DNA from: Planctomycetales bacterium | GTDB taxonomy: Bacteria; Planctomycetota; Planctomycetia; Isosphaerales; Isosphaeraceae | Direction of reading: 5' to 3' | DNA: 64,000 nt | Assembly: GCA_027452145.1 (NCBI GenBank) | Contig: DAIDHB010000408.1 | Location: 1 to 64,000, forward strand | Part shown: positions 1 to 64,000 of the stretch, one piece after another | Layout of the letters: the number at the start of each line of letters is the position of its first letter | Position numbering within the stretch: position 1 is the first letter of the stretch | Notes under the pieces: model-generated | What the model saw: the letters and a program-made list of their open reading frames with translations, nothing else | The model's database searches: none | Told to the model about the DNA's origin: nothing | Translations under genes and position numbers: made by a program

Positions 1-869
1 AGGAGCAGGCGATCGTCGACGAGGCCGAGGCGCGGGTGAAGGCAAATGAAAAGAGCATGGAGATCTATACGCTCCAGCACAGCTTCACTCGCGTGACCTC
101 GCCGATCGACGGCAGGATCAGCCGGTATTACCTGACCCTGGGCAACCTGGTCAATGCCGACACCACGCTGCTGACGACCGTGGTCTCAGTGGACCCGATG
201 TACGCCTACTTCGAGATGGACGAGCGGACGCACCTTCGCACCCTCCGGGCGATCAACGAGGGGAAGGTCAAGCTGCCCGAGGACCGGACGCTGCCCGTGC
301 TGATGGGCCTTCAGGGCGAGGAAGGCTATCCGCACGCGGGGACGATCAACTTCGTGAACAACCAGTTCAACCCCGGCACCGGCAGCATCCTGGTGCGGGG
401 CGTCTTTCCCAACCCGCGGCCTTCGAGGGGTGAGCGGCTGCTGGCGCCGGGGATGTTCGTGCGGGTCCGGTTGCCGATCGGCCTGCCGCACCCGGCGCTT
501 CTGGTCGTGGATCGGGCGATCGGATCGGACCAGGGGCTGAAGTTCCTCTACGTCATCGACGCCGACAACACGATCAAGTATCGCCGCATCACCACCGGCG
601 CCCTCCAGGAGGACGGCCTGCGGGTCATCGAGAGCGGCATCAAGCCGGATGACCTGGTCGTGGTGGGCGGACTCCAGCAGGTGCGGCCCGGCACCACCGC
701 CCGGCCCGAGCCGATCGCCATGCCGACCTACGGGCCCGGCGAGTCGAGCGCATCCCCGCGCGAGGACCGCAAGGACCAGGACCAGGATCCGGCGTCCGGC
801 CGCGGCGCCGGCCGCCGGAAGGCTGCCGGCAAGCCCGGCGGCGCGGGGCGCAAGGTGAACGACGACTGA
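1..869 (+). CDS. RND efflux periplasmic adaptor (HlyD/MFP family), 5' end outside window
   Basis: C-terminal 288 residues of a membrane-fusion (adaptor) protein; the reading frame is open from base 3 and its start lies upstream. The SPIDGRIS and GNLVNA segments are typical of the second half of the lipoyl/barrel-sandwich domain. They are followed by the beta-barrel region (SVDPMYAYFEMDE) and the membrane-proximal domain (GLQQVRPG). Such adaptors link an inner-membrane RND pump to an outer-membrane channel. Two AcrB-type pumps follow 59 bp downstream on the same strand, so it probably serves one or both. The last 45 residues form a charged Lys/Arg/Gly/Asp-rich tail beyond the normal end of the family. 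No TolC-like gene is visible; it may lie upstream of the window. Confidence 0.9.
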   Translation, partial: EQAIVDEAEARVKANEKSMEIYTLQHSFTRVTSPIDGRISRYYLTLGNLVNADTTLLTTVVSVDPMYAYFEMDERTHLRTLRAINEGKVKLPEDRTLPVLMGLQGEEGYPHAGTINFVNNQFNPGTGSILVRGVFPNPRPSRGERLLAPGMFVRVRLPIGLPHPALLVVDRAIGSDQGLKFLYVIDADNTIKYRRITTGALQEDGLRVIESGIKPDDLVVVGGLQQVRPGTTARPEPIAMPTYGPGESSASPREDRKDQDQDPASGRGAGRRKAAGKPGGAGRKVNDD

Positions 870-928
870 CGGGCGGCGAGCCACAACGAACGACCGACGA
901 GCCGCCATGAGCCTCCGCTGAGCGACCC

Positions 929-3900
929 ATGATCTCGAAGTTCTTCATCGATCGGCCGATCTTCGCCACGGTGCTCTCCATCGCGATCACCCTGGTCGGC
1001 CTGATCGCCTGGTACAACCTGCCGGTCGCCCAGTATCCGCGGATCACCCCGCCGGGCATCTCGATCACCATCAGCTACCCCGGCGCCAGCGCCCCGGTCG
1101 TGGCCGATACCGTCGCCGCGCCGATCGAGCAGCAGGTCAACGGCATCGACGGGATGCTCTACATGTCGTCGCAGATGGCCAACGACGGGACCTATACCCT
1201 CACGGTGACCTTCGACATCGGCACCGACGTGAATGCCGCGCTCGTCATGGTGCAGAACCGCGTCGCGCTGGCCATGCCGATGCTACCGACCCAGGTGCAG
1301 AACCAGGGGATCACGATCCGCAAGCGCACGCCCGACATGCTGATGATCGTCAACTTCTTCTCGCCCGACGGGCAGTACGACGACATCTACCTGAGCAACT
1401 TCGCCACGGTCCACGTCAAGGACGAGCTGCTGCGGGTCTACGGCGTCTCGGACATCAACTACATGGGCCAGCGGGATTACAGCATCCGCGCCTGGCTGGA
1501 TCCGCAGAAGCTGGCGGCGCGGAACATGACGGCCATGGACGTCGCCAACGCGATCCGCGAGCAGAACATCGACGCGCCGGCCGGGCAGATTGGCCAGCTC
1601 CCCGCGCCGCGGGGCCAGCCGTTCCAGCTTGCCGTCGACACCCTGGGCCGGCTCAGCACGCCCGAGCAGTTCGGCGACATCGTGGTCAAGGTGGGCCGCG
1701 CCGACAGCCGCGAGCCGGCGCCCGGGATCGTGCGCCTCCGCGACGTCGCCCGGCTCGAGCTGGGCGCGCAGAACTACAACCAGTCGTGCACCTTCGACGG
1801 GTATCCGGCGGTCGGGCTGAGCGTCTACCAGCTCCCCGGCACGAATGCGCTCGACGTCGCCACCCGCGTGCGGGCCAGGATGGAGGAGCTGAAGAAGCGG
1901 TTCCCCGAGGGCGTCGACTACGTCGTCGGGTATGACACCACGTTCTACATCAGCGAGTCCATCAGCGAGGTCTACAAGACCCTCCGCGACGCCGTCCTGC
2001 TCGTCGGCCTGGTCGTCCTGATCTTCCTCCAGGACTGGCGGACGATGGTCCTGCCGATGATCGACGTCCCCGTCTCGCTGATCGGCACGCTCGCCGTGAT
2101 GCTCGCGCTGGGGTTCAGCCTGAACAACCTGACCCTCTTCGGCCTGGTGCTGGCGATCGGCATCGTGGTGGACGACGCGATCGTCGTGCTCGAGAACACC
2201 GAGCGGATGATCGCCCGGGGGTACGACGCCCGCACGGCGACGATCAAGGCGATGGAGGAGATCACCGGGCCGATCCTGGCGATCACGCTGGCGCTGAGCT
2301 CGGTGTTCATCCCGTGTTGCTTCATCGGCGGGATCACCGGGCAATTCTTCCGGCAGTTCGCGGTGACGATCGCCGTGTCGACGATCATCTCGGCGGTCAA
2401 CGCGCTGACGATGACCCCGTCGCGCGCTGTGCTGATCTTCCGGACCGAGCAGAAGGGCGCGCACGGCGGCCACGCGATGCGGCGCGAGGCGTTACCCTGG
2501 TGGGCCTTCGCGATCTTCGGGGGGCTGGCGAGTGCCCGGTTCGGCTACGCCCACGCGGCCGGGCAGATGGGCCTCATCCCGCCGGCGGCCGAGGGCCCCG
2601 GCGTCGCGGACGCCGGCTGGATGCCCTGGATCGCCTGGGGCGCGGCGTTCCTGCCCGGGGCGATCGCCGGCGGGATCGCCGGCTGGTTCGTCATCCGCCC
2701 GGTGAACGCGGTGCTCGGCTGGCTGTTCCGCGGCTTCAACCGGCTGTTCGACGTCGCGACCGACCTTTACGGCCGGATCGTCGGCGGGCTGCTGCGGGTC
2801 GGCGCGCTGGTGATCCTGCTCTACGGCGGCCTGCTGGCGCTGACCGTCTGGACGTTCGAGGAATCGCCCAAGGGCTTCATCCCCCAGCAGGACCAGGGCC
2901 GCCTGATCGTGAACGTCCAGCTCCCCGACTCGGCGTCGCTCGAGCGCACCAGGGACGCGATGGCGAAGGTCGTCGCGATCACCCGCGAGGACCCGGGCGT
3001 GGCGCACACCGTGGCCATTGCCGGGCTGTCGTTCCTGCTCCAGACGAATGCGTCGAACTTCGGCTCAATGTTTATCGTGCTCAAGCCGTTCCCCGAGCGG
3101 CAGAAGCCGGGTCTGCACGCTGACGACATCATGAGGCGGCTGCGCAGGGAGTTTCGGCGGCGGGTCAAGGACGCGGACGTGGTCGTTCGCAACTCGGCGG
3201 CGGTCCCCGGTCTCGGCGTCGCGGGCGGCTACAAGATCATGGTCGAGGACCGCGGCGGCCGCGGGCTGCGCGACCTCCAGGATCAGACCGAGCGCCTGAT
3301 CGACGCGATGCACAAGGCCGGGTTGACGTCGGCCTCGACCCAGTTCCGCTCGCTCACGCCGCAGCTCTACCTCGACATCGACCGCGACAAGGCGCAGTCG
3401 ATGGGGCTCACCTTCAACGACGTGAACCAGACGCTCTCGATGTACCTGGGCTCGCTGTATGTCAACAGCTTCAACCTGTTCGGCCGGCACTGGCAGGTGA
3501 ACATCCAGCTCGACGGTGCCTATCGCACCCGGCCCGAGGCGATCAACCTGCTCCAGGTGCGGAACAGGCGGGGGCAGATGGTGCCCCTCGGCACGCTGGT
3601 GAACGTCCGCGAGGTCGGCGGGCCGATCAGCGTGACGCGGTACAACCTCTACACGTCGGCGTCGATCACCGGCAACCTCGGGACAGGCACCAGCTCGGGC
3701 GAGACCATCAAGGCGATCGATCGCCTGGCCGACGATGTCCTGCCGCTGTCGATGAAGGCGGACTGGACCGAGATCATGCTGTTGCAGATCAACGCCGAGC
3801 GGGACAACCCGCCGCTGGTCGTGTTCAGCCTGTCGGCCGTCGCGGTGTTCCTCGCCCTGGCGGCGCTCTACGAGAGCTGGCTGTTGCCGCTGGCGGTGAT

Positions 3901-4600
3901 CCTGGTGGTGCCGATGTGCCTGCTCTGCTCACTGGCGGGCGTGCTGGGCACGGGGCGCGATGTGAATATCTTCGTGCAGATCGGCCTGGTCGTGCTGGTG
4001 GGCCTGGCGTGCAAGAACGCCATCCTGATCGTCGAGTACGCCAGGGAGAAACACCTCGAGGGCTGGTCGCGCGCCGAGGCCACGCGCGAGGCCTGCCGGC
4101 TGCGGCTGCGGCCGATCCTGATGACGTCGCTGGCCTTCGTCATCGGCGTGATCCCGCTGGCCGTCGCCTCGGGCGCGGGCTCGGAGATGCGGCGGTCGCT
4201 GGGGGTCGCCGTGTTCTCGGGCATGGTCGGCGTGACGCTGTTCGGCATCTTCCTGACGCCCGTGTTCTTCCACGTGATCCTGGGCCTGAGCGACGCCCGG
4301 ATGTTCCGCCAGGCCGGCGCGCGCTGGCAAATCTCGGCGGCCGCCGGCGGGCTGGCCGGGCTGGGCGTGGGCCTGCTCTTGCTCCGCGCCGGGATCCTCG
4401 TGCAGTACCGCGCCGTCGCCGCGTGCATCCCGGCCGGCCTGCTGGCGACCCTGGTCGTGCTGAGCCTGCGCCCCGGCTTCCGGCTGGCGGTCTTCGGCCG
4501 CCGCCCGCCGGAACCCGGCAGCACCCGCGGGGCCGACGGCTCATCGTTCCTCGACGACGGCGAGGGCGACGAGACCGAATCGAGCACCACTGACCACTGA
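929..4600 (+). CDS. AcrB-type RND efflux transporter (HAE1 family), first of two
   Basis: 1223 residues, longer than AcrB (1049). Inner-membrane proton-driven drug/solute exporter. Visible family marks are the N-terminal FFIDRPIFA, the TM4 proton-relay pair D415/D416 (GIVVDDAIVV) and the TM10 lysine K1029 (ACKNAILIVE). The linker between the two halves (about residues 523-600) holds two extra hydrophobic segments, around WWAFAIFGG and around the GAIAGGIAG stretch, which AcrB lacks. The C-terminus carries an additional hydrophobic stretch (GLGVGLLLLRAGI onward). The last residues TTDH and the stop codon are encoded inside a heptamer repeat array that runs towards the next pump gene. It presumably assembles with the upstream adaptor. 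Substrate cannot be read from sequence. Confidence 0.95.
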   Translation: MISKFFIDRPIFATVLSIAITLVGLIAWYNLPVAQYPRITPPGISITISYPGASAPVVADTVAAPIEQQVNGIDGMLYMSSQMANDGTYTLTVTFDIGTDVNAALVMVQNRVALAMPMLPTQVQNQGITIRKRTPDMLMIVNFFSPDGQYDDIYLSNFATVHVKDELLRVYGVSDINYMGQRDYSIRAWLDPQKLAARNMTAMDVANAIREQNIDAPAGQIGQLPAPRGQPFQLAVDTLGRLSTPEQFGDIVVKVGRADSREPAPGIVRLRDVARLELGAQNYNQSCTFDGYPAVGLSVYQLPGTNALDVATRVRARMEELKKRFPEGVDYVVGYDTTFYISESISEVYKTLRDAVLLVGLVVLIFLQDWRTMVLPMIDVPVSLIGTLAVMLALGFSLNNLTLFGLVLAIGIVVDDAIVVLENTERMIARGYDARTATIKAMEEITGPILAITLALSSVFIPCCFIGGITGQFFRQFAVTIAVSTIISAVNALTMTPSRAVLIFRTEQKGAHGGHAMRREALPWWAFAIFGGLASARFGYAHAAGQMGLIPPAAEGPGVADAGWMPWIAWGAAFLPGAIAGGIAGWFVIRPVNAVLGWLFRGFNRLFDVATDLYGRIVGGLLRVGALVILLYGGLLALTVWTFEESPKGFIPQQDQGRLIVNVQLPDSASLERTRDAMAKVVAITREDPGVAHTVAIAGLSFLLQTNASNFGSMFIVLKPFPERQKPGLHADDIMRRLRREFRRRVKDADVVVRNSAAVPGLGVAGGYKIMVEDRGGRGLRDLQDQTERLIDAMHKAGLTSASTQFRSLTPQLYLDIDRDKAQSMGLTFNDVNQTLSMYLGSLYVNSFNLFGRHWQVNIQLDGAYRTRPEAINLLQVRNRRGQMVPLGTLVNVREVGGPISVTRYNLYTSASITGNLGTGTSSGETIKAIDRLADDVLPLSMKADWTEIMLLQINAERDNPPLVVFSLSAVAVFLALAALYESWLLPLAVILVVPMCLLCSLAGVLGTGRDVNIFVQIGLVVLVGLACKNAILIVEYAREKHLEGWSRAEATREACRLRLRPILMTSLAFVIGVIPLAVASGAGSEMRRSLGVAVFSGMVGVTLFGIFLTPVFFHVILGLSDARMFRQAGARWQISAAAGGLAGLGVGLLLLRAGILVQYRAVAACIPAGLLATLVVLSLRPGFRLAVFGRRPPEPGSTRGADGSSFLDDGEGDETESSTTDH

Positions 4601-4635
4601 CCACTGACCACTGACCACTGACCACTGACCACTGA
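4587..4635 (+). repeat. Heptamer tandem array, CCACTGA x7
   Basis: Seven perfect, uninterrupted copies of CCACTGA fill the space between the two RND genes. The array encodes the last residues and stop codon (TGA, 4598-4600) of the upstream gene and ends 11 bp before the ATG of the next. It resembles the short tandemly repeated heptamers described in heterocystous cyanobacteria. It is one of five heptamer loci in this window. Confidence 0.95.
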
Positions 4636-4646
4636 AAACGAGCCCC

Positions 4647-7600
4647 ATGATCTCCCGCTTCTTCATCGACCGACCCGTCTTCGCGATTGTGCTCTCGCTG
4701 GTCATCGTGCTGGCGGGGTTCGTGTCGTGGGGCATGCTGCCGGTGGCGCAGTATCCCCAGGTGACGCCGCCCACGGTGACGGTGACGGCGTTCTACCCGG
4801 GCGCGAATGCGCAGACGGTGCGGAACACCGTGGCCGCGCCGATCGAGGAGCAGGTCAGCGGCGTGGAGAACATGCTGTACATGTCGTCGCAGTGCACCAA
4901 CGACGGCACCTATAACCTGACGGTGACCTTCCGCCTGGGCATGGACACCGACATGGCGCAGGTCCTGGTGCAGAACCGCGTGTCGCTGGCGCTGCCGGTG
5001 ATCCCGGCGCTCGTGCAGAACGAGGGGATCAGCGTCAAGAAGATGTCGCCCAACACGCTGATGATCGTGAACCTGGTCTCGCCGGGGGGGCGGTACGAAA
5101 GCACTTACCTGAGCAACTACGCGACGATCCAGATCAAGGACGAGCTGGGCCGGCTGCCGGGCGTCGCGGGGATCACGTTTTTGGGCCAGCGTGATTACAG
5201 CCTGCGCGCCTGGCTCGACCCGGCCAAGATGGCCGCGCTGAACCTGAGCGCCTCGGACGTGATCAACGCGATCAGCCAGCAGAACCTTCAGGTGGCCGCC
5301 GGCCAGATCGGCCAGCAGCCGGTGCCGCGGGGCCAGCAGTTCCAGCTCACGATCAACACGCTGGGCCGGCTGATCGAGCCCGAGCAGTTCGAGGACATCA
5401 TCCTCAAGGCGGGGGATGATTCGTTCCAGCCGGCGGCCGCGGCCGACGCCACGGGCGCCGTCGGCGGCGGGGCGAGCACCAACGGCGGCATGGGGGGCGC
5501 CCAGGCCACGCGGTCGTTCCAGGGCGGCGCCGAGGACCAGGGCGGCACGAACACCCAGGGCTCGACGCTCGCGCAGGCGACCGGCATCGTGCGGCTGCGC
5601 GACGTCGCGCGCGTCGAGATGGGCTCGCGCCAGTACGACCAGTCGTGCACCCTCGACGGCCGGCCCTCGGTGGCCATCTCGATCTACCAGTTGCCCGGCA
5701 CCAACGCGCTCGAGACCGCCCACGGCGTGTATGCCAAGATGCGCGAGCTCAAAGGCCGCTTCCCCGACGAGCTCGACTACCGGATCGTCTACGACACCAC
5801 GCCGTTCATCCAGGAGTCGATCGACGAGGTCTACAACACGCTCCGGGACGCCGTCATCCTGGTCGGCATCGTCGTCCTTGTCTTCCTCCAGGACTGGAAG
5901 GCGATGATCCTGCCGATGATCGACGTCCCGGTGTCATTGATCGGCACCTTCGCCGTGATGGCCGCGCTGGGGTTCAGCCTGAACAACCTGACCCTCTTCG
6001 GCCTGGTGCTGGCGATCGGCATCGTGGTGGACGACGCGATCGTCGTGCTCGAGAACATCGAGCGGCTGATCGCCACCGGGCTGGACTCGCGCACGGCGAC
6101 GATCCGGGCGATGGAGGAGATCACCGGGCCGATCCTGGCGATCACGCTGGTATTGAGCTCGGTGTTCATCCCGTGCTGCTTCATGGGGGGGATCTCGGGC
6201 CAGTTCTTCCGGCAGTTCGCGGTGACGATCGCGGTGTCGACGATCATCTCGGCGATCAACGCGCTGACGATGACTCCCTCGCGCGCCGTGATGATCTTCA
6301 AGACCGAGGGCAAGGGCGCCGACGGCAGCCACGAGCTGAAGCGCGAGGCGCTCCCCTGGTGGTTCTTCGCGATTGTCGGCGGCCTGATCACCGCGCGGCT
6401 GGGTTACGCGTATGCCCGCGGCCAGCTTGGAGTGACGGCCGAGGGGCTGGAGGACGGCTCGGTCTCGGTCTGGATGTCGCGGGCGGCATGGTGGGCCGCG
6501 TTCGGCCCCGGGGCGGTCGCCGGCGGGATCGTCGGCCTCATCATCATCCGCCCGGTGAATGCGGTGCTCGGCTGGCTGTTCCGCGGCTTCAACCGGCTGT
6601 TCGACCGGATGATCGAGGTCTACGGCCGCGTCGTGGGCGGCGTGCTGAGGATCAGCGCCGTCGTGCTTTTGCTCTACGGCGGCCTGCTGGGTCTGACCTA
6701 CTGGGAGTTCATCCGCACGCCCACCGGCTTCATCCCGCAGCAGGACAAGGGCTACCTGTTGCTGAACGTCCAGTTGCCCGACTCGGCCTCGGTCGAGCGC
6801 ACCCAGCGCGCCATGGCGCGGATCGAGGCCCTTGCCCGCGAGACGCCCGGGGTGGCGCACACTGTGGGCGTCTCGGGCCAGTCGCTGCTGCTCAACGCCA
6901 ACGCGCCCAACCTGGGCTCGATGTACGTTTTGCTCGAGCCGTTCGAGCATCGTCGCGGCCACGGGCTGTCGGCCGACGCCATCGCCGATCAGATCCAGGC
7001 CCGCTGCCGCGAGGTCCGCGCGGCGTCCGTCTCGATCTTCGGCGCCCCGCCGATCGACGGCCTGGGCGCCACCGGCGGCTTCAAGCTGATCATCGAGGAC
7101 CGCGGCAACCTCGGCCTGGAACACCTCCAGCACATCAGCGACGCGATCGTCGAGCGCGGCAATCGGACGCCCGGCCTCCAGGGGCTGTTCAACAGCTCGC
7201 GCGCCAACACGCCCTGGCTTTATCTCAACATCGACCGGACCAAGTGCATGGTCCTGGGCGTGCCGATCAGCGAGCTGTTCAGCACGTTGCAGGTGTACCT
7301 GGGTTCGTACTATGTCAACAACTTCAACAAGTTCGGCCGGACCTGGCAGGTGAACGTCCAGGCCGACCAGCGGTTTCGCGGCGACGCCGAGGACATCCGC
7401 CAGCTCCAGGTGAGGAACAACCGCGGGCAGATGATCCGCCTGGCGACCCTGCTCGACGTGAGCAACACCAGCGGCCCCGTGGCCGTGATGCGGTACAACA
7501 TGTACTCGGCGACGGCGATCACCGGGAACGCCGCGCCGGGGACCAGCTCGGGCCAGGCGATCGCCATGATGCAGGAGATCGCCGACAAGGAGCTGCCGCG

Positions 7601-8243
7601 GTCGATGGCCTCGGACTGGACCGAGCTGGCGTTCATGGAGCGCCAGCAGGGGAACACGGCGATCGGGATTTTCGCGCTGGCGGTGGTGTTCGTGTTCCTG
7701 GTTCTGGCGGCGCAGTACGAGAGCTGGAAGCTGCCGCTGGCGGTGATCCTGGTGGTGCCGATGTGTTTGCTCTGTTCGCTGGTGGGTGTGAACATGGCGG
7801 GGATGGACGTCTCGCTGTTCACGCAGATCGGCTTCGTGGTGCTGGTGGGCCTGGCGAGCAAGAACGCGATTTTGATCGTGGAGTTCGCCAAGCAGGCGCA
7901 GGAGTCGGGCGCCTCAAGACGCGAGGCAACCCTCGCGGCGTGCCGGCTGCGGCTGCGGCCGATCCTGATGACGTCATTTGCGTTCATCTTCGGCGTGGTG
8001 CCGCTGGTGCTCTCGGAGGGCGCGGGCGCCGAGATGCGCCGGTCGCTGGGCACGGCGGTCTTCGGCGGCATGCTGGGCGTGACGCTCTTCGGCGTCTTCC
8101 TGACGCCGGTGTTTTACTACGTCATCCAGCGCAACGCCGGCCCGTCGACCACGCCGACGGTCCCGCACGAGTCCAACGGCACGCCGCCCGAAGGCGATGT
8201 CGCCACGGTGGTCGACGGCTTCCCGGCGGAGGTCCGGCATTGA
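4647..8243 (+). CDS. AcrB-type RND efflux transporter (HAE1 family), second of two
   Basis: 1198 residues, a clear paralogue of the preceding gene. Proton-relay residues D462/D463 and K1072 (ASKNAILIVE) are present. Residues about 258-315, in the porter domain, hold a low-complexity Gly/Ala/Gln insertion (GGGASTNGGMGG) missing from the paralogue. The central linker (about residues 570-640) again holds two extra hydrophobic segments. One adaptor with two different RND subunits recalls MdtABC and MuxABC, where the two pumps form a heterotrimer, so a hetero-oligomeric pump is plausible but inferred. The ATG at 4647 begins the conserved FFIDRPVFA motif. No strong Shine-Dalgarno is visible because the repeat array lies directly upstream. 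Confidence 0.95.
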   Translation: MISRFFIDRPVFAIVLSLVIVLAGFVSWGMLPVAQYPQVTPPTVTVTAFYPGANAQTVRNTVAAPIEEQVSGVENMLYMSSQCTNDGTYNLTVTFRLGMDTDMAQVLVQNRVSLALPVIPALVQNEGISVKKMSPNTLMIVNLVSPGGRYESTYLSNYATIQIKDELGRLPGVAGITFLGQRDYSLRAWLDPAKMAALNLSASDVINAISQQNLQVAAGQIGQQPVPRGQQFQLTINTLGRLIEPEQFEDIILKAGDDSFQPAAAADATGAVGGGASTNGGMGGAQATRSFQGGAEDQGGTNTQGSTLAQATGIVRLRDVARVEMGSRQYDQSCTLDGRPSVAISIYQLPGTNALETAHGVYAKMRELKGRFPDELDYRIVYDTTPFIQESIDEVYNTLRDAVILVGIVVLVFLQDWKAMILPMIDVPVSLIGTFAVMAALGFSLNNLTLFGLVLAIGIVVDDAIVVLENIERLIATGLDSRTATIRAMEEITGPILAITLVLSSVFIPCCFMGGISGQFFRQFAVTIAVSTIISAINALTMTPSRAVMIFKTEGKGADGSHELKREALPWWFFAIVGGLITARLGYAYARGQLGVTAEGLEDGSVSVWMSRAAWWAAFGPGAVAGGIVGLIIIRPVNAVLGWLFRGFNRLFDRMIEVYGRVVGGVLRISAVVLLLYGGLLGLTYWEFIRTPTGFIPQQDKGYLLLNVQLPDSASVERTQRAMARIEALARETPGVAHTVGVSGQSLLLNANAPNLGSMYVLLEPFEHRRGHGLSADAIADQIQARCREVRAASVSIFGAPPIDGLGATGGFKLIIEDRGNLGLEHLQHISDAIVERGNRTPGLQGLFNSSRANTPWLYLNIDRTKCMVLGVPISELFSTLQVYLGSYYVNNFNKFGRTWQVNVQADQRFRGDAEDIRQLQVRNNRGQMIRLATLLDVSNTSGPVAVMRYNMYSATAITGNAAPGTSSGQAIAMMQEIADKELPRSMASDWTELAFMERQQGNTAIGIFALAVVFVFLVLAAQYESWKLPLAVILVVPMCLLCSLVGVNMAGMDVSLFTQIGFVVLVGLASKNAILIVEFAKQAQESGASRREATLAACRLRLRPILMTSFAFIFGVVPLVLSEGAGAEMRRSLGTAVFGGMLGVTLFGVFLTPVFYYVIQRNAGPSTTPTVPHESNGTPPEGDVATVVDGFPAEVRH

Positions 8244-8250
8244 GGACATC

Positions 8251-9492
8251 ATGAGATCTATTGCCTTCTCCTGCCATCCTTCCCGGGGCGATCGGCGGCA
8301 CTATGTCGCGGAAGACGATGTCCGCATCGTCCTCGGTCGACTCCCTGAGCCGCTATGGGCCAGGCTCAGGGCCATTCATTTCAATGACCGGGCGATGGGG
8401 CGTCGGATCCTCGGCTACGTGAGGGCCGCCGGGAGGAACGAGATCAGCCTCTGCGCTCTCCCGCCCCGGGTCAGCTTGTCCCCCTTTTTGAAGCGGAATC
8501 AGTCGCCCACTCAGTTCGGCGCAGTACGCGGCTGCCAGTGGCCTGCACTGGCCGTGCGGCGATTCATGCTCTACGACGTCTTGCTCCACGAGATCGGCCA
8601 TCTTCAGGTTGTCGACGCCCGGGCAAAGGCGAATCGTCGCAAGTTCGCGGAGGAGACCCGTGCCCAGGAGTTCGCCGATCACTGGCGCCGGGAAATGTGG
8701 TCGCGTTCCTTCGACCATCCCGACCCGGTCCACAACCCGCCTTCCGCCGAGGAGATCGAAGTCGTGCGCGCCGGCTGGCGGGCGGCGCAGGTCGATTACA
8801 AGCGGGGGATACTTCGCGAGAAGTCGGGGCAATACGACAAGGCTGTCCACGACCTGACCCGGGCCATCGAGCGTTATCCGGGCCACGCCATGGCGCTGGA
8901 ACGGCTAGGCTTGCTGACCTATGCCGGCCGGGGGACGACCCAGTCCAACGACCGCGCGATCGAGCTTTTCCGTTCGGCGGTCCGACTGGACCCGACCCTC
9001 TACGCGGCGACCCTGTTCCTCGCGCTGGCCCTTTCCCGGCAGGGCCGCCAGTTCGAGGCCAGGGGGTGGTTCCGGCGTGCGATTCTCCTCGACCTGTTTC
9101 CTCCGCTGGCGATGGCGTGGTACGCGGACTCCCTGGCGGATTGGGGTCGCCTCGCCGAGGCGGAGGCCCTGTTCCTGAAAGCCATCAAGAAGGACGGGCG
9201 ATGCGTCGTCGCGATTCGGGATTACGGGCGCTCCCTGCTGAGGGGCGACGATCCCGTGCCGGAGGACAACATCCGACGGGCCGTCGTGCTGTTCGAGCGG
9301 GCCGTGGCTATTGACCCCGACGATCCGGAATCCCATTATCGACTCGGCGACGCCTTGCTCGGCCTCGACGTCGACCGGGACCGGGCAATCACTCATCTCA
9401 AGCGGGCCTTGCAACTCAATCCATCGCATGCGATGGCCGCCGAGGCGCTCGCCGAAGCCCGGGCGGATTGCGAAGGCACCGACGCGAGCTGA
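8251..9492 (+). CDS. HExxH metalloprotease-like domain fused to TPR repeats
   Basis: 413 residues; ATG 8251 is chosen because it follows the RND stop by 7 bp and the protein reads well from there. The N-terminal part has H113-E-I-G-H117, preceded by a hydrophobic run (MLYDVLL) as in zinc metalloproteases. A possible third ligand is the Glu in AQEFADHW about 25 residues later. From about residue 185 to the end it is built of tetratricopeptide repeats (YKRGILREKSGQYDKAV is typical). No signal peptide is seen, so it is probably cytoplasmic. It may be co-transcribed with the pumps. I cannot name a family; proteolytic activity is inferred from the motif only. Confidence 0.8.
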   Translation: MRSIAFSCHPSRGDRRHYVAEDDVRIVLGRLPEPLWARLRAIHFNDRAMGRRILGYVRAAGRNEISLCALPPRVSLSPFLKRNQSPTQFGAVRGCQWPALAVRRFMLYDVLLHEIGHLQVVDARAKANRRKFAEETRAQEFADHWRREMWSRSFDHPDPVHNPPSAEEIEVVRAGWRAAQVDYKRGILREKSGQYDKAVHDLTRAIERYPGHAMALERLGLLTYAGRGTTQSNDRAIELFRSAVRLDPTLYAATLFLALALSRQGRQFEARGWFRRAILLDLFPPLAMAWYADSLADWGRLAEAEALFLKAIKKDGRCVVAIRDYGRSLLRGDDPVPEDNIRRAVVLFERAVAIDPDDPESHYRLGDALLGLDVDRDRAITHLKRALQLNPSHAMAAEALAEARADCEGTDAS

Positions 9493-9539
9493 GCGGCCCC
9501 GGGCAGAGCGGCCGAGGAGGACGACGGTGCCACGCCGCA

Positions 9540-9889
9540 GCCCATCTGGAGACCAATCGTCAAGAATGTCAATTGTGCCCAAAGCGGCTTTCAGTACGTC
9601 CCTCGACTCGGCCGAGGCCAGCGCCACCAGGCCGTCGAGAGATCCTTTCCAGGCATCGAGATGTGCCCCGGCCAGGGGGGCTGCGAGGAAGTCGCTCGTC
9701 GAGGGCAGGCGGTGCTGCCAGGCGGCCGCCACGACCAGCGCACGGACCGGAGGCCCGGCTTCGTCCTGATACGCCGTCACAAGGGCCGAGATGGCCTGGT
9801 TTCGAGCTCCGCCAACCCCTGAAACGCCGTCTCGTGCTCGCCGTTAAGGCCGCGTCAAGGTAGAGGCCGACCATGGTCAGCGGGTCCAT
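9540..9889 (-). pseudogene. Decayed HEAT-like repeat protein gene (frameshifted remnant)
   Basis: On the minus strand a good start (ATG 9889, MDPLTMVGLYLDAAL) runs into a different frame with NGEHETAFQGLAELE, and then into a third with AISALVTAYQDEAG and DAWKGSLDGLVALAS. The three pieces read in order as one HEAT-like protein (the DAWK-x-LDGLV motif is typical), so at least two frameshifts separate them. The frame then runs into the 3' end of the TPR gene without a convincing end. Sequencing error is an alternative to genuine decay. Confidence 0.55.
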
Positions 9890-10208
9890 TTGGACTCCTG
9901 GGAATCAACGCTCGTCAATGCATTCGATTTCCCCTGAATCGCGTCCCACGCGAATCCCAAGAAAGAAAGTAAAAGGCCTCCGCCATGGTAATCCTGGTCC
10001 CAAAGCCTTTGCAGCGAGCGACATGGAGATAGCGAACGCGTTGTGTTGTACTTTGTCTACAACCGTCGACGACCTCCGACTCCATCGGTTCGATCGAACA
10101 ATGGCCATCTCCCTTGCGTCGTCCCGGAATTCGAGACTTCTCGCTCAACACCACCGCGGTCCCTCCGCAAGACCATGGTTGACAAGGACTTGAAGGCGGT
10201 TTTTTGGG

Positions 10209-10439
10209 CACTCCTCGCCGAACACCGCCTGGCCGGTCCTGGGCGAACCGGCGACGTCAGTCGCCGGGTGGACTCGCCAGCTCGGGCAACGCCGCTCGAC
10301 GCCTTCGGGCGACCCGGCGACGTGAGTCGCCGGGTCATCAGGCCGAGAGCCAAAACCCGGCGACTCACGTCGCCGGTTCGCCCAGCCCGAGCGATCCGCC
10401 CATGCCGGGCTCGAACCAGATGGTGTTCGGCGAGGAGTG
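10209..10439. mobile_element. 231-bp miniature inverted-repeat element
   Basis: The ends are perfect 18-bp inverted repeats (10209-10226 and 10422-10439). Inside are three copies of a palindrome built on CCGGCGACGTNAGTCGCCGG at 10242-10269 (+), 10308-10335 (+) and 10355-10382 (-). No coding capacity and no obvious target-site duplication are seen. The same palindrome occurs at 28.3, 28.5, 60.6 and 61.9 kb. The 319 bp between the HEAT remnant and this element hold nothing I recognise. Confidence 0.75.
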
Positions 10440-10505
10440 TCCGGAATTCGGATCACCAGGGCCGGCACTTGGGGTTACATTGTCAAAGACACGAAGGAGG
10501 TTGGC

Positions 10506-10760
10506 ATGAGGACGCGCATCATCCGCATCGGCAATTCACAGGGCATCCGCATTCCCATGCCGCTGCTCGAGCAGACCGGCCTCTGCGATGAGGTCGAGCT
10601 CGTTGTTCGGGACGATTGCCTGATTATCCGTCCGATCAGGAAGCCACGGGCCGGCTGGGCTGAGGCCTTCCGCGAAATGGCCTGCCGGGGCAATGACGCC
10701 TTGCTCGATGATGCCGCGCCGAGCCTGTCGAGCTGGGACGAGTCGGGATGGCAATGGTGA
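10506..10760 (+). CDS. AbrB/MazE-family antitoxin-like DNA-binding protein
   Basis: 84 residues. The N-terminus (MRTRIIRIGNSQGIRIP) is the classic swapped-hairpin AbrB fold of MazE-type antitoxins, and the acidic/aromatic C-terminus (SSWDESGWQW) is the usual toxin-binding tail. ATG 10506 is chosen for the strong AAGGAGG 5 bases upstream; an in-frame start at 10437 would precede it without a site. No intact MazF-like toxin follows. A 29-codon frame overlaps its stop (10754-10843) at the place where a toxin gene normally begins. It is therefore an orphan or has lost its toxin. The miniature element lies 66 bp upstream. Confidence 0.85.
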   Translation: MRTRIIRIGNSQGIRIPMPLLEQTGLCDEVELVVRDDCLIIRPIRKPRAGWAEAFREMACRGNDALLDDAAPSLSSWDESGWQW

Positions 10761-10843
10761 TCAGATCGTACTGTCTCGCCTCGGATCACTCCGCCACCCC
10801 ACCCAATCCCCCCGCGATTTGCCATCTCACCGTTTTGTACTAG
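10754..10843 (+). other. Short frame overlapping the antitoxin stop; possible toxin stub
   Basis: ATG 10754 overlaps the antitoxin TGA and begins MVIRS, as many MazF-type toxins begin MVIRxGD, but it loses any resemblance at once and stops after 29 codons. It may be a remnant of a deleted toxin gene or chance. Confidence 0.2.
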
Positions 10844-10960
10844 TCCTTGCCTGAGAGGTGCCTCGCGCCACCGCACCCGATCGATTGGCCGGATGAGGCT
10901 CCGACGGCGGAGCCGCGCGCATCCGGGGTGGCGAGAACCCGCAACGGAGGACGATCGACG

Positions 10961-13042
10961 ATGGCGATGCTTGACCGCGCGCAGAATCTGCTGGCACGGA
11001 ATTTCCTGGCCCACCGAGGGCGCCGACCCGCCCGGAACACCGTCCGTCGGCGCGAGCTCGAGGTCCTGGAAGCCCGCGCGCTGCTCACGACGTTCACGGT
11101 GACGAACCTGCACGCCGCGGGCGCCGGCTCGCTCCGCCAGGCGATCATCCAGTCCAATAGCCACCCCGGCCCCGACACGATCGACTTCGGCGTGATGGGA
11201 ACGATCAAGGCCGGCCGGCAGTCGCTGCCGGCGATCACCGGGACAACCACGATCGACGGCACCACCGCGCCGGGATTTCAGGGCTCGCCGGTCGTCACGG
11301 TGAACTTCAACGGGACGCGCGGCCTGCGGTTCGCCGCGGGATCGGACGGCTCGGCGCTCGAGGCGCTGGCGCTCGTCCGGGCTGGTGGCGCGGGGGTCAC
11401 GCTGATCGGCTCAAACATCACGGTGCAGGGGAACGACATCGGCGTGATGGCCAACGGCTCGACCGTCGCGGCGAACCGCGGCGACGGCATCCGGATCGTG
11501 GCCGCGTCGCACGGCGACATCATCGGCCAGCTCGACCCGGTGACGAGCATCAGCTACTACAACACCGCGACCATCGACCAGACGATGCCGGTCTCGGGCT
11601 GGCAGGGCATCCGCAGCGCCGGCACGCCGGGGCAGTACCTCATCACCGGCACCTCGAACACCAACGGCCTGCTGTACATCGGCCCGATCTCGGGCCAGGG
11701 CGGCACGCCCCTCTCCGTCAACTATCCGAACGCCTTCTCCACCAGCGTCTACGGCCCCGACGTCGTCTCGGGCAGCGGCAGCAGCCAGGTCCTGCGGCTG
11801 GTCGGCAGCTACAGGGCCACCCAGGGCGGCCCCGTCCAGGGATTCGTCTTCCAGGGGACGACCGCCGACCTGTCAAATTCCGCCGACTACAAGACGATTG
11901 ACTACTCGGGCGCGAACTACGTCTACGTGCACAGCACGATGGGCGACCTCGCCGTGGGCAACGCCGGCGATATCCCCGCCCAGACCGACCATGCCTTCAT
12001 TTACAGCGTCCCCCAGGGGCAGATCGTTTCGACCATCACCTATCCGGGCTCGCAGGTGACGTCCACCACGGCCTACGGCATCTGGTACAACGGCGGGACC
12101 AGCTACACGATCGCCGGCGGGTATACCACGCTGCTCAGCCCCGGCCAGACGGCCAGCGAGGCCTACCTGGTCGATTACAACGCGTCCAACGGGCAGTTCA
12201 GCAACTGGACCTCGTTTGCCGGGCCCGAGGGGCTCACGGGACCGTCCTTCGCCACGCACTTCCAGGGGATCAGCAGCCCCGTGCCGGGCGTCTATACCCT
12301 GAGCGCCGACGTGACCAACCCCACGTCGAGCACGCCCCTCCAGGCCACGCTGACCACGGTGCTGCGCAATCCCGACGGCACGTTCGGCCCCGCCTACTGG
12401 GTCAACCTGAACTATCCCGGCGCGACCGGGATGCAGACCGCCGACTCGGTGGCCGGCAACCAGGTCGTCGGCCTGGCCGACCTGGGCTCGAACGGGGGCA
12501 TCATCTCGTACCAGGCGACGGTCAACCTGGGCTTCCGGCTGTCGAACGTCATCAGCGGCAACCGCGGCAACGGCATCGCGATCCACGGCGCCTCGGGCGT
12601 CCGGATCGGCATGAACAACATCGGCACCAACGCCAGCGGCACCCTCGCGCGCGGCAACGCGAAGAACGGCATCCTGCTCGACGGGGGCGCGTCGGGGAAC
12701 CAGATCGGCGGCCTGGCACCCGTGGGCGGCGACAGTAGCAGCGGCAGCAGCAGCGGGAACGTGGGTGTCCGCCCGCCGCAGGGCAACCTGATCTCGGGCA
12801 ACCGGGGGAACGGCGTGCTGATCACCGGCGGCGCGACCGGCAACGTGATGACCGGCAACTACGTCGGCACGAACGCCCAGGGCAACCCCGCGCTGGGCAA
12901 CCGCCAGGACGGCGTCGCCGTCATTCACGCCGGCAGCAATCAGGTCGGCAACGGCATGCCGATGGGCAACGTGATCTCGGGCAATGCCCGCAGCCAGGTC
13001 CGGACGAGCGCGGCCGTCCGCCTTTCTGGTCGCGGCGCCTGA
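10961..13042 (+). CDS. Secreted right-handed beta-helix protein with LEPR-xLL-type N-terminus, 3' truncated
   Basis: 693 residues from ATG 10961 (GGAGG about 10 bases upstream). The N-terminus carries the planctomycete export motif in the form LEVLEARALL, followed by TFTVTNL and GAGSLRQAI, typical of large secreted beta-helix proteins. Helix rungs are seen near residues 110-190 (GDGIRIV) and again near 525-680 (NVISGNRGNGI, NLISGNRGNGV, GNYVGTNAQGNPALG). Residues about 190-520 are a separate insert without these rungs. It ends abruptly in the middle of a rung (NVISGNARSQV followed by a non-rung tail), and a further rung fragment lies downstream in another frame, so the gene is broken. Probably a surface or extracellular protein of unknown ligand. 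Confidence 0.85.
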   Translation: MAMLDRAQNLLARNFLAHRGRRPARNTVRRRELEVLEARALLTTFTVTNLHAAGAGSLRQAIIQSNSHPGPDTIDFGVMGTIKAGRQSLPAITGTTTIDGTTAPGFQGSPVVTVNFNGTRGLRFAAGSDGSALEALALVRAGGAGVTLIGSNITVQGNDIGVMANGSTVAANRGDGIRIVAASHGDIIGQLDPVTSISYYNTATIDQTMPVSGWQGIRSAGTPGQYLITGTSNTNGLLYIGPISGQGGTPLSVNYPNAFSTSVYGPDVVSGSGSSQVLRLVGSYRATQGGPVQGFVFQGTTADLSNSADYKTIDYSGANYVYVHSTMGDLAVGNAGDIPAQTDHAFIYSVPQGQIVSTITYPGSQVTSTTAYGIWYNGGTSYTIAGGYTTLLSPGQTASEAYLVDYNASNGQFSNWTSFAGPEGLTGPSFATHFQGISSPVPGVYTLSADVTNPTSSTPLQATLTTVLRNPDGTFGPAYWVNLNYPGATGMQTADSVAGNQVVGLADLGSNGGIISYQATVNLGFRLSNVISGNRGNGIAIHGASGVRIGMNNIGTNASGTLARGNAKNGILLDGGASGNQIGGLAPVGGDSSSGSSSGNVGVRPPQGNLISGNRGNGVLITGGATGNVMTGNYVGTNAQGNPALGNRQDGVAVIHAGSNQVGNGMPMGNVISGNARSQVRTSAAVRLSGRGA

Positions 13043-13079
13043 CGGGACTCGGTTGAACTTCGATCACCCGCGCCCTGGT

Positions 13080-13127
13080 GGTCCCCCTGTGGGGCACATC
13101 CCCGATCGGGATGTGTCCCGGGGGGCC
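13080..13127. repeat. Strong palindrome at the break point of the beta-helix gene
   Basis: The arms GGGCACATCCC and GGGATGTGTCCC, extended by GGTCCCCC and GGGGGGCC, form a near-perfect hairpin around a 4-5 base loop. A weaker outer pair (near 13067 and 13150) may extend it. It lies between the premature stop of the beta-helix gene and the out-of-frame remnant of its C-terminus, as an inserted element would. Confidence 0.6.
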
Positions 13128-13163
13128 ATTTCGTTGGAAGGGCTCCGAGGGCGCCGGGCTTCA

Positions 13164-13271
13164 TGCAACGGCATCGTCGTGCAGGGCCACACGATCGCGG
13201 CGAACTCGCAGGGGAACGTCGTGCTGTCCCACTCGCGGGGCATCCCGTCCCTCCCGAAAACCGGCGGGTGA
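13164..13271 (+). pseudogene. Out-of-frame C-terminal fragment of the beta-helix gene
   Basis: The frame reads NGIVVQGHTIAANSQGNVV, a typical beta-helix rung, and stops at 13271. It continues the repeat pattern of the gene ending at 13042 but is in a different frame and separated by about 120 bp that include the palindrome. Probably the severed 3' end. Confidence 0.55.
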
Positions 13272-13385
13272 TTCCACTCGACTCTGCCCCGCAGGCGGTC
13301 CTCGCAATCGTCTACTGGACCGGGCGAACTCGCCTGATGAGGCCTTCTCTCCTCACCACCAGGGAACCGCCCGCCGGGTCCCGAC

Positions 13386-13414
13386 TTGCCCCAACCCTCC
13401 TCCTGGGTTACATT
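13386..13414 (+). promoter_or_regulatory. Possible sigma70-type promoter before the DUF1501 pair
   Basis: TTGCCC and TACATT are separated by 17 bp, in a locally AT-richer patch, about 85 bp before ATG 13501. Pattern match only. Confidence 0.3.
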
Positions 13415-13500
13415 ATTGTTTAACAGTCGTCCGACAGCAGGACGATGATGAGGATCCATCGGACCGGAGCCGGTCGGGCCTCGGCGTGGGAGGGGACGCG

Positions 13501-14868
13501 ATGCTGACCTTGTGGGGCCCGGGCGGGGGCGGTCGATTCTGCGACGGTCATTCGCGGCGATCGTTTCTGAAGCTCGGCGGGCTGGCGATGGGCGGCCTGG
13601 GGCTGCCGGGATTCCTGCGCGCCGAGGAGGCTTCGCGCGACCTGAGCCCCGGCGGGGCAGGGCGGCGGGCCGGCTCGCCTCACAAATCCGTCATCATGAT
13701 CTACCTGGCCGGCGGCCAGGCGCACCAGGACACGTTCGACCTCAAGCCCGACGCCCCCGACGGTATCCGCGGCGAGTTCAAGCCGATCTCCACCCGCCTG
13801 CCGGGGGTCCACATCGGCGAATTATTGCCCAGGATCGCCGGCATCATGGACAGGGTCGCCGTGATCCGCTCGATCGTCGGCCTGCGTGACGAGCACTCGA
13901 GCTTCCAGAACGTCACCGGCTTCCCCATGGGGCAGAGCCAGCGCGAGGGGAAGCCCAGCTTCGGCTCGGTGATCGCCCGCGTGCAGGGAGCGGTCAATCC
14001 GGTCGTGCCGCCTTTCATCGACCTGTTCCCGGTGATGCAGCACAAGCCGTATAACAGCCCCGGGCCGGGCTTCCTCGGCCATTCGTTCAAGGCGGCGCGC
14101 ATGGAGGGCGACGACCTGGCACTCCTGACGCCGCCGGCCGACGTCCCGCCACCGCGGTTCGACCGCCGCCGGGCCCTGCTCGGCCAGTTCGACGACTTCC
14201 GCCGCCGCCTCGACACGACCGAGGTCGGCGGCATGGACAGCGCCTATCGCCGCGCCTTCGACGTGCTGACCTCCGACAAGGTCGCGCGGGCGCTGGACCT
14301 GTCGCGCGAGGACCCGAGGCTCCGCGCCCGTTATGGCTTCGGCTCGCCGCAGCCCCTGGGCGACGCCGCGCCGATGATGAACGACCAGTTCCTCATCGCC
14401 CGCCGGCTGGTCGAGGCCGGGGCGCGGGTCGTGACCGTCGCCTATGGCTTCTGGGACACGCACGGCGACAACTTCAACCTGATGCGCAGGCACCTGCCGG
14501 TCTTCGACCAGGGCGTCTCGGCGCTGGTGGAGGACATCCACAATCGGGGCCTGGAGAACGACGTCACCGTGGTCGTGTGGGGCGAGTTCGGCCGGACGCC
14601 GAGGATCAACAAGAACGCCGGCCGCGACCACTGGGCGCCGGTGAGCTCGGCGATGCTCTTCGGCGGCGGGATGCGGGTGGGCCAGGTGATCGGCTCGACC
14701 GACAAGCTGGGCGGCTCGGCGGCGAGCCGGCCGGTGCACTACCAGGACGTCCTGGCGACGATCTACCACAACATGGGGATCGACCCCCACGCCTTCATCC
14801 GCGACAAGGCCGACCGACCGGTCTGGATCCTCCCGCCCACCGCCGAGCCGATCCGCGAGCTGATCTGA
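13501..14868 (+). CDS. DUF1501 protein, Tat-exported (first tandem copy)
   Basis: 455 residues. Residues 18-30 carry a twin-arginine signal (SRRSFLKLGGLA), so a folded protein is probably exported. The rest shows DUF1501 hallmarks: HKSVIMIYLAGGQAHQDTFD, RSIVGLRDEHSS, WGEFGRTPRIN and the late GRDHWAP. The family belongs to the alkaline-phosphatase/sulfatase-like fold but has no assigned reaction. Planctomycete genomes usually encode many copies beside DUF1549/DUF1553 cytochromes; none is adjacent here. GGAGGGG lies 6 bases before ATG 13501. A close paralogue follows 121 bp downstream. Confidence 0.93.
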   Translation: MLTLWGPGGGGRFCDGHSRRSFLKLGGLAMGGLGLPGFLRAEEASRDLSPGGAGRRAGSPHKSVIMIYLAGGQAHQDTFDLKPDAPDGIRGEFKPISTRLPGVHIGELLPRIAGIMDRVAVIRSIVGLRDEHSSFQNVTGFPMGQSQREGKPSFGSVIARVQGAVNPVVPPFIDLFPVMQHKPYNSPGPGFLGHSFKAARMEGDDLALLTPPADVPPPRFDRRRALLGQFDDFRRRLDTTEVGGMDSAYRRAFDVLTSDKVARALDLSREDPRLRARYGFGSPQPLGDAAPMMNDQFLIARRLVEAGARVVTVAYGFWDTHGDNFNLMRRHLPVFDQGVSALVEDIHNRGLENDVTVVVWGEFGRTPRINKNAGRDHWAPVSSAMLFGGGMRVGQVIGSTDKLGGSAASRPVHYQDVLATIYHNMGIDPHAFIRDKADRPVWILPPTAEPIRELI

Positions 14869-14989
14869 TGGGTCGAAGGACGACTTTCCGCCAAGGATTT
14901 TGCTGTCCGCCACCCGTCGGACAGTCGGGATGCAACCCGGAGTTCCAGGGGCCGAAGCCGGCCCCGCCGCGCCAGGAGAGGGATGGATC

Positions 14990-16366
14990 ATGCTGACCTT
15001 GTGGGGCCAGGGCGGGGATCATCGGTTCTGCGACGGCCATTCGCGGCGGTCGTTCCTGAAGCTCGGCGGGCTGGCGATGGGCGGCCTGGCCCTGCCCGAG
15101 CTGCTCCGCGCCGAGGAGGCGACGCGGGCCGCGAGCGCCGGCGGCTCCGGCACCGGCATGCGGGCCTCGGGCTCGTCGCACAAATCCGTCATCATGATCT
15201 ACCTGACGGGCGGCCCGTCGCACCAGGATACCTTTGACCTCAAGCCCGAGGCGCCCGAGGGCATCCGCGGCGAGTACCGGCCGATCGACACCCGCGTCCC
15301 CGGAATCCAGATCTGCGAGCACCTGCCGAGGCTCGCCGGCATGATGGACAAGGTCGCCGTGATCCGCTCGATCGTCGGCCTGCGCGATGAGCACTCGAGC
15401 GCTCAGACGATCACCGGCTACCCGATGGGCCAGGCCGATCGCGAGGGAAGGCCCAATTTCGGCTCGGTGATCGCGCGGGTGCAGGGGCCCGTGGACCCCG
15501 TGGTGCCGCCTTTTATCGACCTGTCGCCGGTGATGCAGCACCGGCCCTATAGCAGCCCCGGGCCGGGCTTCCTCGGCCACACGTACAAGCCGGCGCGGAT
15601 GGAAGGCGAGGACCTGGCGCTGTTGAAGCCCCCGGCCGACGTCCCGCCGCCGCGGTTCGACCGGCGCCGGGCGCTGCTCGGCCAGTTCGATCAGTTCCGC
15701 CGGTGTGCCGACACCGTCGAGGTGGGCGGCATGGACAGCGCCTATCGCCGCGCCTTCGACGTGCTGACCTCCGACAAGGTCGCGCGGGCACTGGACCTCT
15801 CACGCGAGGATCCGAGGCTCCGCGCCCGGTATGGCTTCGGCTCGCCGCAGCACATCGACGACGCCGCGCCGAGGTATAACGACCAGTTCCTGATCGCCCG
15901 CCGGCTGGTCGAGGCCGGGGTGCGGTGCGTGACGATCGCGTTCGGCTCGTGGGACATGCACGGCGGCAATTTCGCCCGGCTCAAGCAGCAACTGCCGATC
16001 TTCGACCAGGCGGTCTCGGCGCTGATCGAGGACATCCACAACCGGGGCCTGGAAAACGACGTCACCGTGGTGGCCTGGGGCGATTTCGGCCGGACGCCGA
16101 AGATCAACAAGGACGCCGGCCGCGACCACTGGGCGCGGGTGAGCATGGCGATGCTCGCCGGCGGCGGGATGCGGGTGGGCCAGGTGATCGGCTCGACCGA
16201 CAAGCTGGGCGGCTCGGCGGCGAGCCGGCCGGTGCACTACCAGGACGTGCTGGCGACGATCTACCACAACATGGGGATCGACCCGCACGCCTTCATCAAC
16301 GACAAATCGAATCGCCCGGTGTCGATCCTGCCGCCCACCGTCGAGACGATCCGCGAGCTGGTCTGA
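14990..16366 (+). CDS. DUF1501 protein, Tat-exported (second tandem copy)
   Basis: 458 residues, nearly collinear with the preceding gene from the first residues (MLTLWGQGG, FCDGHSRRSFLKLGG) to the last (IRELV against IRELI), so a recent tandem duplication is likely. Differences cluster just after the signal peptide and around residues 310-345. The start ATG 14990 follows a GGAGAGG-like site. Function is unassigned; the family has an alkaline-phosphatase-like fold. The 283 bp downstream hold one short hairpin and a heptamer array before the sugar transporter. Confidence 0.93.
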   Translation: MLTLWGQGGDHRFCDGHSRRSFLKLGGLAMGGLALPELLRAEEATRAASAGGSGTGMRASGSSHKSVIMIYLTGGPSHQDTFDLKPEAPEGIRGEYRPIDTRVPGIQICEHLPRLAGMMDKVAVIRSIVGLRDEHSSAQTITGYPMGQADREGRPNFGSVIARVQGPVDPVVPPFIDLSPVMQHRPYSSPGPGFLGHTYKPARMEGEDLALLKPPADVPPPRFDRRRALLGQFDQFRRCADTVEVGGMDSAYRRAFDVLTSDKVARALDLSREDPRLRARYGFGSPQHIDDAAPRYNDQFLIARRLVEAGVRCVTIAFGSWDMHGGNFARLKQQLPIFDQAVSALIEDIHNRGLENDVTVVAWGDFGRTPKINKDAGRDHWARVSMAMLAGGGMRVGQVIGSTDKLGGSAASRPVHYQDVLATIYHNMGIDPHAFINDKSNRPVSILPPTVETIRELV

Positions 16367-16407
16367 ACGGAACGATTACGCCCGTGATCGTCTCCTCCCG
16401 GGTCCCC

Positions 16408-16423
16408 GAGGCCATCCGGCCTC
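16408..16423 (+). terminator. Small GC hairpin after the DUF1501 pair
   Basis: GAGGCC-ATCC-GGCCTC is a perfect 6-bp stem about 40 bases after the stop. There is no T-tract, so intrinsic termination is uncertain. Confidence 0.25.
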
Positions 16424-16595
16424 CCGGCGGACGTCGGGTATCATTTCGTCCGGGGCCGAGAGGCGCTGCGGCATTTCGCGTCGGCGCCGCCGGCACGCGC
16501 GCCGTCCGGGAGCCTCTTGTACGGCGGCGGGTCAGGCCGGATCATTCGGAAGTGCCGGTCGAGGTGGGCAGCGCTTTTACGGCCGCACTGCTCGT

Positions 16596-16623
16596 AGACC
16601 GAAGACCGAGGACCGAAGACCGG
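16596..16623 (+). repeat. Heptamer tandem array, AGACCGA x4 (two imperfect units)
   Basis: Units are AGACCGA, AGACCGA, GGACCGA and AGACCGG. It lies 26 bp before the TTG start of the sugar porter. No inverted partner array is seen nearby, as with the array at 4587. Confidence 0.8.
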
Positions 16624-16649
16624 ATCCCTGACCAACCGGAGCCCTGCCC

Positions 16650-18050
16650 TTGAATGCGAACGAACCTCGACCGGCCCCAGTCACTGCCGCCCCGGCCTCG
16701 CTGACGGGCACGCTGATCGGCAGCGCGCTGGTCGCCGCCCTGGGCGGCCTGCTGTTCGGGTTTGATACGGTGGTGATCTCGGGGACGACCGACGCGCTGA
16801 GATCGGTCTTCACGCTGTCGGACTGGGGTCTGGGGTTCACCGTCGCCATCGCCCTGATCGGGACCATCTTCGGCTCGATCCTGGCGGGCCGGCCGGCCGA
16901 TGTACTGGGCCGCAGGGCGGTGCTGATCGTGCTGGCCGTGCTCTATTTCGCCACCTCGCTCGGCACCGCCGTGGCCGGGGACTGGACCTCGTTCCTCATC
17001 ATGCGCTTTCTGGGCGGCGTCGCGGTGGGCGGCGCCTCGGTCGTCTCGCCGCTCTACATCGCCGAGATCTCCCCGGCACGCTATCGGGGCCGGCTGGTCG
17101 CGATCCAGCAGTTCAACATCGTCCTCGGCATCCTGCTGGCGCTTCTGTCGAACTACTTCATCGCGAGGCTGCATCTGGGCGCGTCGGAATGGCGGTGGAT
17201 GCTGGGCGTCATGGCGGCTCCGTCGGCCCTGTTCTTCCTCCTGCTGTGGACCACACCCGAGAGCCCCCGCTGGCTGGTCGGCCGGGGCCAGATCGACCTG
17301 GCTCGCGCGGTGCTGACGCGGCTGGGCGTCGACGGCGTCAGCGTCGAACAGGAGATCGCCGACATCCGGGCCTCGATCGATCCCGAGCACCACAAGGAGG
17401 GCGAATCGCTGTTCCGGCCGGCGTATCGCAAGCCGGTCCTGCTGGCGGTGGCGATCGCCGCGTTCAACCAGCTCTCGGGGATCAACGCGGTGCTGTACTA
17501 CGCCCCGCAAATCTTCAAGAAGGCGGGTGCCGACGTCGACTCGGCGCTGCTCCAGGCGGTGGCCGTGGGCGGGACGAACCTGGTCTTCACGATGCTGGCG
17601 ATGCTGGTCATCGACCACTTCGGCCGCCGCCGGCTGATGGTGATCGGGTCGATCGGCTACCTCATTAGCCTGGGGACGACGGCGTGGGCGTTTATCACCT
17701 ACGGCGAGAAGTTCACGACGATCGGCAACGCGGTCGTGCTGGCCGGCCTGATGCTGTTCATCGCCTCGCACGCGTTTAGCCAGGGGGCGGTGATCTGGGT
17801 GTTCATCAGCGAGATCTTCCCGAATCGCGTGCGTGCCGCCGGCCAGGCGCTGGGCAGCGCGACGCACTGGATCATGGCCGCGGTGATCTCGTGGACCTTC
17901 CCGATCATCGTCGGGAAGATCGGCGCCGGGAGCGTCTTCGTCTTCTACGCGTCGATGATGTTCCTGCAACTGCTGTGGGCCCTGTTCGTCATGCCCGAGA
18001 CAAAAGGCGTCCCGCTCGAGGAGATCCAGCGCGAGCTGGGGATCGAGTGA
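16650..18050 (+). CDS. MFS sugar porter (sugar:H+ symporter family)
   Basis: 466 residues with about 12 hydrophobic segments. Sugar-porter signatures are present: GGLLFGFDTVVISG in TM1, RPADVLGRR in the first cytoplasmic loop, PESPRWL before the central loop, FNQLSGINAVLYY in TM7 and PETKG at the C-terminus. The best start is TTG 16650 (MNANEPRP), since no ATG occurs before TM1 and CCGGAG lies about 10 bases upstream; a nearby alternative cannot be excluded. Together with the following Gfo/Idh/MocA gene (110 bp gap) and the XylR-like regulator, it suggests uptake of a monosaccharide released by the secreted hydrolase at 22.2 kb. Substrate is unknown. Confidence 0.92.
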   Translation: MNANEPRPAPVTAAPASLTGTLIGSALVAALGGLLFGFDTVVISGTTDALRSVFTLSDWGLGFTVAIALIGTIFGSILAGRPADVLGRRAVLIVLAVLYFATSLGTAVAGDWTSFLIMRFLGGVAVGGASVVSPLYIAEISPARYRGRLVAIQQFNIVLGILLALLSNYFIARLHLGASEWRWMLGVMAAPSALFFLLLWTTPESPRWLVGRGQIDLARAVLTRLGVDGVSVEQEIADIRASIDPEHHKEGESLFRPAYRKPVLLAVAIAAFNQLSGINAVLYYAPQIFKKAGADVDSALLQAVAVGGTNLVFTMLAMLVIDHFGRRRLMVIGSIGYLISLGTTAWAFITYGEKFTTIGNAVVLAGLMLFIASHAFSQGAVIWVFISEIFPNRVRAAGQALGSATHWIMAAVISWTFPIIVGKIGAGSVFVFYASMMFLQLLWALFVMPETKGVPLEEIQRELGIE

Positions 18051-18159
18051 TCCTCTTCGACGATCCCGATCCAAGCGGCTCCCGGCCTTTTTGTTTGACC
18101 GGAGCCGATCGGCGGACGAAGATCGGGGCCTCGTCCCAGGCTCGAGGAGGACTCTGAAC

Positions 18160-19296
18160 ATGTTCGCTCCCCCCTATCGCGCGGCGGTCATCGGCCGGAC
18201 CGGCCGCGGAGATTACGGCCACGGCCTCGACCTCGCCCTGTTGCACCAGGAGAAATTGCAGGTTGTCGCCGTCGCCGACGAGGACGCCGCGGGCCGCGCC
18301 GCGGCGGCGAAGCGCCTGGGGGTCGAGCATGCCTACGAGGACTATCGCACGATGCTGGAGCGCGAGCGGCCCCAGTTCGTCGCGGTGGCGCCGCGATGGC
18401 TCGACGGCCACAGGGACATGATCCTGGCGTGCGCCGAGCGCGGGGTCCTGGGCATCCTCTGCGAGAAGCCGATGGCGCCCGACCTGGCGGCGTGCGACGC
18501 GATCGTCGAGACGTGCGAGCGGTCGCACGTGAAGCTCGCGATGGCCTTCCAGACCCGGTACAGCCCCCGCTACGAGCGGATCAAGGCGATGATCGCCGAG
18601 GGGGCGATCGGCGAGATCCTCGAGCTTCGGGGACGGGGCAAGGAGGACCGTCGGGGCGGCGGCGAGGACCTGATGGTCCTGGGCGTGCACATCCTGGATC
18701 TCTGCCACGACCTGCTCGGCGAGCCGTCGTGGTGCTTCGCCCGCGTGACGAGCCAGGGGCGAGCGGTCGGGCCGGCCGACGTCCGCCGGGGCCCCGAGGG
18801 GATCGGACCGCTCGCGGGCGACCGGATCGACGCCATGTTCGGCTTCAGGAATTTCCCCGCCGTCGCCCATTTCGCCACGGCCCGCCCGAAGGAGCCGGGC
18901 CGTCGCTTCGGGCTGACGATCGCCGGCTCGAAGGGCTGCATCTGGACGGGGACCGGCTGGATGCCCCCGGCCTTTCTCCTGAAGGATCCCGCCTGGACCG
19001 GCATCGGCACCGGTACCGGTACTGCACGGGCGGCGTGGTCCCCGATCACGGAAGCCGGAGCCGATAAGTCCAGTTCCGGCGCCGCCAACGACCTGGTCGC
19101 CGGCAACCGCGCCATCGTGGCCGACCTGATCCACGCCGTCGAGACGGACACCCAGCCGCGAACGAACGTGAGGGCGGGCCGGACCGCGATCGAGATGATC
19201 CTGGCCTGCTACGCCTCGCACGGTCGCGGCGGCATGGTCACCTGGCCCCTCGCCGATCGCGACGCGCACCCGCTGACCCGGCTGCCCCGTTCCTGA
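18160..19296 (+). CDS. Gfo/Idh/MocA-family oxidoreductase (cytoplasmic)
   Basis: 378 residues. The N-terminal Rossmann domain opens with AAVIGRTGRGDYG and carries the family CEKPMA motif near residue 105, where the lysine is usually catalytic; the C-terminal part is the alpha/beta substrate domain. No signal peptide, unlike the related gene at 19361-20665. The family oxidises or reduces sugars, inositols and similar polyols with NAD(P). ATG 18160 is preceded by a strong GAGGAGG. It follows the sugar porter on the same strand, consistent with catabolism of the imported sugar, but the substrate cannot be read. Confidence 0.9.
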   Translation: MFAPPYRAAVIGRTGRGDYGHGLDLALLHQEKLQVVAVADEDAAGRAAAAKRLGVEHAYEDYRTMLERERPQFVAVAPRWLDGHRDMILACAERGVLGILCEKPMAPDLAACDAIVETCERSHVKLAMAFQTRYSPRYERIKAMIAEGAIGEILELRGRGKEDRRGGGEDLMVLGVHILDLCHDLLGEPSWCFARVTSQGRAVGPADVRRGPEGIGPLAGDRIDAMFGFRNFPAVAHFATARPKEPGRRFGLTIAGSKGCIWTGTGWMPPAFLLKDPAWTGIGTGTGTARAAWSPITEAGADKSSSGAANDLVAGNRAIVADLIHAVETDTQPRTNVRAGRTAIEMILACYASHGRGGMVTWPLADRDAHPLTRLPRS

Positions 19297-19360
19297 GCTG
19301 AGCGCGGGGCCGGGCAGCCGAAATCGAGGGATCGACTGCCCGCCTCTGTCTTTCCGGCCG

Positions 19361-20665
19361 TCAGGTCGCCACCGGCGCCGCCCAGTGACCCGCGCGGTAG
19401 CGGCGGCCGACCATCGCGGCGGCCTCGCTGTCGCCGAGGATCTCCTCCGACCGCGGGTCGAACTGAAGGACCCTCCCGACCCTCGCCGCGATGTTGGCCA
19501 GGTGCACCAGGGTGGCCGCGCGGTGCCCGGCCATCACGTCGGCATGGGGGGCCTGCGACGTCCCGCGGATGCAGTCGAGGAAATTCTGATGATGCGCCGC
19601 CAGGTCGGCGGGTCCGGTGCGCTCGGCGATCTTTTTGTTCCTGGGCCCGTAGAGCGTCCAGCCGACCGAGTGGCCGATGACGAGAACCCCGCGCGTGCCG
19701 TAGAACGCCGCGCCGTTCTCGTAGCCCTCCTGGACGTAAGGCGACCAGATCCGCTGCTCGAAGATCAGTCGTTTGGCCCGGCCCGGTCCGGCCGCATCGG
19801 GGTACTCGAAGACGGCGTACTGGGTGTCCGGAAACTGCTGGTCGTCGTCGAAGAACGACTTGCCGCCCAGGCAGGCGATCCGACTCGGGTGGGTGTCGAC
19901 GCCCAGTCCCCAGGCGGCCACGTCGAGGTCGTGCACGCCGTCGTTGCCGATGTCGCCGCAACCGAAGTCGTACCACCATCGCCAGATGCCGGGCAGCAGG
20001 TTCGACCGGTACGGGACCTCGGGCACCGGCCCGAGCCAGAGGTCGAAGTCGAGCTGGGGCGGCGGCTGGGAGGGCTTCGTCTTGCCGATCGAGCGTCGGA
20101 GCTGGCTGTTCCACGCCTTGGCCACCAGGACCTCGCCGATCGCCCCGCCGCGGACGCGGTCGATGGCGTCCCGGACGACAGCCGTGCTGCGGCTCTGTGT
20201 GCCCACCTGGAGCGGCTTGCCGGAGCGGGCCACCGCCTCGCCCATCAGCCGCCCCTCACGGATGTTGTGGCAGCAGGGCTTCTCGACATAGACATGCTTC
20301 CCCGCGGCGAGGGCGAGGATCGCCGCCGGCGCGTGCCAGTGATCGGGGGTCGTGATCCAGACGGCCTCCACGCGCCGGTCGTCGAGGATGCGACGGAGAT
20401 CCTGCACGCCCGCGGGGGCCTTGCCCGAGGCCTTCTCCACGACCGAGATGCCCTCGGCCAGCCGCCCACGATCGACGTCGCAGACGTAGGCAATCTCGAC
20501 ATCGCGCCGGGCGGCGAGGAGCCGGAGATGATTGCTGCCCATCCCCCCCGCGCCGATCAGCCCGACGGCGATCCGCCCCTCGGCCGAGCCGTTCGCCGAC
20601 GCGCCGGCGAGGGCCAGGCCCGCGGCGCCTCCCTGGAGGATGGTCCTGCGCGTCATCGCTTCCAT
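19361..20665 (-). CDS. Gfo/Idh/MocA-family oxidoreductase with Tat signal (exported)
   Basis: 434 residues. The N-terminus MTRRTILQGGAAGLALAG is a twin-arginine signal, followed by the Rossmann motif VGLIGAGGMGSNH and the catalytic EKPCCHN segment near residue 130. The PGIWRWWYDFGCGDIGNDG and HQNFLDCIRGTSQ regions are typical of the exported planctomycete subgroup. Tat export fits a protein that must fold with its nicotinamide cofactor before secretion. It converges with the preceding oxidoreductase gene (64 bp gap) and lies downstream of the XylR-like regulator on the same strand. Confidence 0.9.
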   Translation of the reverse strand: MEAMTRRTILQGGAAGLALAGASANGSAEGRIAVGLIGAGGMGSNHLRLLAARRDVEIAYVCDVDRGRLAEGISVVEKASGKAPAGVQDLRRILDDRRVEAVWITTPDHWHAPAAILALAAGKHVYVEKPCCHNIREGRLMGEAVARSGKPLQVGTQSRSTAVVRDAIDRVRGGAIGEVLVAKAWNSQLRRSIGKTKPSQPPPQLDFDLWLGPVPEVPYRSNLLPGIWRWWYDFGCGDIGNDGVHDLDVAAWGLGVDTHPSRIACLGGKSFFDDDQQFPDTQYAVFEYPDAAGPGRAKRLIFEQRIWSPYVQEGYENGAAFYGTRGVLVIGHSVGWTLYGPRNKKIAERTGPADLAAHHQNFLDCIRGTSQAPHADVMAGHRAATLVHLANIAARVGRVLQFDPRSEEILGDSEAAAMVGRRYRAGHWAAPVAT

Positions 20666-20861
20666 CGTCGGGTCTCCGGTGGGAACGGGTGTCCGGATCA
20701 GATCCGCTCATGATCGCTCCGTCCGGGTCTCAGGGCAAGCGAGCAGGAGCGCCGAGCACGGGATCGTGGGGGGCCGACCGGCATGGACGATGTTCGCTCG
20801 CGATTGGATTGGGGGATGGCGAGGGTTCCCTCGAAGCCGGCGCGTCACGATGGCCCGGGCG

Positions 20862-22031
20862 TCAGCGGGCGCGGGACTGATTGCGGTACTCGGTCGGCGT
20901 CAGGCCGGTCTCCCGGCGGAAGACGGTCGAGAGGTGCTTCGCCTCCGAGAAGCCCGAGTCCCCGGCGATCCGGGCGATCGGCAGGTCGGTGTCCGCCAGC
21001 AGGACCCTGGCCCGATCCAGGCGGACCCGGCGGATTTCCTCGGCGACGCCGCGCCCCAGGGCCTTCACGAACCGGCGCTCCAGCGATCGCCGCGAGGTGG
21101 CCACGGCGTCGAGCACGGCGGCGACTCCGATCGGCCTGTGAGCATGCGTCCGGATGAACCGGACCGCTGCCGCCACGTCCTCGTCGTCGATCGCCAGGAT
21201 GTCCGACGAGGGCCTCGTGACAACGCCCGGCGACGGCAACAGGAGCGTGCGGGGCCGAACGCGGTCCTTTTTTCCCCGGCGGGAGATCAAGCCCTCGAGC
21301 ATCCGCGCGGCCTCGAAGCCGATCCGCTCGGCCGGGAGGGCGACGCTGGACAGCGGCGGCCTCGCCATCTGGCAGAGCAAATCGTCGTTATCCACGCCCA
21401 GGAGCGCCAGGTCGTCCGGTACGCGAAGGCCCGCCCGGTGGCAGATCTCGGAGAGCTGGACGCCCTGAATGTCGTGGCTCGCCAGCACCCCGGCCGGCCT
21501 GGGCAGGCCGGCAAGCCAGCCCTGGAGTCCGTCGTTCCACCGCCAGAGGCCGCTTGGCTCCGGATGCAGCGGATCGTCCGAGAGATAGCTGGAGACCTCG
21601 AACCCGGCCCGCTCGACCTCGCGGCGAAAGCCCGCCTCGCGTCCCTTCGAGAACGCGTGATCGGTGTAGCCGAAGAAGCCGAAATGGCGGAGCCCGCGGT
21701 CGAGGAAATGCCCGGCGGCCAGCCGGCCCGCCTGCTCGTGATCGGCCATGACGCGCGGGATCTTCAGGTCGGGCAGGACCCCCGAGACGTTCACCACCGG
21801 CTGGCCGAGGCGGCCGACGGACTCGGCCAGGTCGAGAGTGAAGATGTGGGCGATCAGCCCGTCGAGCTCGAGCGGGCGGATCGACGCGATGGCGTCCGGA
21901 TCGGGGGCGACCGGCGTGAAGGCCCACCCGGGCCTCGACGCGGCGAACGCACAGATCCCCCGCACGATGTCCCGGTAATAGGTCAGGTTATAGTTGAACA
22001 CCAGTCCGATCCGGGCCGGGTGGGTCGTCAT
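20862..22031 (-). CDS. XylR-like AraC-family transcriptional regulator
   Basis: 389 residues. Residues 1-270 resemble a LacI/periplasmic-binding-type sugar-sensing domain (IGLVFNYNLTYYRDIVRGI, GVLASHDIQGVQLSEIC, LALLGVDNDDLLC); residues about 285-385 are an AraC-type double helix-turn-helix (RRSLERRF, IARIAGDSGFSEAKHLSTVF). This architecture matches the xylose regulator XylR. I start at ATG 22031 because the sensing domain begins there; a longer frame exists upstream. It is divergent from the hydrolase at 22203, so it probably controls that gene and the sugar-use genes on both sides. Confidence 0.9.
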   Translation of the reverse strand: MTTHPARIGLVFNYNLTYYRDIVRGICAFAASRPGWAFTPVAPDPDAIASIRPLELDGLIAHIFTLDLAESVGRLGQPVVNVSGVLPDLKIPRVMADHEQAGRLAAGHFLDRGLRHFGFFGYTDHAFSKGREAGFRREVERAGFEVSSYLSDDPLHPEPSGLWRWNDGLQGWLAGLPRPAGVLASHDIQGVQLSEICHRAGLRVPDDLALLGVDNDDLLCQMARPPLSSVALPAERIGFEAARMLEGLISRRGKKDRVRPRTLLLPSPGVVTRPSSDILAIDDEDVAAAVRFIRTHAHRPIGVAAVLDAVATSRRSLERRFVKALGRGVAEEIRRVRLDRARVLLADTDLPIARIAGDSGFSEAKHLSTVFRRETGLTPTEYRNQSRAR

Positions 22032-22038
22032 GCTCACC

Positions 22039-22075
22039 AGTATAAGGGATGACGTAAAATCGGAACAGATTTCCG
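22039..22075 (-). promoter_or_regulatory. Possible promoter and operator before the XylR-like gene
   Basis: On the minus strand TATACT (22039-22044) lies only 7 bases before ATG 22031, so a transcript would be nearly leaderless. An inverted repeat CGGAA-5-TTCCG sits at 22061-22075, over the expected -35 region, where an autoregulatory site would be. Both are pattern matches. Confidence 0.3.
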
Positions 22076-22202
22076 CAATCGCGGATCGCGGTTCCGGCTT
22101 GCCGGGAGTCAAATAGTCCATGTCCACCGGAGAAGCCGGGTCACCCGGCCGCGAGCGCGAGCCGCTCGCGGCCGCAGTCCTTCGTCGTCGAGGTTGGCCG
22201 TG

Positions 22203-24512
22203 ATGATGCGCAGATTACCGGGTCTATTCCTGCTGATGGCCTTGCCCCTGGAGATGGCGTCCGCCGCGCCTCCCGTGACCTGGGACGAGCTGCGGCGCCT
22301 GCCCGCCGATTGCCCGGTCGTCTACGACAACGACTGGCTCGGGGACACCAACGACGATGAATACCTCCTGGCCAGGGCCAATCTCGGCAAGGCCAACCTC
22401 CGGGGCTTCATCCTCTCGAAGGACGAGTGGGACCACGGGCGGCAGTACCGGGTGGAGGACGGCCGCAAGGATTTCGAGCATGACCTGGCGATCGCCCGCC
22501 GGGCGGGATTCCGCAACGTCCCCGAGCTGACCATCGGCGCCGACCGGCTCCTGAGCCGGCCGGCCAGCGGCAAGGTCGAGGACACGAAGCCCGTCTCCTC
22601 GGCGGGGACCGACCTGATTGTCCGCGAGGCGCGGGGCGCCAGCCCCGAGAAGCCGCTGGTGGTGATCGTCGGCGGCCCGCTCGGCACGGTGGCGAGCGCC
22701 TACCTGAGCGACCCATCGATCGCCGGGCGGATGGTCGTCATGATGACCGATATCGACGGCTACAACGGCACCGACCCCTGGGCCAACTTCATCGTGGCCA
22801 CCCGCTGCAAGCTGGTGAACTTCGGCGCCAGCCCGCTCTGGTGGCCGCAGCGTCCCGATCCGCCGGTCATGCCCCCGGGCCGCTTCGACGGCCTGCCCGA
22901 TTCCGAGATCGTCCGCTCGATGAAGGAGGTCGCCCGGAGATTCTGGGAGCGGAGCACTCGCAAGCAGAAGCCCGACCGGGACGACGGGTTCGCCGACGGG
23001 GCCGGGACCTTTTTGCTCTACCGTCCCGAGACGTGGACCGGGGTCAAGAAGGTGCGGGTGACCGCGGCCTGGTCGCACGAGGACGCCCCCGCGGGCGAGT
23101 ATCATTACCTCGACGCCACGGGTATCAATCCCCAGATAATGACCGAGGAGTTCTTCGGCACGTTTGCGCTCGCACTCGGTGCCCCCGCCGCGAGCCGATC
23201 CGTCAAGGAGACGCCGTATCCCGTACGCGTCAGCGACAACCGCCGCTTCCTGGTCGACCAGCACGGCCGGCCGTTCTTCTATCTCGGCGACACCGCCTGG
23301 GAACTCTTCCACCGGCTCGACCGCGACGAGGCCACCGTGTACCTGAAGGACCGGGCCGCGAAGCGTTTCACGGTCATCCAGGCGGTCGTCCTGGCCGAGC
23401 ACGGCGGGCTCGACGTGCCGAATGCCTACGGCCATCGGCCACTCGAGGCGAAGGATCCGACCCGGCCCGTCGAGGCGTATTTCCAGCACGTGGACTTCGT
23501 CGTCGATCAGGCCGAGCGGCTGGGGCTGGTCGTCGGGATGCTCCCCACCTGGGGCAGTTGGTGGCACGACGGCCGCGGGATCTTCACGCCCCAGACGGCC
23601 GAATCGTTCGGCGAGTACGTCGGCCGGCGCTACCGGGACCGGCCGATCATCTGGATCCTCGGCGGCGACCGGCCCGTCGAGAACGACCGTCAGAGGGCGA
23701 TCGTCGTCGCGATGGCCCGGGGCCTGCGCAAGGGGGATGGCGGGCGGCATCTGATGACGTTCCACCCGCCGGGAGGCCAGGGCTCGTCGAAGTGGTTCCA
23801 GGGCGAGGACTGGCTGGCGTTCAACATGATCCAGTCGGGCCACGGTTACAACCACCCCAACTACGCGATGATCGCCGCCGATCATGCCCGCAAGCCGACC
23901 AAACCCTGCCTCGATGGCAAGCCGGGCTACGAGGACCATCCCGCCGAGTTCAACCCGAAGAACGGCTATCTGGACGAGTCCGACGTCCGCAAGTCCGCCT
24001 ACTGGTCGCTGTTCGCCGGGGCCTGTGGGCACACCTACGGCTGCCACGACATCTGGCAGTTCCTCGCCCCGGGCCGGGCGCCGATCACCGCGGCGCGGAC
24101 GCCCTGGCGGTCGGCGAAGGATCTCCCCGGCGCCTCGCAGATGCAGCATGCCCGCGCGCTGGTGGAATCGCGCCCCGTCCTCGTTCGCATCCCCGACCAG
24201 TCGCTGCTGGCCTCCGACTTCGGCCGGGGCTCGGATCATCTCCAGGCGACCCGCGCCGAGGACGGCAGCTACGCCTTCGTCTATTCGCCCTCGGGCAAGC
24301 CTTTCACGGTGAACCTCGAGAAGCTCGCCGGCAAGCGGCTGCGAGCCTCGTGGTACGACCCCCGCAACGGCCAGGCCCGGGCGATCGGGACATTCCCCCG
24401 AGCGGGCCGCAAGGAGTTTCCGCCTCCATCCCAGGGCAAGGGGCACGACTGGGTCCTCGTCCTCGACGACGAGGCGCGCGGATACCCCGAACCCGGCAAG
24501 ATGGGTCATTGA
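22203..24512 (+). CDS. Nucleoside-hydrolase-like domain fused to DUF4038 apiosidase-like glycoside hydrolase
   Basis: 769 residues with a signal peptide (LFLLMALPLEMASAA). Residues about 35-320 resemble a nucleoside-hydrolase fold, with VVYDNDWLGDTNDDEYLL in place of the usual DTDxGxDD metal site. Residues about 345-680 match DUF4038/GH140 glycoside hydrolases (FFYLGDTAWELFHRLDRDEA, GMLPTWGSWW, IIWILGGDRPVEND), and the end resembles the putative collagen-binding domain that follows DUF4038. GH140 includes D-apiosidases acting on pectin RG-II. The start could be GTG 22200, ATG 22203 or ATG 22206. The XylR-like regulator is divergent and a secreted propeller follows 71 bp downstream. Specificity is inferred from the family. 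Confidence 0.85.
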   Translation: MMRRLPGLFLLMALPLEMASAAPPVTWDELRRLPADCPVVYDNDWLGDTNDDEYLLARANLGKANLRGFILSKDEWDHGRQYRVEDGRKDFEHDLAIARRAGFRNVPELTIGADRLLSRPASGKVEDTKPVSSAGTDLIVREARGASPEKPLVVIVGGPLGTVASAYLSDPSIAGRMVVMMTDIDGYNGTDPWANFIVATRCKLVNFGASPLWWPQRPDPPVMPPGRFDGLPDSEIVRSMKEVARRFWERSTRKQKPDRDDGFADGAGTFLLYRPETWTGVKKVRVTAAWSHEDAPAGEYHYLDATGINPQIMTEEFFGTFALALGAPAASRSVKETPYPVRVSDNRRFLVDQHGRPFFYLGDTAWELFHRLDRDEATVYLKDRAAKRFTVIQAVVLAEHGGLDVPNAYGHRPLEAKDPTRPVEAYFQHVDFVVDQAERLGLVVGMLPTWGSWWHDGRGIFTPQTAESFGEYVGRRYRDRPIIWILGGDRPVENDRQRAIVVAMARGLRKGDGGRHLMTFHPPGGQGSSKWFQGEDWLAFNMIQSGHGYNHPNYAMIAADHARKPTKPCLDGKPGYEDHPAEFNPKNGYLDESDVRKSAYWSLFAGACGHTYGCHDIWQFLAPGRAPITAARTPWRSAKDLPGASQMQHARALVESRPVLVRIPDQSLLASDFGRGSDHLQATRAEDGSYAFVYSPSGKPFTVNLEKLAGKRLRASWYDPRNGQARAIGTFPRAGRKEFPPPSQGKGHDWVLVLDDEARGYPEPGKMGH

Positions 24513-24583
24513 GAGTATTGAAGCAGAGCCAAGGTCGATTCGAAAGAAGAGCAAGCCCACGGGACTCACGGAGCCTTCCGGTC

Positions 24584-26698
24584 ATGAGAAACGCAATCCT
24601 TATCGCTCTCTCGGCCCTTGTGGTCGGCCAATCCGCTCGCGCCGAGGACCGGCCGGGTGCGGGGCCGCTGCGCTACACGACCTCGTGGGTCGGCAACACC
24701 TTCGGCGGCGGGCCGAGCTGGGTCCAGAACGCCGCCGAGTCGATGCAGGTCCTGCCCGACGGCACGCTCGTCGTGGGGAGCTTCTGGGATGAGGGCGGCC
24801 GCGAGGTCGGTCTGTACAAGAACGGCGAGATCGCCGGACAGCTCCCCGATACCCACATGAGGGCCGGTTTCGCCGTCGCCGCGAACGATCGTTATTTCTT
24901 CTATGCTCATACCTGCGGCCTCGAGAACCAGCCCGAGGCCAAAGCCGGCGAGGCCCAGCGCGAGAAGCCGATCTGCTATTTCGGCGTGAGCCGCTACACC
25001 CGCGACGGCAAGCACGCGCCATTCCCGGGCGGCAAGACCCGGTTCAGGAATATGGTCGCCTTCCGCGAGGCGCCGGACAATCACGCCCTGATTCCGCGAG
25101 GGGTCGCGGCGACCGCCAGGGCACTCTTCGTCGCCGATACGGCCTTCGACAGGATCCAGGTCATCGACGCCGAAACCATGAAGATCCTTCGCGAGTTCCC
25201 CGCGCCTCGGCCCGGCCGGCTCGCGACCGATGCCGGGGGCAACCTCTGGGTGATCTGCGAGGGTGGGAAGCGCGTGGCGTCGTACTCGGCCGACGGCCGG
25301 CTCCGGCTCGAGGCCCTGCCGCTGCCGGCCGGCTCCGCGCCGAGTGGACTTGGGTTCGACCACGAGGGCCGGCTGCTCGTCTGCGACAACGGGCCGCAGC
25401 AGCAGATCCATGCCTTCGACATCAAGCAGAGTCCGCCCCGGCTGGTCGAGTCGCTCGGCGAGGAGGGCGGCATGTTCGCCGGGCCCGAGCCCGGCAAGGC
25501 CGGCCCCTGGCGGTTCGCCGGCCCGACAGGCGCGGGCTGCGACGCGGCCGGGAACCTCTACGTCAGTTGCAACGTCCCGCGCGGCGGGACGGTCCTTCGC
25601 GCCTTCTCGCCCCGACGCCAGTTGCTCTGGGAATTGCTCGGCCTCGAATTCGTTGATGTCGCCGACGCCGACCCGGCCTCCGACGGCCGCGACGTCTTCA
25701 CGGCCGACGATCGCTACCGCTTCGACCCCGATGCCCCGCCCGGGAAGAACTGGCGATGGGAGGCCCACACGCTCGACCCGCACCGCTATCCGCACGATCT
25801 GAGGCTGCATTTCCCGGGGCTCCAGTGCGGCACGTCGGTGCGAACTCTCGGCGGCGAGCGGTTCCTCTGCCAGCGCGGGATGTGGCAGGGCGTCCTGGGA
25901 ATCTACCGGATCGACGGGGATCTCGCCGTGCCCGCGACCGTGCTTAGCAGCGGACCGATCAAGGCCGACGACGGCTGGTCGCCGCCGGGCCAGCCCGCGG
26001 CCGGACGGTGGTTCTGGCGCGATGCCGACGGCGACGGCCGGATGGCGGCCGGCGAATATGTCCCGACGACCGGACCGGACGGCGAGTACTGGGCCAGCAA
26101 CGTCGATTCCCGGGGCGATATCTGGCAGGCGGGCCGCGAGTCGGGCATCTGGCGATGGCGATTCCGGGGCCTGGACTCGCACCACAATCCCCAGTACGAC
26201 CCCAGGCCCGAGCACTCGCCGATGCCGTCGCCGTTCACCGACCTGCTGCGGACCGAATATATCCCCGAAACCGATACGATGTACCTGAGCGGCCAGACGA
26301 AGGACCGGCCGATCTCCAACGGCGAGTGGGGGACGGCCGGGACCGTGATCGTCCGGTACGATGATTGGAGCAAGAGTCCGAAGCTCCGCTATCGCATCGA
26401 CCTGCCGTATGTCGGCGAGAAACGGTTCATCGTCTCGATCGCGTATGCCGGAGACCTGGCGTTCGCCGTCGATTGCAAGAGCGCCGAGGTCTTCGTCTAC
26501 AACCTGCGCGACGGTTCAGCGGTCGGGTCCATGAAGCCCGGCCCCGAGGTCCACGGCGAGAGCGGCTGGGTCGATTTCCGCGACGGCATCCGGGCCATCC
26601 GGCGAAGGGACGGGAGTTACCTGGTCTTCGTCGAGGAGGACTACAAGGGCAAGTCGCTGGTGTATCGGCTGGAGGATCCGCTCGGGACGGCGAGGTGA
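24584..26698 (+). CDS. Secreted beta-propeller protein (NHL/SMP-30-like)
   Basis: 704 residues. The start MRNAILIALSALVVGQSARA is a signal peptide. Repeated propeller blades are visible (GVAATARALFVADTAFDRIQV, GRLATDAGGNLWVICEGG, PSGLGFDHEGRLLVCDNG, GAGCDAAGNLYVSC), spaced as in NHL/SMP-30-type proteins. Around residue 480 there is a DADGDGRM motif like an EF-hand/dockerin calcium loop. It follows the apiosidase-like fusion on the same strand and is probably co-transcribed. Function is unknown: it may bind or process a glycan, or be a periplasmic or extracellular scaffold. Confidence 0.8.
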   Translation: MRNAILIALSALVVGQSARAEDRPGAGPLRYTTSWVGNTFGGGPSWVQNAAESMQVLPDGTLVVGSFWDEGGREVGLYKNGEIAGQLPDTHMRAGFAVAANDRYFFYAHTCGLENQPEAKAGEAQREKPICYFGVSRYTRDGKHAPFPGGKTRFRNMVAFREAPDNHALIPRGVAATARALFVADTAFDRIQVIDAETMKILREFPAPRPGRLATDAGGNLWVICEGGKRVASYSADGRLRLEALPLPAGSAPSGLGFDHEGRLLVCDNGPQQQIHAFDIKQSPPRLVESLGEEGGMFAGPEPGKAGPWRFAGPTGAGCDAAGNLYVSCNVPRGGTVLRAFSPRRQLLWELLGLEFVDVADADPASDGRDVFTADDRYRFDPDAPPGKNWRWEAHTLDPHRYPHDLRLHFPGLQCGTSVRTLGGERFLCQRGMWQGVLGIYRIDGDLAVPATVLSSGPIKADDGWSPPGQPAAGRWFWRDADGDGRMAAGEYVPTTGPDGEYWASNVDSRGDIWQAGRESGIWRWRFRGLDSHHNPQYDPRPEHSPMPSPFTDLLRTEYIPETDTMYLSGQTKDRPISNGEWGTAGTVIVRYDDWSKSPKLRYRIDLPYVGEKRFIVSIAYAGDLAFAVDCKSAEVFVYNLRDGSAVGSMKPGPEVHGESGWVDFRDGIRAIRRRDGSYLVFVEEDYKGKSLVYRLEDPLGTAR

Positions 26699-26737
26699 AC
26701 GCGCCCGCAACGACATTCACTCGAGGAGACGACACGA

Positions 26738-27667
26738 ATGATGCTACTGATCGCCGCGATCGGCCTCGTGACGGCCGGCCCCAACGCCGACACCGACCTG
26801 CACGGCCATCGGTTCCTGATCACCTCGGTGAGGACGGGCGACACGGAGGTGTTCCTCGTCGATCCCACCTCCGGTGACGCGACGAACCTCACCCGGAGCC
26901 CCCGGTCGGAGGACCGCTACCCGTGCTGGTCGTCCGACGGCAGGCGGTTCGCGTTCACGTCCGATCGCGACGGTGTCTTCAACCTCTACGTCGCGGACAT
27001 CGACGGCGCGAACGTCCGGCGCGTCACCGACCTCAAATCCCCGGCGGTGGCCTACATGCCGAGCTGGGTCGGCGACCGGATTGTCTTCGGCCTCCACGAC
27101 GAGCGCGCCCGGATCGCCGTCGTCGGGCCCGATGGAAGTGGCATGCGAGTCCTCGGACCCGGCCACGACCCCGTCCTCTCGCCCGACGGGAAGAGGATCG
27201 CCTTCACCGGCGAGGCACCCGGCGGCGTGACCGTGTTCGTCATGGACGCCGACGGCTCGCATCGCCGCCAGGTCGTCAAGGAGGCGAACTCCTGGGGCGC
27301 GGTGTTCCCCGACTGGTCGCCCGACGGCAGGAGCCTGGTGTACGCCTTCAAGGTCCGAGAGGGCCTGGAGCTGTTCACGGTCGACGCCGAGGGCGAGACG
27401 GCTCCTCGACAGCTCACGCACCTGGGTGGCGTTTCGACCCCCGCCGCGTGGTCGCCCGACGGCTCGTGGATCTCGTTCCGGCACACGAATGAGGCCTACT
27501 GGCGAGACCCCGAGCGGATGAAGCGGATCTACAGCGAGAAGCCGGGGGACAAGAGGCCGGTCTGGGTCGTCCGATCGGACGGCACCGCGGCGCACGTCGT
27601 CGAGTGCCTGCGCTACCAGTGCGGGATGGACGGCAGCCGCGCCGCGTGGCGTCCCCGGCGGCGCTGA
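26738..27667 (+). CDS. TolB-like WD40/PD40 beta-propeller protein
   Basis: 309 residues with a short hydrophobic N-terminus (MLLIAAIGLVTA) that may serve for export. It has at least five PD40-type blades (PCWSSDGRRFAFTSDRDG, PVLSPDGKRIAFTGE, PDWSPDGRSLVYAF, AAWSPDGSWISFRH), as in TolB and peptidase S9 propellers. No peptidase domain follows. GAGGAG precedes ATG 26738 by 8 bases, and the gap to the preceding gene is only 39 bp, so an operon is likely. It is probably a periplasmic binding protein without enzymatic activity. Confidence 0.85.
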   Translation: MMLLIAAIGLVTAGPNADTDLHGHRFLITSVRTGDTEVFLVDPTSGDATNLTRSPRSEDRYPCWSSDGRRFAFTSDRDGVFNLYVADIDGANVRRVTDLKSPAVAYMPSWVGDRIVFGLHDERARIAVVGPDGSGMRVLGPGHDPVLSPDGKRIAFTGEAPGGVTVFVMDADGSHRRQVVKEANSWGAVFPDWSPDGRSLVYAFKVREGLELFTVDAEGETAPRQLTHLGGVSTPAAWSPDGSWISFRHTNEAYWRDPERMKRIYSEKPGDKRPVWVVRSDGTAAHVVECLRYQCGMDGSRAAWRPRRR

Positions 27668-27706
27668 AAGGCGTGGTGGCGGCGTCGGGACGGAATGACG
27701 GGCCCG

Positions 27707-28249
27707 TCACAGCCGCTCGAGCCAGCGCTCGGAGGGCAGGACCTCGCTGAGCAACTGCGCCTGGGCGGCCAGGATCGAGCGCTGGAGCTCCTCGGCGGTG
27801 ACATTCCCGCCGGCGTTGGAGAGCGGCAGCGTGCCGGTGGCGTCGCTGAGGAATTCGGATTTGAATCCGCGGTGGACGGCCTGGCGGGCGGTTGTGTCGC
27901 AGCACATGTGGGTCATGTAGCCGGCGATGGTCACGGTGTCGATCCCGCGCGCCCGGAGCCACTCTTCCAGCGGCGTGCTGGTGTAGCTGCCGGGCAGGGA
28001 TTTCTCGATCCGCAGGTCGTACGGCCGGGCCGCGACCTCGGGGTGCAGCTCCCACTCGCGGGTCCCCTTGCGGAAGATCGGCAGGTTCTCGCTCTCCGAA
28101 TGATGCTGGATGACCACCGTCGGAATACGGCCCGCCGCGGCGTCCATCACCTTGAGGATTTGCTCGAGGTGCCCGACCGGATGGGTGATCGGCAGCGCGC
28201 CGGTGAAATACTCGTTCTGCACGTCGATGATCAGGAGGGCACGGCTCAT
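27707..28249 (-). CDS. Isochorismatase-family cysteine hydrolase
   Basis: 180 residues. The family triad is visible: D9 in [11 protein letters not shown]83 in [10 protein letters not shown] and Cys116 in [13 protein letters not shown]. Members hydrolyse nicotinamide, isochorismate, N-carbamoyl compounds or similar amides and ethers. The substrate cannot be told from sequence. ATG 28249 has AGGAGT-like pairing upstream; a longer frame upstream runs through the repeat element and is not used. It points away from katG's 3' end across an inverted-repeat element of 213 bp. Confidence 0.92.
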
Positions 28250-28305
28250 GGAGGACTCCGTTGGTGAGGGAGCGGGGACTGGCTCCGCATTCGATGGGCC
28301 CGTCC

Positions 28306-28518
28306 CGCCTGGCGAACCGGCGACGTGAGGCGCCGGGTCATGCCTGAAGCCTGATACACAGACCCGCTGATGCGGTCTGGTTGATGGGAGGACGAGGCTC
28401 CTGCCGAGCCGCGGGGGAGGGCTCGCCGGGAGGCTCGCCCTCCCGGACCGACCGGAAAGCCTCAGCGGGCTCATGAAGGAAAAGAACCCGGCGACTCACG
28501 TCGCCGGTTCGCCTGGCG
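28306..28518. mobile_element. 213-bp inverted-repeat element with a nested second repeat
   Basis: The ends are 33-bp inverted repeats with two mismatches (28306-28338 and 28486-28518), each holding one copy of the CCGGCGAC palindrome family. Nested inside at 28386-28444 is an inverted pair of a second family (GGGAGGACGAGGCTCC type) also present at 43735-43813. The right end stops one base before katG's stop codon (28520-28522). Confidence 0.75.
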
Positions 28519-28519
28519 G

Positions 28520-32157
<3,638 letters not shown>

Positions 32158-32306
32158 CAATCCAGGCGAGTCGCCTGGAAGAAGCGGCCGGTCCGGCGCT
32201 CGCGGGCCGTCGAAGGCGTGAGGGATCGACGGGTCGTGTCGTTTCGCCCACGATGGATGCGGCCGGCCGGCCGGCGCCGCCCGGCCGCCATTCGTCTCAC
32301 TTCGCG

Positions 32307-33623
32307 TCACGGCCTGCGATGAATCCGGCCCCCTTTCATCACCAGCCGGACGCGGCGCAGCGATTTGATATCGGCGGTGGGATCGCCCTCGACGGCGGCC
32401 AGGTCGGCCAGGAGCCCCGGCCGGACCGCGCCGATGCGATCCTGCCAGCCGATCGTCCGCGCGGCGACGTCCGTGGCGGCGCGGAGCGCGTCGGCCGGCT
32501 TCATGCCGTAGTCGACCATCAGCTCGAGCTCGCGGGCGCCGTCGCCGTGGGCGAAGACGCCCATGTCGCTGCCGTTGGCGATGACGACGCCCGCGGCCAG
32601 GGCCTTCCTGAACGTCTCGCGGGCCCGCCGCAGCCGCGGCGGCTCGGGGCCCGAGCCGGGCCGATACCCGGCATAACGCGCCGAGGCCTCGAACGCGGCC
32701 AGCGTCGGGCACAGCACGACCTTGCGCTCGGCCATCAGCCGGAAGACCTCCTCGTCGCCGCCGTCGCCGTGCTCGATCGTCGTCACGCCCGCCATCGCCG
32801 CGCGGCGCATCCCTTCCTTCGACGTGGCATGGGCCGCCACCGGGACGCCCACCGAGCGCGCCGTCTCGACGATCCGGTTCATCTCGTCCTGCGTGAACGA
32901 CGGCCGGACCGGGCCGCCTCCCATCGCCGTGTCGGCGTAGACCTTGATCCAGTTGGCCCCGCGGCCGATCTGGTCGCGGACGACGCGGATCAACGCGTCG
33001 ACGCCGTCGGCCTCCTCGGCGCCCTGGGGAATGTGCCACTCGGGCGCGAATCCCTTCGGCGCGTAGCTGCCCGTGGCCACGATGGCCCGGGTGACGACGA
33101 GCATCCGCGGGCCTGGCACGATCCCGTCGTCGACCGCCTGCTTGATCCCGACGTCCGCGTACATCGCCCCCTCGGTGCCCAGGTCGCGGATCGTGGTGAA
33201 GCCCGAGTCCAGAATGCTGCGCAGGTGGTTGGTCGCGCGGCAGACCCGCAGGGCCAGCGGCTCCTTGAGGACCTGGTCGTTCCAGACGGCCTCGTCGTAG
33301 GGATGGAGTAAAACGTGCGTGTGCAGGTCGATCAGGCCCGGCAGCAGCGTCATCCCGGGCAGCTCGATGGTGCGGGCGCCCTCGGGCGCCTTGACATCGC
33401 CGGCCGGTCCGGCCGCCTCGATCCGCTCGCCGACGACGACGACCGCCCAGCCCTCGTGGGGCAGGGGATCGATCCCGTCGAACACCCGCGCCGGCCTCAG
33501 CACGACCGGCGGATCCTGCGGCGACCTGGCGGGGCGAGGTTGTTGACGAGACGGGCCCTGCGCCCGGGCCGACCCCACGGACAACATCAGACACAGCACC
33601 GCCATCAAAACGCGCCGCACCAT
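32307..33623 (-). CDS. Secreted metal-dependent amidohydrolase
   Basis: 438 residues. Signal peptide VLMAVLCLMLSVGSARA, then an amidohydrolase TIM barrel. Metal ligands appear as H101/H103 in GLIDLHTHV, the lysine of WIKVYADT (the usual carbamylated position), the histidines of AAHATSKEG and TIEHGDGG, and the aspartate of IANGSDMG. The pattern fits the imidazolonepropionase / Xaa-Pro-dipeptidase-like subgroup. Substrate unknown; export suggests an extracellular or periplasmic peptide or amide. ATG 33623 is chosen because the signal peptide begins there; the frame stays open upstream. Confidence 0.92.
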   Translation of the reverse strand: MVRRVLMAVLCLMLSVGSARAQGPSRQQPRPARSPQDPPVVLRPARVFDGIDPLPHEGWAVVVVGERIEAAGPAGDVKAPEGARTIELPGMTLLPGLIDLHTHVLLHPYDEAVWNDQVLKEPLALRVCRATNHLRSILDSGFTTIRDLGTEGAMYADVGIKQAVDDGIVPGPRMLVVTRAIVATGSYAPKGFAPEWHIPQGAEEADGVDALIRVVRDQIGRGANWIKVYADTAMGGGPVRPSFTQDEMNRIVETARSVGVPVAAHATSKEGMRRAAMAGVTTIEHGDGGDEEVFRLMAERKVVLCPTLAAFEASARYAGYRPGSGPEPPRLRRARETFRKALAAGVVIANGSDMGVFAHGDGARELELMVDYGMKPADALRAATDVAARTIGWQDRIGAVRPGLLADLAAVEGDPTADIKSLRRVRLVMKGGRIHRRP

Positions 33624-33838
33624 GGTCGCTCTCCGATGCTCGTCCAGGACCGGGCCCTTCCCGCGAGATCGACCGGCCGATCGCGGTCCGAGCATCATCC
33701 CAGCCGGAAGGGTCGGACGCCATGGCCCTTCGCGCTCCACCTATCGATGTTCAGGATCTCCTCCCGGAGCGGAAAGCTTTCGTCGATTTGTTGGGCTCGC
33801 TATGATGGGGGAAGTGATCATCCCGAGGGAGGACGCTC

Positions 33839-34096
33839 ATGTCAGAATCGACGACCTGTTCGGCGCTCAACCTCCAGGCGGCTCGCCAGATCAACGAAGC
33901 GGCGCGGAAGGATCCCGGCTCGCCTTTCGCGGGCAAGTTCGTCGGGCTCGTCGATGGCCAGGTTGTGGCGGCAGGCGACGACCCGGATGATGTGGTCGAG
34001 CGGCTGCGCCAGATCGAACCGGATCCGAGCCGGACGTTTTGCTTTGAGGCCGGCCTGGACTATGACCGAGTCGAAGACATCTGGGCCCTGCGCTGA
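33839..34096 (+). CDS. DUF5678 small protein
   Basis: 85 residues. The central GKFVGLVDGQVVAAGDDPDDV is the DUF5678 core, a short domain with no assigned function, and the C-terminus ends DRVEDIWALR. A strong GAGGGAGGA precedes ATG 33839, and TATGAT at 33801-33806 may be a -10 box. The stop TGA overlaps the ATG of the next gene (TGATG), so the two are translationally coupled. This arrangement with a retropepsin-like protein suggests they work together. Confidence 0.85.
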   Translation: MSESTTCSALNLQAARQINEAARKDPGSPFAGKFVGLVDGQVVAAGDDPDDVVERLRQIEPDPSRTFCFEAGLDYDRVEDIWALR

Positions 34097-34494
34097 TGCC
34101 CCAGATCCTCTGGCCCCTGGTCAATCATCGACCGATCATCGAAATCGTCCTCTCGCCGACCACGGGAGGTCCGTCCCTGGTCCGTCAGGTCATCGCAGAT
34201 ACGGGGGCCGGCAGAGCGCAGTCCGGCTTTGAACTCGTCGTCAACGAGACGGACTGTCTCGTTTGTGGCGGCATCCCGTCTTACCCGATCACACTGGGCG
34301 GGGCCTATGCGGGATTGTTCCCGGTGTACCTGGTCCGTATCGGGATTCCTGCATTGAGCTTCGACCATACCCTGCGGGTCGCGGGCGTACCGTCATGTCC
34401 GACCGGGTTTGACGGCATCGCGGGCTTTCGCCTGCTCAACCGCTTCACCTACGGGAATTTCGGCGATCCGAGCCGGTTTGGCCTGGAAACCTGA
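34096..34494 (+). CDS. Retropepsin-like aspartic protease (clan AA), single-domain
   Basis: 132 residues. A DTGAG motif (VIADTGAG, near residues 34-40) is the catalytic signature of retroviral-type aspartic proteases, and GIAGFRLLNRFTYGNF near the end matches the usual hydrophobic-Gly/second-loop and final strand. Such proteins act as homodimers, each giving one aspartate. Three cysteines are present. No membrane segment or signal. It is coupled to DUF5678 by a 1-base overlap. The target is unknown; the DUF5678 partner could be a substrate, inhibitor or adaptor. Confidence 0.8.
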   Translation: MPQILWPLVNHRPIIEIVLSPTTGGPSLVRQVIADTGAGRAQSGFELVVNETDCLVCGGIPSYPITLGGAYAGLFPVYLVRIGIPALSFDHTLRVAGVPSCPTGFDGIAGFRLLNRFTYGNFGDPSRFGLET

Positions 34495-34693
34495 GCGGTG
34501 GGCGCCAACGCGATACGGTCGTGGGAGCACGGGGACGCGGCGGCGCAAGGACAAGTGATTCGATCTCCCTCTCGGCAGGCCGCATCGGCATGGTACAATC
34601 GCGTCGATGAGGCCGCTGTGGCGCGGCCTCGCCGCCGGTTCAATCGTCGCCCCACGAGCCCTCGGCCACTAGCCAGGACACGACGCCAACTCC

Positions 34694-35788
34694 ATGAGAA
34701 TCGGGATCGCCAACGACACGGCCCTGGCCCGCGAGGCGTTGCGCCGGGTGCTGACGTCGTCGCCGGAGCACGAGGTCGTGTGGACGGCCACCGACGGGGC
34801 CGAGGCGATCGCGCTGGCGCGGGCCAATCCGCCCGACCTGATCCTGATGGACCTGGTGATGCCGGGGGTCGACGGGGTCGAGGCGACGCGGCGGATCATG
34901 GGCGAGTCGCCGTGCGCCATCCTGGTCGTCACCTCGACGGTCAGCGGCAACCTGGGTCAGGTGTACCAGGCGATGGGTTATGGCGCGCTCGACGCGACCG
35001 ACACGCCCCGGCTGGGCCCGCGTGGCGAGGTGACCGGGGCGGCCGTATTGCTGCACAAGATCGAGCTGATCGGCCGGCTGGTGGGCAAGCCCGACCGGCC
35101 GCCGCGCGAGCGATGCAGCGAGGTGAGGGCCGGCGCCTCGGCGGCGGAGTCGCCCTTCGCGGCCGGCCCGCCGCTGGACCCGCTGATCGTGCTGGGGGCC
35201 TCCACCGGCGGGCCCCAGGCCCTGGCCGACATCCTCGGAGGTCTGCCGCGGCACCTCGACGCGGGCGTCGTCATCGTGCAGCACGTCGACGCCGCCTTCG
35301 CCCCCGGGCTGGGCAAGTGGCTCTCCGAGCAGGCCAACCGGCCCGTGACCATGATCGCCGAGGGGCACCGCCCGGCCGCCGGCGAGATCCTGCTCGCCGT
35401 TACCGACGACCACGTCGTCCTCGGCGACGATCGCCGCCTGCATTATTCCCCCGAGCCGGTCTCCGCCTGCTATCGCCCCTCGGTCGACGTCTTCTTCGAG
35501 AGTGTCGGGCGGAACTGGCCCCGGCCGGGCGTCGCCGCGCTGCTAACAGGCATGTTCCACGACGGCGCCCGCGGGATGCTGGGCCTCCGCCGCCTCGGCT
35601 GGCGGACCATCGCCCAGGACGAGTCCTCCAGCGTCGTCTGGGGCATGCCCAGGGCCGCCGTCGAGCTCGGCGCCGCCGAGGAAGTCCTGCACATCAACCA
35701 CATCGCCGACAGGATCGCCCGGCTCGTCCGCAACGGCGGCCCGGACTGGGCACCCATCGAACCCTACCGCCGGGAGCCCCTGGTATGA
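34694..35788 (+). CDS. WspF-like CheB receptor methylesterase
   Basis: 364 residues. N-terminal receiver with phospho-acceptor D53 (LILMDLVMPGVDGVEATRRIM), linker, then the CheB methylesterase domain with S170 (GASTGG), H197 (VQHVD) and D290 (TGMFHDGARGM). The receiver's MRIGIANDTALAREALRR, MGYGALDATDTPRLG and the following HKIELIGRLVGKP closely resemble WspF of the Pseudomonas Wsp surface-sensing system rather than chemotaxis CheB. It removes methyl groups from chemoreceptor glutamates. It overlaps the next gene by 4 bp (ATGA). No CheA, CheW, CheR or receptor gene lies within the window on either side. Confidence 0.93.
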   Translation: MRIGIANDTALAREALRRVLTSSPEHEVVWTATDGAEAIALARANPPDLILMDLVMPGVDGVEATRRIMGESPCAILVVTSTVSGNLGQVYQAMGYGALDATDTPRLGPRGEVTGAAVLLHKIELIGRLVGKPDRPPRERCSEVRAGASAAESPFAAGPPLDPLIVLGASTGGPQALADILGGLPRHLDAGVVIVQHVDAAFAPGLGKWLSEQANRPVTMIAEGHRPAAGEILLAVTDDHVVLGDDRRLHYSPEPVSACYRPSVDVFFESVGRNWPRPGVAALLTGMFHDGARGMLGLRRLGWRTIAQDESSSVVWGMPRAAVELGAAEEVLHINHIADRIARLVRNGGPDWAPIEPYRREPLV

Positions 35789-36999
35789 GCACCGACGCCC
35801 TGCCCGCCCTGACCGAGCACAAGGTCACGGTCCTGTTGATCGACGACCAGCCCATGATCGGCGAGGCCGTCCGCCGCATGCTTGCCGGCGAGCCCGACGT
35901 CGTCTTCCACTACTGCCGCGACGCCGCAAAAGCCCTCGACGAGGCCCACCGCGTCGAGCCCACCGTGATCCTCCAGGACCTCGTCATGCCCGACATCGAC
36001 GGGCTCACCCTGGTCAAGACCTTCCGCGCCAACGAGCGCACCCGCGAGACCCCGATGATCGTCCTCTCCACCAAGGAGGAGCCCACCGTCAAGGCCGAGG
36101 CCTTCGCCCTGGGCGCCAACGACTACATCGTCAAGCTCCCCGACCGCCTCGAGCTCCTGGCGAGGATCCGGTATCACTCCAGGGGCTACATCAACCTGCT
36201 CCAGCGCAACGAGGCCTACGACGCTCTGCTCGAAAGCCAGCGCAAGCTGGCGCACGAGATCCACCAGGCCACCCGCTACGTCCGCTCGCTCCTGCCCGAG
36301 AAGCTCAGGAAGGGCGAGGTCCGCACCGACTGGCGGTTCGTCCCCTCGGCCGAGCTGGGGGGCGACTCGTTCGGGTATCACTGGCTCGACGACGACCACT
36401 TCGCCTTCTTCCTCCTGGATGTCAGCGGCCACGGGGTCGGCTCGGCCCTGCTGTCGGTCTCGGCGCTGAATGCCCTGCGCTCGCAGGCGCTGCCGAATGC
36501 CGACTTTCGCGTCCCTTCGCAGGTGCTCGCGGCGCTCAACAACGCGTTTCAGATGGACCAGCAGAACGGCCTGTTCTTCACCATCTGGTACGGCGTCTAC
36601 CACCGGCCCAGCCGAAAGCTCGACTACGCCGGCGGCGGGCATCCGCCCGTGCTGCTGCTGACCGGCCCGTCGGTCGACCGCGCGGCGCTCTCGGTCCTCG
36701 AATCGCAGGGCCCGATGATTGGCGCCGTGCCCGACCTCGAATTCCAGTCCGGGTCCGCGCAGCTCGACGCCTTCGCCAAGGTCTACCTCTACAGCGACGG
36801 GGCCTACGAGATCCAGCGGACCGACGAGACCATGTGGCCGTTCGACGAGTTCGTCGCGTTCATGAAGCAGGGGCCGCACGACGCCGCCGACGGCGCCATG
36901 ATGGACCGCCTGATCGCCCACGACCGCATCCTCCAGGGCCGCGACGAGTTCATCGACGATTTCTCGATCGTCGAGCTCCAGTTCCTGGGCGGCTCGTGA
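35785..36999 (+). CDS. WspR-like receiver fused to PP2C/SpoIIE phosphatase
   Basis: 404 residues. Residues about 14-135 are a receiver with phospho-acceptor D65 (VILQDLVMPDIDGLTL), and VLSTKEEPTVK, GANDYIVKLPD and IRYHSRGYI are nearly those of WspR. A coiled-coil (LQRNEAYDALLESQRKLAHEI) follows, as in WspR. Where WspR carries a GGDEF diguanylate cyclase, this protein has a PPM/SpoIIE-type phosphatase from about residue 180: the metal-site motifs GGDSFG and LDVSGHGVGSALLS are present, with DGAYE and the late DDFSIVEL. Phosphorylation at D65 probably controls dephosphorylation of an unknown Ser/Thr phosphoprotein. Confidence 0.93.
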   Translation: MSTDALPALTEHKVTVLLIDDQPMIGEAVRRMLAGEPDVVFHYCRDAAKALDEAHRVEPTVILQDLVMPDIDGLTLVKTFRANERTRETPMIVLSTKEEPTVKAEAFALGANDYIVKLPDRLELLARIRYHSRGYINLLQRNEAYDALLESQRKLAHEIHQATRYVRSLLPEKLRKGEVRTDWRFVPSAELGGDSFGYHWLDDDHFAFFLLDVSGHGVGSALLSVSALNALRSQALPNADFRVPSQVLAALNNAFQMDQQNGLFFTIWYGVYHRPSRKLDYAGGGHPPVLLLTGPSVDRAALSVLESQGPMIGAVPDLEFQSGSAQLDAFAKVYLYSDGAYEIQRTDETMWPFDEFVAFMKQGPHDAADGAMMDRLIAHDRILQGRDEFIDDFSIVELQFLGGS

Positions 37000-37114
37000 G
37001 CCCTGAGCGCCAATCGGCTGGACTGCGCAGCGGCGAAGACCCCTCAGCCCATCCCTCTCCCCGGCGGGCGGATCAGCCTCTGCGCGATAGGCGCTCGAAC
37101 GCCCCGGCCGCGAT

Positions 37115-39115
37115 TCACCGGCCGAGGACCCGGAATCGGCGCATCAGCTCGTCGCGGCCGGCCGGGTCGAGGTCGATCAGCTCGCCCAGCGCGGCCCTGG
37201 CCTCCGCGGTCTCGCCGCGGCGGATCAGCGCCTGGACCAGCAGCGTCCGGGCCGCGCGGCCGAACGGATCGAGCCGCACCGCATCGCGGCAGGCGGCGAT
37301 CGCGCCGTTCCAGTCGCGCCCCTGGAAGCAGAGCCGCGCGAGTTCGACGTGGTAACCGGCGTTCCAGGGGTTCACGCGGATCGCCCGTCGCCAATGGTCG
37401 ATCGCTTCCCGGGACTGGCCGGTGCGGTCGGCGAGGTGGGCGGCGCCGGCCAGGGCGGTCTCGATGTCCGGCTGGCGCGCCAGCGCCTGGCGGAACGACG
37501 CCAGGCCGTCCTCGGGCCGACCGAGCCGTTCCAGGACCACCCCGCGGCACTGCCAGGCGAGCAAGTCGTCCGGGCGCGCGGCCACGGCCGCTTCGAGCAG
37601 CGGCAGCGCCGACGCCGCCCACCTCGGCCCGCTCCGGCACAGCGCGATCCCCAGGTCGCGCGCCGACTCTGCCCGCCGGCGGGCCTCGGCCTCCTCGCCG
37701 TGGAACAAAACCAGCGGCGCCTCCCCGGCACGGGCCTGGGTCGGGCCGTCCGGGAGATTCCGGCCTTCCTCGGACCCGGCCGCGCCGGGCTTCCTGGGGA
37801 TGCGGTGGTCCGTCGCCGCGGCGTGGGCGATGTCCGACTGTCCCAGCCTCGGCATGTGGCAGGCGGTGCAGTCGTCCTGTCGCTGGCGCCGGCGACGCTC
37901 CGGCTCGGGCACCGCGCAGCCGCGATCGCCGCCGTGGCACTCGAGGCACCGCCCCCGGTAGAAGGCGATCCGCTCGGACTCCCCAGGCCGGCGGTGCGGG
38001 TCGTGGCACGAGATGCAGCCCAGCCGCCCCGAGCTGTCGCGGTAGCAGCGGCTGTCGTGCATCTGCTCCACCTGGCCGACGAACTTCTCCGTCGACCGGC
38101 TCGAGGGGCGGACGAACACCGACCACACCGCGTCGAACGGCAGGCCCGGCCGGAAATCGTCGTCCCGGCGATCCAGCCGCACGACCCGCTGCTGGCCCAT
38201 CAGGTGGCACTGCTCGCACACCGCGTCGCGCAGCGCCGGCTCGAGCGAGGCAGGGTTCACGATCGTCGGGTCCAGCCCGCCGCCGCCCGCGGAGCGGCCG
38301 CCCGGGATACTGCCCGACTCGCCGAACGGCCGACGCACGTGCAGCTCGCCCGGGCCGTGGCAGCGTTCGCAGCCGATCGCGTGGCCCCGGAAAATCGGCG
38401 GCTCATACCGGTTCACGGTCCCCTCGACCGGCTCGACCCGGTTCGCGTGGCAATACAGGCACGTCTCCACCACGCCCCGGCCGAAGTGCGGGTTGCTCTT
38501 GCGATACCCCGGCGAGAGGTCCCATTTTCGCTCGCGCGTGAACCAACTGATCGGCGACTGGAACAGATAGCCGTCGCGATCGACCAGGAAGCTGGCGCCC
38601 TGATTACCCGAGCCCAGCACGTATTTCACCTCGGCCTCGTCGACGATCGCGGGCTGCCCTGGGCCGTTGCGCCTCGCCTCGCGATGAAAGACACGGCCGC
38701 CGCGGCGCACGATCGAGTAATCCAGGCCGTCGGCCTGGAACAGCGTCCGCCCGTCGGCCGACTGGTCGAACGCCGGCTCCGCCGCCGCGGCCTCCTCGAT
38801 CGGGGCGAGCGAGCGGCCCATCGGATGCCGTCGGTAGGTTGACGCGATCTCGCCGTGGCAGCGGGCGCAGGCCCCGTCCCCAACGTAGGCGACCCCCGCG
38901 CGGGTGTTCGCATACGGCGAGGCGATCTCCGGCGGCCGAGACCCTCGGGCCGTGGCCGCGGCCGTGGCGGGCGCCGGCGCGGTCGACACCGCGATCTGCC
39001 ACGCCACGATCGCCGCGACCACCCCCAGCGCCGCCGCGGCCGCGATGAGCCAGGGGACCACGCGTGCCCGCGGCTCCTGACGTGGTGTCCCAGACTCGAT
39101 CGACCCGGCCATCAT
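37115..39115 (-). CDS. Membrane-anchored heptaheme cytochrome c with C-terminal TPRs
   Basis: 666 residues. One N-terminal membrane segment (WLIAAAAALGVVAAIVAW), then seven CxxCH haem motifs (CARCH near residue 83, CLYCH, CERCH, CEQCH, CISCH, CLECH, CTACH), placing it in the cytochrome c-554/multiheme class. From about residue 475 it is TPR (LGIALCRSGPRWAASALPLLE, AIDHWRRAIRVNPWN). Haem attachment requires export, so the TPRs are periplasmic. GGGGAG precedes the start; ATG 39115 and ATG 39112 are both usable. It probably takes part in extracytoplasmic electron transfer. It is divergent from the M16 peptidase. Confidence 0.9.
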   Translation of the reverse strand: MMAGSIESGTPRQEPRARVVPWLIAAAAALGVVAAIVAWQIAVSTAPAPATAAATARGSRPPEIASPYANTRAGVAYVGDGACARCHGEIASTYRRHPMGRSLAPIEEAAAAEPAFDQSADGRTLFQADGLDYSIVRRGGRVFHREARRNGPGQPAIVDEAEVKYVLGSGNQGASFLVDRDGYLFQSPISWFTRERKWDLSPGYRKSNPHFGRGVVETCLYCHANRVEPVEGTVNRYEPPIFRGHAIGCERCHGPGELHVRRPFGESGSIPGGRSAGGGGLDPTIVNPASLEPALRDAVCEQCHLMGQQRVVRLDRRDDDFRPGLPFDAVWSVFVRPSSRSTEKFVGQVEQMHDSRCYRDSSGRLGCISCHDPHRRPGESERIAFYRGRCLECHGGDRGCAVPEPERRRRQRQDDCTACHMPRLGQSDIAHAAATDHRIPRKPGAAGSEEGRNLPDGPTQARAGEAPLVLFHGEEAEARRRAESARDLGIALCRSGPRWAASALPLLEAAVAARPDDLLAWQCRGVVLERLGRPEDGLASFRQALARQPDIETALAGAAHLADRTGQSREAIDHWRRAIRVNPWNAGYHVELARLCFQGRDWNGAIAACRDAVRLDPFGRAARTLLVQALIRRGETAEARAALGELIDLDPAGRDELMRRFRVLGR

Positions 39116-39258
39116 GTCTCCCCATTCCTGAACTCGCACCATCGTAGCGGACCGATCGGCCCGGGGCCATCGCCACGGTCGTCGCTGACTGACTTGTGAT
39201 TCCTCCTTGCACGGACGATAATCCCGGGACGAACCAAAACACCCGGGAGGCCATTGCC

Positions 39259-42009
39259 ATGCGTCGCTGGATGGTGTTCGGCTGGTTGGTCCTGGGCGGG
39301 GCCGCCGCGATGGCGGATCCGCCGGAGAAGGTCGCCTCGATCGAGGGCGTGACCGAGTACCGCCTCGCCAACGGGGCGCGGGTGCTCCTCTTCCCCGAGG
39401 CCTCGCGGCCGACCGTCACCGTCAACATGACCGTGCTCGTCGGCAGCCGGCATGAGGGCTATGGCGAGTCCGGCATGGCCCACCTGCTCGAGCACCTCGT
39501 CTTCAAGGGGACGCCCGACCATCCCCAGGTCCCAAAGGCCCTCCGCGACCACGGCGCCAGCTTCAACGGCACCACCAACAGCGATCGCACCAATTACTTC
39601 GAGACCATGCCCGCCACCGACGCCAACCTCGAGTTCGGCATCGCCCTCGAGTCCGACCGGCTGGTCAACAGCTACGTCCGGGGCGAGGACCTGGCGTCGG
39701 AGATGACCGTCGTCCGCAACGAGTTCGAGCGCGGCGAGAATAACCCCGCCTCGATCCTCAACCAGCGGATCCAGGCCGCGGCCTACGAGTGGCACAACTA
39801 CGGCAAGGACACGATCGGCAGCCGAGCCGACATCGAACGCGTGCCCATCGAGCGGCTCCAGGCTTTCTACAGGAAGTACTACCAGCCCGATAACGTCGTC
39901 CTGATCGTCGCCGGCCGGTTCGACGAGGCGAAGGCCCTCGCCCTCGCGGAGAAATACCTTGGCTCGATCCCTCGGCCGGCGCGCAAGCTGGAATCGACCT
40001 ACACCGAGGAGCCCCCGCAGGACGGCGAGCGGACCGTGACGCTGCGTCGCGTCGGCGCCGTCGGATCCGTGGGCGTGGCGTATCACATCCCCTCGGCCTC
40101 GCACGACGACTGGGCGCCCCTGAGCCTCCTGGGCGGGCTCCTCTCGCAATCGCCCAACGGCCGGCTGTACCGGGCGCTCGTCGAATCCCGGCTGGCGACC
40201 AGCGCGAACGCCCGCTCGGACAACTCGCACGACCCGGGGCTGTTCTTCGCCTCGGCCTCGTGCGACCCCGAGAAGGTCGAGGTCGTGCGCGACGCCATGG
40301 TCAAGACGCTCGAATCGCTGGGCGAAGTGCCGTTCACCGACGACGAGGTGAACAAGGCCAAGGTCCGCAGCAAGCGCGCGGCCGAGATGCTGCAATCGAA
40401 CAGCCAGGCCATGGCCCAGGCGCTGAGCTCGTCGGCCAGCCACGGCGACTGGCGGTTGCTGTTCATCCAGCGCGATCGGGTCGCCGGCGTGACCGCGGCC
40501 GACGTCAATCGCGTGGCGAGGACCTACTTCCAGCGGCCCAATCGCACGGTCGGAATCTACATTCCGTCGCGGGAATCGACCCGGCTGGCCGTACCCGCCG
40601 CTCCCCCGATCGACCTGGTCGTCAAGGACTACAAGGGAGGCGCCGTCGGCGCGGCCGGCGAGGCCTTCGACCCCACGCCCGCCAACCTCGACGCCCGGAT
40701 CAAGGTCGTGAACGACGGCGGCCTGAAGGCCGGCCTGCTGCCCAAGAAGAACCGCGGCGAGACGGTGTCACTGGTGCTGACCCTCCACTATGGCAACCCC
40801 GACTCGCTGAAGGGCCAGAGCACCGCGGCCGGGATGCTCCCCGGCCTGATGATGTCCGGCACGAAGAAGCACGACCGCCAGGCCCTGCGCGAGGAGCTCG
40901 ATTCGCTGGGCGTCCGCATCGCGCCGGGCGCCGGAGGCGGCGGCGGACGCGGCCGCCGAGGCGGCGGAGGAGGAGGCGGAGGCACCCCGGGGCAACTGAC
41001 CTTCTCCGTCCAGGCCAAACGTGACACGCTCCCCCGGGCGCTCGAGCTGCTCGGCGAGATCCTCCGCGAGCCGGCCTTCCCCCCGCAGGAGTTCGAGACC
41101 TCGAAGCGGCGCATGGCCTCGATGCTCTCCTCCGGCCGCACCGAGCCGGCCGCCCTGGCCCGCAACAGGCTCGGCCGTGCGCTGTCGCCCTACGGCAAGG
41201 ACGACGTGCGCTACGTGCCGACGCTCGAGGAGAACCTCGACCGCGCCCGGGGCGTGTCCCTCGACCAGGTCAAGGCGCTGTACGAGACCCAGCTCGGCGG
41301 CACGCACGCGGAGCTCGGCGTCGTCGGCGACTTCGACCCCGAGAGCACGCTCCGCCTGGTGAAGCAGATGCTCGCCGGCTGGGAGTCGAAGACGCCCTAC
41401 GTCCGGATCGACCACAAGGTCGGCGAGAGCGGCACGGGCATGAAGGAGGACATCGTCACGCCCGACAAGGCCAACGCCGAATACCTCGCGGGGCTGTCGT
41501 TCCCGCTCTCCGACGGCGACCCCGACTACCCGGCACTCCGGATCGGCAACTTCATCCTCGGCGGCAGCACGCTGGCCTCGCGGATCGGCGACCGGATCCG
41601 CCAGAAGGAGGGCCTGTCGTACGGAGCATCCTCGGGCCTCTCGGCCTCATCCCACGACCCCGTGGCCTCCTTGACCGTGACCGTCAGCACCAACCCGGCG
41701 AACATCGGCAGGGTCACGGCCGCGGTGATGGATGAACTCCAGCGGTTCCTCAAGGACGGCCCGACCGAGCGGGAGGTCGACGACGCCAGGCGGGCGTTCG
41801 TCGAGTCCCAGAAGGTGGGCCGCTCCAGCGACGCGGCGATCGCCGGGCAGATCGTCTCGAACCTCGACACGGGCCGGACGTTCGCCTTCGCCGCCGAGCA
41901 GGAGAAGGCCATCCTGGCGCTGACGCCGGCCGCCGTCGCCGAGGCGTTCCGCAAGCACATCGACCCGCGGCGGCTGGTCGTCATCCGCGCGGGGGATTTC
42001 CCGAAGTAG
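39259..42009 (+). CDS. M16-family zinc metallopeptidase (two-lobed, exported)
   Basis: 916 residues with a signal peptide ([14 protein letters not shown]). The first lobe has the inverted zinc motif H75-LLE-H79 and the downstream glutamate in [15 protein letters not shown], so it should be active. The second lobe (from about residue 490) lacks the motif, as expected for the non-catalytic half. A Gly/Arg-rich loop ([12 protein letters not shown]) is inserted near residues 555-580 and encoded by low-complexity GGC/GGA runs. GGGAGG lies 9 bases before ATG 39259. Likely a periplasmic or outer-surface peptidase; substrate unknown. Confidence 0.93.
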
Positions 42010-42113
42010 CGAGCGGCCGGGCGGCGCGACATGGCGTCGGGACGGACCTCGCCGACCCCTCATTCGGGGAGGGTCGGACCGTCGCGGCGTCCCCGCGCGC
42101 GGAGTTCCGGCGT

Positions 42114-42142
42114 TTGTCGTCGGCGGGGCGGCTCGGTATAAA
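42114..42142 (+). promoter_or_regulatory. Possible sigma70-type promoter before the DUF1501 gene
   Basis: TTGTCG and TATAAA are spaced by 17 bp in an otherwise GC-rich region; a transcript would start about 48 bases before ATG 42197. Confidence 0.4.
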
Positions 42143-42175
42143 GAGGTGAGGGGCACCCGCCAAAATGCCACCGCA

Positions 42176-42190
42176 ACCGTCAGAGGGTAC
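42176..42190 (+). promoter_or_regulatory. Leader 15-mer ACCGTCAGAGGGTAC
   Basis: It ends 6 bases before ATG 42197. The identical 15-mer lies at the same distance before the start of the histone-like gene at 44912-45301 (45308-45322, minus strand). It contains AGAGGG, which may serve as ribosome-binding site. Confidence 0.4.
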
Positions 42191-42196
42191 GGATCG

Positions 42197-43708
<1,512 letters not shown>

Positions 43709-43734
43709 GAGCTTGCCTCGAATGGGTCCTGATC

Positions 43735-43813
43735 GGGAGGGCGAGCCTCCCGGCGAGCCGGGATAGGGAGGAAGCATCGCAGAATCCCGGCTCGGCAGGA
43801 GCCTCGCCCTCCC
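43735..43813. repeat. Inverted-repeat element, GGGAGGGCGAG family
   Basis: About 30-bp imperfect inverted repeats (starting GGGAGGGCGAGCCTCCCGGC at 43735, and its partner ending at 43813) enclose a short loop. The same family is nested at 28386-28444. It lies between the DUF1501 stop (27 bp away) and the aldo/keto reductase start. Confidence 0.75.
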
Positions 43814-43848
43814 ACCCTGGAATCGACGCGACGCGACGGAGACCCACC

Positions 43849-44757
43849 ATGTCCAGCGCCACGACCACGACCATCGCCGGGGCCCCTTCATCGAGCATCG
43901 GCGGCGCCTCGCCGATCTCGCCGATCCCGCGCCGGCCGCTGGGCCGCACGGGCCACGACGTGACCCAGTTCGCCCTCGGCGGCGAGGGCGTGCTTCGCAC
44001 GCACGGGCGCATGGCCGAGGCCGTGGCCGTGATCCACCGGGCTCTCGACCAGGGGGTCAATTACTGCGACACGGCGCCGGCCTACGCGGGGAGCCTCGAC
44101 TACTATGGCGCCGCGCTGGGCGACCGCCGCCGCGAGGTGTTCCTCGCCTCCAAGACGCACGACCGCACCCGGGATGGCTCGCTGCGCCTGCTCGACGAGA
44201 GCCTCAAGCGGCTGCGCACCGATCACCTCGACCTGTGGCAGCTCCACGACCTGCGGACCCCGGCCGACCTGAGAGCGATCTTCGGCCGCGGCGGCGCGCT
44301 CGAGGCCCTGATCCAGGCGCGCGACGAGGGCCGCGTACGGTTCCTCGGCCTGACCGGCCACCACGACCCGGCCATTCTGCTCGACGCCATGGGCCGGTTC
44401 GACTTCGACACCGTGCTCGTCGCCCTGAATGGGGCCGACGTCCACCGCTCGTCGTTCGCCCGCAGCGTGCTCGTCGAGGCGAGTCGTCGGGAGATGGGCG
44501 TCATCGGCATGAAGGTCTACGCCGCGGGCGGTCTGGTCCGCTCCGGAGCCCCGGGCCTCACCCCGGCGCAGGCCATGGGCTACGTGCTGAGCCTCTCCGG
44601 CGTGTCGACCGTCGTCATCGGCTGCTCGAGTCCCGACGAGGTCGACGAGAACGCCGGAATCGCCCGCGAATTCCGGCCGTTCGAGCCCTCGATGATGCTC
44701 GCCGTCGAGCAGCACACCGCCCCCAACGCGGGGTACTTCACGTCGTACAAGAAGTAG
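43849..44757 (+). CDS. Aldo/keto reductase
   Basis: 302 residues. The catalytic tetrad of the family is visible: Asp and Tyr in NYCDTAPAYAGS, Lys in FLASKTHDR and His in DLWQLHDL. The segment STVVIGCSSPDEVDEN is the usual C-terminal NADPH-binding end. The first 25 residues are a Ser/Thr/Ala-rich extension before RPLGRTGHDVTQF, where the domain starts; a later start is possible. No signal peptide, so a cytoplasmic NADPH-dependent oxidoreductase. A GAC-rich stretch with no clear Shine-Dalgarno precedes ATG 43849. Confidence 0.92.
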   Translation: MSSATTTTIAGAPSSSIGGASPISPIPRRPLGRTGHDVTQFALGGEGVLRTHGRMAEAVAVIHRALDQGVNYCDTAPAYAGSLDYYGAALGDRRREVFLASKTHDRTRDGSLRLLDESLKRLRTDHLDLWQLHDLRTPADLRAIFGRGGALEALIQARDEGRVRFLGLTGHHDPAILLDAMGRFDFDTVLVALNGADVHRSSFARSVLVEASRREMGVIGMKVYAAGGLVRSGAPGLTPAQAMGYVLSLSGVSTVVIGCSSPDEVDENAGIAREFRPFEPSMMLAVEQHTAPNAGYFTSYKK

Positions 44758-44810
44758 GTCGGGCCGTCCTGCCCGACGCGCCCAGGCCCAGTCGGGCAGT
44801 CCTGCCCGAC
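44758..44810. repeat. Paired palindromes, GTCGGGCAGTCCTGCCCGAC family
   Basis: Two 20-bp palindromes (44758-44777 and 44791-44810) start on the base after the aldo/keto reductase stop codon. The same family occurs at 59060-59119. They could serve as terminators. Confidence 0.8.
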
Positions 44811-44828
44811 CGACTTTCCGACCGACCC

Positions 44829-44873
44829 AAAAAGGAAGGGCCGGTCGTCCTCGAAGGTCGAGGCCGCCGGCCC
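44829..44873 (-). terminator. Intrinsic terminator of the histone-like gene
   Basis: On the minus strand a hairpin with outer arms GGGCCGG/CCGGCCC (44867-44873 and 44838-44844) and inner arms CCTCGA/TCGAGG is followed by TTCCTTTTT. It lies about 40 bases after the stop at 44912. Confidence 0.65.
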
Positions 44874-44911
44874 GCAGGAAGGCCTGTGAATGGTGAGTGT
44901 GAGGGGGGCGA

Positions 44912-45301
44912 TCAACTGCCCTTGGGCGACGAGCCCGAGGACGCGGGCGTCGCCAGGTGCTTCTCGCCCGCCTTGGAGATCGTGTAGTGGTAGTGGCCCG
45001 AGGCGTGCTTCTTGCCCCTCTTGACGAGCTTGTGCTTGAGCAAGCTCTCGAGGGACTTGTTCTCGGGCTTCTTCTCGGCGTGATAGCCGGCGGGGTCCGT
45101 GTGACCGGCCACCTTCTTGAGGAGAGCGCCCTGGGCCTCCGACAGCTTCGGGCCGGCGGCCTTCTTGGGGGCTGCCTTCTTGGCCGTCGTCTTGGCCGTC
45201 GTCGAGGCCGCCGCCTTCTTGGGCGCCGCCTTCTTCGCGGTGCTCTTGGCGGCGGTCTTCTTGGCGGTCCCGGTCGCTCCTGCGGACTTCTTCAGTGCCA
45301 T
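44912..45301 (-). CDS. Histone H1-like, Lys/Ala-rich nucleoid protein with winged-helix-like C-terminus
   Basis: 129 residues. The first half is a run of AKK and APKKAA units (KKTAAKSTAKKAAPKKAA), like the tails of bacterial histone H1/Hc1 homologues. The second half (LSEAQGALLKKVAG to HYTISKAGEKHL) looks like a compact winged-helix domain: LLKHKLVKRGKK and a beta-hairpin HYHYTIS. The ATG at 45301 is chosen because the basic tail starts there and the 15-mer leader with AGAGGG lies 6 bases upstream; the frame is open further upstream through AT-rich DNA. An intrinsic terminator follows. Probably a DNA-compacting or chromatin-structuring protein. Confidence 0.85.
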   Translation of the reverse strand: MALKKSAGATGTAKKTAAKSTAKKAAPKKAAASTTAKTTAKKAAPKKAAGPKLSEAQGALLKKVAGHTDPAGYHAEKKPENKSLESLLKHKLVKRGKKHASGHYHYTISKAGEKHLATPASSGSSPKGS

Positions 45302-45307
45302 GTTCGA

Positions 45308-45322
45308 GTACCCTCTGACGGT
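45308..45322 (-). promoter_or_regulatory. Leader 15-mer ACCGTCAGAGGGTAC (second copy)
   Basis: Minus-strand copy, 6 bases before ATG 45301, identical in sequence and position to that before the DUF1501 gene at 42197. The region 45365-45460 upstream is markedly AT-rich and likely holds the promoter of the histone-like gene (TACTAA on the minus strand at 45370-45375). Confidence 0.4.
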
Positions 45323-45577
45323 GATGAAACCTCGTCGATCGGCCGATCCGCCGATCTTGCGTGGAATCATTAGTAAATCTATCAGGTCGCGCACAACATA
45401 AAAGGTCGATTTCTCACGATTTTCCGGATTTCCAGGAAATTTCTGCGGATTATTCGGCTCGTAGGGGACCACGAGGGGTCTTCGATCGGCACATACAGGG
45501 ATTCCCATCTCCATATTCCAGGCTCTGATGGTCCTCGCGGGCCTTCCGCGGGCCCCGACCTCGCCGCCGGGCGGCCC

Positions 45578-45979
45578 TCACTCGCGGGCCCCCAAAAACA
45601 GGGCGAAAATGATGCAAGCGAGGATGTCGAAGGCAGTGGCTCGGGGTGCCACCGAGGCCAGTGCGAGGAGCGCCAGGAACGCGAGCGCCGCGGCGGCGAG
45701 CGAGAGCGCGAGCGCCGCGCGGCCCCTCGGACGCGAGCCGCGCGCGGCGAGCACCTCGAGCCTCCAGAAGAGCCCCTGCATCGCGAGCAGCAGCAGCGTC
45801 AGCAGGCCGAACGCCGCGGCCCGCGCGCGATCGAGGTCCGCCTCGCGGACCGCGGACGCGGCCATCGCCAGCATCGCCGCCAGCCCTGCGCCGCAGGCCA
45901 GATTCAGGGGGCCAAACGGCCTGCGCGGCGTCGCGTCGCCCCGCGCTCGATCCTCGTCAACCGGACGCTCGTGCCTCAT
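45578..45979 (-). CDS. Small four-segment membrane protein, unknown
   Basis: 133 residues from ATG 45979 (a frame upstream is open but low-complexity). Four hydrophobic stretches are seen: GAGLAAMLAMAASAV, AFGLLTLLLLAMQGLFW, ALALSLAAAALAFLALLALA and FDILACIIFALFLGA. The N-terminus is charged (RHERPVDEDRARGD). I do not recognise a family. It lies alone between the histone-like gene and the DUF1592 gene, on the minus strand. The Ala/Leu-rich composition means the exact start is uncertain. Confidence 0.6.
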   Translation of the reverse strand: MRHERPVDEDRARGDATPRRPFGPLNLACGAGLAAMLAMAASAVREADLDRARAAAFGLLTLLLLAMQGLFWRLEVLAARGSRPRGRAALALSLAAAALAFLALLALASVAPRATAFDILACIIFALFLGARE

Positions 45980-46516
45980 CGCCGCCCCCCAGCGCCGCCT
46001 CGTCTCGCCGCGAGGATTGTAGGACCGCGCCGGCCCCGCGAACAGGGACTCGCGGCGCCGTCGCGCGAGGATCGAAGGCCCTCGCGAGCGAGCCATCGCG
46101 CCGATCGCGGGCGCGGCCCCGACGATCGCTCGCCCCCGGCGCGCGGCGCCGGGCCATCGCCACGACCTCGACGAGTCGCTCGCCATCGTCCAGGCGACCG
46201 CGACCTGCCTCGTCGAGGGGCCACGCCGCGAGCGCCCCGGCCTCACACCGCGCCCGTCCCGCGCGGCCGTTGCCACGACCCCATCGACCGCGCCAACGGC
46301 CCCTCGACCATGATCGGGGTCCATGGCGCCGGCATGCCCGTCCGACCGCATCGCCGCGGACGAGTCCGCCCGCGATCCCCTTGCTCGCGACAGGTCCGAA
46401 CGGACCGGGAACTCGCCTCGAGTCGTCGAGGTGCCTGCCCCCATCTCGTTCGGGCTTCCCGCTCGCGATGAGCCCAGCCCAGGCCCGATCATGCGATCCG
46501 GCCATCGGACCGGGCC

Positions 46517-46545
46517 TTGCGAGAGTGATGGGTATTGGGTACAAA
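46517..46545 (+). promoter_or_regulatory. Possible promoter before the DUF1592 gene
   Basis: TTGCGA and TACAAA spaced by 17 bp, in the only AT-rich patch of the 719-bp gap 45980-46698. The rest of that gap shows only GC-rich low-complexity sequence and no gene I can support. Confidence 0.3.
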
Positions 46546-46698
46546 AATTGTTGGAGAGTCAGTCCTGCCTCATGCCGTCTCGTCTCCGTCCGGGACCCGG
46601 CGCCTGTGCCTCCGGCCGTCGGCGGACGAGCCTGCCTCGCGCGGTCCCTCGCGGAGCCTCCCGGCTCCGAGCCGAGCATCGGCCCGCGTGCCTCGTCG

Positions 46699-49224
46699 AT
46701 GGTTGCCCTGCCCATGCCGCACGAGAACACGAACGAGAACGAGAACGACAACGAGCCCATCCCCATGATCGGTCGTCCCGGCGGGCGCGGGCTCGCTCGC
46801 CCGCGACCCCGCGCCGGCCTCGCGCCGGCCGGCTGGCTGGCCCTCGCCTCGGCGCCCTTCCTTATTGGTGCCGGGGTCGGGATCGGGATCGGCGCCGGCG
46901 CCATCGCAGGCGATGAGGCCGGCCGCGACAAGGGACGGACCGGCGAGCAGATCTACCGACAGATGTGTGCCTCATGCCATGGCGCCGCGGGCGAGGGGAC
47001 CGACGACCATTATCCCCGCCCCCTGATCGGCGAGCGGCCCGTGGCCAGCCTGGCGAAGCTGATCGCCCGCACGATGCCCGAGGACGAGCCCGGCACCTGC
47101 GTCGGCCCCGACGCCGACAAGGTTGCCTCCTATATCTATGATGCCTTCTACTCGAAGGCCGCCCAGGCCAAAAACCCGATGCGTCCCGCGCGCATCGAGC
47201 TCTCGCGGCTGACCGTGCGCCAGTACAGGAATGCCCTGGCCGACCTGATCGCGCGGCCCGACAACGCCCCCCGCTGGGACGATCGCCGCGGGCTGAACGG
47301 GCAGTACGCACGCGCCGGCCGACGACGACGCGGGGGCGGCGGGGGCAACGCCGACGGATTCACCCGGCTCGACCCCGAGATCCGCTTCCACTTCGGCGAG
47401 GACAGCCCGATCCCGGCGCAGAACGCCGTGAAGGAGCAATCGCGCCACTACGTCCCGCTCCCCGCGCTGCCGGTCCCGGTCGACCTGTTCCGCCCGTTCT
47501 CGCAGGAGTTCCGGATCAACTGGCAAGGGTCGGTGCTGGCCCCCGACACGGGCGAGTACGAGTTTGTCGTCCGGACCGAGAACGCCGTGCGGCTCTGGGT
47601 GAACGACAACGACAAGCCGCTCATCGACATCTCGGTGAAGTCCGGCAGCGACACCGAGTACCGCGAGACGATCCACCTGCTGGGCGGCCGCGTGTACCCG
47701 ATCCGGCTGGAGGTCTCGAAGGGCAAGGAGAAGACGGCGTCGATCGAGCTATTGTGGAAGGTCCCGCGCCGCGGCCTCGGGCCGATCCCCGGCCGCAACC
47801 TCTCGCCGATCGACGCGCCCGCGGTCTACGTCGCCAGGACCCCCTTCCCGCCGGATGACCGGAGCGTCGGCTACGAGCGCGGCACGTCGATCTCGAAGGC
47901 CTGGGACCAGGCCACCACGGACGGGGCGCTCGAGGCGGCCGACTTCATCGCGGCCCGCCTCAGGGACGTCGTGGGTATCCCCGATGGCGCGAGCGACCAG
48001 GACCGCCGGCGCCGGCTCCGCGAGTTCTGCTCGCAGTTCGCCGAGCGGGCGTTCCGACGCCCGCTGACCGACGAGCAGCGCCAGCTCTACATCGACCGCC
48101 AGCTCCAGGAGTCCCGCGACCCGAAGACCGCCGTGAAGAAGGTGGTGCTACTGGTCCTCAAGTCGCCGCGGTTCCTCTACCGCGAGATTGGCACCGGCGC
48201 GCCCGACTCGTACGACGTCGCCTCGCGGCTGTCGTTCGGGCTGTGGGATTCGATCCCCGACCGGGCGCTCGCCGACGCCGCGGCCTCCGGGCGCCTCGCC
48301 CGCCGCGAGCAGGTCGCCGAGCAGGCCCGCCGCATGGCCGGCGACCTCCGCGCCCGGGCCAAGCTTCGCGAGTTCCTCCTCCAGTGCCTCCGCGTCGACC
48401 AGGGGGCCGAGATCGCCAAGGACCCGAAGCTCTTCCCGGGCTTCGACGAGGCGGTCATCACCGACCTGCGCACCTCGCTCGAGCTGCTCCTCGACGACGT
48501 GATCGCCTCGCCCTCGGCCGACTTCCGCGAGCTGCTGGGCTCGCGCTCGCTCTACCTCAACGGCCGGCTCGCGCGGCTCTACGGCGTGGACATCCCGCCG
48601 GACGCGCCGTTCCGCAAGATCGACAAGGCCCCGGGCGAGCGCTCGGGGGTCCTCACGCATCCCTACCTGATGGCCGGCTTCGCCTACACGGCCTCCAGCT
48701 CGCCCATCCACCGCGGCGTGTTCTTGTCGCGCAGCGTGCTCGGCCGGCCCCTCCGGCCGCCGCCAGTCGCCGTCGCCCCGATCGCCGCCGACCTCCACCC
48801 GAGTCTCACCACCCGCCAGCGCGTCGAGCTCCAGACGAAGCCCGAGTCGTGCCAGTCCTGCCACGCCATGATCAACCACCTCGGATTTGCGCTGGAGCAC
48901 TACGACGCCATCGGCCGATACCGGGACACGGAGAAAAACCGGCCCGTCGACGCGACCGGCTTTTACGAGACCCGCGCCGGCGAGCGCGTCCGGTTCGACG
49001 GCGCCGCCCAGCTCGCCCGCTTCCTCGCCCAGAGCCAGGAGACCCACAACGCCTTCGTCCAGCAGTTGTTCCACTACCTGGTCAAGCAGCCCATCCGTGC
49101 CTTCGGCCGCACCGAATTGACCGACCTCCGTGGTGCATTTGCCGATCGCGGCTATAATATCCGTGAACTGATGGTGGAGATCATGACGTCGTCGGCGCTC
49201 GCGTCGCGCGTGGGGACCAAATAG
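46699..49224 (+). CDS. DUF1592-family cytochrome c protein with PA14 domain
   Basis: 841 residues. Order: basic N-terminus with a hydrophobic export segment (GWLALASAPFLIGAGVG); a class I haem site C90-A-S-C-H94; DUF1587 (IELSRLTVRQYRNALADL); a PA14-like carbohydrate-binding domain around residues 265-375 (FRPFSQEFRINWQG, GEYEFVVRTENAVRLWVND); DUF1595 (FCSQFAERAFRRPL); DUF1592; DUF1588 with a second CxxCH (CQSCHAMINHLGFALEHYD, about residue 718); DUF1585 to the end. Start choices are ATG 46699, 46714 or 46765; a hexamer repeat (NENEND) lies between them. It pairs with the DUF1552 gene downstream, as in other planctomycetes. Function unknown; probably periplasmic. Confidence 0.9.
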   Translation: MVALPMPHENTNENENDNEPIPMIGRPGGRGLARPRPRAGLAPAGWLALASAPFLIGAGVGIGIGAGAIAGDEAGRDKGRTGEQIYRQMCASCHGAAGEGTDDHYPRPLIGERPVASLAKLIARTMPEDEPGTCVGPDADKVASYIYDAFYSKAAQAKNPMRPARIELSRLTVRQYRNALADLIARPDNAPRWDDRRGLNGQYARAGRRRRGGGGGNADGFTRLDPEIRFHFGEDSPIPAQNAVKEQSRHYVPLPALPVPVDLFRPFSQEFRINWQGSVLAPDTGEYEFVVRTENAVRLWVNDNDKPLIDISVKSGSDTEYRETIHLLGGRVYPIRLEVSKGKEKTASIELLWKVPRRGLGPIPGRNLSPIDAPAVYVARTPFPPDDRSVGYERGTSISKAWDQATTDGALEAADFIAARLRDVVGIPDGASDQDRRRRLREFCSQFAERAFRRPLTDEQRQLYIDRQLQESRDPKTAVKKVVLLVLKSPRFLYREIGTGAPDSYDVASRLSFGLWDSIPDRALADAAASGRLARREQVAEQARRMAGDLRARAKLREFLLQCLRVDQGAEIAKDPKLFPGFDEAVITDLRTSLELLLDDVIASPSADFRELLGSRSLYLNGRLARLYGVDIPPDAPFRKIDKAPGERSGVLTHPYLMAGFAYTASSSPIHRGVFLSRSVLGRPLRPPPVAVAPIAADLHPSLTTRQRVELQTKPESCQSCHAMINHLGFALEHYDAIGRYRDTEKNRPVDATGFYETRAGERVRFDGAAQLARFLAQSQETHNAFVQQLFHYLVKQPIRAFGRTELTDLRGAFADRGYNIRELMVEIMTSSALASRVGTK

Positions 49225-49242
49225 GTCCTCGCAAGGGGAAAG

Positions 49243-49300
49243 GTAGGGTGGGCATCGCCCACCGGTCGAGGCCATCGCCGGTGGGCGATGCCCACCCTAC
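49243..49300. repeat. Perfect 23-bp inverted repeat, GTAGGGTGGGCATCGCCCAC type
   Basis: Arms 49243-49265 and 49278-49300 are perfect reverse complements around a 12-base loop, 18 bases after the DUF1592 stop. Each arm is itself partly palindromic (GGGCATCGCCC). Similar GGTGGGCAT-GCCCACC hairpins are widespread in cyanobacteria and planctomycetes. Confidence 0.85.
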
Positions 49301-49362
49301 GCCATCCCGCCGCCTTGTGAAATCCCTCGCCCTGGCCCCTCGCCCCTTCGAGAGGTAATGCC

Positions 49363-50697
49363 ATGCCCCGGATCATCAGCAACAGCAGCACCAGCCGCCG
49401 CGAGTTCCTCCGCGACCTGGGGATCGGCGCGGCGACCCTCCCGTTCGTCCTGAACCTGCCCAGCCTGGGCTTCGCCAACCAGGGCGCGCGGAAGAAGCGC
49501 CTGGTGATCATGTTCAGCCCCAACGGCGTGATCCCCTCGACCTTCTGGCCCGACGAGGAGGGGGCGAAGTTCACGCTCAAGGAGAGCCTCAAGCCGCTCG
49601 AGCCGTTCAGGGACCGGGCCCTCATCCTCCACGGCGTCTGCGACAAGCTCCGCGGCGACGGCGACAACCACATGCGGGGCATGGGCTGCCTGCTCACGGG
49701 GATCGAGCTGTTCCCCGGCAACATCCAGGGCGGCTCGGACACCCCCGCCGGCTGGGCCCGGGGGGTCTCGATCGACCAGGAGATCCGCAACAAGCTCCAG
49801 AGCGCCGCGGCCAGTCGCACCCGCTTCGGCTCGCTCGAGTTCGGCGTGATGGTCCCCGACCGCGCCGACACCTGGAGCCGCATGGTGTATGCCGGGCCCA
49901 ACAAGCCGCTGGCGCCGATCGACGACCCCTACCAGATGTTCAACAAGCTCTACGGCCGGATGAAGGACCAGGAGAGCCTCAAGAGCATCCTCGACGAGCT
50001 GAAGGAGGACCTGGGCAAGGTCCGCTCGGCCGTCAGCGCCGAGGACCGCCAGCTCCTCGACGAGCACGCCACGTTCGTCCGCGAGATGGAGCAGGAGCTG
50101 AAGGACCAGTCCAGCCGCGACAACAGCCACCCGGTCCCCGAGATCGAGCCCGGCGTCCGCCACGCCAACGACCAGATGCCGAAGCTCAGCAAGATGCAGA
50201 TCGACCTGATGGTCGGCGCCTTCGCCGCCGACTTCGCCCGCGTGGCCACCTTGCAGTACACCAACTCGGTCGGCCAGGCGCGGATGAACTGGGTCGGCGT
50301 CAGCGAGAGCCACCACGAGCTGTCCCACCACCCCGACAGCAACAAGAAGTCGCAGGAGAGCCTGACGAAGATCAACAGGTGGTACTGCGAGCAGCTCGCG
50401 TATCTCGCTCGCCGGCTGGCCGAGACCCCCGAGCCGGGCGGCGGCGGCAGCCTGCTGGACAACACCACGGTCGTCTGGACCAACGAGCTGGGCAAGGGGA
50501 ACTCGCACACCCTCGACGACATCCCGTTCGTCCTGGTGGGCAACGGCCTCGACTTCAAGATGGGCCGCTCGCTCAGGTTCAAGAAGGTCCCCCACAACCG
50601 CCTGCTGCTCGCCCTGGCCAACGGCATGGGCCACCACATCGAGAAGTTCGGCAACCCGAATCTCTGCGGGGATGGGGTGCTTACCGGCCTGATCTGA
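49363..50697 (+). CDS. DUF1552 protein, Tat-exported
   Basis: 444 residues. Tat signal [20 protein letters not shown], then DUF1552 features: [67 protein letters not shown] and a late GVLTGLI. Like DUF1501 it belongs to the alkaline-phosphatase-like superfamily without a known reaction. It is encoded right after the DUF1592 cytochrome, an association frequent in Planctomycetota, which suggests a periplasmic redox or hydrolysis complex. ATG 49363 has GAGAGG about 8 bases upstream. A heptamer/core element begins 9 bp after its stop. Confidence 0.95.
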
Positions 50698-50705
50698 TCC
50701 TCTTC

Positions 50706-50842
50706 GTCCGTTGTCCGTTGTCCGTTGTCCGTTGCAGGGCTACCGCCCTTCGTGCCTTCATCGGCCCTCATGCGATCGGCCCGTCATCTCGGAGCCACCC
50801 TCGACATCCGCGGCAGCGAACAACGGACAACGGACAACGGAC
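50706..50842. repeat. Heptamer/core element: GTCCGTT x4, 88-bp core, AACGGAC x3
   Basis: Left array 50706-50733 (four GTCCGTT), core 50734-50821, right array 50822-50842 (three AACGGAC, the reverse complement). The core begins GGGCTACCGCCC and ends CCGCGGCAGCGAAC, and is homologous to the reverse complement of the core at 51961-52041. It ends 9 bp before the P-II start. Confidence 0.9.
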
Positions 50843-50851
50843 CAGGAACAA

Positions 50852-51199
50852 ATGAAACTCATCATCGCCGTCATCCAGCCGACGAAGCTCGAGGCGGTGA
50901 AGGAAGCCCTGTCGAAGGTCGAGGTCTTCCGCCTGACGGTGATGGACGTCCAGGGCTTCGGGCGGGAAAAGGGTTCGTCCGAGCTGTACCGCGGGCACGA
51001 GGTGACCGTCAACGTGCTCCGCAAGATCGAGCTGCAGATCGCCGTGAACGAGGATTTCGTCGAGCCGACCATCAGCGCGATCCTTGAGGCGAGCCGCAGC
51101 GGACCCGACGGTATGATTGGTGACGGCATGATCGCTGTGCTCCCGCTCGCCGATTGCGTGCGAATCCGGACCGGCGAACGCGGCCCGGAGGCGATCTGA
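50852..51199 (+). CDS. P-II family signal protein, divergent
   Basis: 115 residues, close to the usual 112. The P-II signatures are seen: KLIIAVIQPTKLEAVKEAL, the T-loop entry GFGREKGSSELYRG and the C-terminal VRIRTGERGPEAI. Y46, K58, R104 and R106 are conserved. Tyr51, the uridylylation site, is Val. The B-loop has a 3-residue insertion and Met at both positions corresponding to Lys85 and Lys90 (GMIGDGMIA in place of GKIGDGKIF). Nucleotide binding or modification may thus differ. ATG 50852 is chosen because the fold begins there (AGGA 6 bases upstream); a longer frame is encoded by the repeat element. It overlaps the HAD gene by one base. Confidence 0.92.
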   Translation: MKLIIAVIQPTKLEAVKEALSKVEVFRLTVMDVQGFGREKGSSELYRGHEVTVNVLRKIELQIAVNEDFVEPTISAILEASRSGPDGMIGDGMIAVLPLADCVRIRTGERGPEAI

Positions 51200-51930
51200 T
51201 GGCGATCTCGGCGGTGATCTTCGACTTCAACGGCGTGCTGATCGATGATGAGGCGGTGCACTGCGCGCTCTTCCAGGAAGTGCTGGCGGAGGAGGGGGTG
51301 GTCATCACCGAGCGCGATTACCACGATCGGTACATGGGCTATGATGACCGCGGTTGCTTCGACGCGGCGCTGAAGGACGCCGGCCAGGCGGCCGACCGCG
51401 CCCGGCTCGACGACCTGATCGCCCGCAAGGCGCGGCGATACGTGGAGGCGGCCGAGCGGGGGCTGCGATTCTTCCCGGCGGCGGCCGAGACGATCCGGGC
51501 CATCTCGGCACGCTGGCCCGTGGCGATCAACTCGGGCGCGCTGCGGCCCGAGATCGAGTACGCCCTCAACCGGCTGAAGTGCCGCGATTGCGTCGCGGCG
51601 ATCGTCTCGGCCGAGGACACCGACCGGTGCAAGCCCGACCCCGAAGGCTATCGGCTGGCCTTCGAGGCCCTTCGGACCCACGGCAACGCCCGGCCCGTCG
51701 GTCACGGACACGGACACGGACACGACGCACCGAGCCCCCTCGCGCCGTCGGCCTGCCTGGTCATCGAGGACACCCTGGCCGGGGTCATGTCGGCCAAGGG
51801 CGCCGGGATGCAGGTCGTCGGGGTCAGCACGACCTTTGACGCCGACTCGCTCCGAAAGGCCGGGGCCGACGATGTCGTCGCGGCGCTGGCCGACTTCACT
51901 CCCGAGTGGATCGAACGGCGCTTTCGCTAA
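51199..51930 (+). CDS. HAD-superfamily hydrolase (phosphatase/phosphoglucomutase-like)
   Basis: 243 residues. Motif I is D9-F-N11-G-V, where the second acidic residue of the usual DxD is Asn; motif II is INSGA (S at the expected position), motif III CKPDPEGY, and motif IV VIEDTLAGV. The helical cap after motif I resembles the beta-phosphoglucomutase/phosphoglycolate group. Near residues 171-182 is a His-rich GHGHGHGHD insert from a GGACAC microsatellite. The start is coupled to the P-II gene (TGATG overlap). Loss of the second Asp weakens the acid/base step, so it may be a modified phosphatase; that is inference. Confidence 0.88.
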   Translation: MAISAVIFDFNGVLIDDEAVHCALFQEVLAEEGVVITERDYHDRYMGYDDRGCFDAALKDAGQAADRARLDDLIARKARRYVEAAERGLRFFPAAAETIRAISARWPVAINSGALRPEIEYALNRLKCRDCVAAIVSAEDTDRCKPDPEGYRLAFEALRTHGNARPVGHGHGHGHDAPSPLAPSACLVIEDTLAGVMSAKGAGMQVVGVSTTFDADSLRKAGADDVVAALADFTPEWIERRFR

Positions 51931-51932
51931 TG

Positions 51933-52069
51933 GGTCATTGGTCATTGGTCATTGGTCATTGGTTCGCTGCCGCGGACGTCCGCGGCTGAGACATGGCGAT
52001 CGAGGAGAGCCGGTGGAGGCAAGACGGGCGGTAGCCCGACCAATGACCAATGACCAATGACCAATGACC
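51933..52069. repeat. Heptamer/core element: GGTCATT x4, 81-bp core, AATGACC x4
   Basis: Left array 51933-51960 (four GGTCATT) begins 2 bp after the HAD stop; core 51961-52041; right array 52042-52069 (four AATGACC). The last AATGACC supplies the ATG of the next gene. The core, read on the minus strand, starts GGGCTACCGCCC and ends CCGCGGCAGCGAAC, homologous to the element at 50706-50842 although the heptamer arms differ. Confidence 0.93.
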
Positions 52070-53197
52070 AAACCTGGAATAGCCCTGGTCATCACCGACC
52101 TGGACGTCGGCGGCGCCGAGAAAGCCCTGACGTCCCTGGCCACGCGGCTCTCGCCGTCGCGATGGCGGGTCGGCGTCTTCTGCCTGGGTGGTGAGGGACC
52201 GCTGGCCGAGGTGATCCGGTCCGCGAAGTTGCCGTGCGAGTGCCTCGCGATCGGCCGCCGCAATCCGATGGGCGCCATCACCCGGTTGGCGGCGAGCCTC
52301 CGGCGCTTCGGGCCCGACCTGATCCAGAGCTTCCTCTTCCACGCCAACATCGCCGCGAGGCTGGCGGCGCTGTCGCTCGGCCCGCCTCGTCCGGCGGTGC
52401 TCGGCGGCATCCGCGTGGCCGAGCCCCGGCGCTGGCACCTGGCCCTCGACCGCTGGACCTCCCGGCTGGTCGAGGTCGAGGTCTGCGTCTCGCGCGGGGT
52501 GCTCGAGCACAGCCGCGACGCCGGCGGCCTGGATCCCTCGCGACTCGTGGTCATCCCCAACGGAATCGACCCGTCCCCCTTCGACGCGGCAACTCCCGTG
52601 GCGCGATCGTCGATCGGTATTCCTGATGATGCCCACCTGGCGCTCTACGTCGGCCGGCTCGACCCGCAGAAGGGGCTATTTGACCTCCTCGCCGCCGCCG
52701 AAACCGTGATCGCGCATCGCCCCGACTGGCACCTCGCCCTGGCCGGCGACGGACCCGACCGCGAACGGCTGGTCGACCACGTCTCCGCGAGGCCCGCGCT
52801 CTGCGACCGCATTCACTGGCTGGGCCGTCGCGATGACATCCCCGGCCTGCTCAGATCGGCCGACGTGCTGGTCCTCCCCTCGCACTGGGAGGGCATGCCG
52901 AACGTGGTGCTCGAGGCGATGGCCGCAAAGGTTCCCGTGGTCGCCACGGCCGTCGAGGGCACCGTGGACCTCGTCATCCCTGGGGAAACAGGCTGGCTCG
53001 TGCCCCCTCGCGTGCCTACCGCGCTGGCGCAGGCCCTCGACGAGGCCGCCGCCGACCCCGCGCACCGCCGCCAGTTCGGCGAGGCCGGCCGCCTCAGGGT
53101 CGAGCGCGAGTTCTCCCAGGGCGCCGTCGTCGCCGCTTACGAACGCCTCTGGACCGAGGTCCTGCGGCGACGCTTCTCCTTTGTCACTGGTCATTAG
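52064..53197 (+). CDS. Glycosyltransferase family 4
   Basis: 377 residues with GT-B fold marks: GGAEKALTSLATRL near the N-terminus, IPNGIDPSPF at the inter-domain hinge, LYVGRLDPQKG, and the sugar-donor motif EGMPNVVLEAMA (the E-x7-E pattern). It transfers a sugar from a nucleotide donor to a lipid or polysaccharide acceptor in the cytoplasm. ATG 52064 lies in the last heptamer of the upstream repeat; no Shine-Dalgarno is seen. At the other end the residues VTGH and stop TAG are encoded by the first heptamers of the next element, so both ends of this gene are made of repeat. Confidence 0.92.
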   Translation: MTKPGIALVITDLDVGGAEKALTSLATRLSPSRWRVGVFCLGGEGPLAEVIRSAKLPCECLAIGRRNPMGAITRLAASLRRFGPDLIQSFLFHANIAARLAALSLGPPRPAVLGGIRVAEPRRWHLALDRWTSRLVEVEVCVSRGVLEHSRDAGGLDPSRLVVIPNGIDPSPFDAATPVARSSIGIPDDAHLALYVGRLDPQKGLFDLLAAAETVIAHRPDWHLALAGDGPDRERLVDHVSARPALCDRIHWLGRRDDIPGLLRSADVLVLPSHWEGMPNVVLEAMAAKVPVVATAVEGTVDLVIPGETGWLVPPRVPTALAQALDEAAADPAHRRQFGEAGRLRVEREFSQGAVVAAYERLWTEVLRRRFSFVTGH

Positions 53198-53286
53198 TCA
53201 TTGGTCATTAGTTGCGAATACCCAGGCCATTCGCGACGCCAGCCTCAGGAGTCAACGTCAGCGACCAATGACCAATGACCAATGAC
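53183..53286. repeat. Heptamer element: GTCATTA/G x4, 55-bp core, CAATGAC x3
   Basis: Left array 53183-53210 (GTCACTG, GTCATTA, GTCATTG, GTCATTA) encodes the end and stop codon of the glycosyltransferase; core 53211-53265; right array 53266-53286 (three CAATGAC). The core has its own inverted repeat (GCGAAT/ATTCGC) and is not clearly homologous to the other two cores. Confidence 0.85.
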
Positions 53287-53371
53287 CAAAGCGCGGATGC
53301 ACGTTCACAACCACCGGATCTTCGATCGCTACGGCCGCGAGGTGGTCAGCCTGGCGATCCTGGCCGACGAC
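53282..53371 (+). pseudogene. Fragment of an Rpn/PD-(D/E)XK-type transposase-associated nuclease
   Basis: The frame from ATG 53282 (in the last heptamer) reads HVHNHRIFDRYGREVVSLAILADD, which resembles the YRIFDRYxxxVVSLAVL core of Rpn-family (YhgA/DUF4351-type) PD-(D/E)XK proteins, then loses all resemblance and runs into the convergent kinase gene. Only about 30 residues remain, so it is a remnant. Confidence 0.5.
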
Positions 53372-53454
53372 GCGTCTGGACCCGCAAGCGGCGGCCGAAG
53401 GCGGAGTGACGCAACTCGCCCGTTTCGGCTGGAATCCCGACCCTCGCACGCCCC

Positions 53455-54969
53455 TCACCGCCCCAGCCGCGCCCATCCCTTGCGCCGGGCCTGGGGATTC
53501 TCGCCGAGGAGCCAGCGCCTCAGGTCGTCGGCAAGGGCCTGGCAGTCGGCATAGCGCCGCTCGGGGTCGCGGGCCAGCGCCTTGAGGCAGATCGAGGCCA
53601 GTGCGCGCGGGACCTTCGGCTCGACCGTCCTCGGCGACGGCACCGCGTGGTGGGTCGCCTGGAACAGCACATACGACGCCGGTCCCATGAACGGCGGGCG
53701 GCCGCATAGCAGCTCGTAGAAGACCGCGCCCAGGCTGTACTGGTCGCTCGCCGGCAAGGGATGGCGCCGCCCGCTCTCGGCCTGCTCGGGGGCGACGTAC
53801 GCCGGCGTCCCCAGGATCGTGCCGGGCTTCAGCGGCACCTCATTCGAATCCGGCCGATAGGCGATGCCGAAGTCCATCAGGTGCACCGCGCCCGCCCCGT
53901 CGACCCGGATATTCGCCGGCTTCACGTCGCGGTGCACCACGCCCTGCGCATGGGCATACGCCAGCGCCTCGGCCAGCTCGGCGGCCGCGCCCGCGGCCTC
54001 GGCCGGCGCCATCGCGCCCCCCTCCGCCAGCCGATCGTCCAGGCTCTGGCCCTCGATCAGCGCCATGGCGATGTAATGCCTGTCGCCGGCGCGCCCCGCC
54101 TCGTACACCGGCACGATCCTCGGGTGCCGCAGCCTCGCCTGCGCCCTCGCCTCGCCCAGGAACCGCTCGAGCGACCGCTCGCTCCGCAGGACGCCCGGCC
54201 GCGGCACCTTCAACGCCACCTCGCGCTCGAGCATCGCATCCCACGCGCGATACACCGTTGCGTGCCGACCCTCGCCCAGCACCCCGACGATCCGGAACCG
54301 CCCGAGCTGCTCCCCCTCGCCCGAGCCGATCCCCCCGCGCGTCGCCGCCGCCGCCGCCGTCGCCGACGAAGCCGAGGCCGTCGAGATCGCCTCGACCGAC
54401 CGCGACGCCGACATCGACGCCGCCCGGCCAGCCGCCTGCGACGCCACGCTCCAGGCCGACACCCGCGTCCCCGGCTGCGACATCGCCTCGACGACCACCT
54501 CGCCGCTATCCCACAGCCCGTAGGACGTGCTCGACTCGCCCCCGGGGTCGGCCTGACTGCCGCTACCGCCCCCGTGAATCCCCCAGCCCAGGCCGCCCAC
54601 GAAGATATCGCCGCTCTCGAATTCCGCGCGGAAATCCAGGTCCGCCGAATCTCCCTCGGCGGCCACGACCACCGCCACGCCGCCGGTCCCTTCGCGGTAC
54701 GGGGTTAGCGCCCGGCCCGCGACCGCGAGCCCCCGCGCGACCGACCGCGCCAGGCCGCCCGCACCCTCGAAGCCCGACGAGCTCCCACCGGCCCCGGCCG
54801 ATGCCGACGCCCGACCGACCGACGTCCACCCCGCGTCCGCCGCCGCCGCCGAGGCCGTCGGCAGCTTCGTCAGGCACCGCGGGCAGCGGAAGATCCTCCC
54901 CAGCGGGTCATCCACGAGCTGCGAGACCCGGCCGCAGGACGCGTTCGGACATCGTGTCATCGCGGGCAT
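53455..54969 (-). CDS. Ser/Thr protein kinase with N-terminal zinc ribbon
   Basis: 504 residues. Residues 7-32 form a zinc ribbon (C7, C12, C29, C32: RCPNASC and FRCPRC). Residues 36-220 are a Ser/Ala/Gly-rich linker of low complexity. The kinase domain occupies about 225-490: glycine loop LGEGRHATVYRAWD, catalytic Lys in VALKVPR, HRDVKPANI, DFG, and APEQ in the P+1 region, with all catalytic residues present. No membrane segment, unlike many bacterial PknB-type kinases. ATG 54969 is preceded by GGGAGGTGG. Targets are unknown. Confidence 0.93.
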   Translation of the reverse strand: MPAMTRCPNASCGRVSQLVDDPLGRIFRCPRCLTKLPTASAAAADAGWTSVGRASASAGAGGSSSGFEGAGGLARSVARGLAVAGRALTPYREGTGGVAVVVAAEGDSADLDFRAEFESGDIFVGGLGWGIHGGGSGSQADPGGESSTSYGLWDSGEVVVEAMSQPGTRVSAWSVASQAAGRAASMSASRSVEAISTASASSATAAAAATRGGIGSGEGEQLGRFRIVGVLGEGRHATVYRAWDAMLEREVALKVPRPGVLRSERSLERFLGEARAQARLRHPRIVPVYEAGRAGDRHYIAMALIEGQSLDDRLAEGGAMAPAEAAGAAAELAEALAYAHAQGVVHRDVKPANIRVDGAGAVHLMDFGIAYRPDSNEVPLKPGTILGTPAYVAPEQAESGRRHPLPASDQYSLGAVFYELLCGRPPFMGPASYVLFQATHHAVPSPRTVEPKVPRALASICLKALARDPERRYADCQALADDLRRWLLGENPQARRKGWARLGR

Positions 54970-55470
54970 CTGCCACCTCCCTTCCTCCCTGATGTGCCAC
55001 TCGCCCGGCTTCTCTGCCTTGCAAGCCGACCCTCGGCCGACGACCGCACCCCCCGCCCCCGAAATGACTCGTCCCGACTTCCCTCGACGACGCGAGGAGA
55101 GCTCGCAGACTTCCATGGAGACGCGGGCGTCGGATTGGATGCAGAGGCGTGTCCCGGGTCCACGATTGCCCGGGCAACACCTATGGATATAACCCAATAA
55201 CGCGCTGCGGCAAACCGATCTTGACAAAAAGATCGGCCGCCCGACACCCCTCTGGCGGCAAAAGCCGGAATCTCGCCCAGGTCGCCGCGGCCCGCCTCGG
55301 GCACAACCCGCGCAGGCCCTGCCGCCCCGCCAGTCCCATCGGCCCGGCGCGGCCATCCTGGTAGAATAATCCGCCGGCGCCCACGCGCGGACGCGGACGG
55401 ACGCGCCCCGCCCGGCCCACCTCGAGGAACCGGCCCGGACATCCTCCGGCCGCATGGATCAAGACTTGTA
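54970..55470. other. Divergent intergenic region between the kinase and trpC
   Basis: 501 bp without a credible gene. A short hairpin CGATCTT-6-AAGATCG lies near 55218, overlapping a TTGACA, and TAGAAT lies near 55362, but the boxes are not spaced as one promoter. I see no attenuator or T-box. Confidence 0.4.
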
Positions 55471-56268
55471 ATGATGATGTCCATCCTGGATGAAATCGTC
55501 GCGTCCAAGCATCGTGAGGTTGCATCGGCGAGGCGGCGGCTACCGCTCGAGGAGATCGAGGCCCAGGCGGCCTCGGCGCCCCCGGCCCGCGACTTCCGCG
55601 CGGCGCTGGCGGGTCCCGGCCCGATCCAGCTCATCGCCGAGGTCAAGAAGGCCAGTCCTTCGGCGAAGGTGATCCGCGATGACTTCGACCCGGTCGCCAT
55701 CGCACGAGCCTACCAGGACCACGGTGCCGCGTGTCTGAGCATACTCACCGACGCGCCTTATTTCCAGGGGCATCTGTCTTACCTGGCCCGCGCCCGCGCC
55801 TCCGTGGCCATCCCCATCCTGCGCAAGGATTTCATGATCGATGAATACCAGGTCGCCGAGGCCCGCCTGGCCGGCGCCGACGCCATCCTGCTCATCGCCG
55901 AGATCCTCGACGACGACGCTTTGGTTTCGCTGCGCGAGCGCGCCGCCGCGCTCGGCATGGCGACCCTCGTCGAGTTCCACGACCCGGAGAACCTGGGCCG
56001 CGTGCTCGACTCGGGCGCCGACCTCGTCGGGATCAACAACCGCGATTCGAAGACGTTCACCACCGACCTCGACCAGACGATCCGCCTGCGCGACCGCATC
56101 CCGGGCGACGTGGTGCTGGTCAGCGAGAGCGGCATCCGCACCCGCGCCGACGCGATGCGCCTCGAGGCGGCGGGGGTCCACGCCATCCTCGTCGGCGAGT
56201 CCCTGATGCGCCAGCCCGACGTCGGCCTGGCCGTCGAGCGCCTCCTCGGGCTGGCGCCCGAGGCGTGA
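55471..56268 (+). CDS. trpC: Indole-3-glycerol phosphate synthase TrpC
   Basis: 265 residues, the usual monofunctional length. It closes the indole ring from carboxyphenylaminodeoxyribulose phosphate in tryptophan synthesis. Catalytic features are visible: IAEVKKASPSAKVI (catalytic Lys), LRKDFMIDEYQV, AILLIAEIL, TLVEFHD, GINNRDSKTF, VSESGI and the phosphate-binding AILVGESLM. Three ATGs (55471, 55474, 55477) are possible starts; no clear Shine-Dalgarno. It stands alone without other trp genes in the window, as usual in planctomycetes with scattered tryptophan genes. Confidence 0.97.
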   Translation: MMMSILDEIVASKHREVASARRRLPLEEIEAQAASAPPARDFRAALAGPGPIQLIAEVKKASPSAKVIRDDFDPVAIARAYQDHGAACLSILTDAPYFQGHLSYLARARASVAIPILRKDFMIDEYQVAEARLAGADAILLIAEILDDDALVSLRERAAALGMATLVEFHDPENLGRVLDSGADLVGINNRDSKTFTTDLDQTIRLRDRIPGDVVLVSESGIRTRADAMRLEAAGVHAILVGESLMRQPDVGLAVERLLGLAPEA

Positions 56269-56367
56269 GAAACCCTGCGGCGCCGAACGGTTGGAGGCTC
56301 ACACTCGGGCGAGAGGAGTAGGCCCGGCGGCCCGTCCCGTCGATCCCGAATCCGCCCGCGGGCCCAA

Positions 56368-56559
56368 TCTTCTGTAGGAGGGGGCTCCGTCCCCCGACCC
56401 CGCGGGCCTGAATCGGATCGGACGGGATCGGCGGAATCGGACGGGATCGGCGGACAGAGTCGCCTCCTAAAACGGATGTCCGCCGGTCGGTTCCGGTCCT
56501 GTGATGCTCTGTCCCCCGACCGGATCGGATCGGCGGACAGAGCCGCCTCCTACAGAAGA
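56368..56559. repeat. 192-bp inverted-repeat element, TGTAGGAGG-CGGCTCYGTCC family
   Basis: Imperfect inverted arms of about 30 bp begin TCTTCTGTAGGAGG at 56368 and end at 56559. Two further degenerate copies of the arm sequence lie inside, with a short direct repeat (AATCGGACGGGATCGGCGG type). The element lies between trpC and the 3' end of the HEAT gene; the rest of the 378-bp gap holds nothing I recognise. Confidence 0.7.
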
Positions 56560-56646
56560 CCCGGTCGGCCGGATCGGGTCGGGTCGGCGGCCCTCTGCCG
56601 CGATCCAGGTCGTCGGTATCCCTGCCCCCATTGCGTTCAGACCAGC

Positions 56647-58557
56647 TCAGCGAGCCGGCTTCGCCTCGATCCGCCGCAGCGCATCGGCGGCCCAGCGGCG
56701 GACGAAGCGGTCGCGGTACGTGAGCAGCCGCTTCAGCTCCGGCACGGCGGCCCTTGCTCCGGGCCCGAACCGGCCCAGCCTCCTCAAAGCATCGGGATCA
56801 CACATTCCGCTGCTGTACCAGTCGTACCCGCTCACGCAGTTCCGATTGCTCCCCGTGAAGAGGGCTTCCCGCGTGAAGAACTCCGCCTCCAGACTCCACC
56901 GGCCCAGCGCCCCGACCAGGGTCGCTCGCGTCCAGGACCAGGACCGCGGCGAGTCAGCCATCAGCGCCAGATACTCGTTCGCCGCCCGGTTCGTCGGGTC
57001 GATCTGGTGCAGGGCAATCGCGGCCCGCGCACATCGGTAATCCCCGGCCTTCACGTGTCGCTCCAGGGCCGGGACCGCGGCTTTGGCCGCCGGGCCGATC
57101 GCGCCGAGGGCCTCGGCGGCATCAGACCAGCCCTTTTCACCCAGCCCGCGGATCAGGGCCGGGACAGCGGGCGCGGCACCTGGACCGATCCGAGCGAGGG
57201 CATCCCGGGCCCAGTCGGCGACGCCTTCCCGATCGTCGTTCGCCGCGACGGCGAGGGCCTTGATCACAACCGGAGGGATCGGCTCAAGCATCGTCGCCTC
57301 GAGCATCGCGTACCTATCGCCCCGGCGGATGGCACGGATCAGGGCCGGGACGACCAGCTTCCCCGTGGGATCGATCCGGATCATGACGCCGATCAGCCCC
57401 GGGAAGTGACTGGACTCATCGTTCCAGTCCGAATCCTCGAACTGCTCCTGCTCCTTCAGGCACTCGAGCAGGGCCGGCAGGGCGGCTCGCGCCGGCGGGC
57501 CGATCCAGCCGAGGACCAGGGCGGCGTCCTGACCATACGTACTCCTGGCATCCTGCTCGGGCGTCACGGCGCGGGGGTCCTTCGGGTCGTGGCGCGGGTA
57601 TTCCAGGACCTCGATCAAGGCCGGGACCACGCCGGGCGTCTCCGGCTCGATCGCTCCCAGGGCGACCGCCGCCGCGGCGCGGATCGCCGGCCGCCGGTCG
57701 GTCAGATAGGGCCGGAGCGCCGGGGCGGCCTCGCACGCGTCCGGCCCGAGCCGCAGGAATCCCTCGACGTCGGGCGCGATATCCTCACTGGGACGGAGGA
57801 AATCCCCGGCCTCCTTCCGGAAGACCTCGACCATCACCGGCACCGCGGCCGCGCCAATCCTCGGGAGGGCGTCGAGGATGTCCCCGGACCCGTAATCGCT
57901 CTGCCTCAGCTTCACCGCGAGCGCGGGGACCGCCGGCGCGGCGGCCGGCCCGATCCGGCCCAGGGCGTGCGCGACATGCGGCTCGAGCGCCGGATCATCG
58001 AGCGCGGCGATCAGGGCCGGGACGGCCTCCGCGGCCTCATCCTGCATCACCCCCAGGGTCTCCACGGCAAACCGCCTCAGGTCGGGATCCTTGCCCTGAA
58101 GCGCCCGGATCAGGGCAGGTACGGCCGGCCGGCCGATCCGGCCCAGCGCCAGGGACATGGCCCAGTCCAGCCCCGTCGCCCGCCCGTCGGCGAGCCTCCC
58201 GTCACCGGCCCTGGGAAAGAGCTTCGGCACGGCTTCCGCGGCCGCCGGACCGATCCGCCCGAGTACCTCGATCGCGGCCCTGCGGAGCTGGTCATTGGCC
58301 TTGTCGACCTTCGTGTCGCCCGTCCGAGGCTCGTCGACGACCCGGATCAGGCAAGGCACCGCACTCGCCGCCCCCGGGCCGAAGTGGCGCAGCGCGTCGA
58401 TCGCCCGGTCGCGCTCGTTCGTCGGACGCCCCCTGTCCTGGACGATGGCGATCCATTCGCCGACCGTCTTGCCGCCCACGACCGGCTCGTCGCCGGCGCA
58501 TGCCGGCGCCCCGGCGCAGAATACGAGGGCCAGTCCCAGCAGCGCAGACCACCTCAT
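56647..58557 (-). CDS. Secreted HEAT-repeat protein
   Basis: 636 residues. Signal peptide SALLGLALVFCAGAPACAG, then 12 or more HEAT/PBS-lyase-type repeats of about 35-45 residues with the consensus ALGRIGPAAAPAVPALI, up to the end. A loop without repeats covers about residues 345-400 and another 535-590. Such proteins bind other proteins or act as scaffolds. ATG 58557 is preceded by GGGGGAG. No other gene nearby is clearly linked. Confidence 0.92.
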   Translation of the reverse strand: MRWSALLGLALVFCAGAPACAGDEPVVGGKTVGEWIAIVQDRGRPTNERDRAIDALRHFGPGAASAVPCLIRVVDEPRTGDTKVDKANDQLRRAAIEVLGRIGPAAAEAVPKLFPRAGDGRLADGRATGLDWAMSLALGRIGRPAVPALIRALQGKDPDLRRFAVETLGVMQDEAAEAVPALIAALDDPALEPHVAHALGRIGPAAAPAVPALAVKLRQSDYGSGDILDALPRIGAAAVPVMVEVFRKEAGDFLRPSEDIAPDVEGFLRLGPDACEAAPALRPYLTDRRPAIRAAAAVALGAIEPETPGVVPALIEVLEYPRHDPKDPRAVTPEQDARSTYGQDAALVLGWIGPPARAALPALLECLKEQEQFEDSDWNDESSHFPGLIGVMIRIDPTGKLVVPALIRAIRRGDRYAMLEATMLEPIPPVVIKALAVAANDDREGVADWARDALARIGPGAAPAVPALIRGLGEKGWSDAAEALGAIGPAAKAAVPALERHVKAGDYRCARAAIALHQIDPTNRAANEYLALMADSPRSWSWTRATLVGALGRWSLEAEFFTREALFTGSNRNCVSGYDWYSSGMCDPDALRRLGRFGPGARAAVPELKRLLTYRDRFVRRWAADALRRIEAKPAR

Positions 58558-58753
58558 GGCTCCCCCCAACGATCGCGGCGGCTCAAGATGCCTCGACATC
58601 CTGATCTTACCGGGCGCTGTCCCGGCCAGATAGCCCGCACCTCGTCGCGGTCCCCGGCGCCCGGGACCGGCCGATCCGCCTTGGTCGAGTCGGGACCGAC
58701 GCGGTAAACTGAACCCACATCAATTCCCCCGATGAAACGAATCGAGGACCCTC

Positions 58754-59038
58754 ATGGCCATCACCATCGAACTCCGCCCCGACGAGGAGCAGATGCTCGG
58801 CGAGTGCGCCCGCGCCAGCGGCCAGACGCTGACCGAGTACATCCGCCAGGTCCTCGAGCAGCATGTGCGCTCCGCCTCGCACCCCGGCACCTCGGACGCC
58901 GCGCTCGACCAGATCCTCGCCCCGGTCCGCGAGACCTGGCGGCAGAACGGCCTGACCGACGAGCAGATCAACGCCGTGCTCCAGCGCGACCTCGAGCAGA
59001 TCCGCCGCGAGCGGCTCGAACGCACGGGGCTCGAGTGA
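58754..59038 (+). CDS. Ribbon-helix-helix (CopG-like) small protein
   Basis: 94 residues. MAITIELRPDEEQMLGECAR and TLTEYIRQVLEQHV form a ribbon-helix-helix DNA-binding domain as in CopG/ParD-type antitoxins; the C-terminal half is an acidic/basic helix (LTDEQINAVLQRDLEQIRRE). No toxin gene follows: the next gene is convergent. It is therefore an orphan RHH regulator or antitoxin. GAGGA precedes ATG 58754 by 8 bases. A palindrome pair lies directly after the stop. Confidence 0.85.
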   Translation: MAITIELRPDEEQMLGECARASGQTLTEYIRQVLEQHVRSASHPGTSDAALDQILAPVRETWRQNGLTDEQINAVLQRDLEQIRRERLERTGLE

Positions 59039-59059
59039 ACGTGAGAGCGCACGACCCTT

Positions 59060-59119
59060 TCGGGCAGTCTTGCCCGACTCGGGCCGACCGCCCGTCCGCG
59101 TCGGGCAGGACTGCCCGAC
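59060..59119. repeat. Paired palindromes, TCGGGCAG-CTGCCCGA family
   Basis: Two palindromes (59060-59078 and 59100-59119) of the family at 44758-44810 fill the gap between two convergent genes. The second ends on the base before the stop codon of the minus-strand gene (59120-59122), so it may end transcription from both sides. Confidence 0.8.
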
Positions 59120-59419
59120 CTACGCGGATCGGTTCCAGTTCGTCGCCGGCCGACTCCGCCGCGCCCGGTCGATCAGCACGAGGTTCCTCGTGTAGATGAA
59201 CAACCCCATCGACTGCCCCATCACGATCACCGGATCGCGCCTGGAGATCGCGTAGGCCAGAAGCGCCGCGCCCCCCAGCAGGCTCAGCCACCAGAACATC
59301 ACCGGCACGACCGCGTCCCGCCGGCGCTCCGAGGCCATCCACTGCACCAGAAACCGCGCGGTGAAAAGCGCCTGGCCAACAAAGCCGACCGTCAGCCAGA
59401 ACGTCGTCATTCCGGCCAC
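59120..59419 (-). CDS. LAB_N-domain membrane protein
   Basis: 99 residues. The whole protein matches the lipid-A-disaccharide synthase N-terminal domain (LAB_N): FWLTVGFVGQALFTARFLVQWMASERRR, VMFWWLSLLGGAALLAYAISRRDPVIVMGQ and FIYTRNL, with three membrane helices. It is encoded 3 bp after a GT2 glycosyltransferase on the same strand; such pairs are common and probably modify undecaprenyl- or lipid-linked sugars. GTG 59419 is chosen because GGAGGG lies 7 bases upstream; ATG 59410 is an alternative. Reaction not established. Confidence 0.9.
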   Translation of the reverse strand: MAGMTTFWLTVGFVGQALFTARFLVQWMASERRRDAVVPVMFWWLSLLGGAALLAYAISRRDPVIVMGQSMGLFIYTRNLVLIDRARRSRPATNWNRSA

Positions 59420-59422
59420 GGC

Positions 59423-60421
59423 TCAGCCCTCCACAACCCGTCGCCGCGACCGCGACCAGGACGACACCCCGGCCCCAACCGGCTCGACGCCATCCGACGG
59501 ACCGAACGTCCCGGCAGCGTCCCACGCCCGCGCCACCCGGAACTCGATCGGCCGTCGCAACAGCCACGCCACGCCGATCAGATCCACCACGACCTGGATC
59601 GAACGATTCCAGATGTTATAGTGCGATCGCCCGTGCGGCCGGGGCCGGTGCCCGACCGGCACCTCGACCAGCCGGCACCCCTCGCGCAACAGCAAGGGCC
59701 CGAGGAACCGGTGCACGCCCCGGAACGCCGGCAGCCGCAGCGCCATCTCGCGGCGGAAGATCCGCACCGAGCAACCCGTGTCGCGGATCGATTGCCCCAG
59801 CACGGCGTTCCGCACCCGGTTGGCCCACCGGCTGATCACCCTTCGCGACCAGGTATCCTGCCGCACCGCCCGCCATCCCAGTGCCACGTCATGCCCCGGC
59901 AGGGCTTCCCACAGCCGCACCAGGTCGGCCGGGTCGTTCTGAAGGTCGGCGTCGAGCGTCGCGATCCACTCGCCCCGCGCCGCGCGGATGCCCGCCACCG
60001 TCGCCGACGACTGGCCGACCCCCGGCCGCAGCACGATCGCCCGCAACTCGGGATAATCCGCCGCCAGCCCCTCGAGAATCCCGGGCGTCCCGTCGGTCGA
60101 CCCGTCATCCACGACGATGATCTCGAACCCGCCCAGCCGCGGCAGGCCGGCCCTGGCGATCCGCCCATCGCAGAGAGGCCGCAGCGCCTGCGCGACCTCC
60201 TCGACGAGGCCTCCGATCGCGTCGGCCTCGTCCCGCGCCGGCACGACGACCGACAGCACCGACCCCGGCCCGGCCCGACGCCCGTCGCCCCGCAGCTCCG
60301 CGGCCCCCGCCGTCTCGCCCGCGGCCGCATTCTCGCGCGGCCACGCCCTGGGACTCCGCCGCGATTGGCCCGTCCGGACCGGCCCCGGCCGATGGGCCGG
60401 GTCGTAGCGCAGGGTCGACAT
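59423..60421 (-). CDS. Glycosyltransferase family 2 (DPM1-like)
   Basis: 332 residues. Catalytic features of GT-A family 2: SVVVPARDEADAIGGLV, IIVVDDGSTDGTP, IATLDADLQNDPADL (donor-binding DxD), DTGCSVRIFRR and HYNIWNRSIQVV. It resembles dolichol/undecaprenyl-phosphate sugar transferases. One hydrophobic stretch (VVVDLIGVAWLL) lies near the C-terminus; DPM1-type enzymes often have it. The first 50 residues are a basic Pro/Arg-rich extension; a later start is possible. It is followed by the LAB_N gene, together probably acting on a lipid-linked sugar. Confidence 0.9.
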   Translation of the reverse strand: MSTLRYDPAHRPGPVRTGQSRRSPRAWPRENAAAGETAGAAELRGDGRRAGPGSVLSVVVPARDEADAIGGLVEEVAQALRPLCDGRIARAGLPRLGGFEIIVVDDGSTDGTPGILEGLAADYPELRAIVLRPGVGQSSATVAGIRAARGEWIATLDADLQNDPADLVRLWEALPGHDVALGWRAVRQDTWSRRVISRWANRVRNAVLGQSIRDTGCSVRIFRREMALRLPAFRGVHRFLGPLLLREGCRLVEVPVGHRPRPHGRSHYNIWNRSIQVVVDLIGVAWLLRRPIEFRVARAWDAAGTFGPSDGVEPVGAGVSSWSRSRRRVVEG

Positions 60422-60559
60422 GTCCGGGCCTCCTTGCCTCGACCTCGTCTTCCGATTCCGATAGGGATGTGACCAGGGCGCGCAACGCCGAGATGGGAAC
60501 GCGCATTCTCCAAACTTCGCGAGCGGCGTCCACCCCAGATTCCGGGGTAGCCCGGTCCA

Positions 60560-60587
60560 GGCGAACCGGCGACGTCAGTCGCCGGGT
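60560..60587 (+). repeat. CCGGCGAC-palindrome copy (single)
   Basis: One copy of the family found at 10.2-10.4 and 28.3-28.5 kb, in the 190-bp gap between the GT2 start and the 3' end of the next gene. No inverted partner nearby. Confidence 0.8.
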
Positions 60588-60611
60588 CCTGACGAAACCT
60601 CCATCGCCGGG

Positions 60612-61799
60612 TCATTTCCGATCCAGCTCGCCGCAGATCCCCAGCGCCCTCATCGCCCTCGCCGTGGCGATGTACGTGATGAAGTTGTAGTTGCCGCGAT
60701 ACAGCGAATTCATCCACCACCAGCCGCCGACCCGCTGCTCGGCCTTCAGCCAGGCGATGCCCTTCTGAATCCGCGGGTCATCCGCGGGGACGCCGCTCTC
60801 GCGCAAAAGGATGATCGCCTGAGCCGTCATGAACGGGTCACTCTGCGGCCTGGCGGCATCGGGCAGCCCCTCGATCAGCTTGACGGAAATCTCGCTCATC
60901 GGCGTCCGCCAGTTCCGGGTGTCGGACATATCCCGCGTGCACCAGCCGCCATCGTCGTGCTGCTTCGCCCACAGCATCGCGATGTCCGCCTCGCGCGTCT
61001 CCCTCGGCACGAGCTCGGGCAGAATCGACGCCAGGCCGATCCGCAGCGCCCGCTCATAATCGTTCCGCGGCCGGGTCTCCGCGAGAAATGTCTTCATCCG
61101 TTCGATCCGCTCCAGCAGGTCCTTATCCTTCAGCGCGGCCAGCCAGCCCGGGGCCTCGACAATGGCCCGCGCGGCGTGAAGGGTCAGTTCGAAGTCGGTC
61201 GTCACATAGGGGATCTCGACCTCGCCCGGCATGTACCAGCCGCCGTGGCTCGCGCTTTGCCGCAGCATGCTCCTCAGCGCCCGATCCGTGGGCTCGGAGA
61301 CCTTCCCGGTCCCATGCCGGTCCCACTGCACCAGGCCCGCCGCGCGCCACACGGCCCGTTCCGACTGGTCAGGATACCTGATGCCGCCGGCCTGCCTCGC
61401 GGCCGGCGGCTCGTCGGAAATCCCGTCGACAAATCGGTCGTGGACCTCCTCGTTGGGCTTGCCGAGCCATGGCGTGAGCGCCGGCCGATCGAGCATGTAG
61501 GCCCCCGGCGTATGGCAGGCCAGACAGGACTTTTCGCGCATCCAGGCCACGGCCCCGTCGTCGAGATACCTCGCCGCGGCGCGGATCGACTCCGGCCCAA
61601 ACTCGCGGACCTTCGGATCATCGGCCCTGGGCACGGGGATCCGGATCGCGCCCGAGTCATATTGCAGGGCCGGCCTCGGCCGTGGCGTCGGCGTCGGCGT
61701 CGGCCTCGATTTCGTCACGGTCTTCTTCGACGGCTCCTGCGCCGGCGCCGAAACCCAGGAAACGGCGAGCAGGACGATCGGCAGGGCAAACCGCTTCAT
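60612..61799 (-). CDS. Secreted protein with haem motif and terpenoid-cyclase-like fold
   Basis: 395 residues. Signal peptide (FALPIVLLAVSWVSAPA), a Thr-Pro-rich linker (TPTPTPRPRP), one CxxCH haem-type motif at 92-96 (CLACHTPG), then alpha-helical repeats with GGW and QHDDGGW signatures (AKQHDDGGWCTRDM, AEQRVGGWWWM) as in squalene cyclases and prenyltransferases. The catalytic DxDD of squalene-hopene cyclases is not seen, so cyclase activity is unlikely. It may be a haem-bearing scaffold or electron-transfer protein of the planctomycete periplasm. No neighbouring terpene genes are seen. Confidence 0.75.
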   Translation of the reverse strand: MKRFALPIVLLAVSWVSAPAQEPSKKTVTKSRPTPTPTPRPRPALQYDSGAIRIPVPRADDPKVREFGPESIRAAARYLDDGAVAWMREKSCLACHTPGAYMLDRPALTPWLGKPNEEVHDRFVDGISDEPPAARQAGGIRYPDQSERAVWRAAGLVQWDRHGTGKVSEPTDRALRSMLRQSASHGGWYMPGEVEIPYVTTDFELTLHAARAIVEAPGWLAALKDKDLLERIERMKTFLAETRPRNDYERALRIGLASILPELVPRETREADIAMLWAKQHDDGGWCTRDMSDTRNWRTPMSEISVKLIEGLPDAARPQSDPFMTAQAIILLRESGVPADDPRIQKGIAWLKAEQRVGGWWWMNSLYRGNYNFITYIATARAMRALGICGELDRK

Positions 61800-62774
61800 G
61801 GTTCGCTTGACCTTTCGTTCGGTGGTCGAATCGGCGGGCAGTGCCCACCTGGCAGGACGGTCTCAGGATCTTCCGCGATCGAGTCTAGCAGAACGGGGAC
61901 CAGCTCCGATTTTCCCCTGACCACCCAAGCGAACCGGCGACGTGAATCGCCGGGTCATCCCTCCACCGTCGCCGTGTATTGGGCGAGCCCGCGCCAAGCC
62001 CTGAAAGCGCGGCACAGAGACAACCGCGGCCCGCCCCCTGTCACGCCCTTTCCGGGCCTTTCCCCGCGGGTTCGCCGGTTCGGTTCCCCGGGGCGATGCC
62101 CGGGCTGATCTGTTTGGCCCCTTCGGGGCGATTCGTGGTGGCGTCCGGCGAGGAGGCTCCTCCCGACCGCCGCCAGCCGGGCGCCCGGGTCGGGTCCGAC
62201 CGGTGGGATAGCGACAACATTTCCCATCGGCCGACCCGCCGGCCCGCAACGCCAACCAGGTCGGTTCGGCCGTGACGGACGGGACCGAATCGCGGCGATC
62301 CCGCCGCGGCGGGCACGGGCGACCCGCTCGGCCGGGCCGGAGCCGCGGCGTTGTTCATCCGTCCGGCGGCCTCGAAGAGACGCCTGAGACGCCGGCCCGG
62401 CCCCGGCACCTCAGGGGACGTGCCCTCTCGCCGGCAGGGGTACGCGGCGAGGTGAGGGTTGCCGGCGCGGCCGCCGATCGGGCGGGCACGAGGTGTTCTG
62501 TTCGCGAAGAACCTCCGGGAACCCGGTCCAATCCCGGCCGTCCTCCTGGCTCAGCTCGAGTCCGAGCGAGGCTCCGGGGCAACCGGGCAGGCGATCGAGG
62601 GTCGGCACGACTCGACCCGGTCGAGTCGAGGGGCGACAACCACAACCACCCACTCACCTGGTCTTCCACCCGACCTGGTTCAGTTCGCGACAACCGGAAC
62701 AGGACGTGCATCTCGGAACGGGGCCGCCGCGGTGGCGCAAAGACCTCATCTTGATTCGGGGAGGAGAGCGACGG
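61800..62774. other. 975-bp gap with one palindrome copy
   Basis: No gene is supported; several GC-rich open frames overlap on both strands without similarity or ribosome-binding sites. The only recognised element is the palindrome at 61929-61956. The last 100 bp should hold the promoter of the next gene. Confidence 0.5.
61929..61956 (+). repeat. CCGGCGAC-palindrome copy (single)
   Basis: Copy with one change in the right arm (GAATCGCC for GAGTCGCC), followed by TCAT as at 10336 and 28339. Confidence 0.75.
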
Positions 62775-63497
62775 ATGGCGGAGACGAGCAGGCCAAGCGC
62801 GGTCGACCTGGTGGGGGTTCGCAGTCGCGTGAGCTGGGGTGCGATCGCGGCCGGAGCGATGGTCGCCCTGACGATCTATATCGTGCTGACCATGGTGGGC
62901 GTGGCCCTGGGCATCGAGCTGGCCGTGCGCGGGACCGGCACTGGCAACAGCCTCGGGGCCGGCGCGGCGATCTATGCGATCGTCGTGCTGCTGCTGTCGA
63001 TGTTCTTCGGCGGCTGGGCGACCAGCCGGCTGGCCGTCGGCGAGAGCAAGCTCGAGGCCGTCCTGTACGGCCTGATCCTCTGGGGCGTGCTCTTCCTGGG
63101 CATGGTCTGGCTGCTCGGATCGGGCATGCGCACCGGCTTCGGCGCCCTGTTCGGCACGGCGTCGGGGGTCTACACGACCGACGACGGCCGGATCGACTAC
63201 GACCGCGTCGCCCGCGACCTGAAGGACGCCGGCGTCGACCAGGCGACGGTGGACAAATATCGGAGCTATTACGACCGGGTCCGCGGCAAGCCGACGGCCG
63301 CGGCCGACGTGGGACGCGAGCTGAGCGGCGACGCGTCGGCCCGCGAGGCGGCCCGCGAGGCCTCGTGGTGGACGGTCGGCGGCATTTTGATCTCGCTGGC
63401 GACCGTCATCCTCGGCTCCCTCGTCGGCTCGGGCGAGCTCCTCCAGCCCGTCCCCATCCTGGGCGTGCGCCGCGCCCCGCGGCGGACGACGGAGTAA
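62775..63497 (+). CDS. Small integral membrane protein, unknown
   Basis: 240 residues. About four membrane segments: residues 22-46 (AIAAGAMVALTIYIVLTMVGVALG), 63-82 (AIYAIVVLLLSMFFGGW), 93-113 (LEAVLYGLILWGVLFLGMVWLL) and about 200-222 (TVGGILISLATVILGSLVG). Between the third and fourth lies a hydrophilic helical region of about 80 residues with RDLKDAGVDQATVDKYRSYYD. The WGAIAAGAMVAL opening is found in many small bacterial membrane proteins of unknown function. GAGGAGAG lies 6 bases before ATG 62775. I do not recognise a family with certainty. Confidence 0.8.
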   Translation: MAETSRPSAVDLVGVRSRVSWGAIAAGAMVALTIYIVLTMVGVALGIELAVRGTGTGNSLGAGAAIYAIVVLLLSMFFGGWATSRLAVGESKLEAVLYGLILWGVLFLGMVWLLGSGMRTGFGALFGTASGVYTTDDGRIDYDRVARDLKDAGVDQATVDKYRSYYDRVRGKPTAAADVGRELSGDASAREAAREASWWTVGGILISLATVILGSLVGSGELLQPVPILGVRRAPRRTTE

Positions 63498-64000
63498 AGG
63501 TCGGTCTCGAAAACGGCGGTAGCGATCGCGTCGGGCGGGCAGCCCAGCGATTGCCACGGCCTTGCCTCGGTGGATTGCACCCGCCCGACACCCCTCGGGC
63601 CGACCTCCCGCGACCGGCTCGAATCACCTGGTCCGGCGTCCGCTCAATCGCTCAGCGTCTGTTCCGAAAGCGCGGATGGGCGACCTGGGCCGGGCGACGC
63701 CCGCCCGACAGGATGGTCGCGGAGCGGTCGGGAACCGGCCCCGAGGAAAGAGAAACGGCGCGGCGCATCGGCCCGATTCATGCCCTTCGTGTCATTCGTG
63801 GTCGATTCCCGACATCCTTGCCGAACGGACAGTCTCGACCACGAATATCACGAATATCACGAATGGGTGTCTGTTCCGAGAGGGCGGCCGGGCGACTCTC
63901 ACCCGACAGGATGATCGCGGAGCGGTCGGGAGCAGACCCGGGACTCTCGGTCGGATGGCCGGACGTCCCCCGGCGGATCACCGCACCGCACCGCGCCGCG
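63498..64000. other. End of window without genes; repeats only
   Basis: 503 bp with no supported gene. It holds the direct and inverted repeats listed at 63657-63932; short GC-rich open frames show no similarity. Confidence 0.5.
63657..63932. repeat. Direct repeat flanking an inverted repeat
   Basis: Two imperfect direct copies (63657-63735 and 63869-63932) share GTCTGTTCCGA and CCGACAGGATGRTCGCGGAG. Between them lies an inverted repeat (63786-63806 and about 63837-63864) made of ATTCGTG/CACGAAT units. The arrangement suggests a composite small element or successive insertions. Confidence 0.65.

Follow-up and report, generated by a model that had tools for sequence, protein, structure and literature searches.

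A pair of overlapping genes in a 64,000-nucleotide stretch of DNA from a planctomycete of the Isosphaeraceae type (hereafter the window) probably encodes the adaptation and output components of an ACF-class pathway of the Wsp type, one that would end in dephosphorylation of a STAS protein and not in cyclic di-GMP. Wsp is the textbook surface-sensing, cyclic di-GMP pathway. The sequences show that every component is homologous to its Wsp counterpart, that relatives keep the operon order and that the catalytic residues are intact.

The upstream gene of the pair, a wspF-type cheB (34694..35788, + strand), encodes a 364-residue protein with a receiver (PF00072, about 34706-34993, +) and a methylesterase domain (PF01339, about 35186-35716, +; CheB_methylest, E = 2.7e-49), and it scored above the cut-off of the NCBIfam model PRK12555. 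The downstream gene (35785..36999, +) encodes a 404-residue REC-PP2C response regulator, identified by Pfam (Response_reg, 4.5e-20; SpoIIE/PP2C, 4.3e-37), PDB sequence and fold matches. It sits in the slot held by WspR in canonical wsp operons. Its frame is open from 34498; the start taken is the ATG at 35785, which lies inside the ATGA that ends wspF. This stop/start overlap (35785..35788, +) suggests translational coupling of wspF and the REC-PP2C gene. Both genes, as reported by the first-pass annotation, were confirmed as real by Pfam; the pair is far beyond chance because it is conserved across the order and its architecture is found in several phyla. The WspF receiver (window 34694-35100) matches the Pfam receiver model only to about residue 100, and its C-terminal part, the expected site of the conserved lysine, is divergent, as it is in locus L147. 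Upstream of the pair, a small ORF and then a retropepsin-like ORF (33838-34494) appear unrelated; a catalase-peroxidase (KatG-like) gene lies at 28520-31216 (- strand).

The receiver (35830..36171, +; PF00072 over residues 16-129) and the following long helix, or stalk (36145..36288, +; residues 121-168 in the AlphaFold2 model), were searched as a 165-residue query against all PDB sequences. Pseudomonas aeruginosa WspR (3bre) was matched at an E value of 4.2e-57 (196 bits) and P. syringae WspR (3i5a) at 2.5e-56; the next family was PleD (1.6e-15), and RssB, a REC-PP2C protein, scored 45 bits over its receiver. The WspR alignment extends through the stalk to residue 156, and the first part of the helix matches the WspR stalk. 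The earlier reading of a WspR-type receiver and coiled-coil is thus upheld, the motifs quoted for it being present exactly or almost exactly as given. In the receiver tree, where the comparison set was ten receivers drawn from the window genome and one relative, including two fused to PP2C, WspR-type receivers formed one side of a branch with 94% SH-aLRT support; the window receiver grouped with them and apart from the other REC-PP2C proteins of its own genome. The same receiver occurs in proteobacterial replicons at about 60-65% identity. Eight such proteobacterial loci were fetched; all were assigned a GGDEF output, and those with annotation lie within full wsp operons. Residues D20, D21, D65, S95 and K117 of the receiver were invariant among 30 diverse relatives.

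These data bear on whether the protein is simply a REC-PP2C stress regulator of the ordinary RssB/RsbU type with a cheB gene as its neighbour. P. aeruginosa RssB (3eq2, 3f7a) shares the REC-PP2C domain order, is the nearest solved full-length fold and the best full-length fold match, and also provides the best NCBIfam model, although the 108 bits obtained fall far under the cut-off of 700. Its receiver belongs to another family (45 bits, versus 196 for WspR), the window receiver groups with WspR, and REC-PP2C proteins end Wsp operons in many genomes. Receiver scores, tree and operon context together rule this reading out, and we give it almost no credence. To our knowledge, P. aeruginosa RssB is not encoded in a chemosensory operon.

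The output protein lacks GGDEF and carries in its place a SpoIIE-type PP2C phosphatase core (PF07228 over residues 202-399; 36388..36981, +), as first proposed from the letters alone. The folded PP2C domain starts near 36319, ahead of the Pfam core. In the AlphaFold2 model (pLDDT 90.9), a 48-residue helix connects the receiver to a PP2C fold, which matched the RssB, SiaA, RsbU-domain and SpoIIE phosphatases. Some RssB-type PP2C domains are known to be inactive, and the domain could likewise be a pseudo-enzyme that has a binding role, like that of E. coli RssB, and lacks phosphatase activity; all catalytic residues are intact, however, and every acidic metal-site residue (D194, D212, D338, D391 and D392) was invariant in the 30 diverse relatives, which makes a pseudo-enzyme very unlikely.

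The CheB-like gene was likewise found to be of the WspF type, as had been proposed. WspF-position CheBs from canonical proteobacterial operons scored 301-333 bits against the window CheB, versus 90-128 bits for the other CheBs of the window genome, and the WspF types, the window CheB included, formed one clade (86% SH-aLRT) in the CheB tree. An ordinary chemotaxis CheB was ruled out; the window gene did not group with the CheBs of other chemosensory clusters. Neither of the two placements that would have counted against the first-pass proposal, a receiver among ordinary REC-PP2C proteins or a CheB among ordinary chemotaxis CheBs, was thus seen.

The first-pass annotation had also noted that the rest of the Wsp set was missing. 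This holds for the window and not for the genome (10.9 Mb, 556 contigs), in which a search for WspA-E recovered the full set in canonical order on contig C467 (locus L031). The genes there run UrtA-like, WspA, WspB, WspC, WspD, WspE, with WspA-E at 3778-11279 of the locus; the WspA-E products are a receptor (MCP signalling and HAMP domains), CheW, CheR-TPR, CheW and CheA-REC, as in wspA-E. The CheR with TPR on this contig and the multidomain REC-PP2C response regulator are features of the ACF class as defined in a survey of CheR-TPR clusters (PMC3447774). No wspF or wspR follows wspE in the 357 bases left on the contig, and no other WspF-like candidate was recognised in the CheB list of the genome. 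The wsp genes of this genome thus occupy two loci and not one operon. In ten Isosphaeraceae loci (L073, L074, L076, L078-L081, L084, L094 and L095), WspE or an earlier gene, WspF and REC-PP2C follow one another contiguously or within a few kb, and the distance from WspE to REC-PP2C is about 43 kb in genome G001, 22 kb in G031, 16 kb in G002 and 4.5 kb in G030. Given relatives in which the set is joined or spaced apart, the two loci of the window genome appear to represent a step in the break-up of an operon and not a loss of genes. In a comparison of 45 genomes of the order, searched with a 485-residue WspE core, REC-PP2C was present in 28 of 28 genomes with this WspE versus 7 of 17 without it (Fisher p = 6e-6, genomes being counted irrespective of kinship). 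Since WspA-E and the WspF-output pair lie on different contigs, their connection in the window genome would rest on homology and this co-occurrence. Extra copies of the N-terminal (Hpt) region of WspE, fused to or beside it, were seen at L073, L078, L094 and L162.

The receiver alignment was used to scan 84,980 species genomes, and the best 80 loci by nearness to the window receiver were kept, a set that is not a census and is skewed towards PP2C relatives. PP2C was the output of the main regulator at 67 of these 80 nearest loci, the other outputs being class III nucleotidyl cyclases, histidine kinases and, once, GGDEF. WspE- and WspF-type genes share the stretch in at least 32 PP2C loci, many of them with the full A-F set. 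Lineages among the matches listed include Verrucomicrobiota and six in which Wsp-type operons end in REC-PP2C: Planctomycetota, Desulfobacterota, Lentisphaerota, Elusimicrobiota, Ignavibacteriota and Gammaproteobacteria. In sister Wsp-type operons, the terminal protein carries GGDEF, a class III cyclase or a histidine kinase. Of 393 planctomycete genomes sampled, 70 had a match, and in 44 of these the REC and PP2C match was full-length at 38% identity or more. The receiver and stalk would be a natural output-swapping adaptor for PP2C, GGDEF, class III cyclase and histidine kinase, and such a module would permit comparison of one allosteric mechanism among four enzymes. Three deltaproteobacterial loci (L114, L140 and L156; about 7.6-11.2 kb) carry a REC-class III nucleotidyl cyclase and a REC-PP2C gene in tandem in one Wsp operon, a branched output from one kinase. 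WspR-type receivers fused to class III cyclases or histidine kinases were seen in filamentous cyanobacteria (L148, L151, L158, L165, L167, L172 and L174), several of the genes lying within Wsp-like operons.

The direction of the output change was addressed with a WspE tree rooted on further CheAs, taken from the window genome and one relative. WspE proteins of PP2C, GGDEF, cyclase and kinase systems formed one clade (100/100), inside which GGDEF systems were one clade (100/97) within a grade of PP2C systems. PP2C systems as one side of the tree were recovered in 0% of bootstraps, and the deepest branches include PP2C. In the AU test, a single PP2C clade (p = 0.37) and a tree with GGDEF branching first (p = 0.26) both survived. 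The point estimate of the tree favours replacement of PP2C by the cyclase over the reverse, with neither direction rejected. The first-pass annotation had it that the cyclase was replaced by PP2C; the wide spread of PP2C systems and the tendency of the GGDEF clade to nest inside them speak against this, the AU test permitting either direction. In its full form, that claim describes a canonical surface-sensing Wsp pathway in which this lineage exchanged the cyclase for PP2C, so that contact drives dephosphorylation. All components are indeed homologous to canonical Wsp, and a single PP2C clade survives the AU test; set against these are the many phyla that PP2C systems span, their place on the deepest WspE branches with 0% of bootstraps for a PP2C side, and a receptor whose sensor is dCache-like, not 4HB_MCP. 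We consider replacement in this lineage unlikely. It is possible, somewhat short of an even chance, that Wsp-type pathways are at root chemosensory-to-partner-switch pathways, in which REC-PP2C would be the older and most widespread output, and the cyclic di-GMP-making WspR of proteobacteria, like the cyclase and kinase outputs, a later swap onto the same receiver and stalk.

The input side differs as well. The receptor on C467 showed a weak dCache_1 match (44.0 bits versus a Pfam cut-off of 45). The two GGDEF-linked canonical receptors scanned (L176 and L178) carry a 4HB_MCP_1 sensor; PP2C-linked receptors have dCache-like, Cache3-Cache2, Tll0287-like or PDC sensors, or none recognised. Together with the UrtA-like neighbour of the receptor, this leaves the earlier assumption of the same input as in known Wsp systems unsupported, and surface sensing cannot be assumed here because the sensor differs from that of canonical WspA. 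The UrtA-like (urea/amide) binding protein, encoded directly upstream of the WspA-type receptor (L031, 1884-3698), has a long N-terminal extension, a strong Peripla_BP_5 match (9e-152) and 474 bits against the NCBIfam UrtA model, just under the cut-off of 493. Its position beside the receptor suggests that the signal in Isosphaeraceae may be a small nitrogen compound. A UrtA-like gene also adjoins the receptor in L073, L079, L080 and L095, in Isosphaeraceae only among the loci examined.

Relative to the WspR form of Wsp (Pseudomonas, Burkholderiales; REC-GGDEF), the PP2C form has the same gene set and order, A-B-C-D-E-F-output, orthologous WspE and WspF, and an output receiver and stalk about 60-65% identical. 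It differs in its PP2C output in place of GGDEF, in its dCache-like sensor in place of 4HB_MCP, in the UrtA-like protein beside the receptor and, in the window genome, in the split of WspF-output from WspA-E. The Burkholderia Wsp H-system, in which WspH is a REC-histidine kinase beside WspR, was described in 2021 from beta- and gammaproteobacteria, and within these two groups all Wsp systems appeared to use WspH or WspR (PMC8552884). WspH provides a precedent for coupling this receiver type to an output other than a cyclase; unlike the REC-PP2C protein, it is a kinase and its gene is at the 5' end of the operon. PP2C outputs in such clusters have been known since 2012, when a survey of CheR-TPR clusters listed REC-Ser/Thr phosphatase (family 2C) among the outputs, together with REC-mononucleotidyl cyclases (PMC3447774). 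The main text of that survey gives domain types only and contains no shared WspR-type receiver, no cross-phylum operons, no STAS/RsbW linkage and no tree. Among the papers searched, none was found to describe a PP2C Wsp system as such. Wsp genes including 'WspR' have been reported in planctomycetes (PMC6461901), and the output of some of these 'WspR' proteins may be PP2C. If the same sensory core drives dephosphorylation across phyla, 'Wsp' or 'WspR' in a genome does not imply cyclic di-GMP, and planctomycete Wsp gene calls such as these would need rechecking.

The proposal that the phosphatase acts on a STAS/anti-sigma partner gained support from neighbouring genes identified by profile searches. 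Genes for a STAS protein and for an HATPase_c_2 protein of the RsbW-like kind lie within about 2 kb of REC-PP2C at L103, L113, L147, L152 and L161, which represent five lineages; the pairs of L103 and L113 are supported by Pfam. The phosphatase, STAS antagonist and RsbW-like kinase of these loci are the classical partner-switch trio. Such linked operons exist in cultured species, for example Desulfoferrobacter suflitae (L113), and the idea is therefore directly testable. At L175, a HATPase gene lies directly before wspB. The window genome has 21 STAS matches and about ten good HATPase_c_2 matches; in the profile search none of these genes adjoined the wspF/REC-PP2C pair. Among the STAS and HATPase loci fetched, nothing close to an orthologue of the linked pair was found, the window-genome proteins scoring 51 (STAS) and 36 bits (HATPase) versus 139-161 and 158-202 bits within the linked family. 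The PP2C substrate may thus not be a STAS protein at all; the enzyme could act, for example, on a component of the chemosensory pathway or on proteins phosphorylated by Ser/Thr kinases of the eukaryotic type. Such a target would fit with Isosphaeraceae, the window genome included, having no adjacent STAS/RsbW genes, and with the STAS and kinase pair occurring at only 5 of the 79 PP2C loci with enough flank among the matches listed. SpoIIE-type PP2C phosphatases of known substrate, however, act on STAS antagonists (PMC9239204, PMC6482189), and in five lineages the small regulatory partners linked to the phosphatase, where present, are of the STAS and RsbW-like types. We therefore rate a non-STAS substrate as improbable, though the most serious of the alternatives, and infer that the target is a STAS antagonist.

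In the pathway ending at a STAS antagonist, the receptor, perhaps together with the UrtA-like protein, would bind an extracellular signal and thereby set the activity of the WspE kinase, which would phosphorylate the receivers of both the REC-PP2C protein and WspF. WspF would demethylate the receptor as feedback. Phosphorylation of the other receiver, and pairing through the stalk, would alter PP2C activity, most likely upward, and the phosphatase would strip phosphate from the STAS-domain antagonist. The antagonist would then bind an RsbW-like kinase/anti-sigma protein and gene expression would shift, so that the endpoint would be protein dephosphorylation (partner switching) in place of cyclic di-GMP; the phosphatase output would probably turn gene regulators on or off. 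Phosphotransfer and activation, like the target, we infer from sequence. HsbR, a REC-PP2C-kinase that dephosphorylates the antagonist HsbA once its receiver is phosphorylated (PMC6482189), is taken as the tested precedent for how a receiver-controlled PP2C may work here. A REC-controlled PP2C with a STAS-type antagonist as substrate is common to HsbR-HsbA and CrsR-CrsA (PMC6482189), and is proposed here by analogy; the window protein differs from HsbR, whose phosphate donor is HptB instead of a CheA array and which has its own kinase domain. Two further loci, L184 (G000:C504:24344-25153) and L185 (G000:C158:33505-34311), contain frames of 288-308 residues in which a receiver is fused to an RsbW-like HATPase_c_2 domain, a putative receiver-controlled anti-sigma-type kinase.

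Follow-up and report, generated by a model that had tools for sequence, protein, structure and literature searches.

Arrays of tandem heptamers have long been known from cyanobacteria, and their origin is still without agreement. In Nostoc, very small dispersed repeats of 21–27 nt, the SDR elements said to have been treated by Elhai et al. in 2008, are reportedly often embedded in such heptameric arrays. The STRR sequences of filamentous cyanobacteria are intergenic tandem units of 7 bp that can form hairpins between genes, for which roles in transcript stability or termination have been suggested (PMC2670836). Intergenic heptamer arrays also occur in distant phyla, as exemplified by TAACTGA, whose direct repeats in Beggiatoaceae, Cyanobacteria and Bacteroidetes are located upstream of start codons, with a single inverted case in 170 sets and no core (PMC4679880), and GGGNATC repeats have been described as well (PMC4692102). 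A further group of short palindromic extragenic repeats, REP, BIME and REPIN, is found near gene 3′ ends and displays a hairpin with varying but complementary stem bases; GTAG REPs have been reported in Planctomycetes, and in most REP families the GTAG tag adjoins the hairpin in more than 90% of copies (PMC3733652).

The elements described here were found in a planctomycete stretch of 64,000 nucleotides, which is referred to as the window; the genome under study is designated G000, its congeners G001, G002, G003 and G004, and a member of another genus of the same family G008. Like STRR, their arms are tandem 7-bp units that are intergenic and capable of forming hairpins, but the arrays are the arms of a core that is dispersed in Planctomycetes and do not constitute the whole element; the literature covered mentions neither a common core for STRR nor any inversion of a core or switch of arms. 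By description, they also differ from SDR elements, since the core of 75–90 bp is placed between inverted arrays and inverts. Heptamer arrays as such are therefore already known, and what appears to be undescribed is an invertible shared core combined with concerted switching of its arms: a limited search of the literature on STRR, TAACTGA, GGGNATC and GTAG REPs, covered in part, returned no such arrangement, which does not in itself prove novelty.

Element E1 (50706–50842) starts with a left arm of 4.1 copies of GTCCGTT (29 bp, 50706–50734), delimited from the sequence and by array scans, and ends with a right arm of 3.3 copies of ACAACGG (50820–50842). Between them lies a core of 85 bp (50735–50819, minus strand), assigned in reverse orientation to a family termed A on the basis of alignment, shuffles and a profile match; the corresponding CM match spans 50737–50820 with 70.3 bits, the E1 sequence being part of the training set of the model. 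The core carries a terminal hairpin, AGGGC-TACC-GCCCT (50736–50749), visible in the sequence and backed in its position by covariation within the family, and, on the minus strand, a conserved end that reads TTCGCTGCCGCGGA in reverse complement (50807–50820). Element E2 (51933–52071) has a left arm of 4.4 copies of GGTCATT (51933–51963), which starts 2 bp past the stop codon of the upstream gene, a family A core of 74 bp in forward orientation (51963–52037, plus strand), recognized by the same three approaches, and a right arm of 4.9 copies of GACCAAT (52038–52071), no strand being assigned to the arms of either element. In this core the conserved end occupies 51963–51976 and the hairpin, CGGGC-GGTA-GCCCG, 52025–52038. 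The first ATG of the frame downstream of E2, at 52064, is inside its right arm. An earlier note on this DNA had recognized the array, core and inverted array of both elements as well as the difference between GTCCGTT and GGTCATT arms, and this anatomy and its placement hold, E2 now being read to 52071. Each element fills nearly the whole gap separating two genes, which, judging from their translations, we take to be a DUF1552-type and a P-II-type gene for E1 and a HAD-type gene and a glycosyltransferase-like frame for E2.

The two cores, one of them reversed, are 73.5% identical over 83 columns (BLAST E = 4e-10), in good agreement with the roughly 70% that had been estimated by eye. The comparison with shuffled sequences called for in the earlier note gave a global alignment score of 38.5; in 1000 shuffled versions the score averaged 0.5 (standard deviation 3.5) and never exceeded 14. 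RNA folding, also suggested there, revealed that the whole of E1 folds far better than its shuffled counterparts (z −9.2). A structured RNA formed by the core itself was rejected, as the cores of E1 and E2 alone behave much like shuffles (z −0.6 and −1.6, respectively), and clear covariation support is confined to the short terminal hairpin, with one clearly covarying pair. No match to Rfam reached the gathering score anywhere in the window. Integron attC sites were dropped as a candidate on anatomical grounds (tandem heptamers, no cassettes). Two further features of the window had been overlooked earlier: a third inverted-arm element, E3 (53180–53289), with a degenerate GTCATT left arm (53180–53212), a GACCAAT right arm (53263–53289) and a core without any family A match, and a lone (ACCACTG)7 array (4586–4635) with no inverted partner within 250 bp.

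Family A is not restricted to this locus. A third full copy lies on contig C30 (E = 2e-5), and a sequence-only profile built from nine cores and applied to 14 genomes of the planctomycete family, with the best 150 candidates per genome scored, retrieved eight matches in G000, two each in G001 and G002, four in G003, three in G004 and at least 49 in G008, the last figure being a lower bound because scoring was limited to the best 150 candidates. One weak match was found in G018 and none among the best 150 candidates of each of seven further genomes of the family; the weakest profile matches (E near 0.01) may be due to chance. Allowing one mismatch, the end motif GGTTCGCTGACGCGG occurs 59 times in G008, compared with two occurrences of the reversed control, and the 29 copies aligned from that genome have a mean pairwise identity of 83% and deviate by 10.5% from their consensus. 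The existence of these copies removes the objection, raised in the earlier note against its own reading, that the core might be absent elsewhere. The core measures about 75–90 bp, with a strongly conserved end, TTCGCTGnCGCGG, and the terminal hairpin at the other; the same TTCGCTGnCGCGG end is also shared by cores that are otherwise different (L065, L088 and L092). All copies read in G000 and G008 sit between heptamer arms, which in 29 of 29 G008 copies are of the GTCCGT type. Many inverted heptamer pairs in G000 enclose cores that match nothing else. Three mutually related cores, with degenerate GGACAAAGAGCAAAGGAC tracts, lie within 5.2 kb of one another and define a second core family, B (L087:6767–6902, 10084–10283 and 11672–11871).

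Genome-wide statements on G000 rest on searches and on 1.37 Mb of sequence, partly picked around GACCAAT arrays. This sequence holds 67 arrays of period 7 against at most 16 for any other period between 4 and 15, an excess that is inflated by the choice of those loci. The arm units have the form NGTNNNT, most commonly GTCATTG, GTCATTA, GTCAGTG, GTCCGTG and GTCCGTT, and a further class, CGGTTTT/AAAACCG, likewise occurs in inverted pairs. With up to two mismatches, GACCAATGACCAATGACCAA yields 259 matches in the genome, overlapping registers of one array being counted separately, and its reversed control none. The two arms of an element belong to one heptamer class in 23 of 25 array pairs (p = 5e-5 by permutation, which gave a mean of 12.3), and the 24 neighbouring pairs display the GT-left/AC-right order without exception; a wider tally that includes the relatives comprises 38 pairs in this order, none reversed and three with both arrays pointing the same way. 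An origin by entry of a core into an array that already existed was rejected, since it would leave arrays of one direction on both sides and 24 of 24 are inverted. Each genome favours its own heptamers: mostly GTAATTG, GTTCTT and GTTATTG among the matches listed for G001 and G004, GTAATTG in the regions read of G002 and GTCCGTG in G008, and GACC units number 229 in G000, 148 in G003, 34 in G001, four in G004 and two in G002. The main classes differ by just one or two substitutions, so that mutation and slippage are able to produce them; a vocabulary common to many loci of a genome is the point hardest to account for by local slippage. In L236, L256 and L264, nested arrays resemble insertions into older copies, for which local duplications are an equally possible origin.

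At 20 of the 25 paired elements of G000 (12% at random positions) and at 28 of 29 in G008 (22% at random), a long frame has its stop codon next to one edge of the element, the frames being mechanical rather than curated genes and the distance windows differing slightly between the two genomes. By analogy with what has been proposed for STRR hairpins and for REP and BIME, the elements are likely to furnish the upstream gene with a long RNA hairpin at its 3′ end. An exact search of a one-genome-per-species collection for two GGTCATT units, 70–100 bases and two AATGACC units returned 18 loci, in Oscillatoria, Laspinema, Mucilaginibacter, Fibrella, Lewinellaceae, Verrucomicrobia/Akkermansiaceae, Planctomycetia, Singulisphaera and a deltaproteobacterial MAG, none of whose cores belongs to family A by eye. 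The heptamer palindrome is widespread, the likeness to STRR extending to NGTNNNT-form inverted pairs in Oscillatoria and Laspinema themselves, and family A was seen in this planctomycete family, in the search of 14 genomes. A G008 copy found no match among plasmids, and the GGTCATT...AATGACC arrangement was absent from IMG/VR contigs. Two of these contigs carry GACCAAT/GGTCATT pairs in the opposite, AC-left/GT-right order (L390:3896–3996; L391:5676–5784 and 9373–9475); as the only exceptions seen, they indicate that the GT-left/AC-right rule is not universal.

With arrays that form the arms of a defined repeat and with orthologous sites open to comparison across species, both core inversion and arm switching become visible and countable. 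Such sites were taken from contigs of the relatives and from two syntenic regions, in which the relatives were searched regardless of their heptamers. At the E1 site an element is present in all four congeneric genomes that are readable there, with GTCCGTT arms and a minus-strand core in G000, GTCATTG arms and a plus-strand core in G003, degenerate GTAATT arms and a plus-strand core in G004, and GTAATTG arms and a minus-strand core in G002. The site contains no repeat element in G008 (L192, G008:C497, about 5620–6440), where an extra frame, presumably a Uma2-type nuclease by its look, lies between the DUF1552 and P-II genes. Comparison of G000 with G003 revealed a significantly inverted core at six sites (E1, C146, C556, C536, C324b and C30) and a core of the same orientation at three (C221, C102 and C26), that of C487-2 being unchanged by eye; the E1 core is also significantly inverted between G002 and G004. 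Inversion of the core in place goes beyond what the earlier note had foreseen.

The arms change class at E1, C30, C439, C487-1 and B1. Both arms pass from GTCATTG to GTCCGTG at C30 and from GTCATTG to GTCAGTG at C439, and at C487-1 the right arm consists of a different heptamer, the adjoining half of the core retaining its sequence and direction. At B3, GTAATT arms surround other cores in three congeners, and at C439, B1 and B3 the cores are unrelated or unrecognizable between species. Within the genus the elements persist at orthologous sites: heptamer sequence is kept in G003 at six of six paired sites (those of the two regions and E1), B2 being a half element. The other G003 sites were mostly found through their arrays, which makes persistence look higher there than it is, and their choice took no account of orientation. 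The flanks of orthologous sites are mostly 85–96% identical, and the same-orientation cores of C221 and C102 have diverged about as little as their flanks, whereas family A or inverted cores are 76–84% identical (E1 76, C30 81, C556 82, C26 83 and C146 84, the last over its alignable 56 bases). In both G000 and G003, the E1 core is closer to cores at other loci than to its counterpart in the other genome, whereas the C556 and C146 orthologues are each other's closest relatives.

E1 and E2 are probably, if by no means certainly, copies of a miniature non-autonomous repeat of MITE/BIME-like character. Terminal inverted repeats, small size, the non-coding sequence and the multiple copies are features that they share with MITEs. 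Copies of family A, each a core of about 75–90 bp between inverted arrays of an NGTNNNT heptamer, would have been dispersed in the past by duplicative movement, settling right after stop codons, and an occupied site would then keep its element over long times. Replication slippage may lengthen or shorten the arrays and fix new heptamer variants, hairpin or template-switch copying from arm to arm could keep both arms matched, and the core would be turned around by recombination between the inverted arms or by a template switch from one to the other. No target-site duplication or base-resolution empty site was found at the congeneric sites, where the array edges are fuzzy, or in G008, the one genome of its genus covered, and a check around the Y1 loci examined found no autonomous partner or linked transposase. 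The earlier note had envisaged a mobile or self-propagating element whose arms evolve or are acquired separately. Two parts of this are well supported, the dispersal of the core family (at least 49 copies in G008), from which we infer mobility, and the change of the arms independently of the core, as one site and core family carries other heptamers in a sister species; separate acquisition is needless, since one or two substitutions separate the heptamer classes, which may thus replace one another within a site.

The same comparisons bear on a different history, interlocus gene conversion or repeated re-insertion, according to which occupied sites are landing places where whole elements, with core, arms and orientation, are replaced by other copies of the family; we regard it as possible, although rather unlikely. 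Such replacement would make the arms grow alike across a genome, which is compatible with the distinct vocabularies of G001, G002 and G004 (GTAATTG/GTTCTT among the matches listed), of G000 and G003 (GTCATTG/GTCAGTG/GTCCGT) and of G008, and it fits the unrelated cores at C439, B1 and B3 and the relationships of the E1 cores better than in-place change does. The inverted cores of C556 and C146, being closest to their own orthologues, show on the other hand that inversion occurs without replacement, and the arm switch beside a retained half-core at C487-1 also argues against exchange of the whole element. Both processes, flipping within the site and replacement by another member of the family, are probably at work. 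The inverted repeats of about 30 bp around a segment of 75–110 bp, together with the six inverted and three unchanged cores, recall phase-variable invertons, in which a site-specific recombinase would flip the core and switch the expression of neighbouring genes. Here, the two orientations were found between species and the arms vary by site and species, a variation not easily reconciled with a sequence-specific recombinase; the position of most elements at gene 3′ ends rather than ahead of promoters, as well as the housekeeping-type genes that flank E1 and E2, further make this mechanism improbable.

A REPIN or GTAG-REP dimer that is moved by a RAYT (Y1) transposase and happens to lie in heptamer arrays would likewise be small, carry a terminal hairpin and sit at gene ends; GTAG directly precedes the hairpin in some G008 copies and Y1 genes are present in the carrier genomes. 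However, GTA(G) was found ahead of the hairpin in just six of 25 copies, the two core ends are on average no more alike than by chance (z averaging 1.3 and reaching 3.6 in individual copies) and form no clear REP pair, Y1 genes are equally present in non-carriers, and neither elements nor arrays lie beside the Y1 loci examined (13 by profile, 20 by array pattern); we regard such an origin as highly improbable. Very improbable, too, in our judgement is that the heptamers are written in trans, by a telomerase-like enzyme or other reverse transcriptase that carries its own template and adds species-specific units to an element intermediate at each of its 3′ ends. If true, this would account for arms that match, for a GT-left/AC-right geometry that does not vary, for sites that stay fixed while each genome keeps to one vocabulary, and for identical heptamers in phyla far apart. 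That E1 and E2 are ordinary STRR-type palindromes with chance cores and an accidental likeness is hardly credible: the many G000 pairs with unmatched cores and the heptamer palindromes of several phyla speak for it, but family A, with its copies in another genus, lies far beyond chance. For this family the chance reading is refuted, and it may hold for many of the other cores.

With two countable motions at comparable sites, slippage, gene conversion and templated synthesis become separable by ordinary comparison of strains. A gene flanked by TTCGCTGACGCGG ends and heptamer arms would be a candidate for the enzyme that moves the family. Such loci can also differ between assemblies in orientation or arm sequence without any assembly error.

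Other repeats share these surroundings. At two sites that heptamer elements occupy in G000, inverted arrays of another kind are present in congeners, of the type CACGAAAAACACGAAGGACACGAAA... at the B1 site (L355, L356 and L357) and CACAGAGGACACAGAGAGCACAGAG... at the E2 site (L190 and L191). Palindromes of the GTAGGTCGGGC...GCCCGACCTAC type occur in the window at 44754–44787 and 59090–59123, in L189 near 2200–2329 and in L349, and in G003 heptamer arms enclose one such palindrome at each of the sites E2 and C324a. The window also contains a second interspersed repeat, GGCGAACCGGCGACGTnAGTCGCCGGGT, which forms inverted pairs 85–147 bp apart and is found at 10239–10385, 28305–28519, 60545–60590 and 61916–61962.
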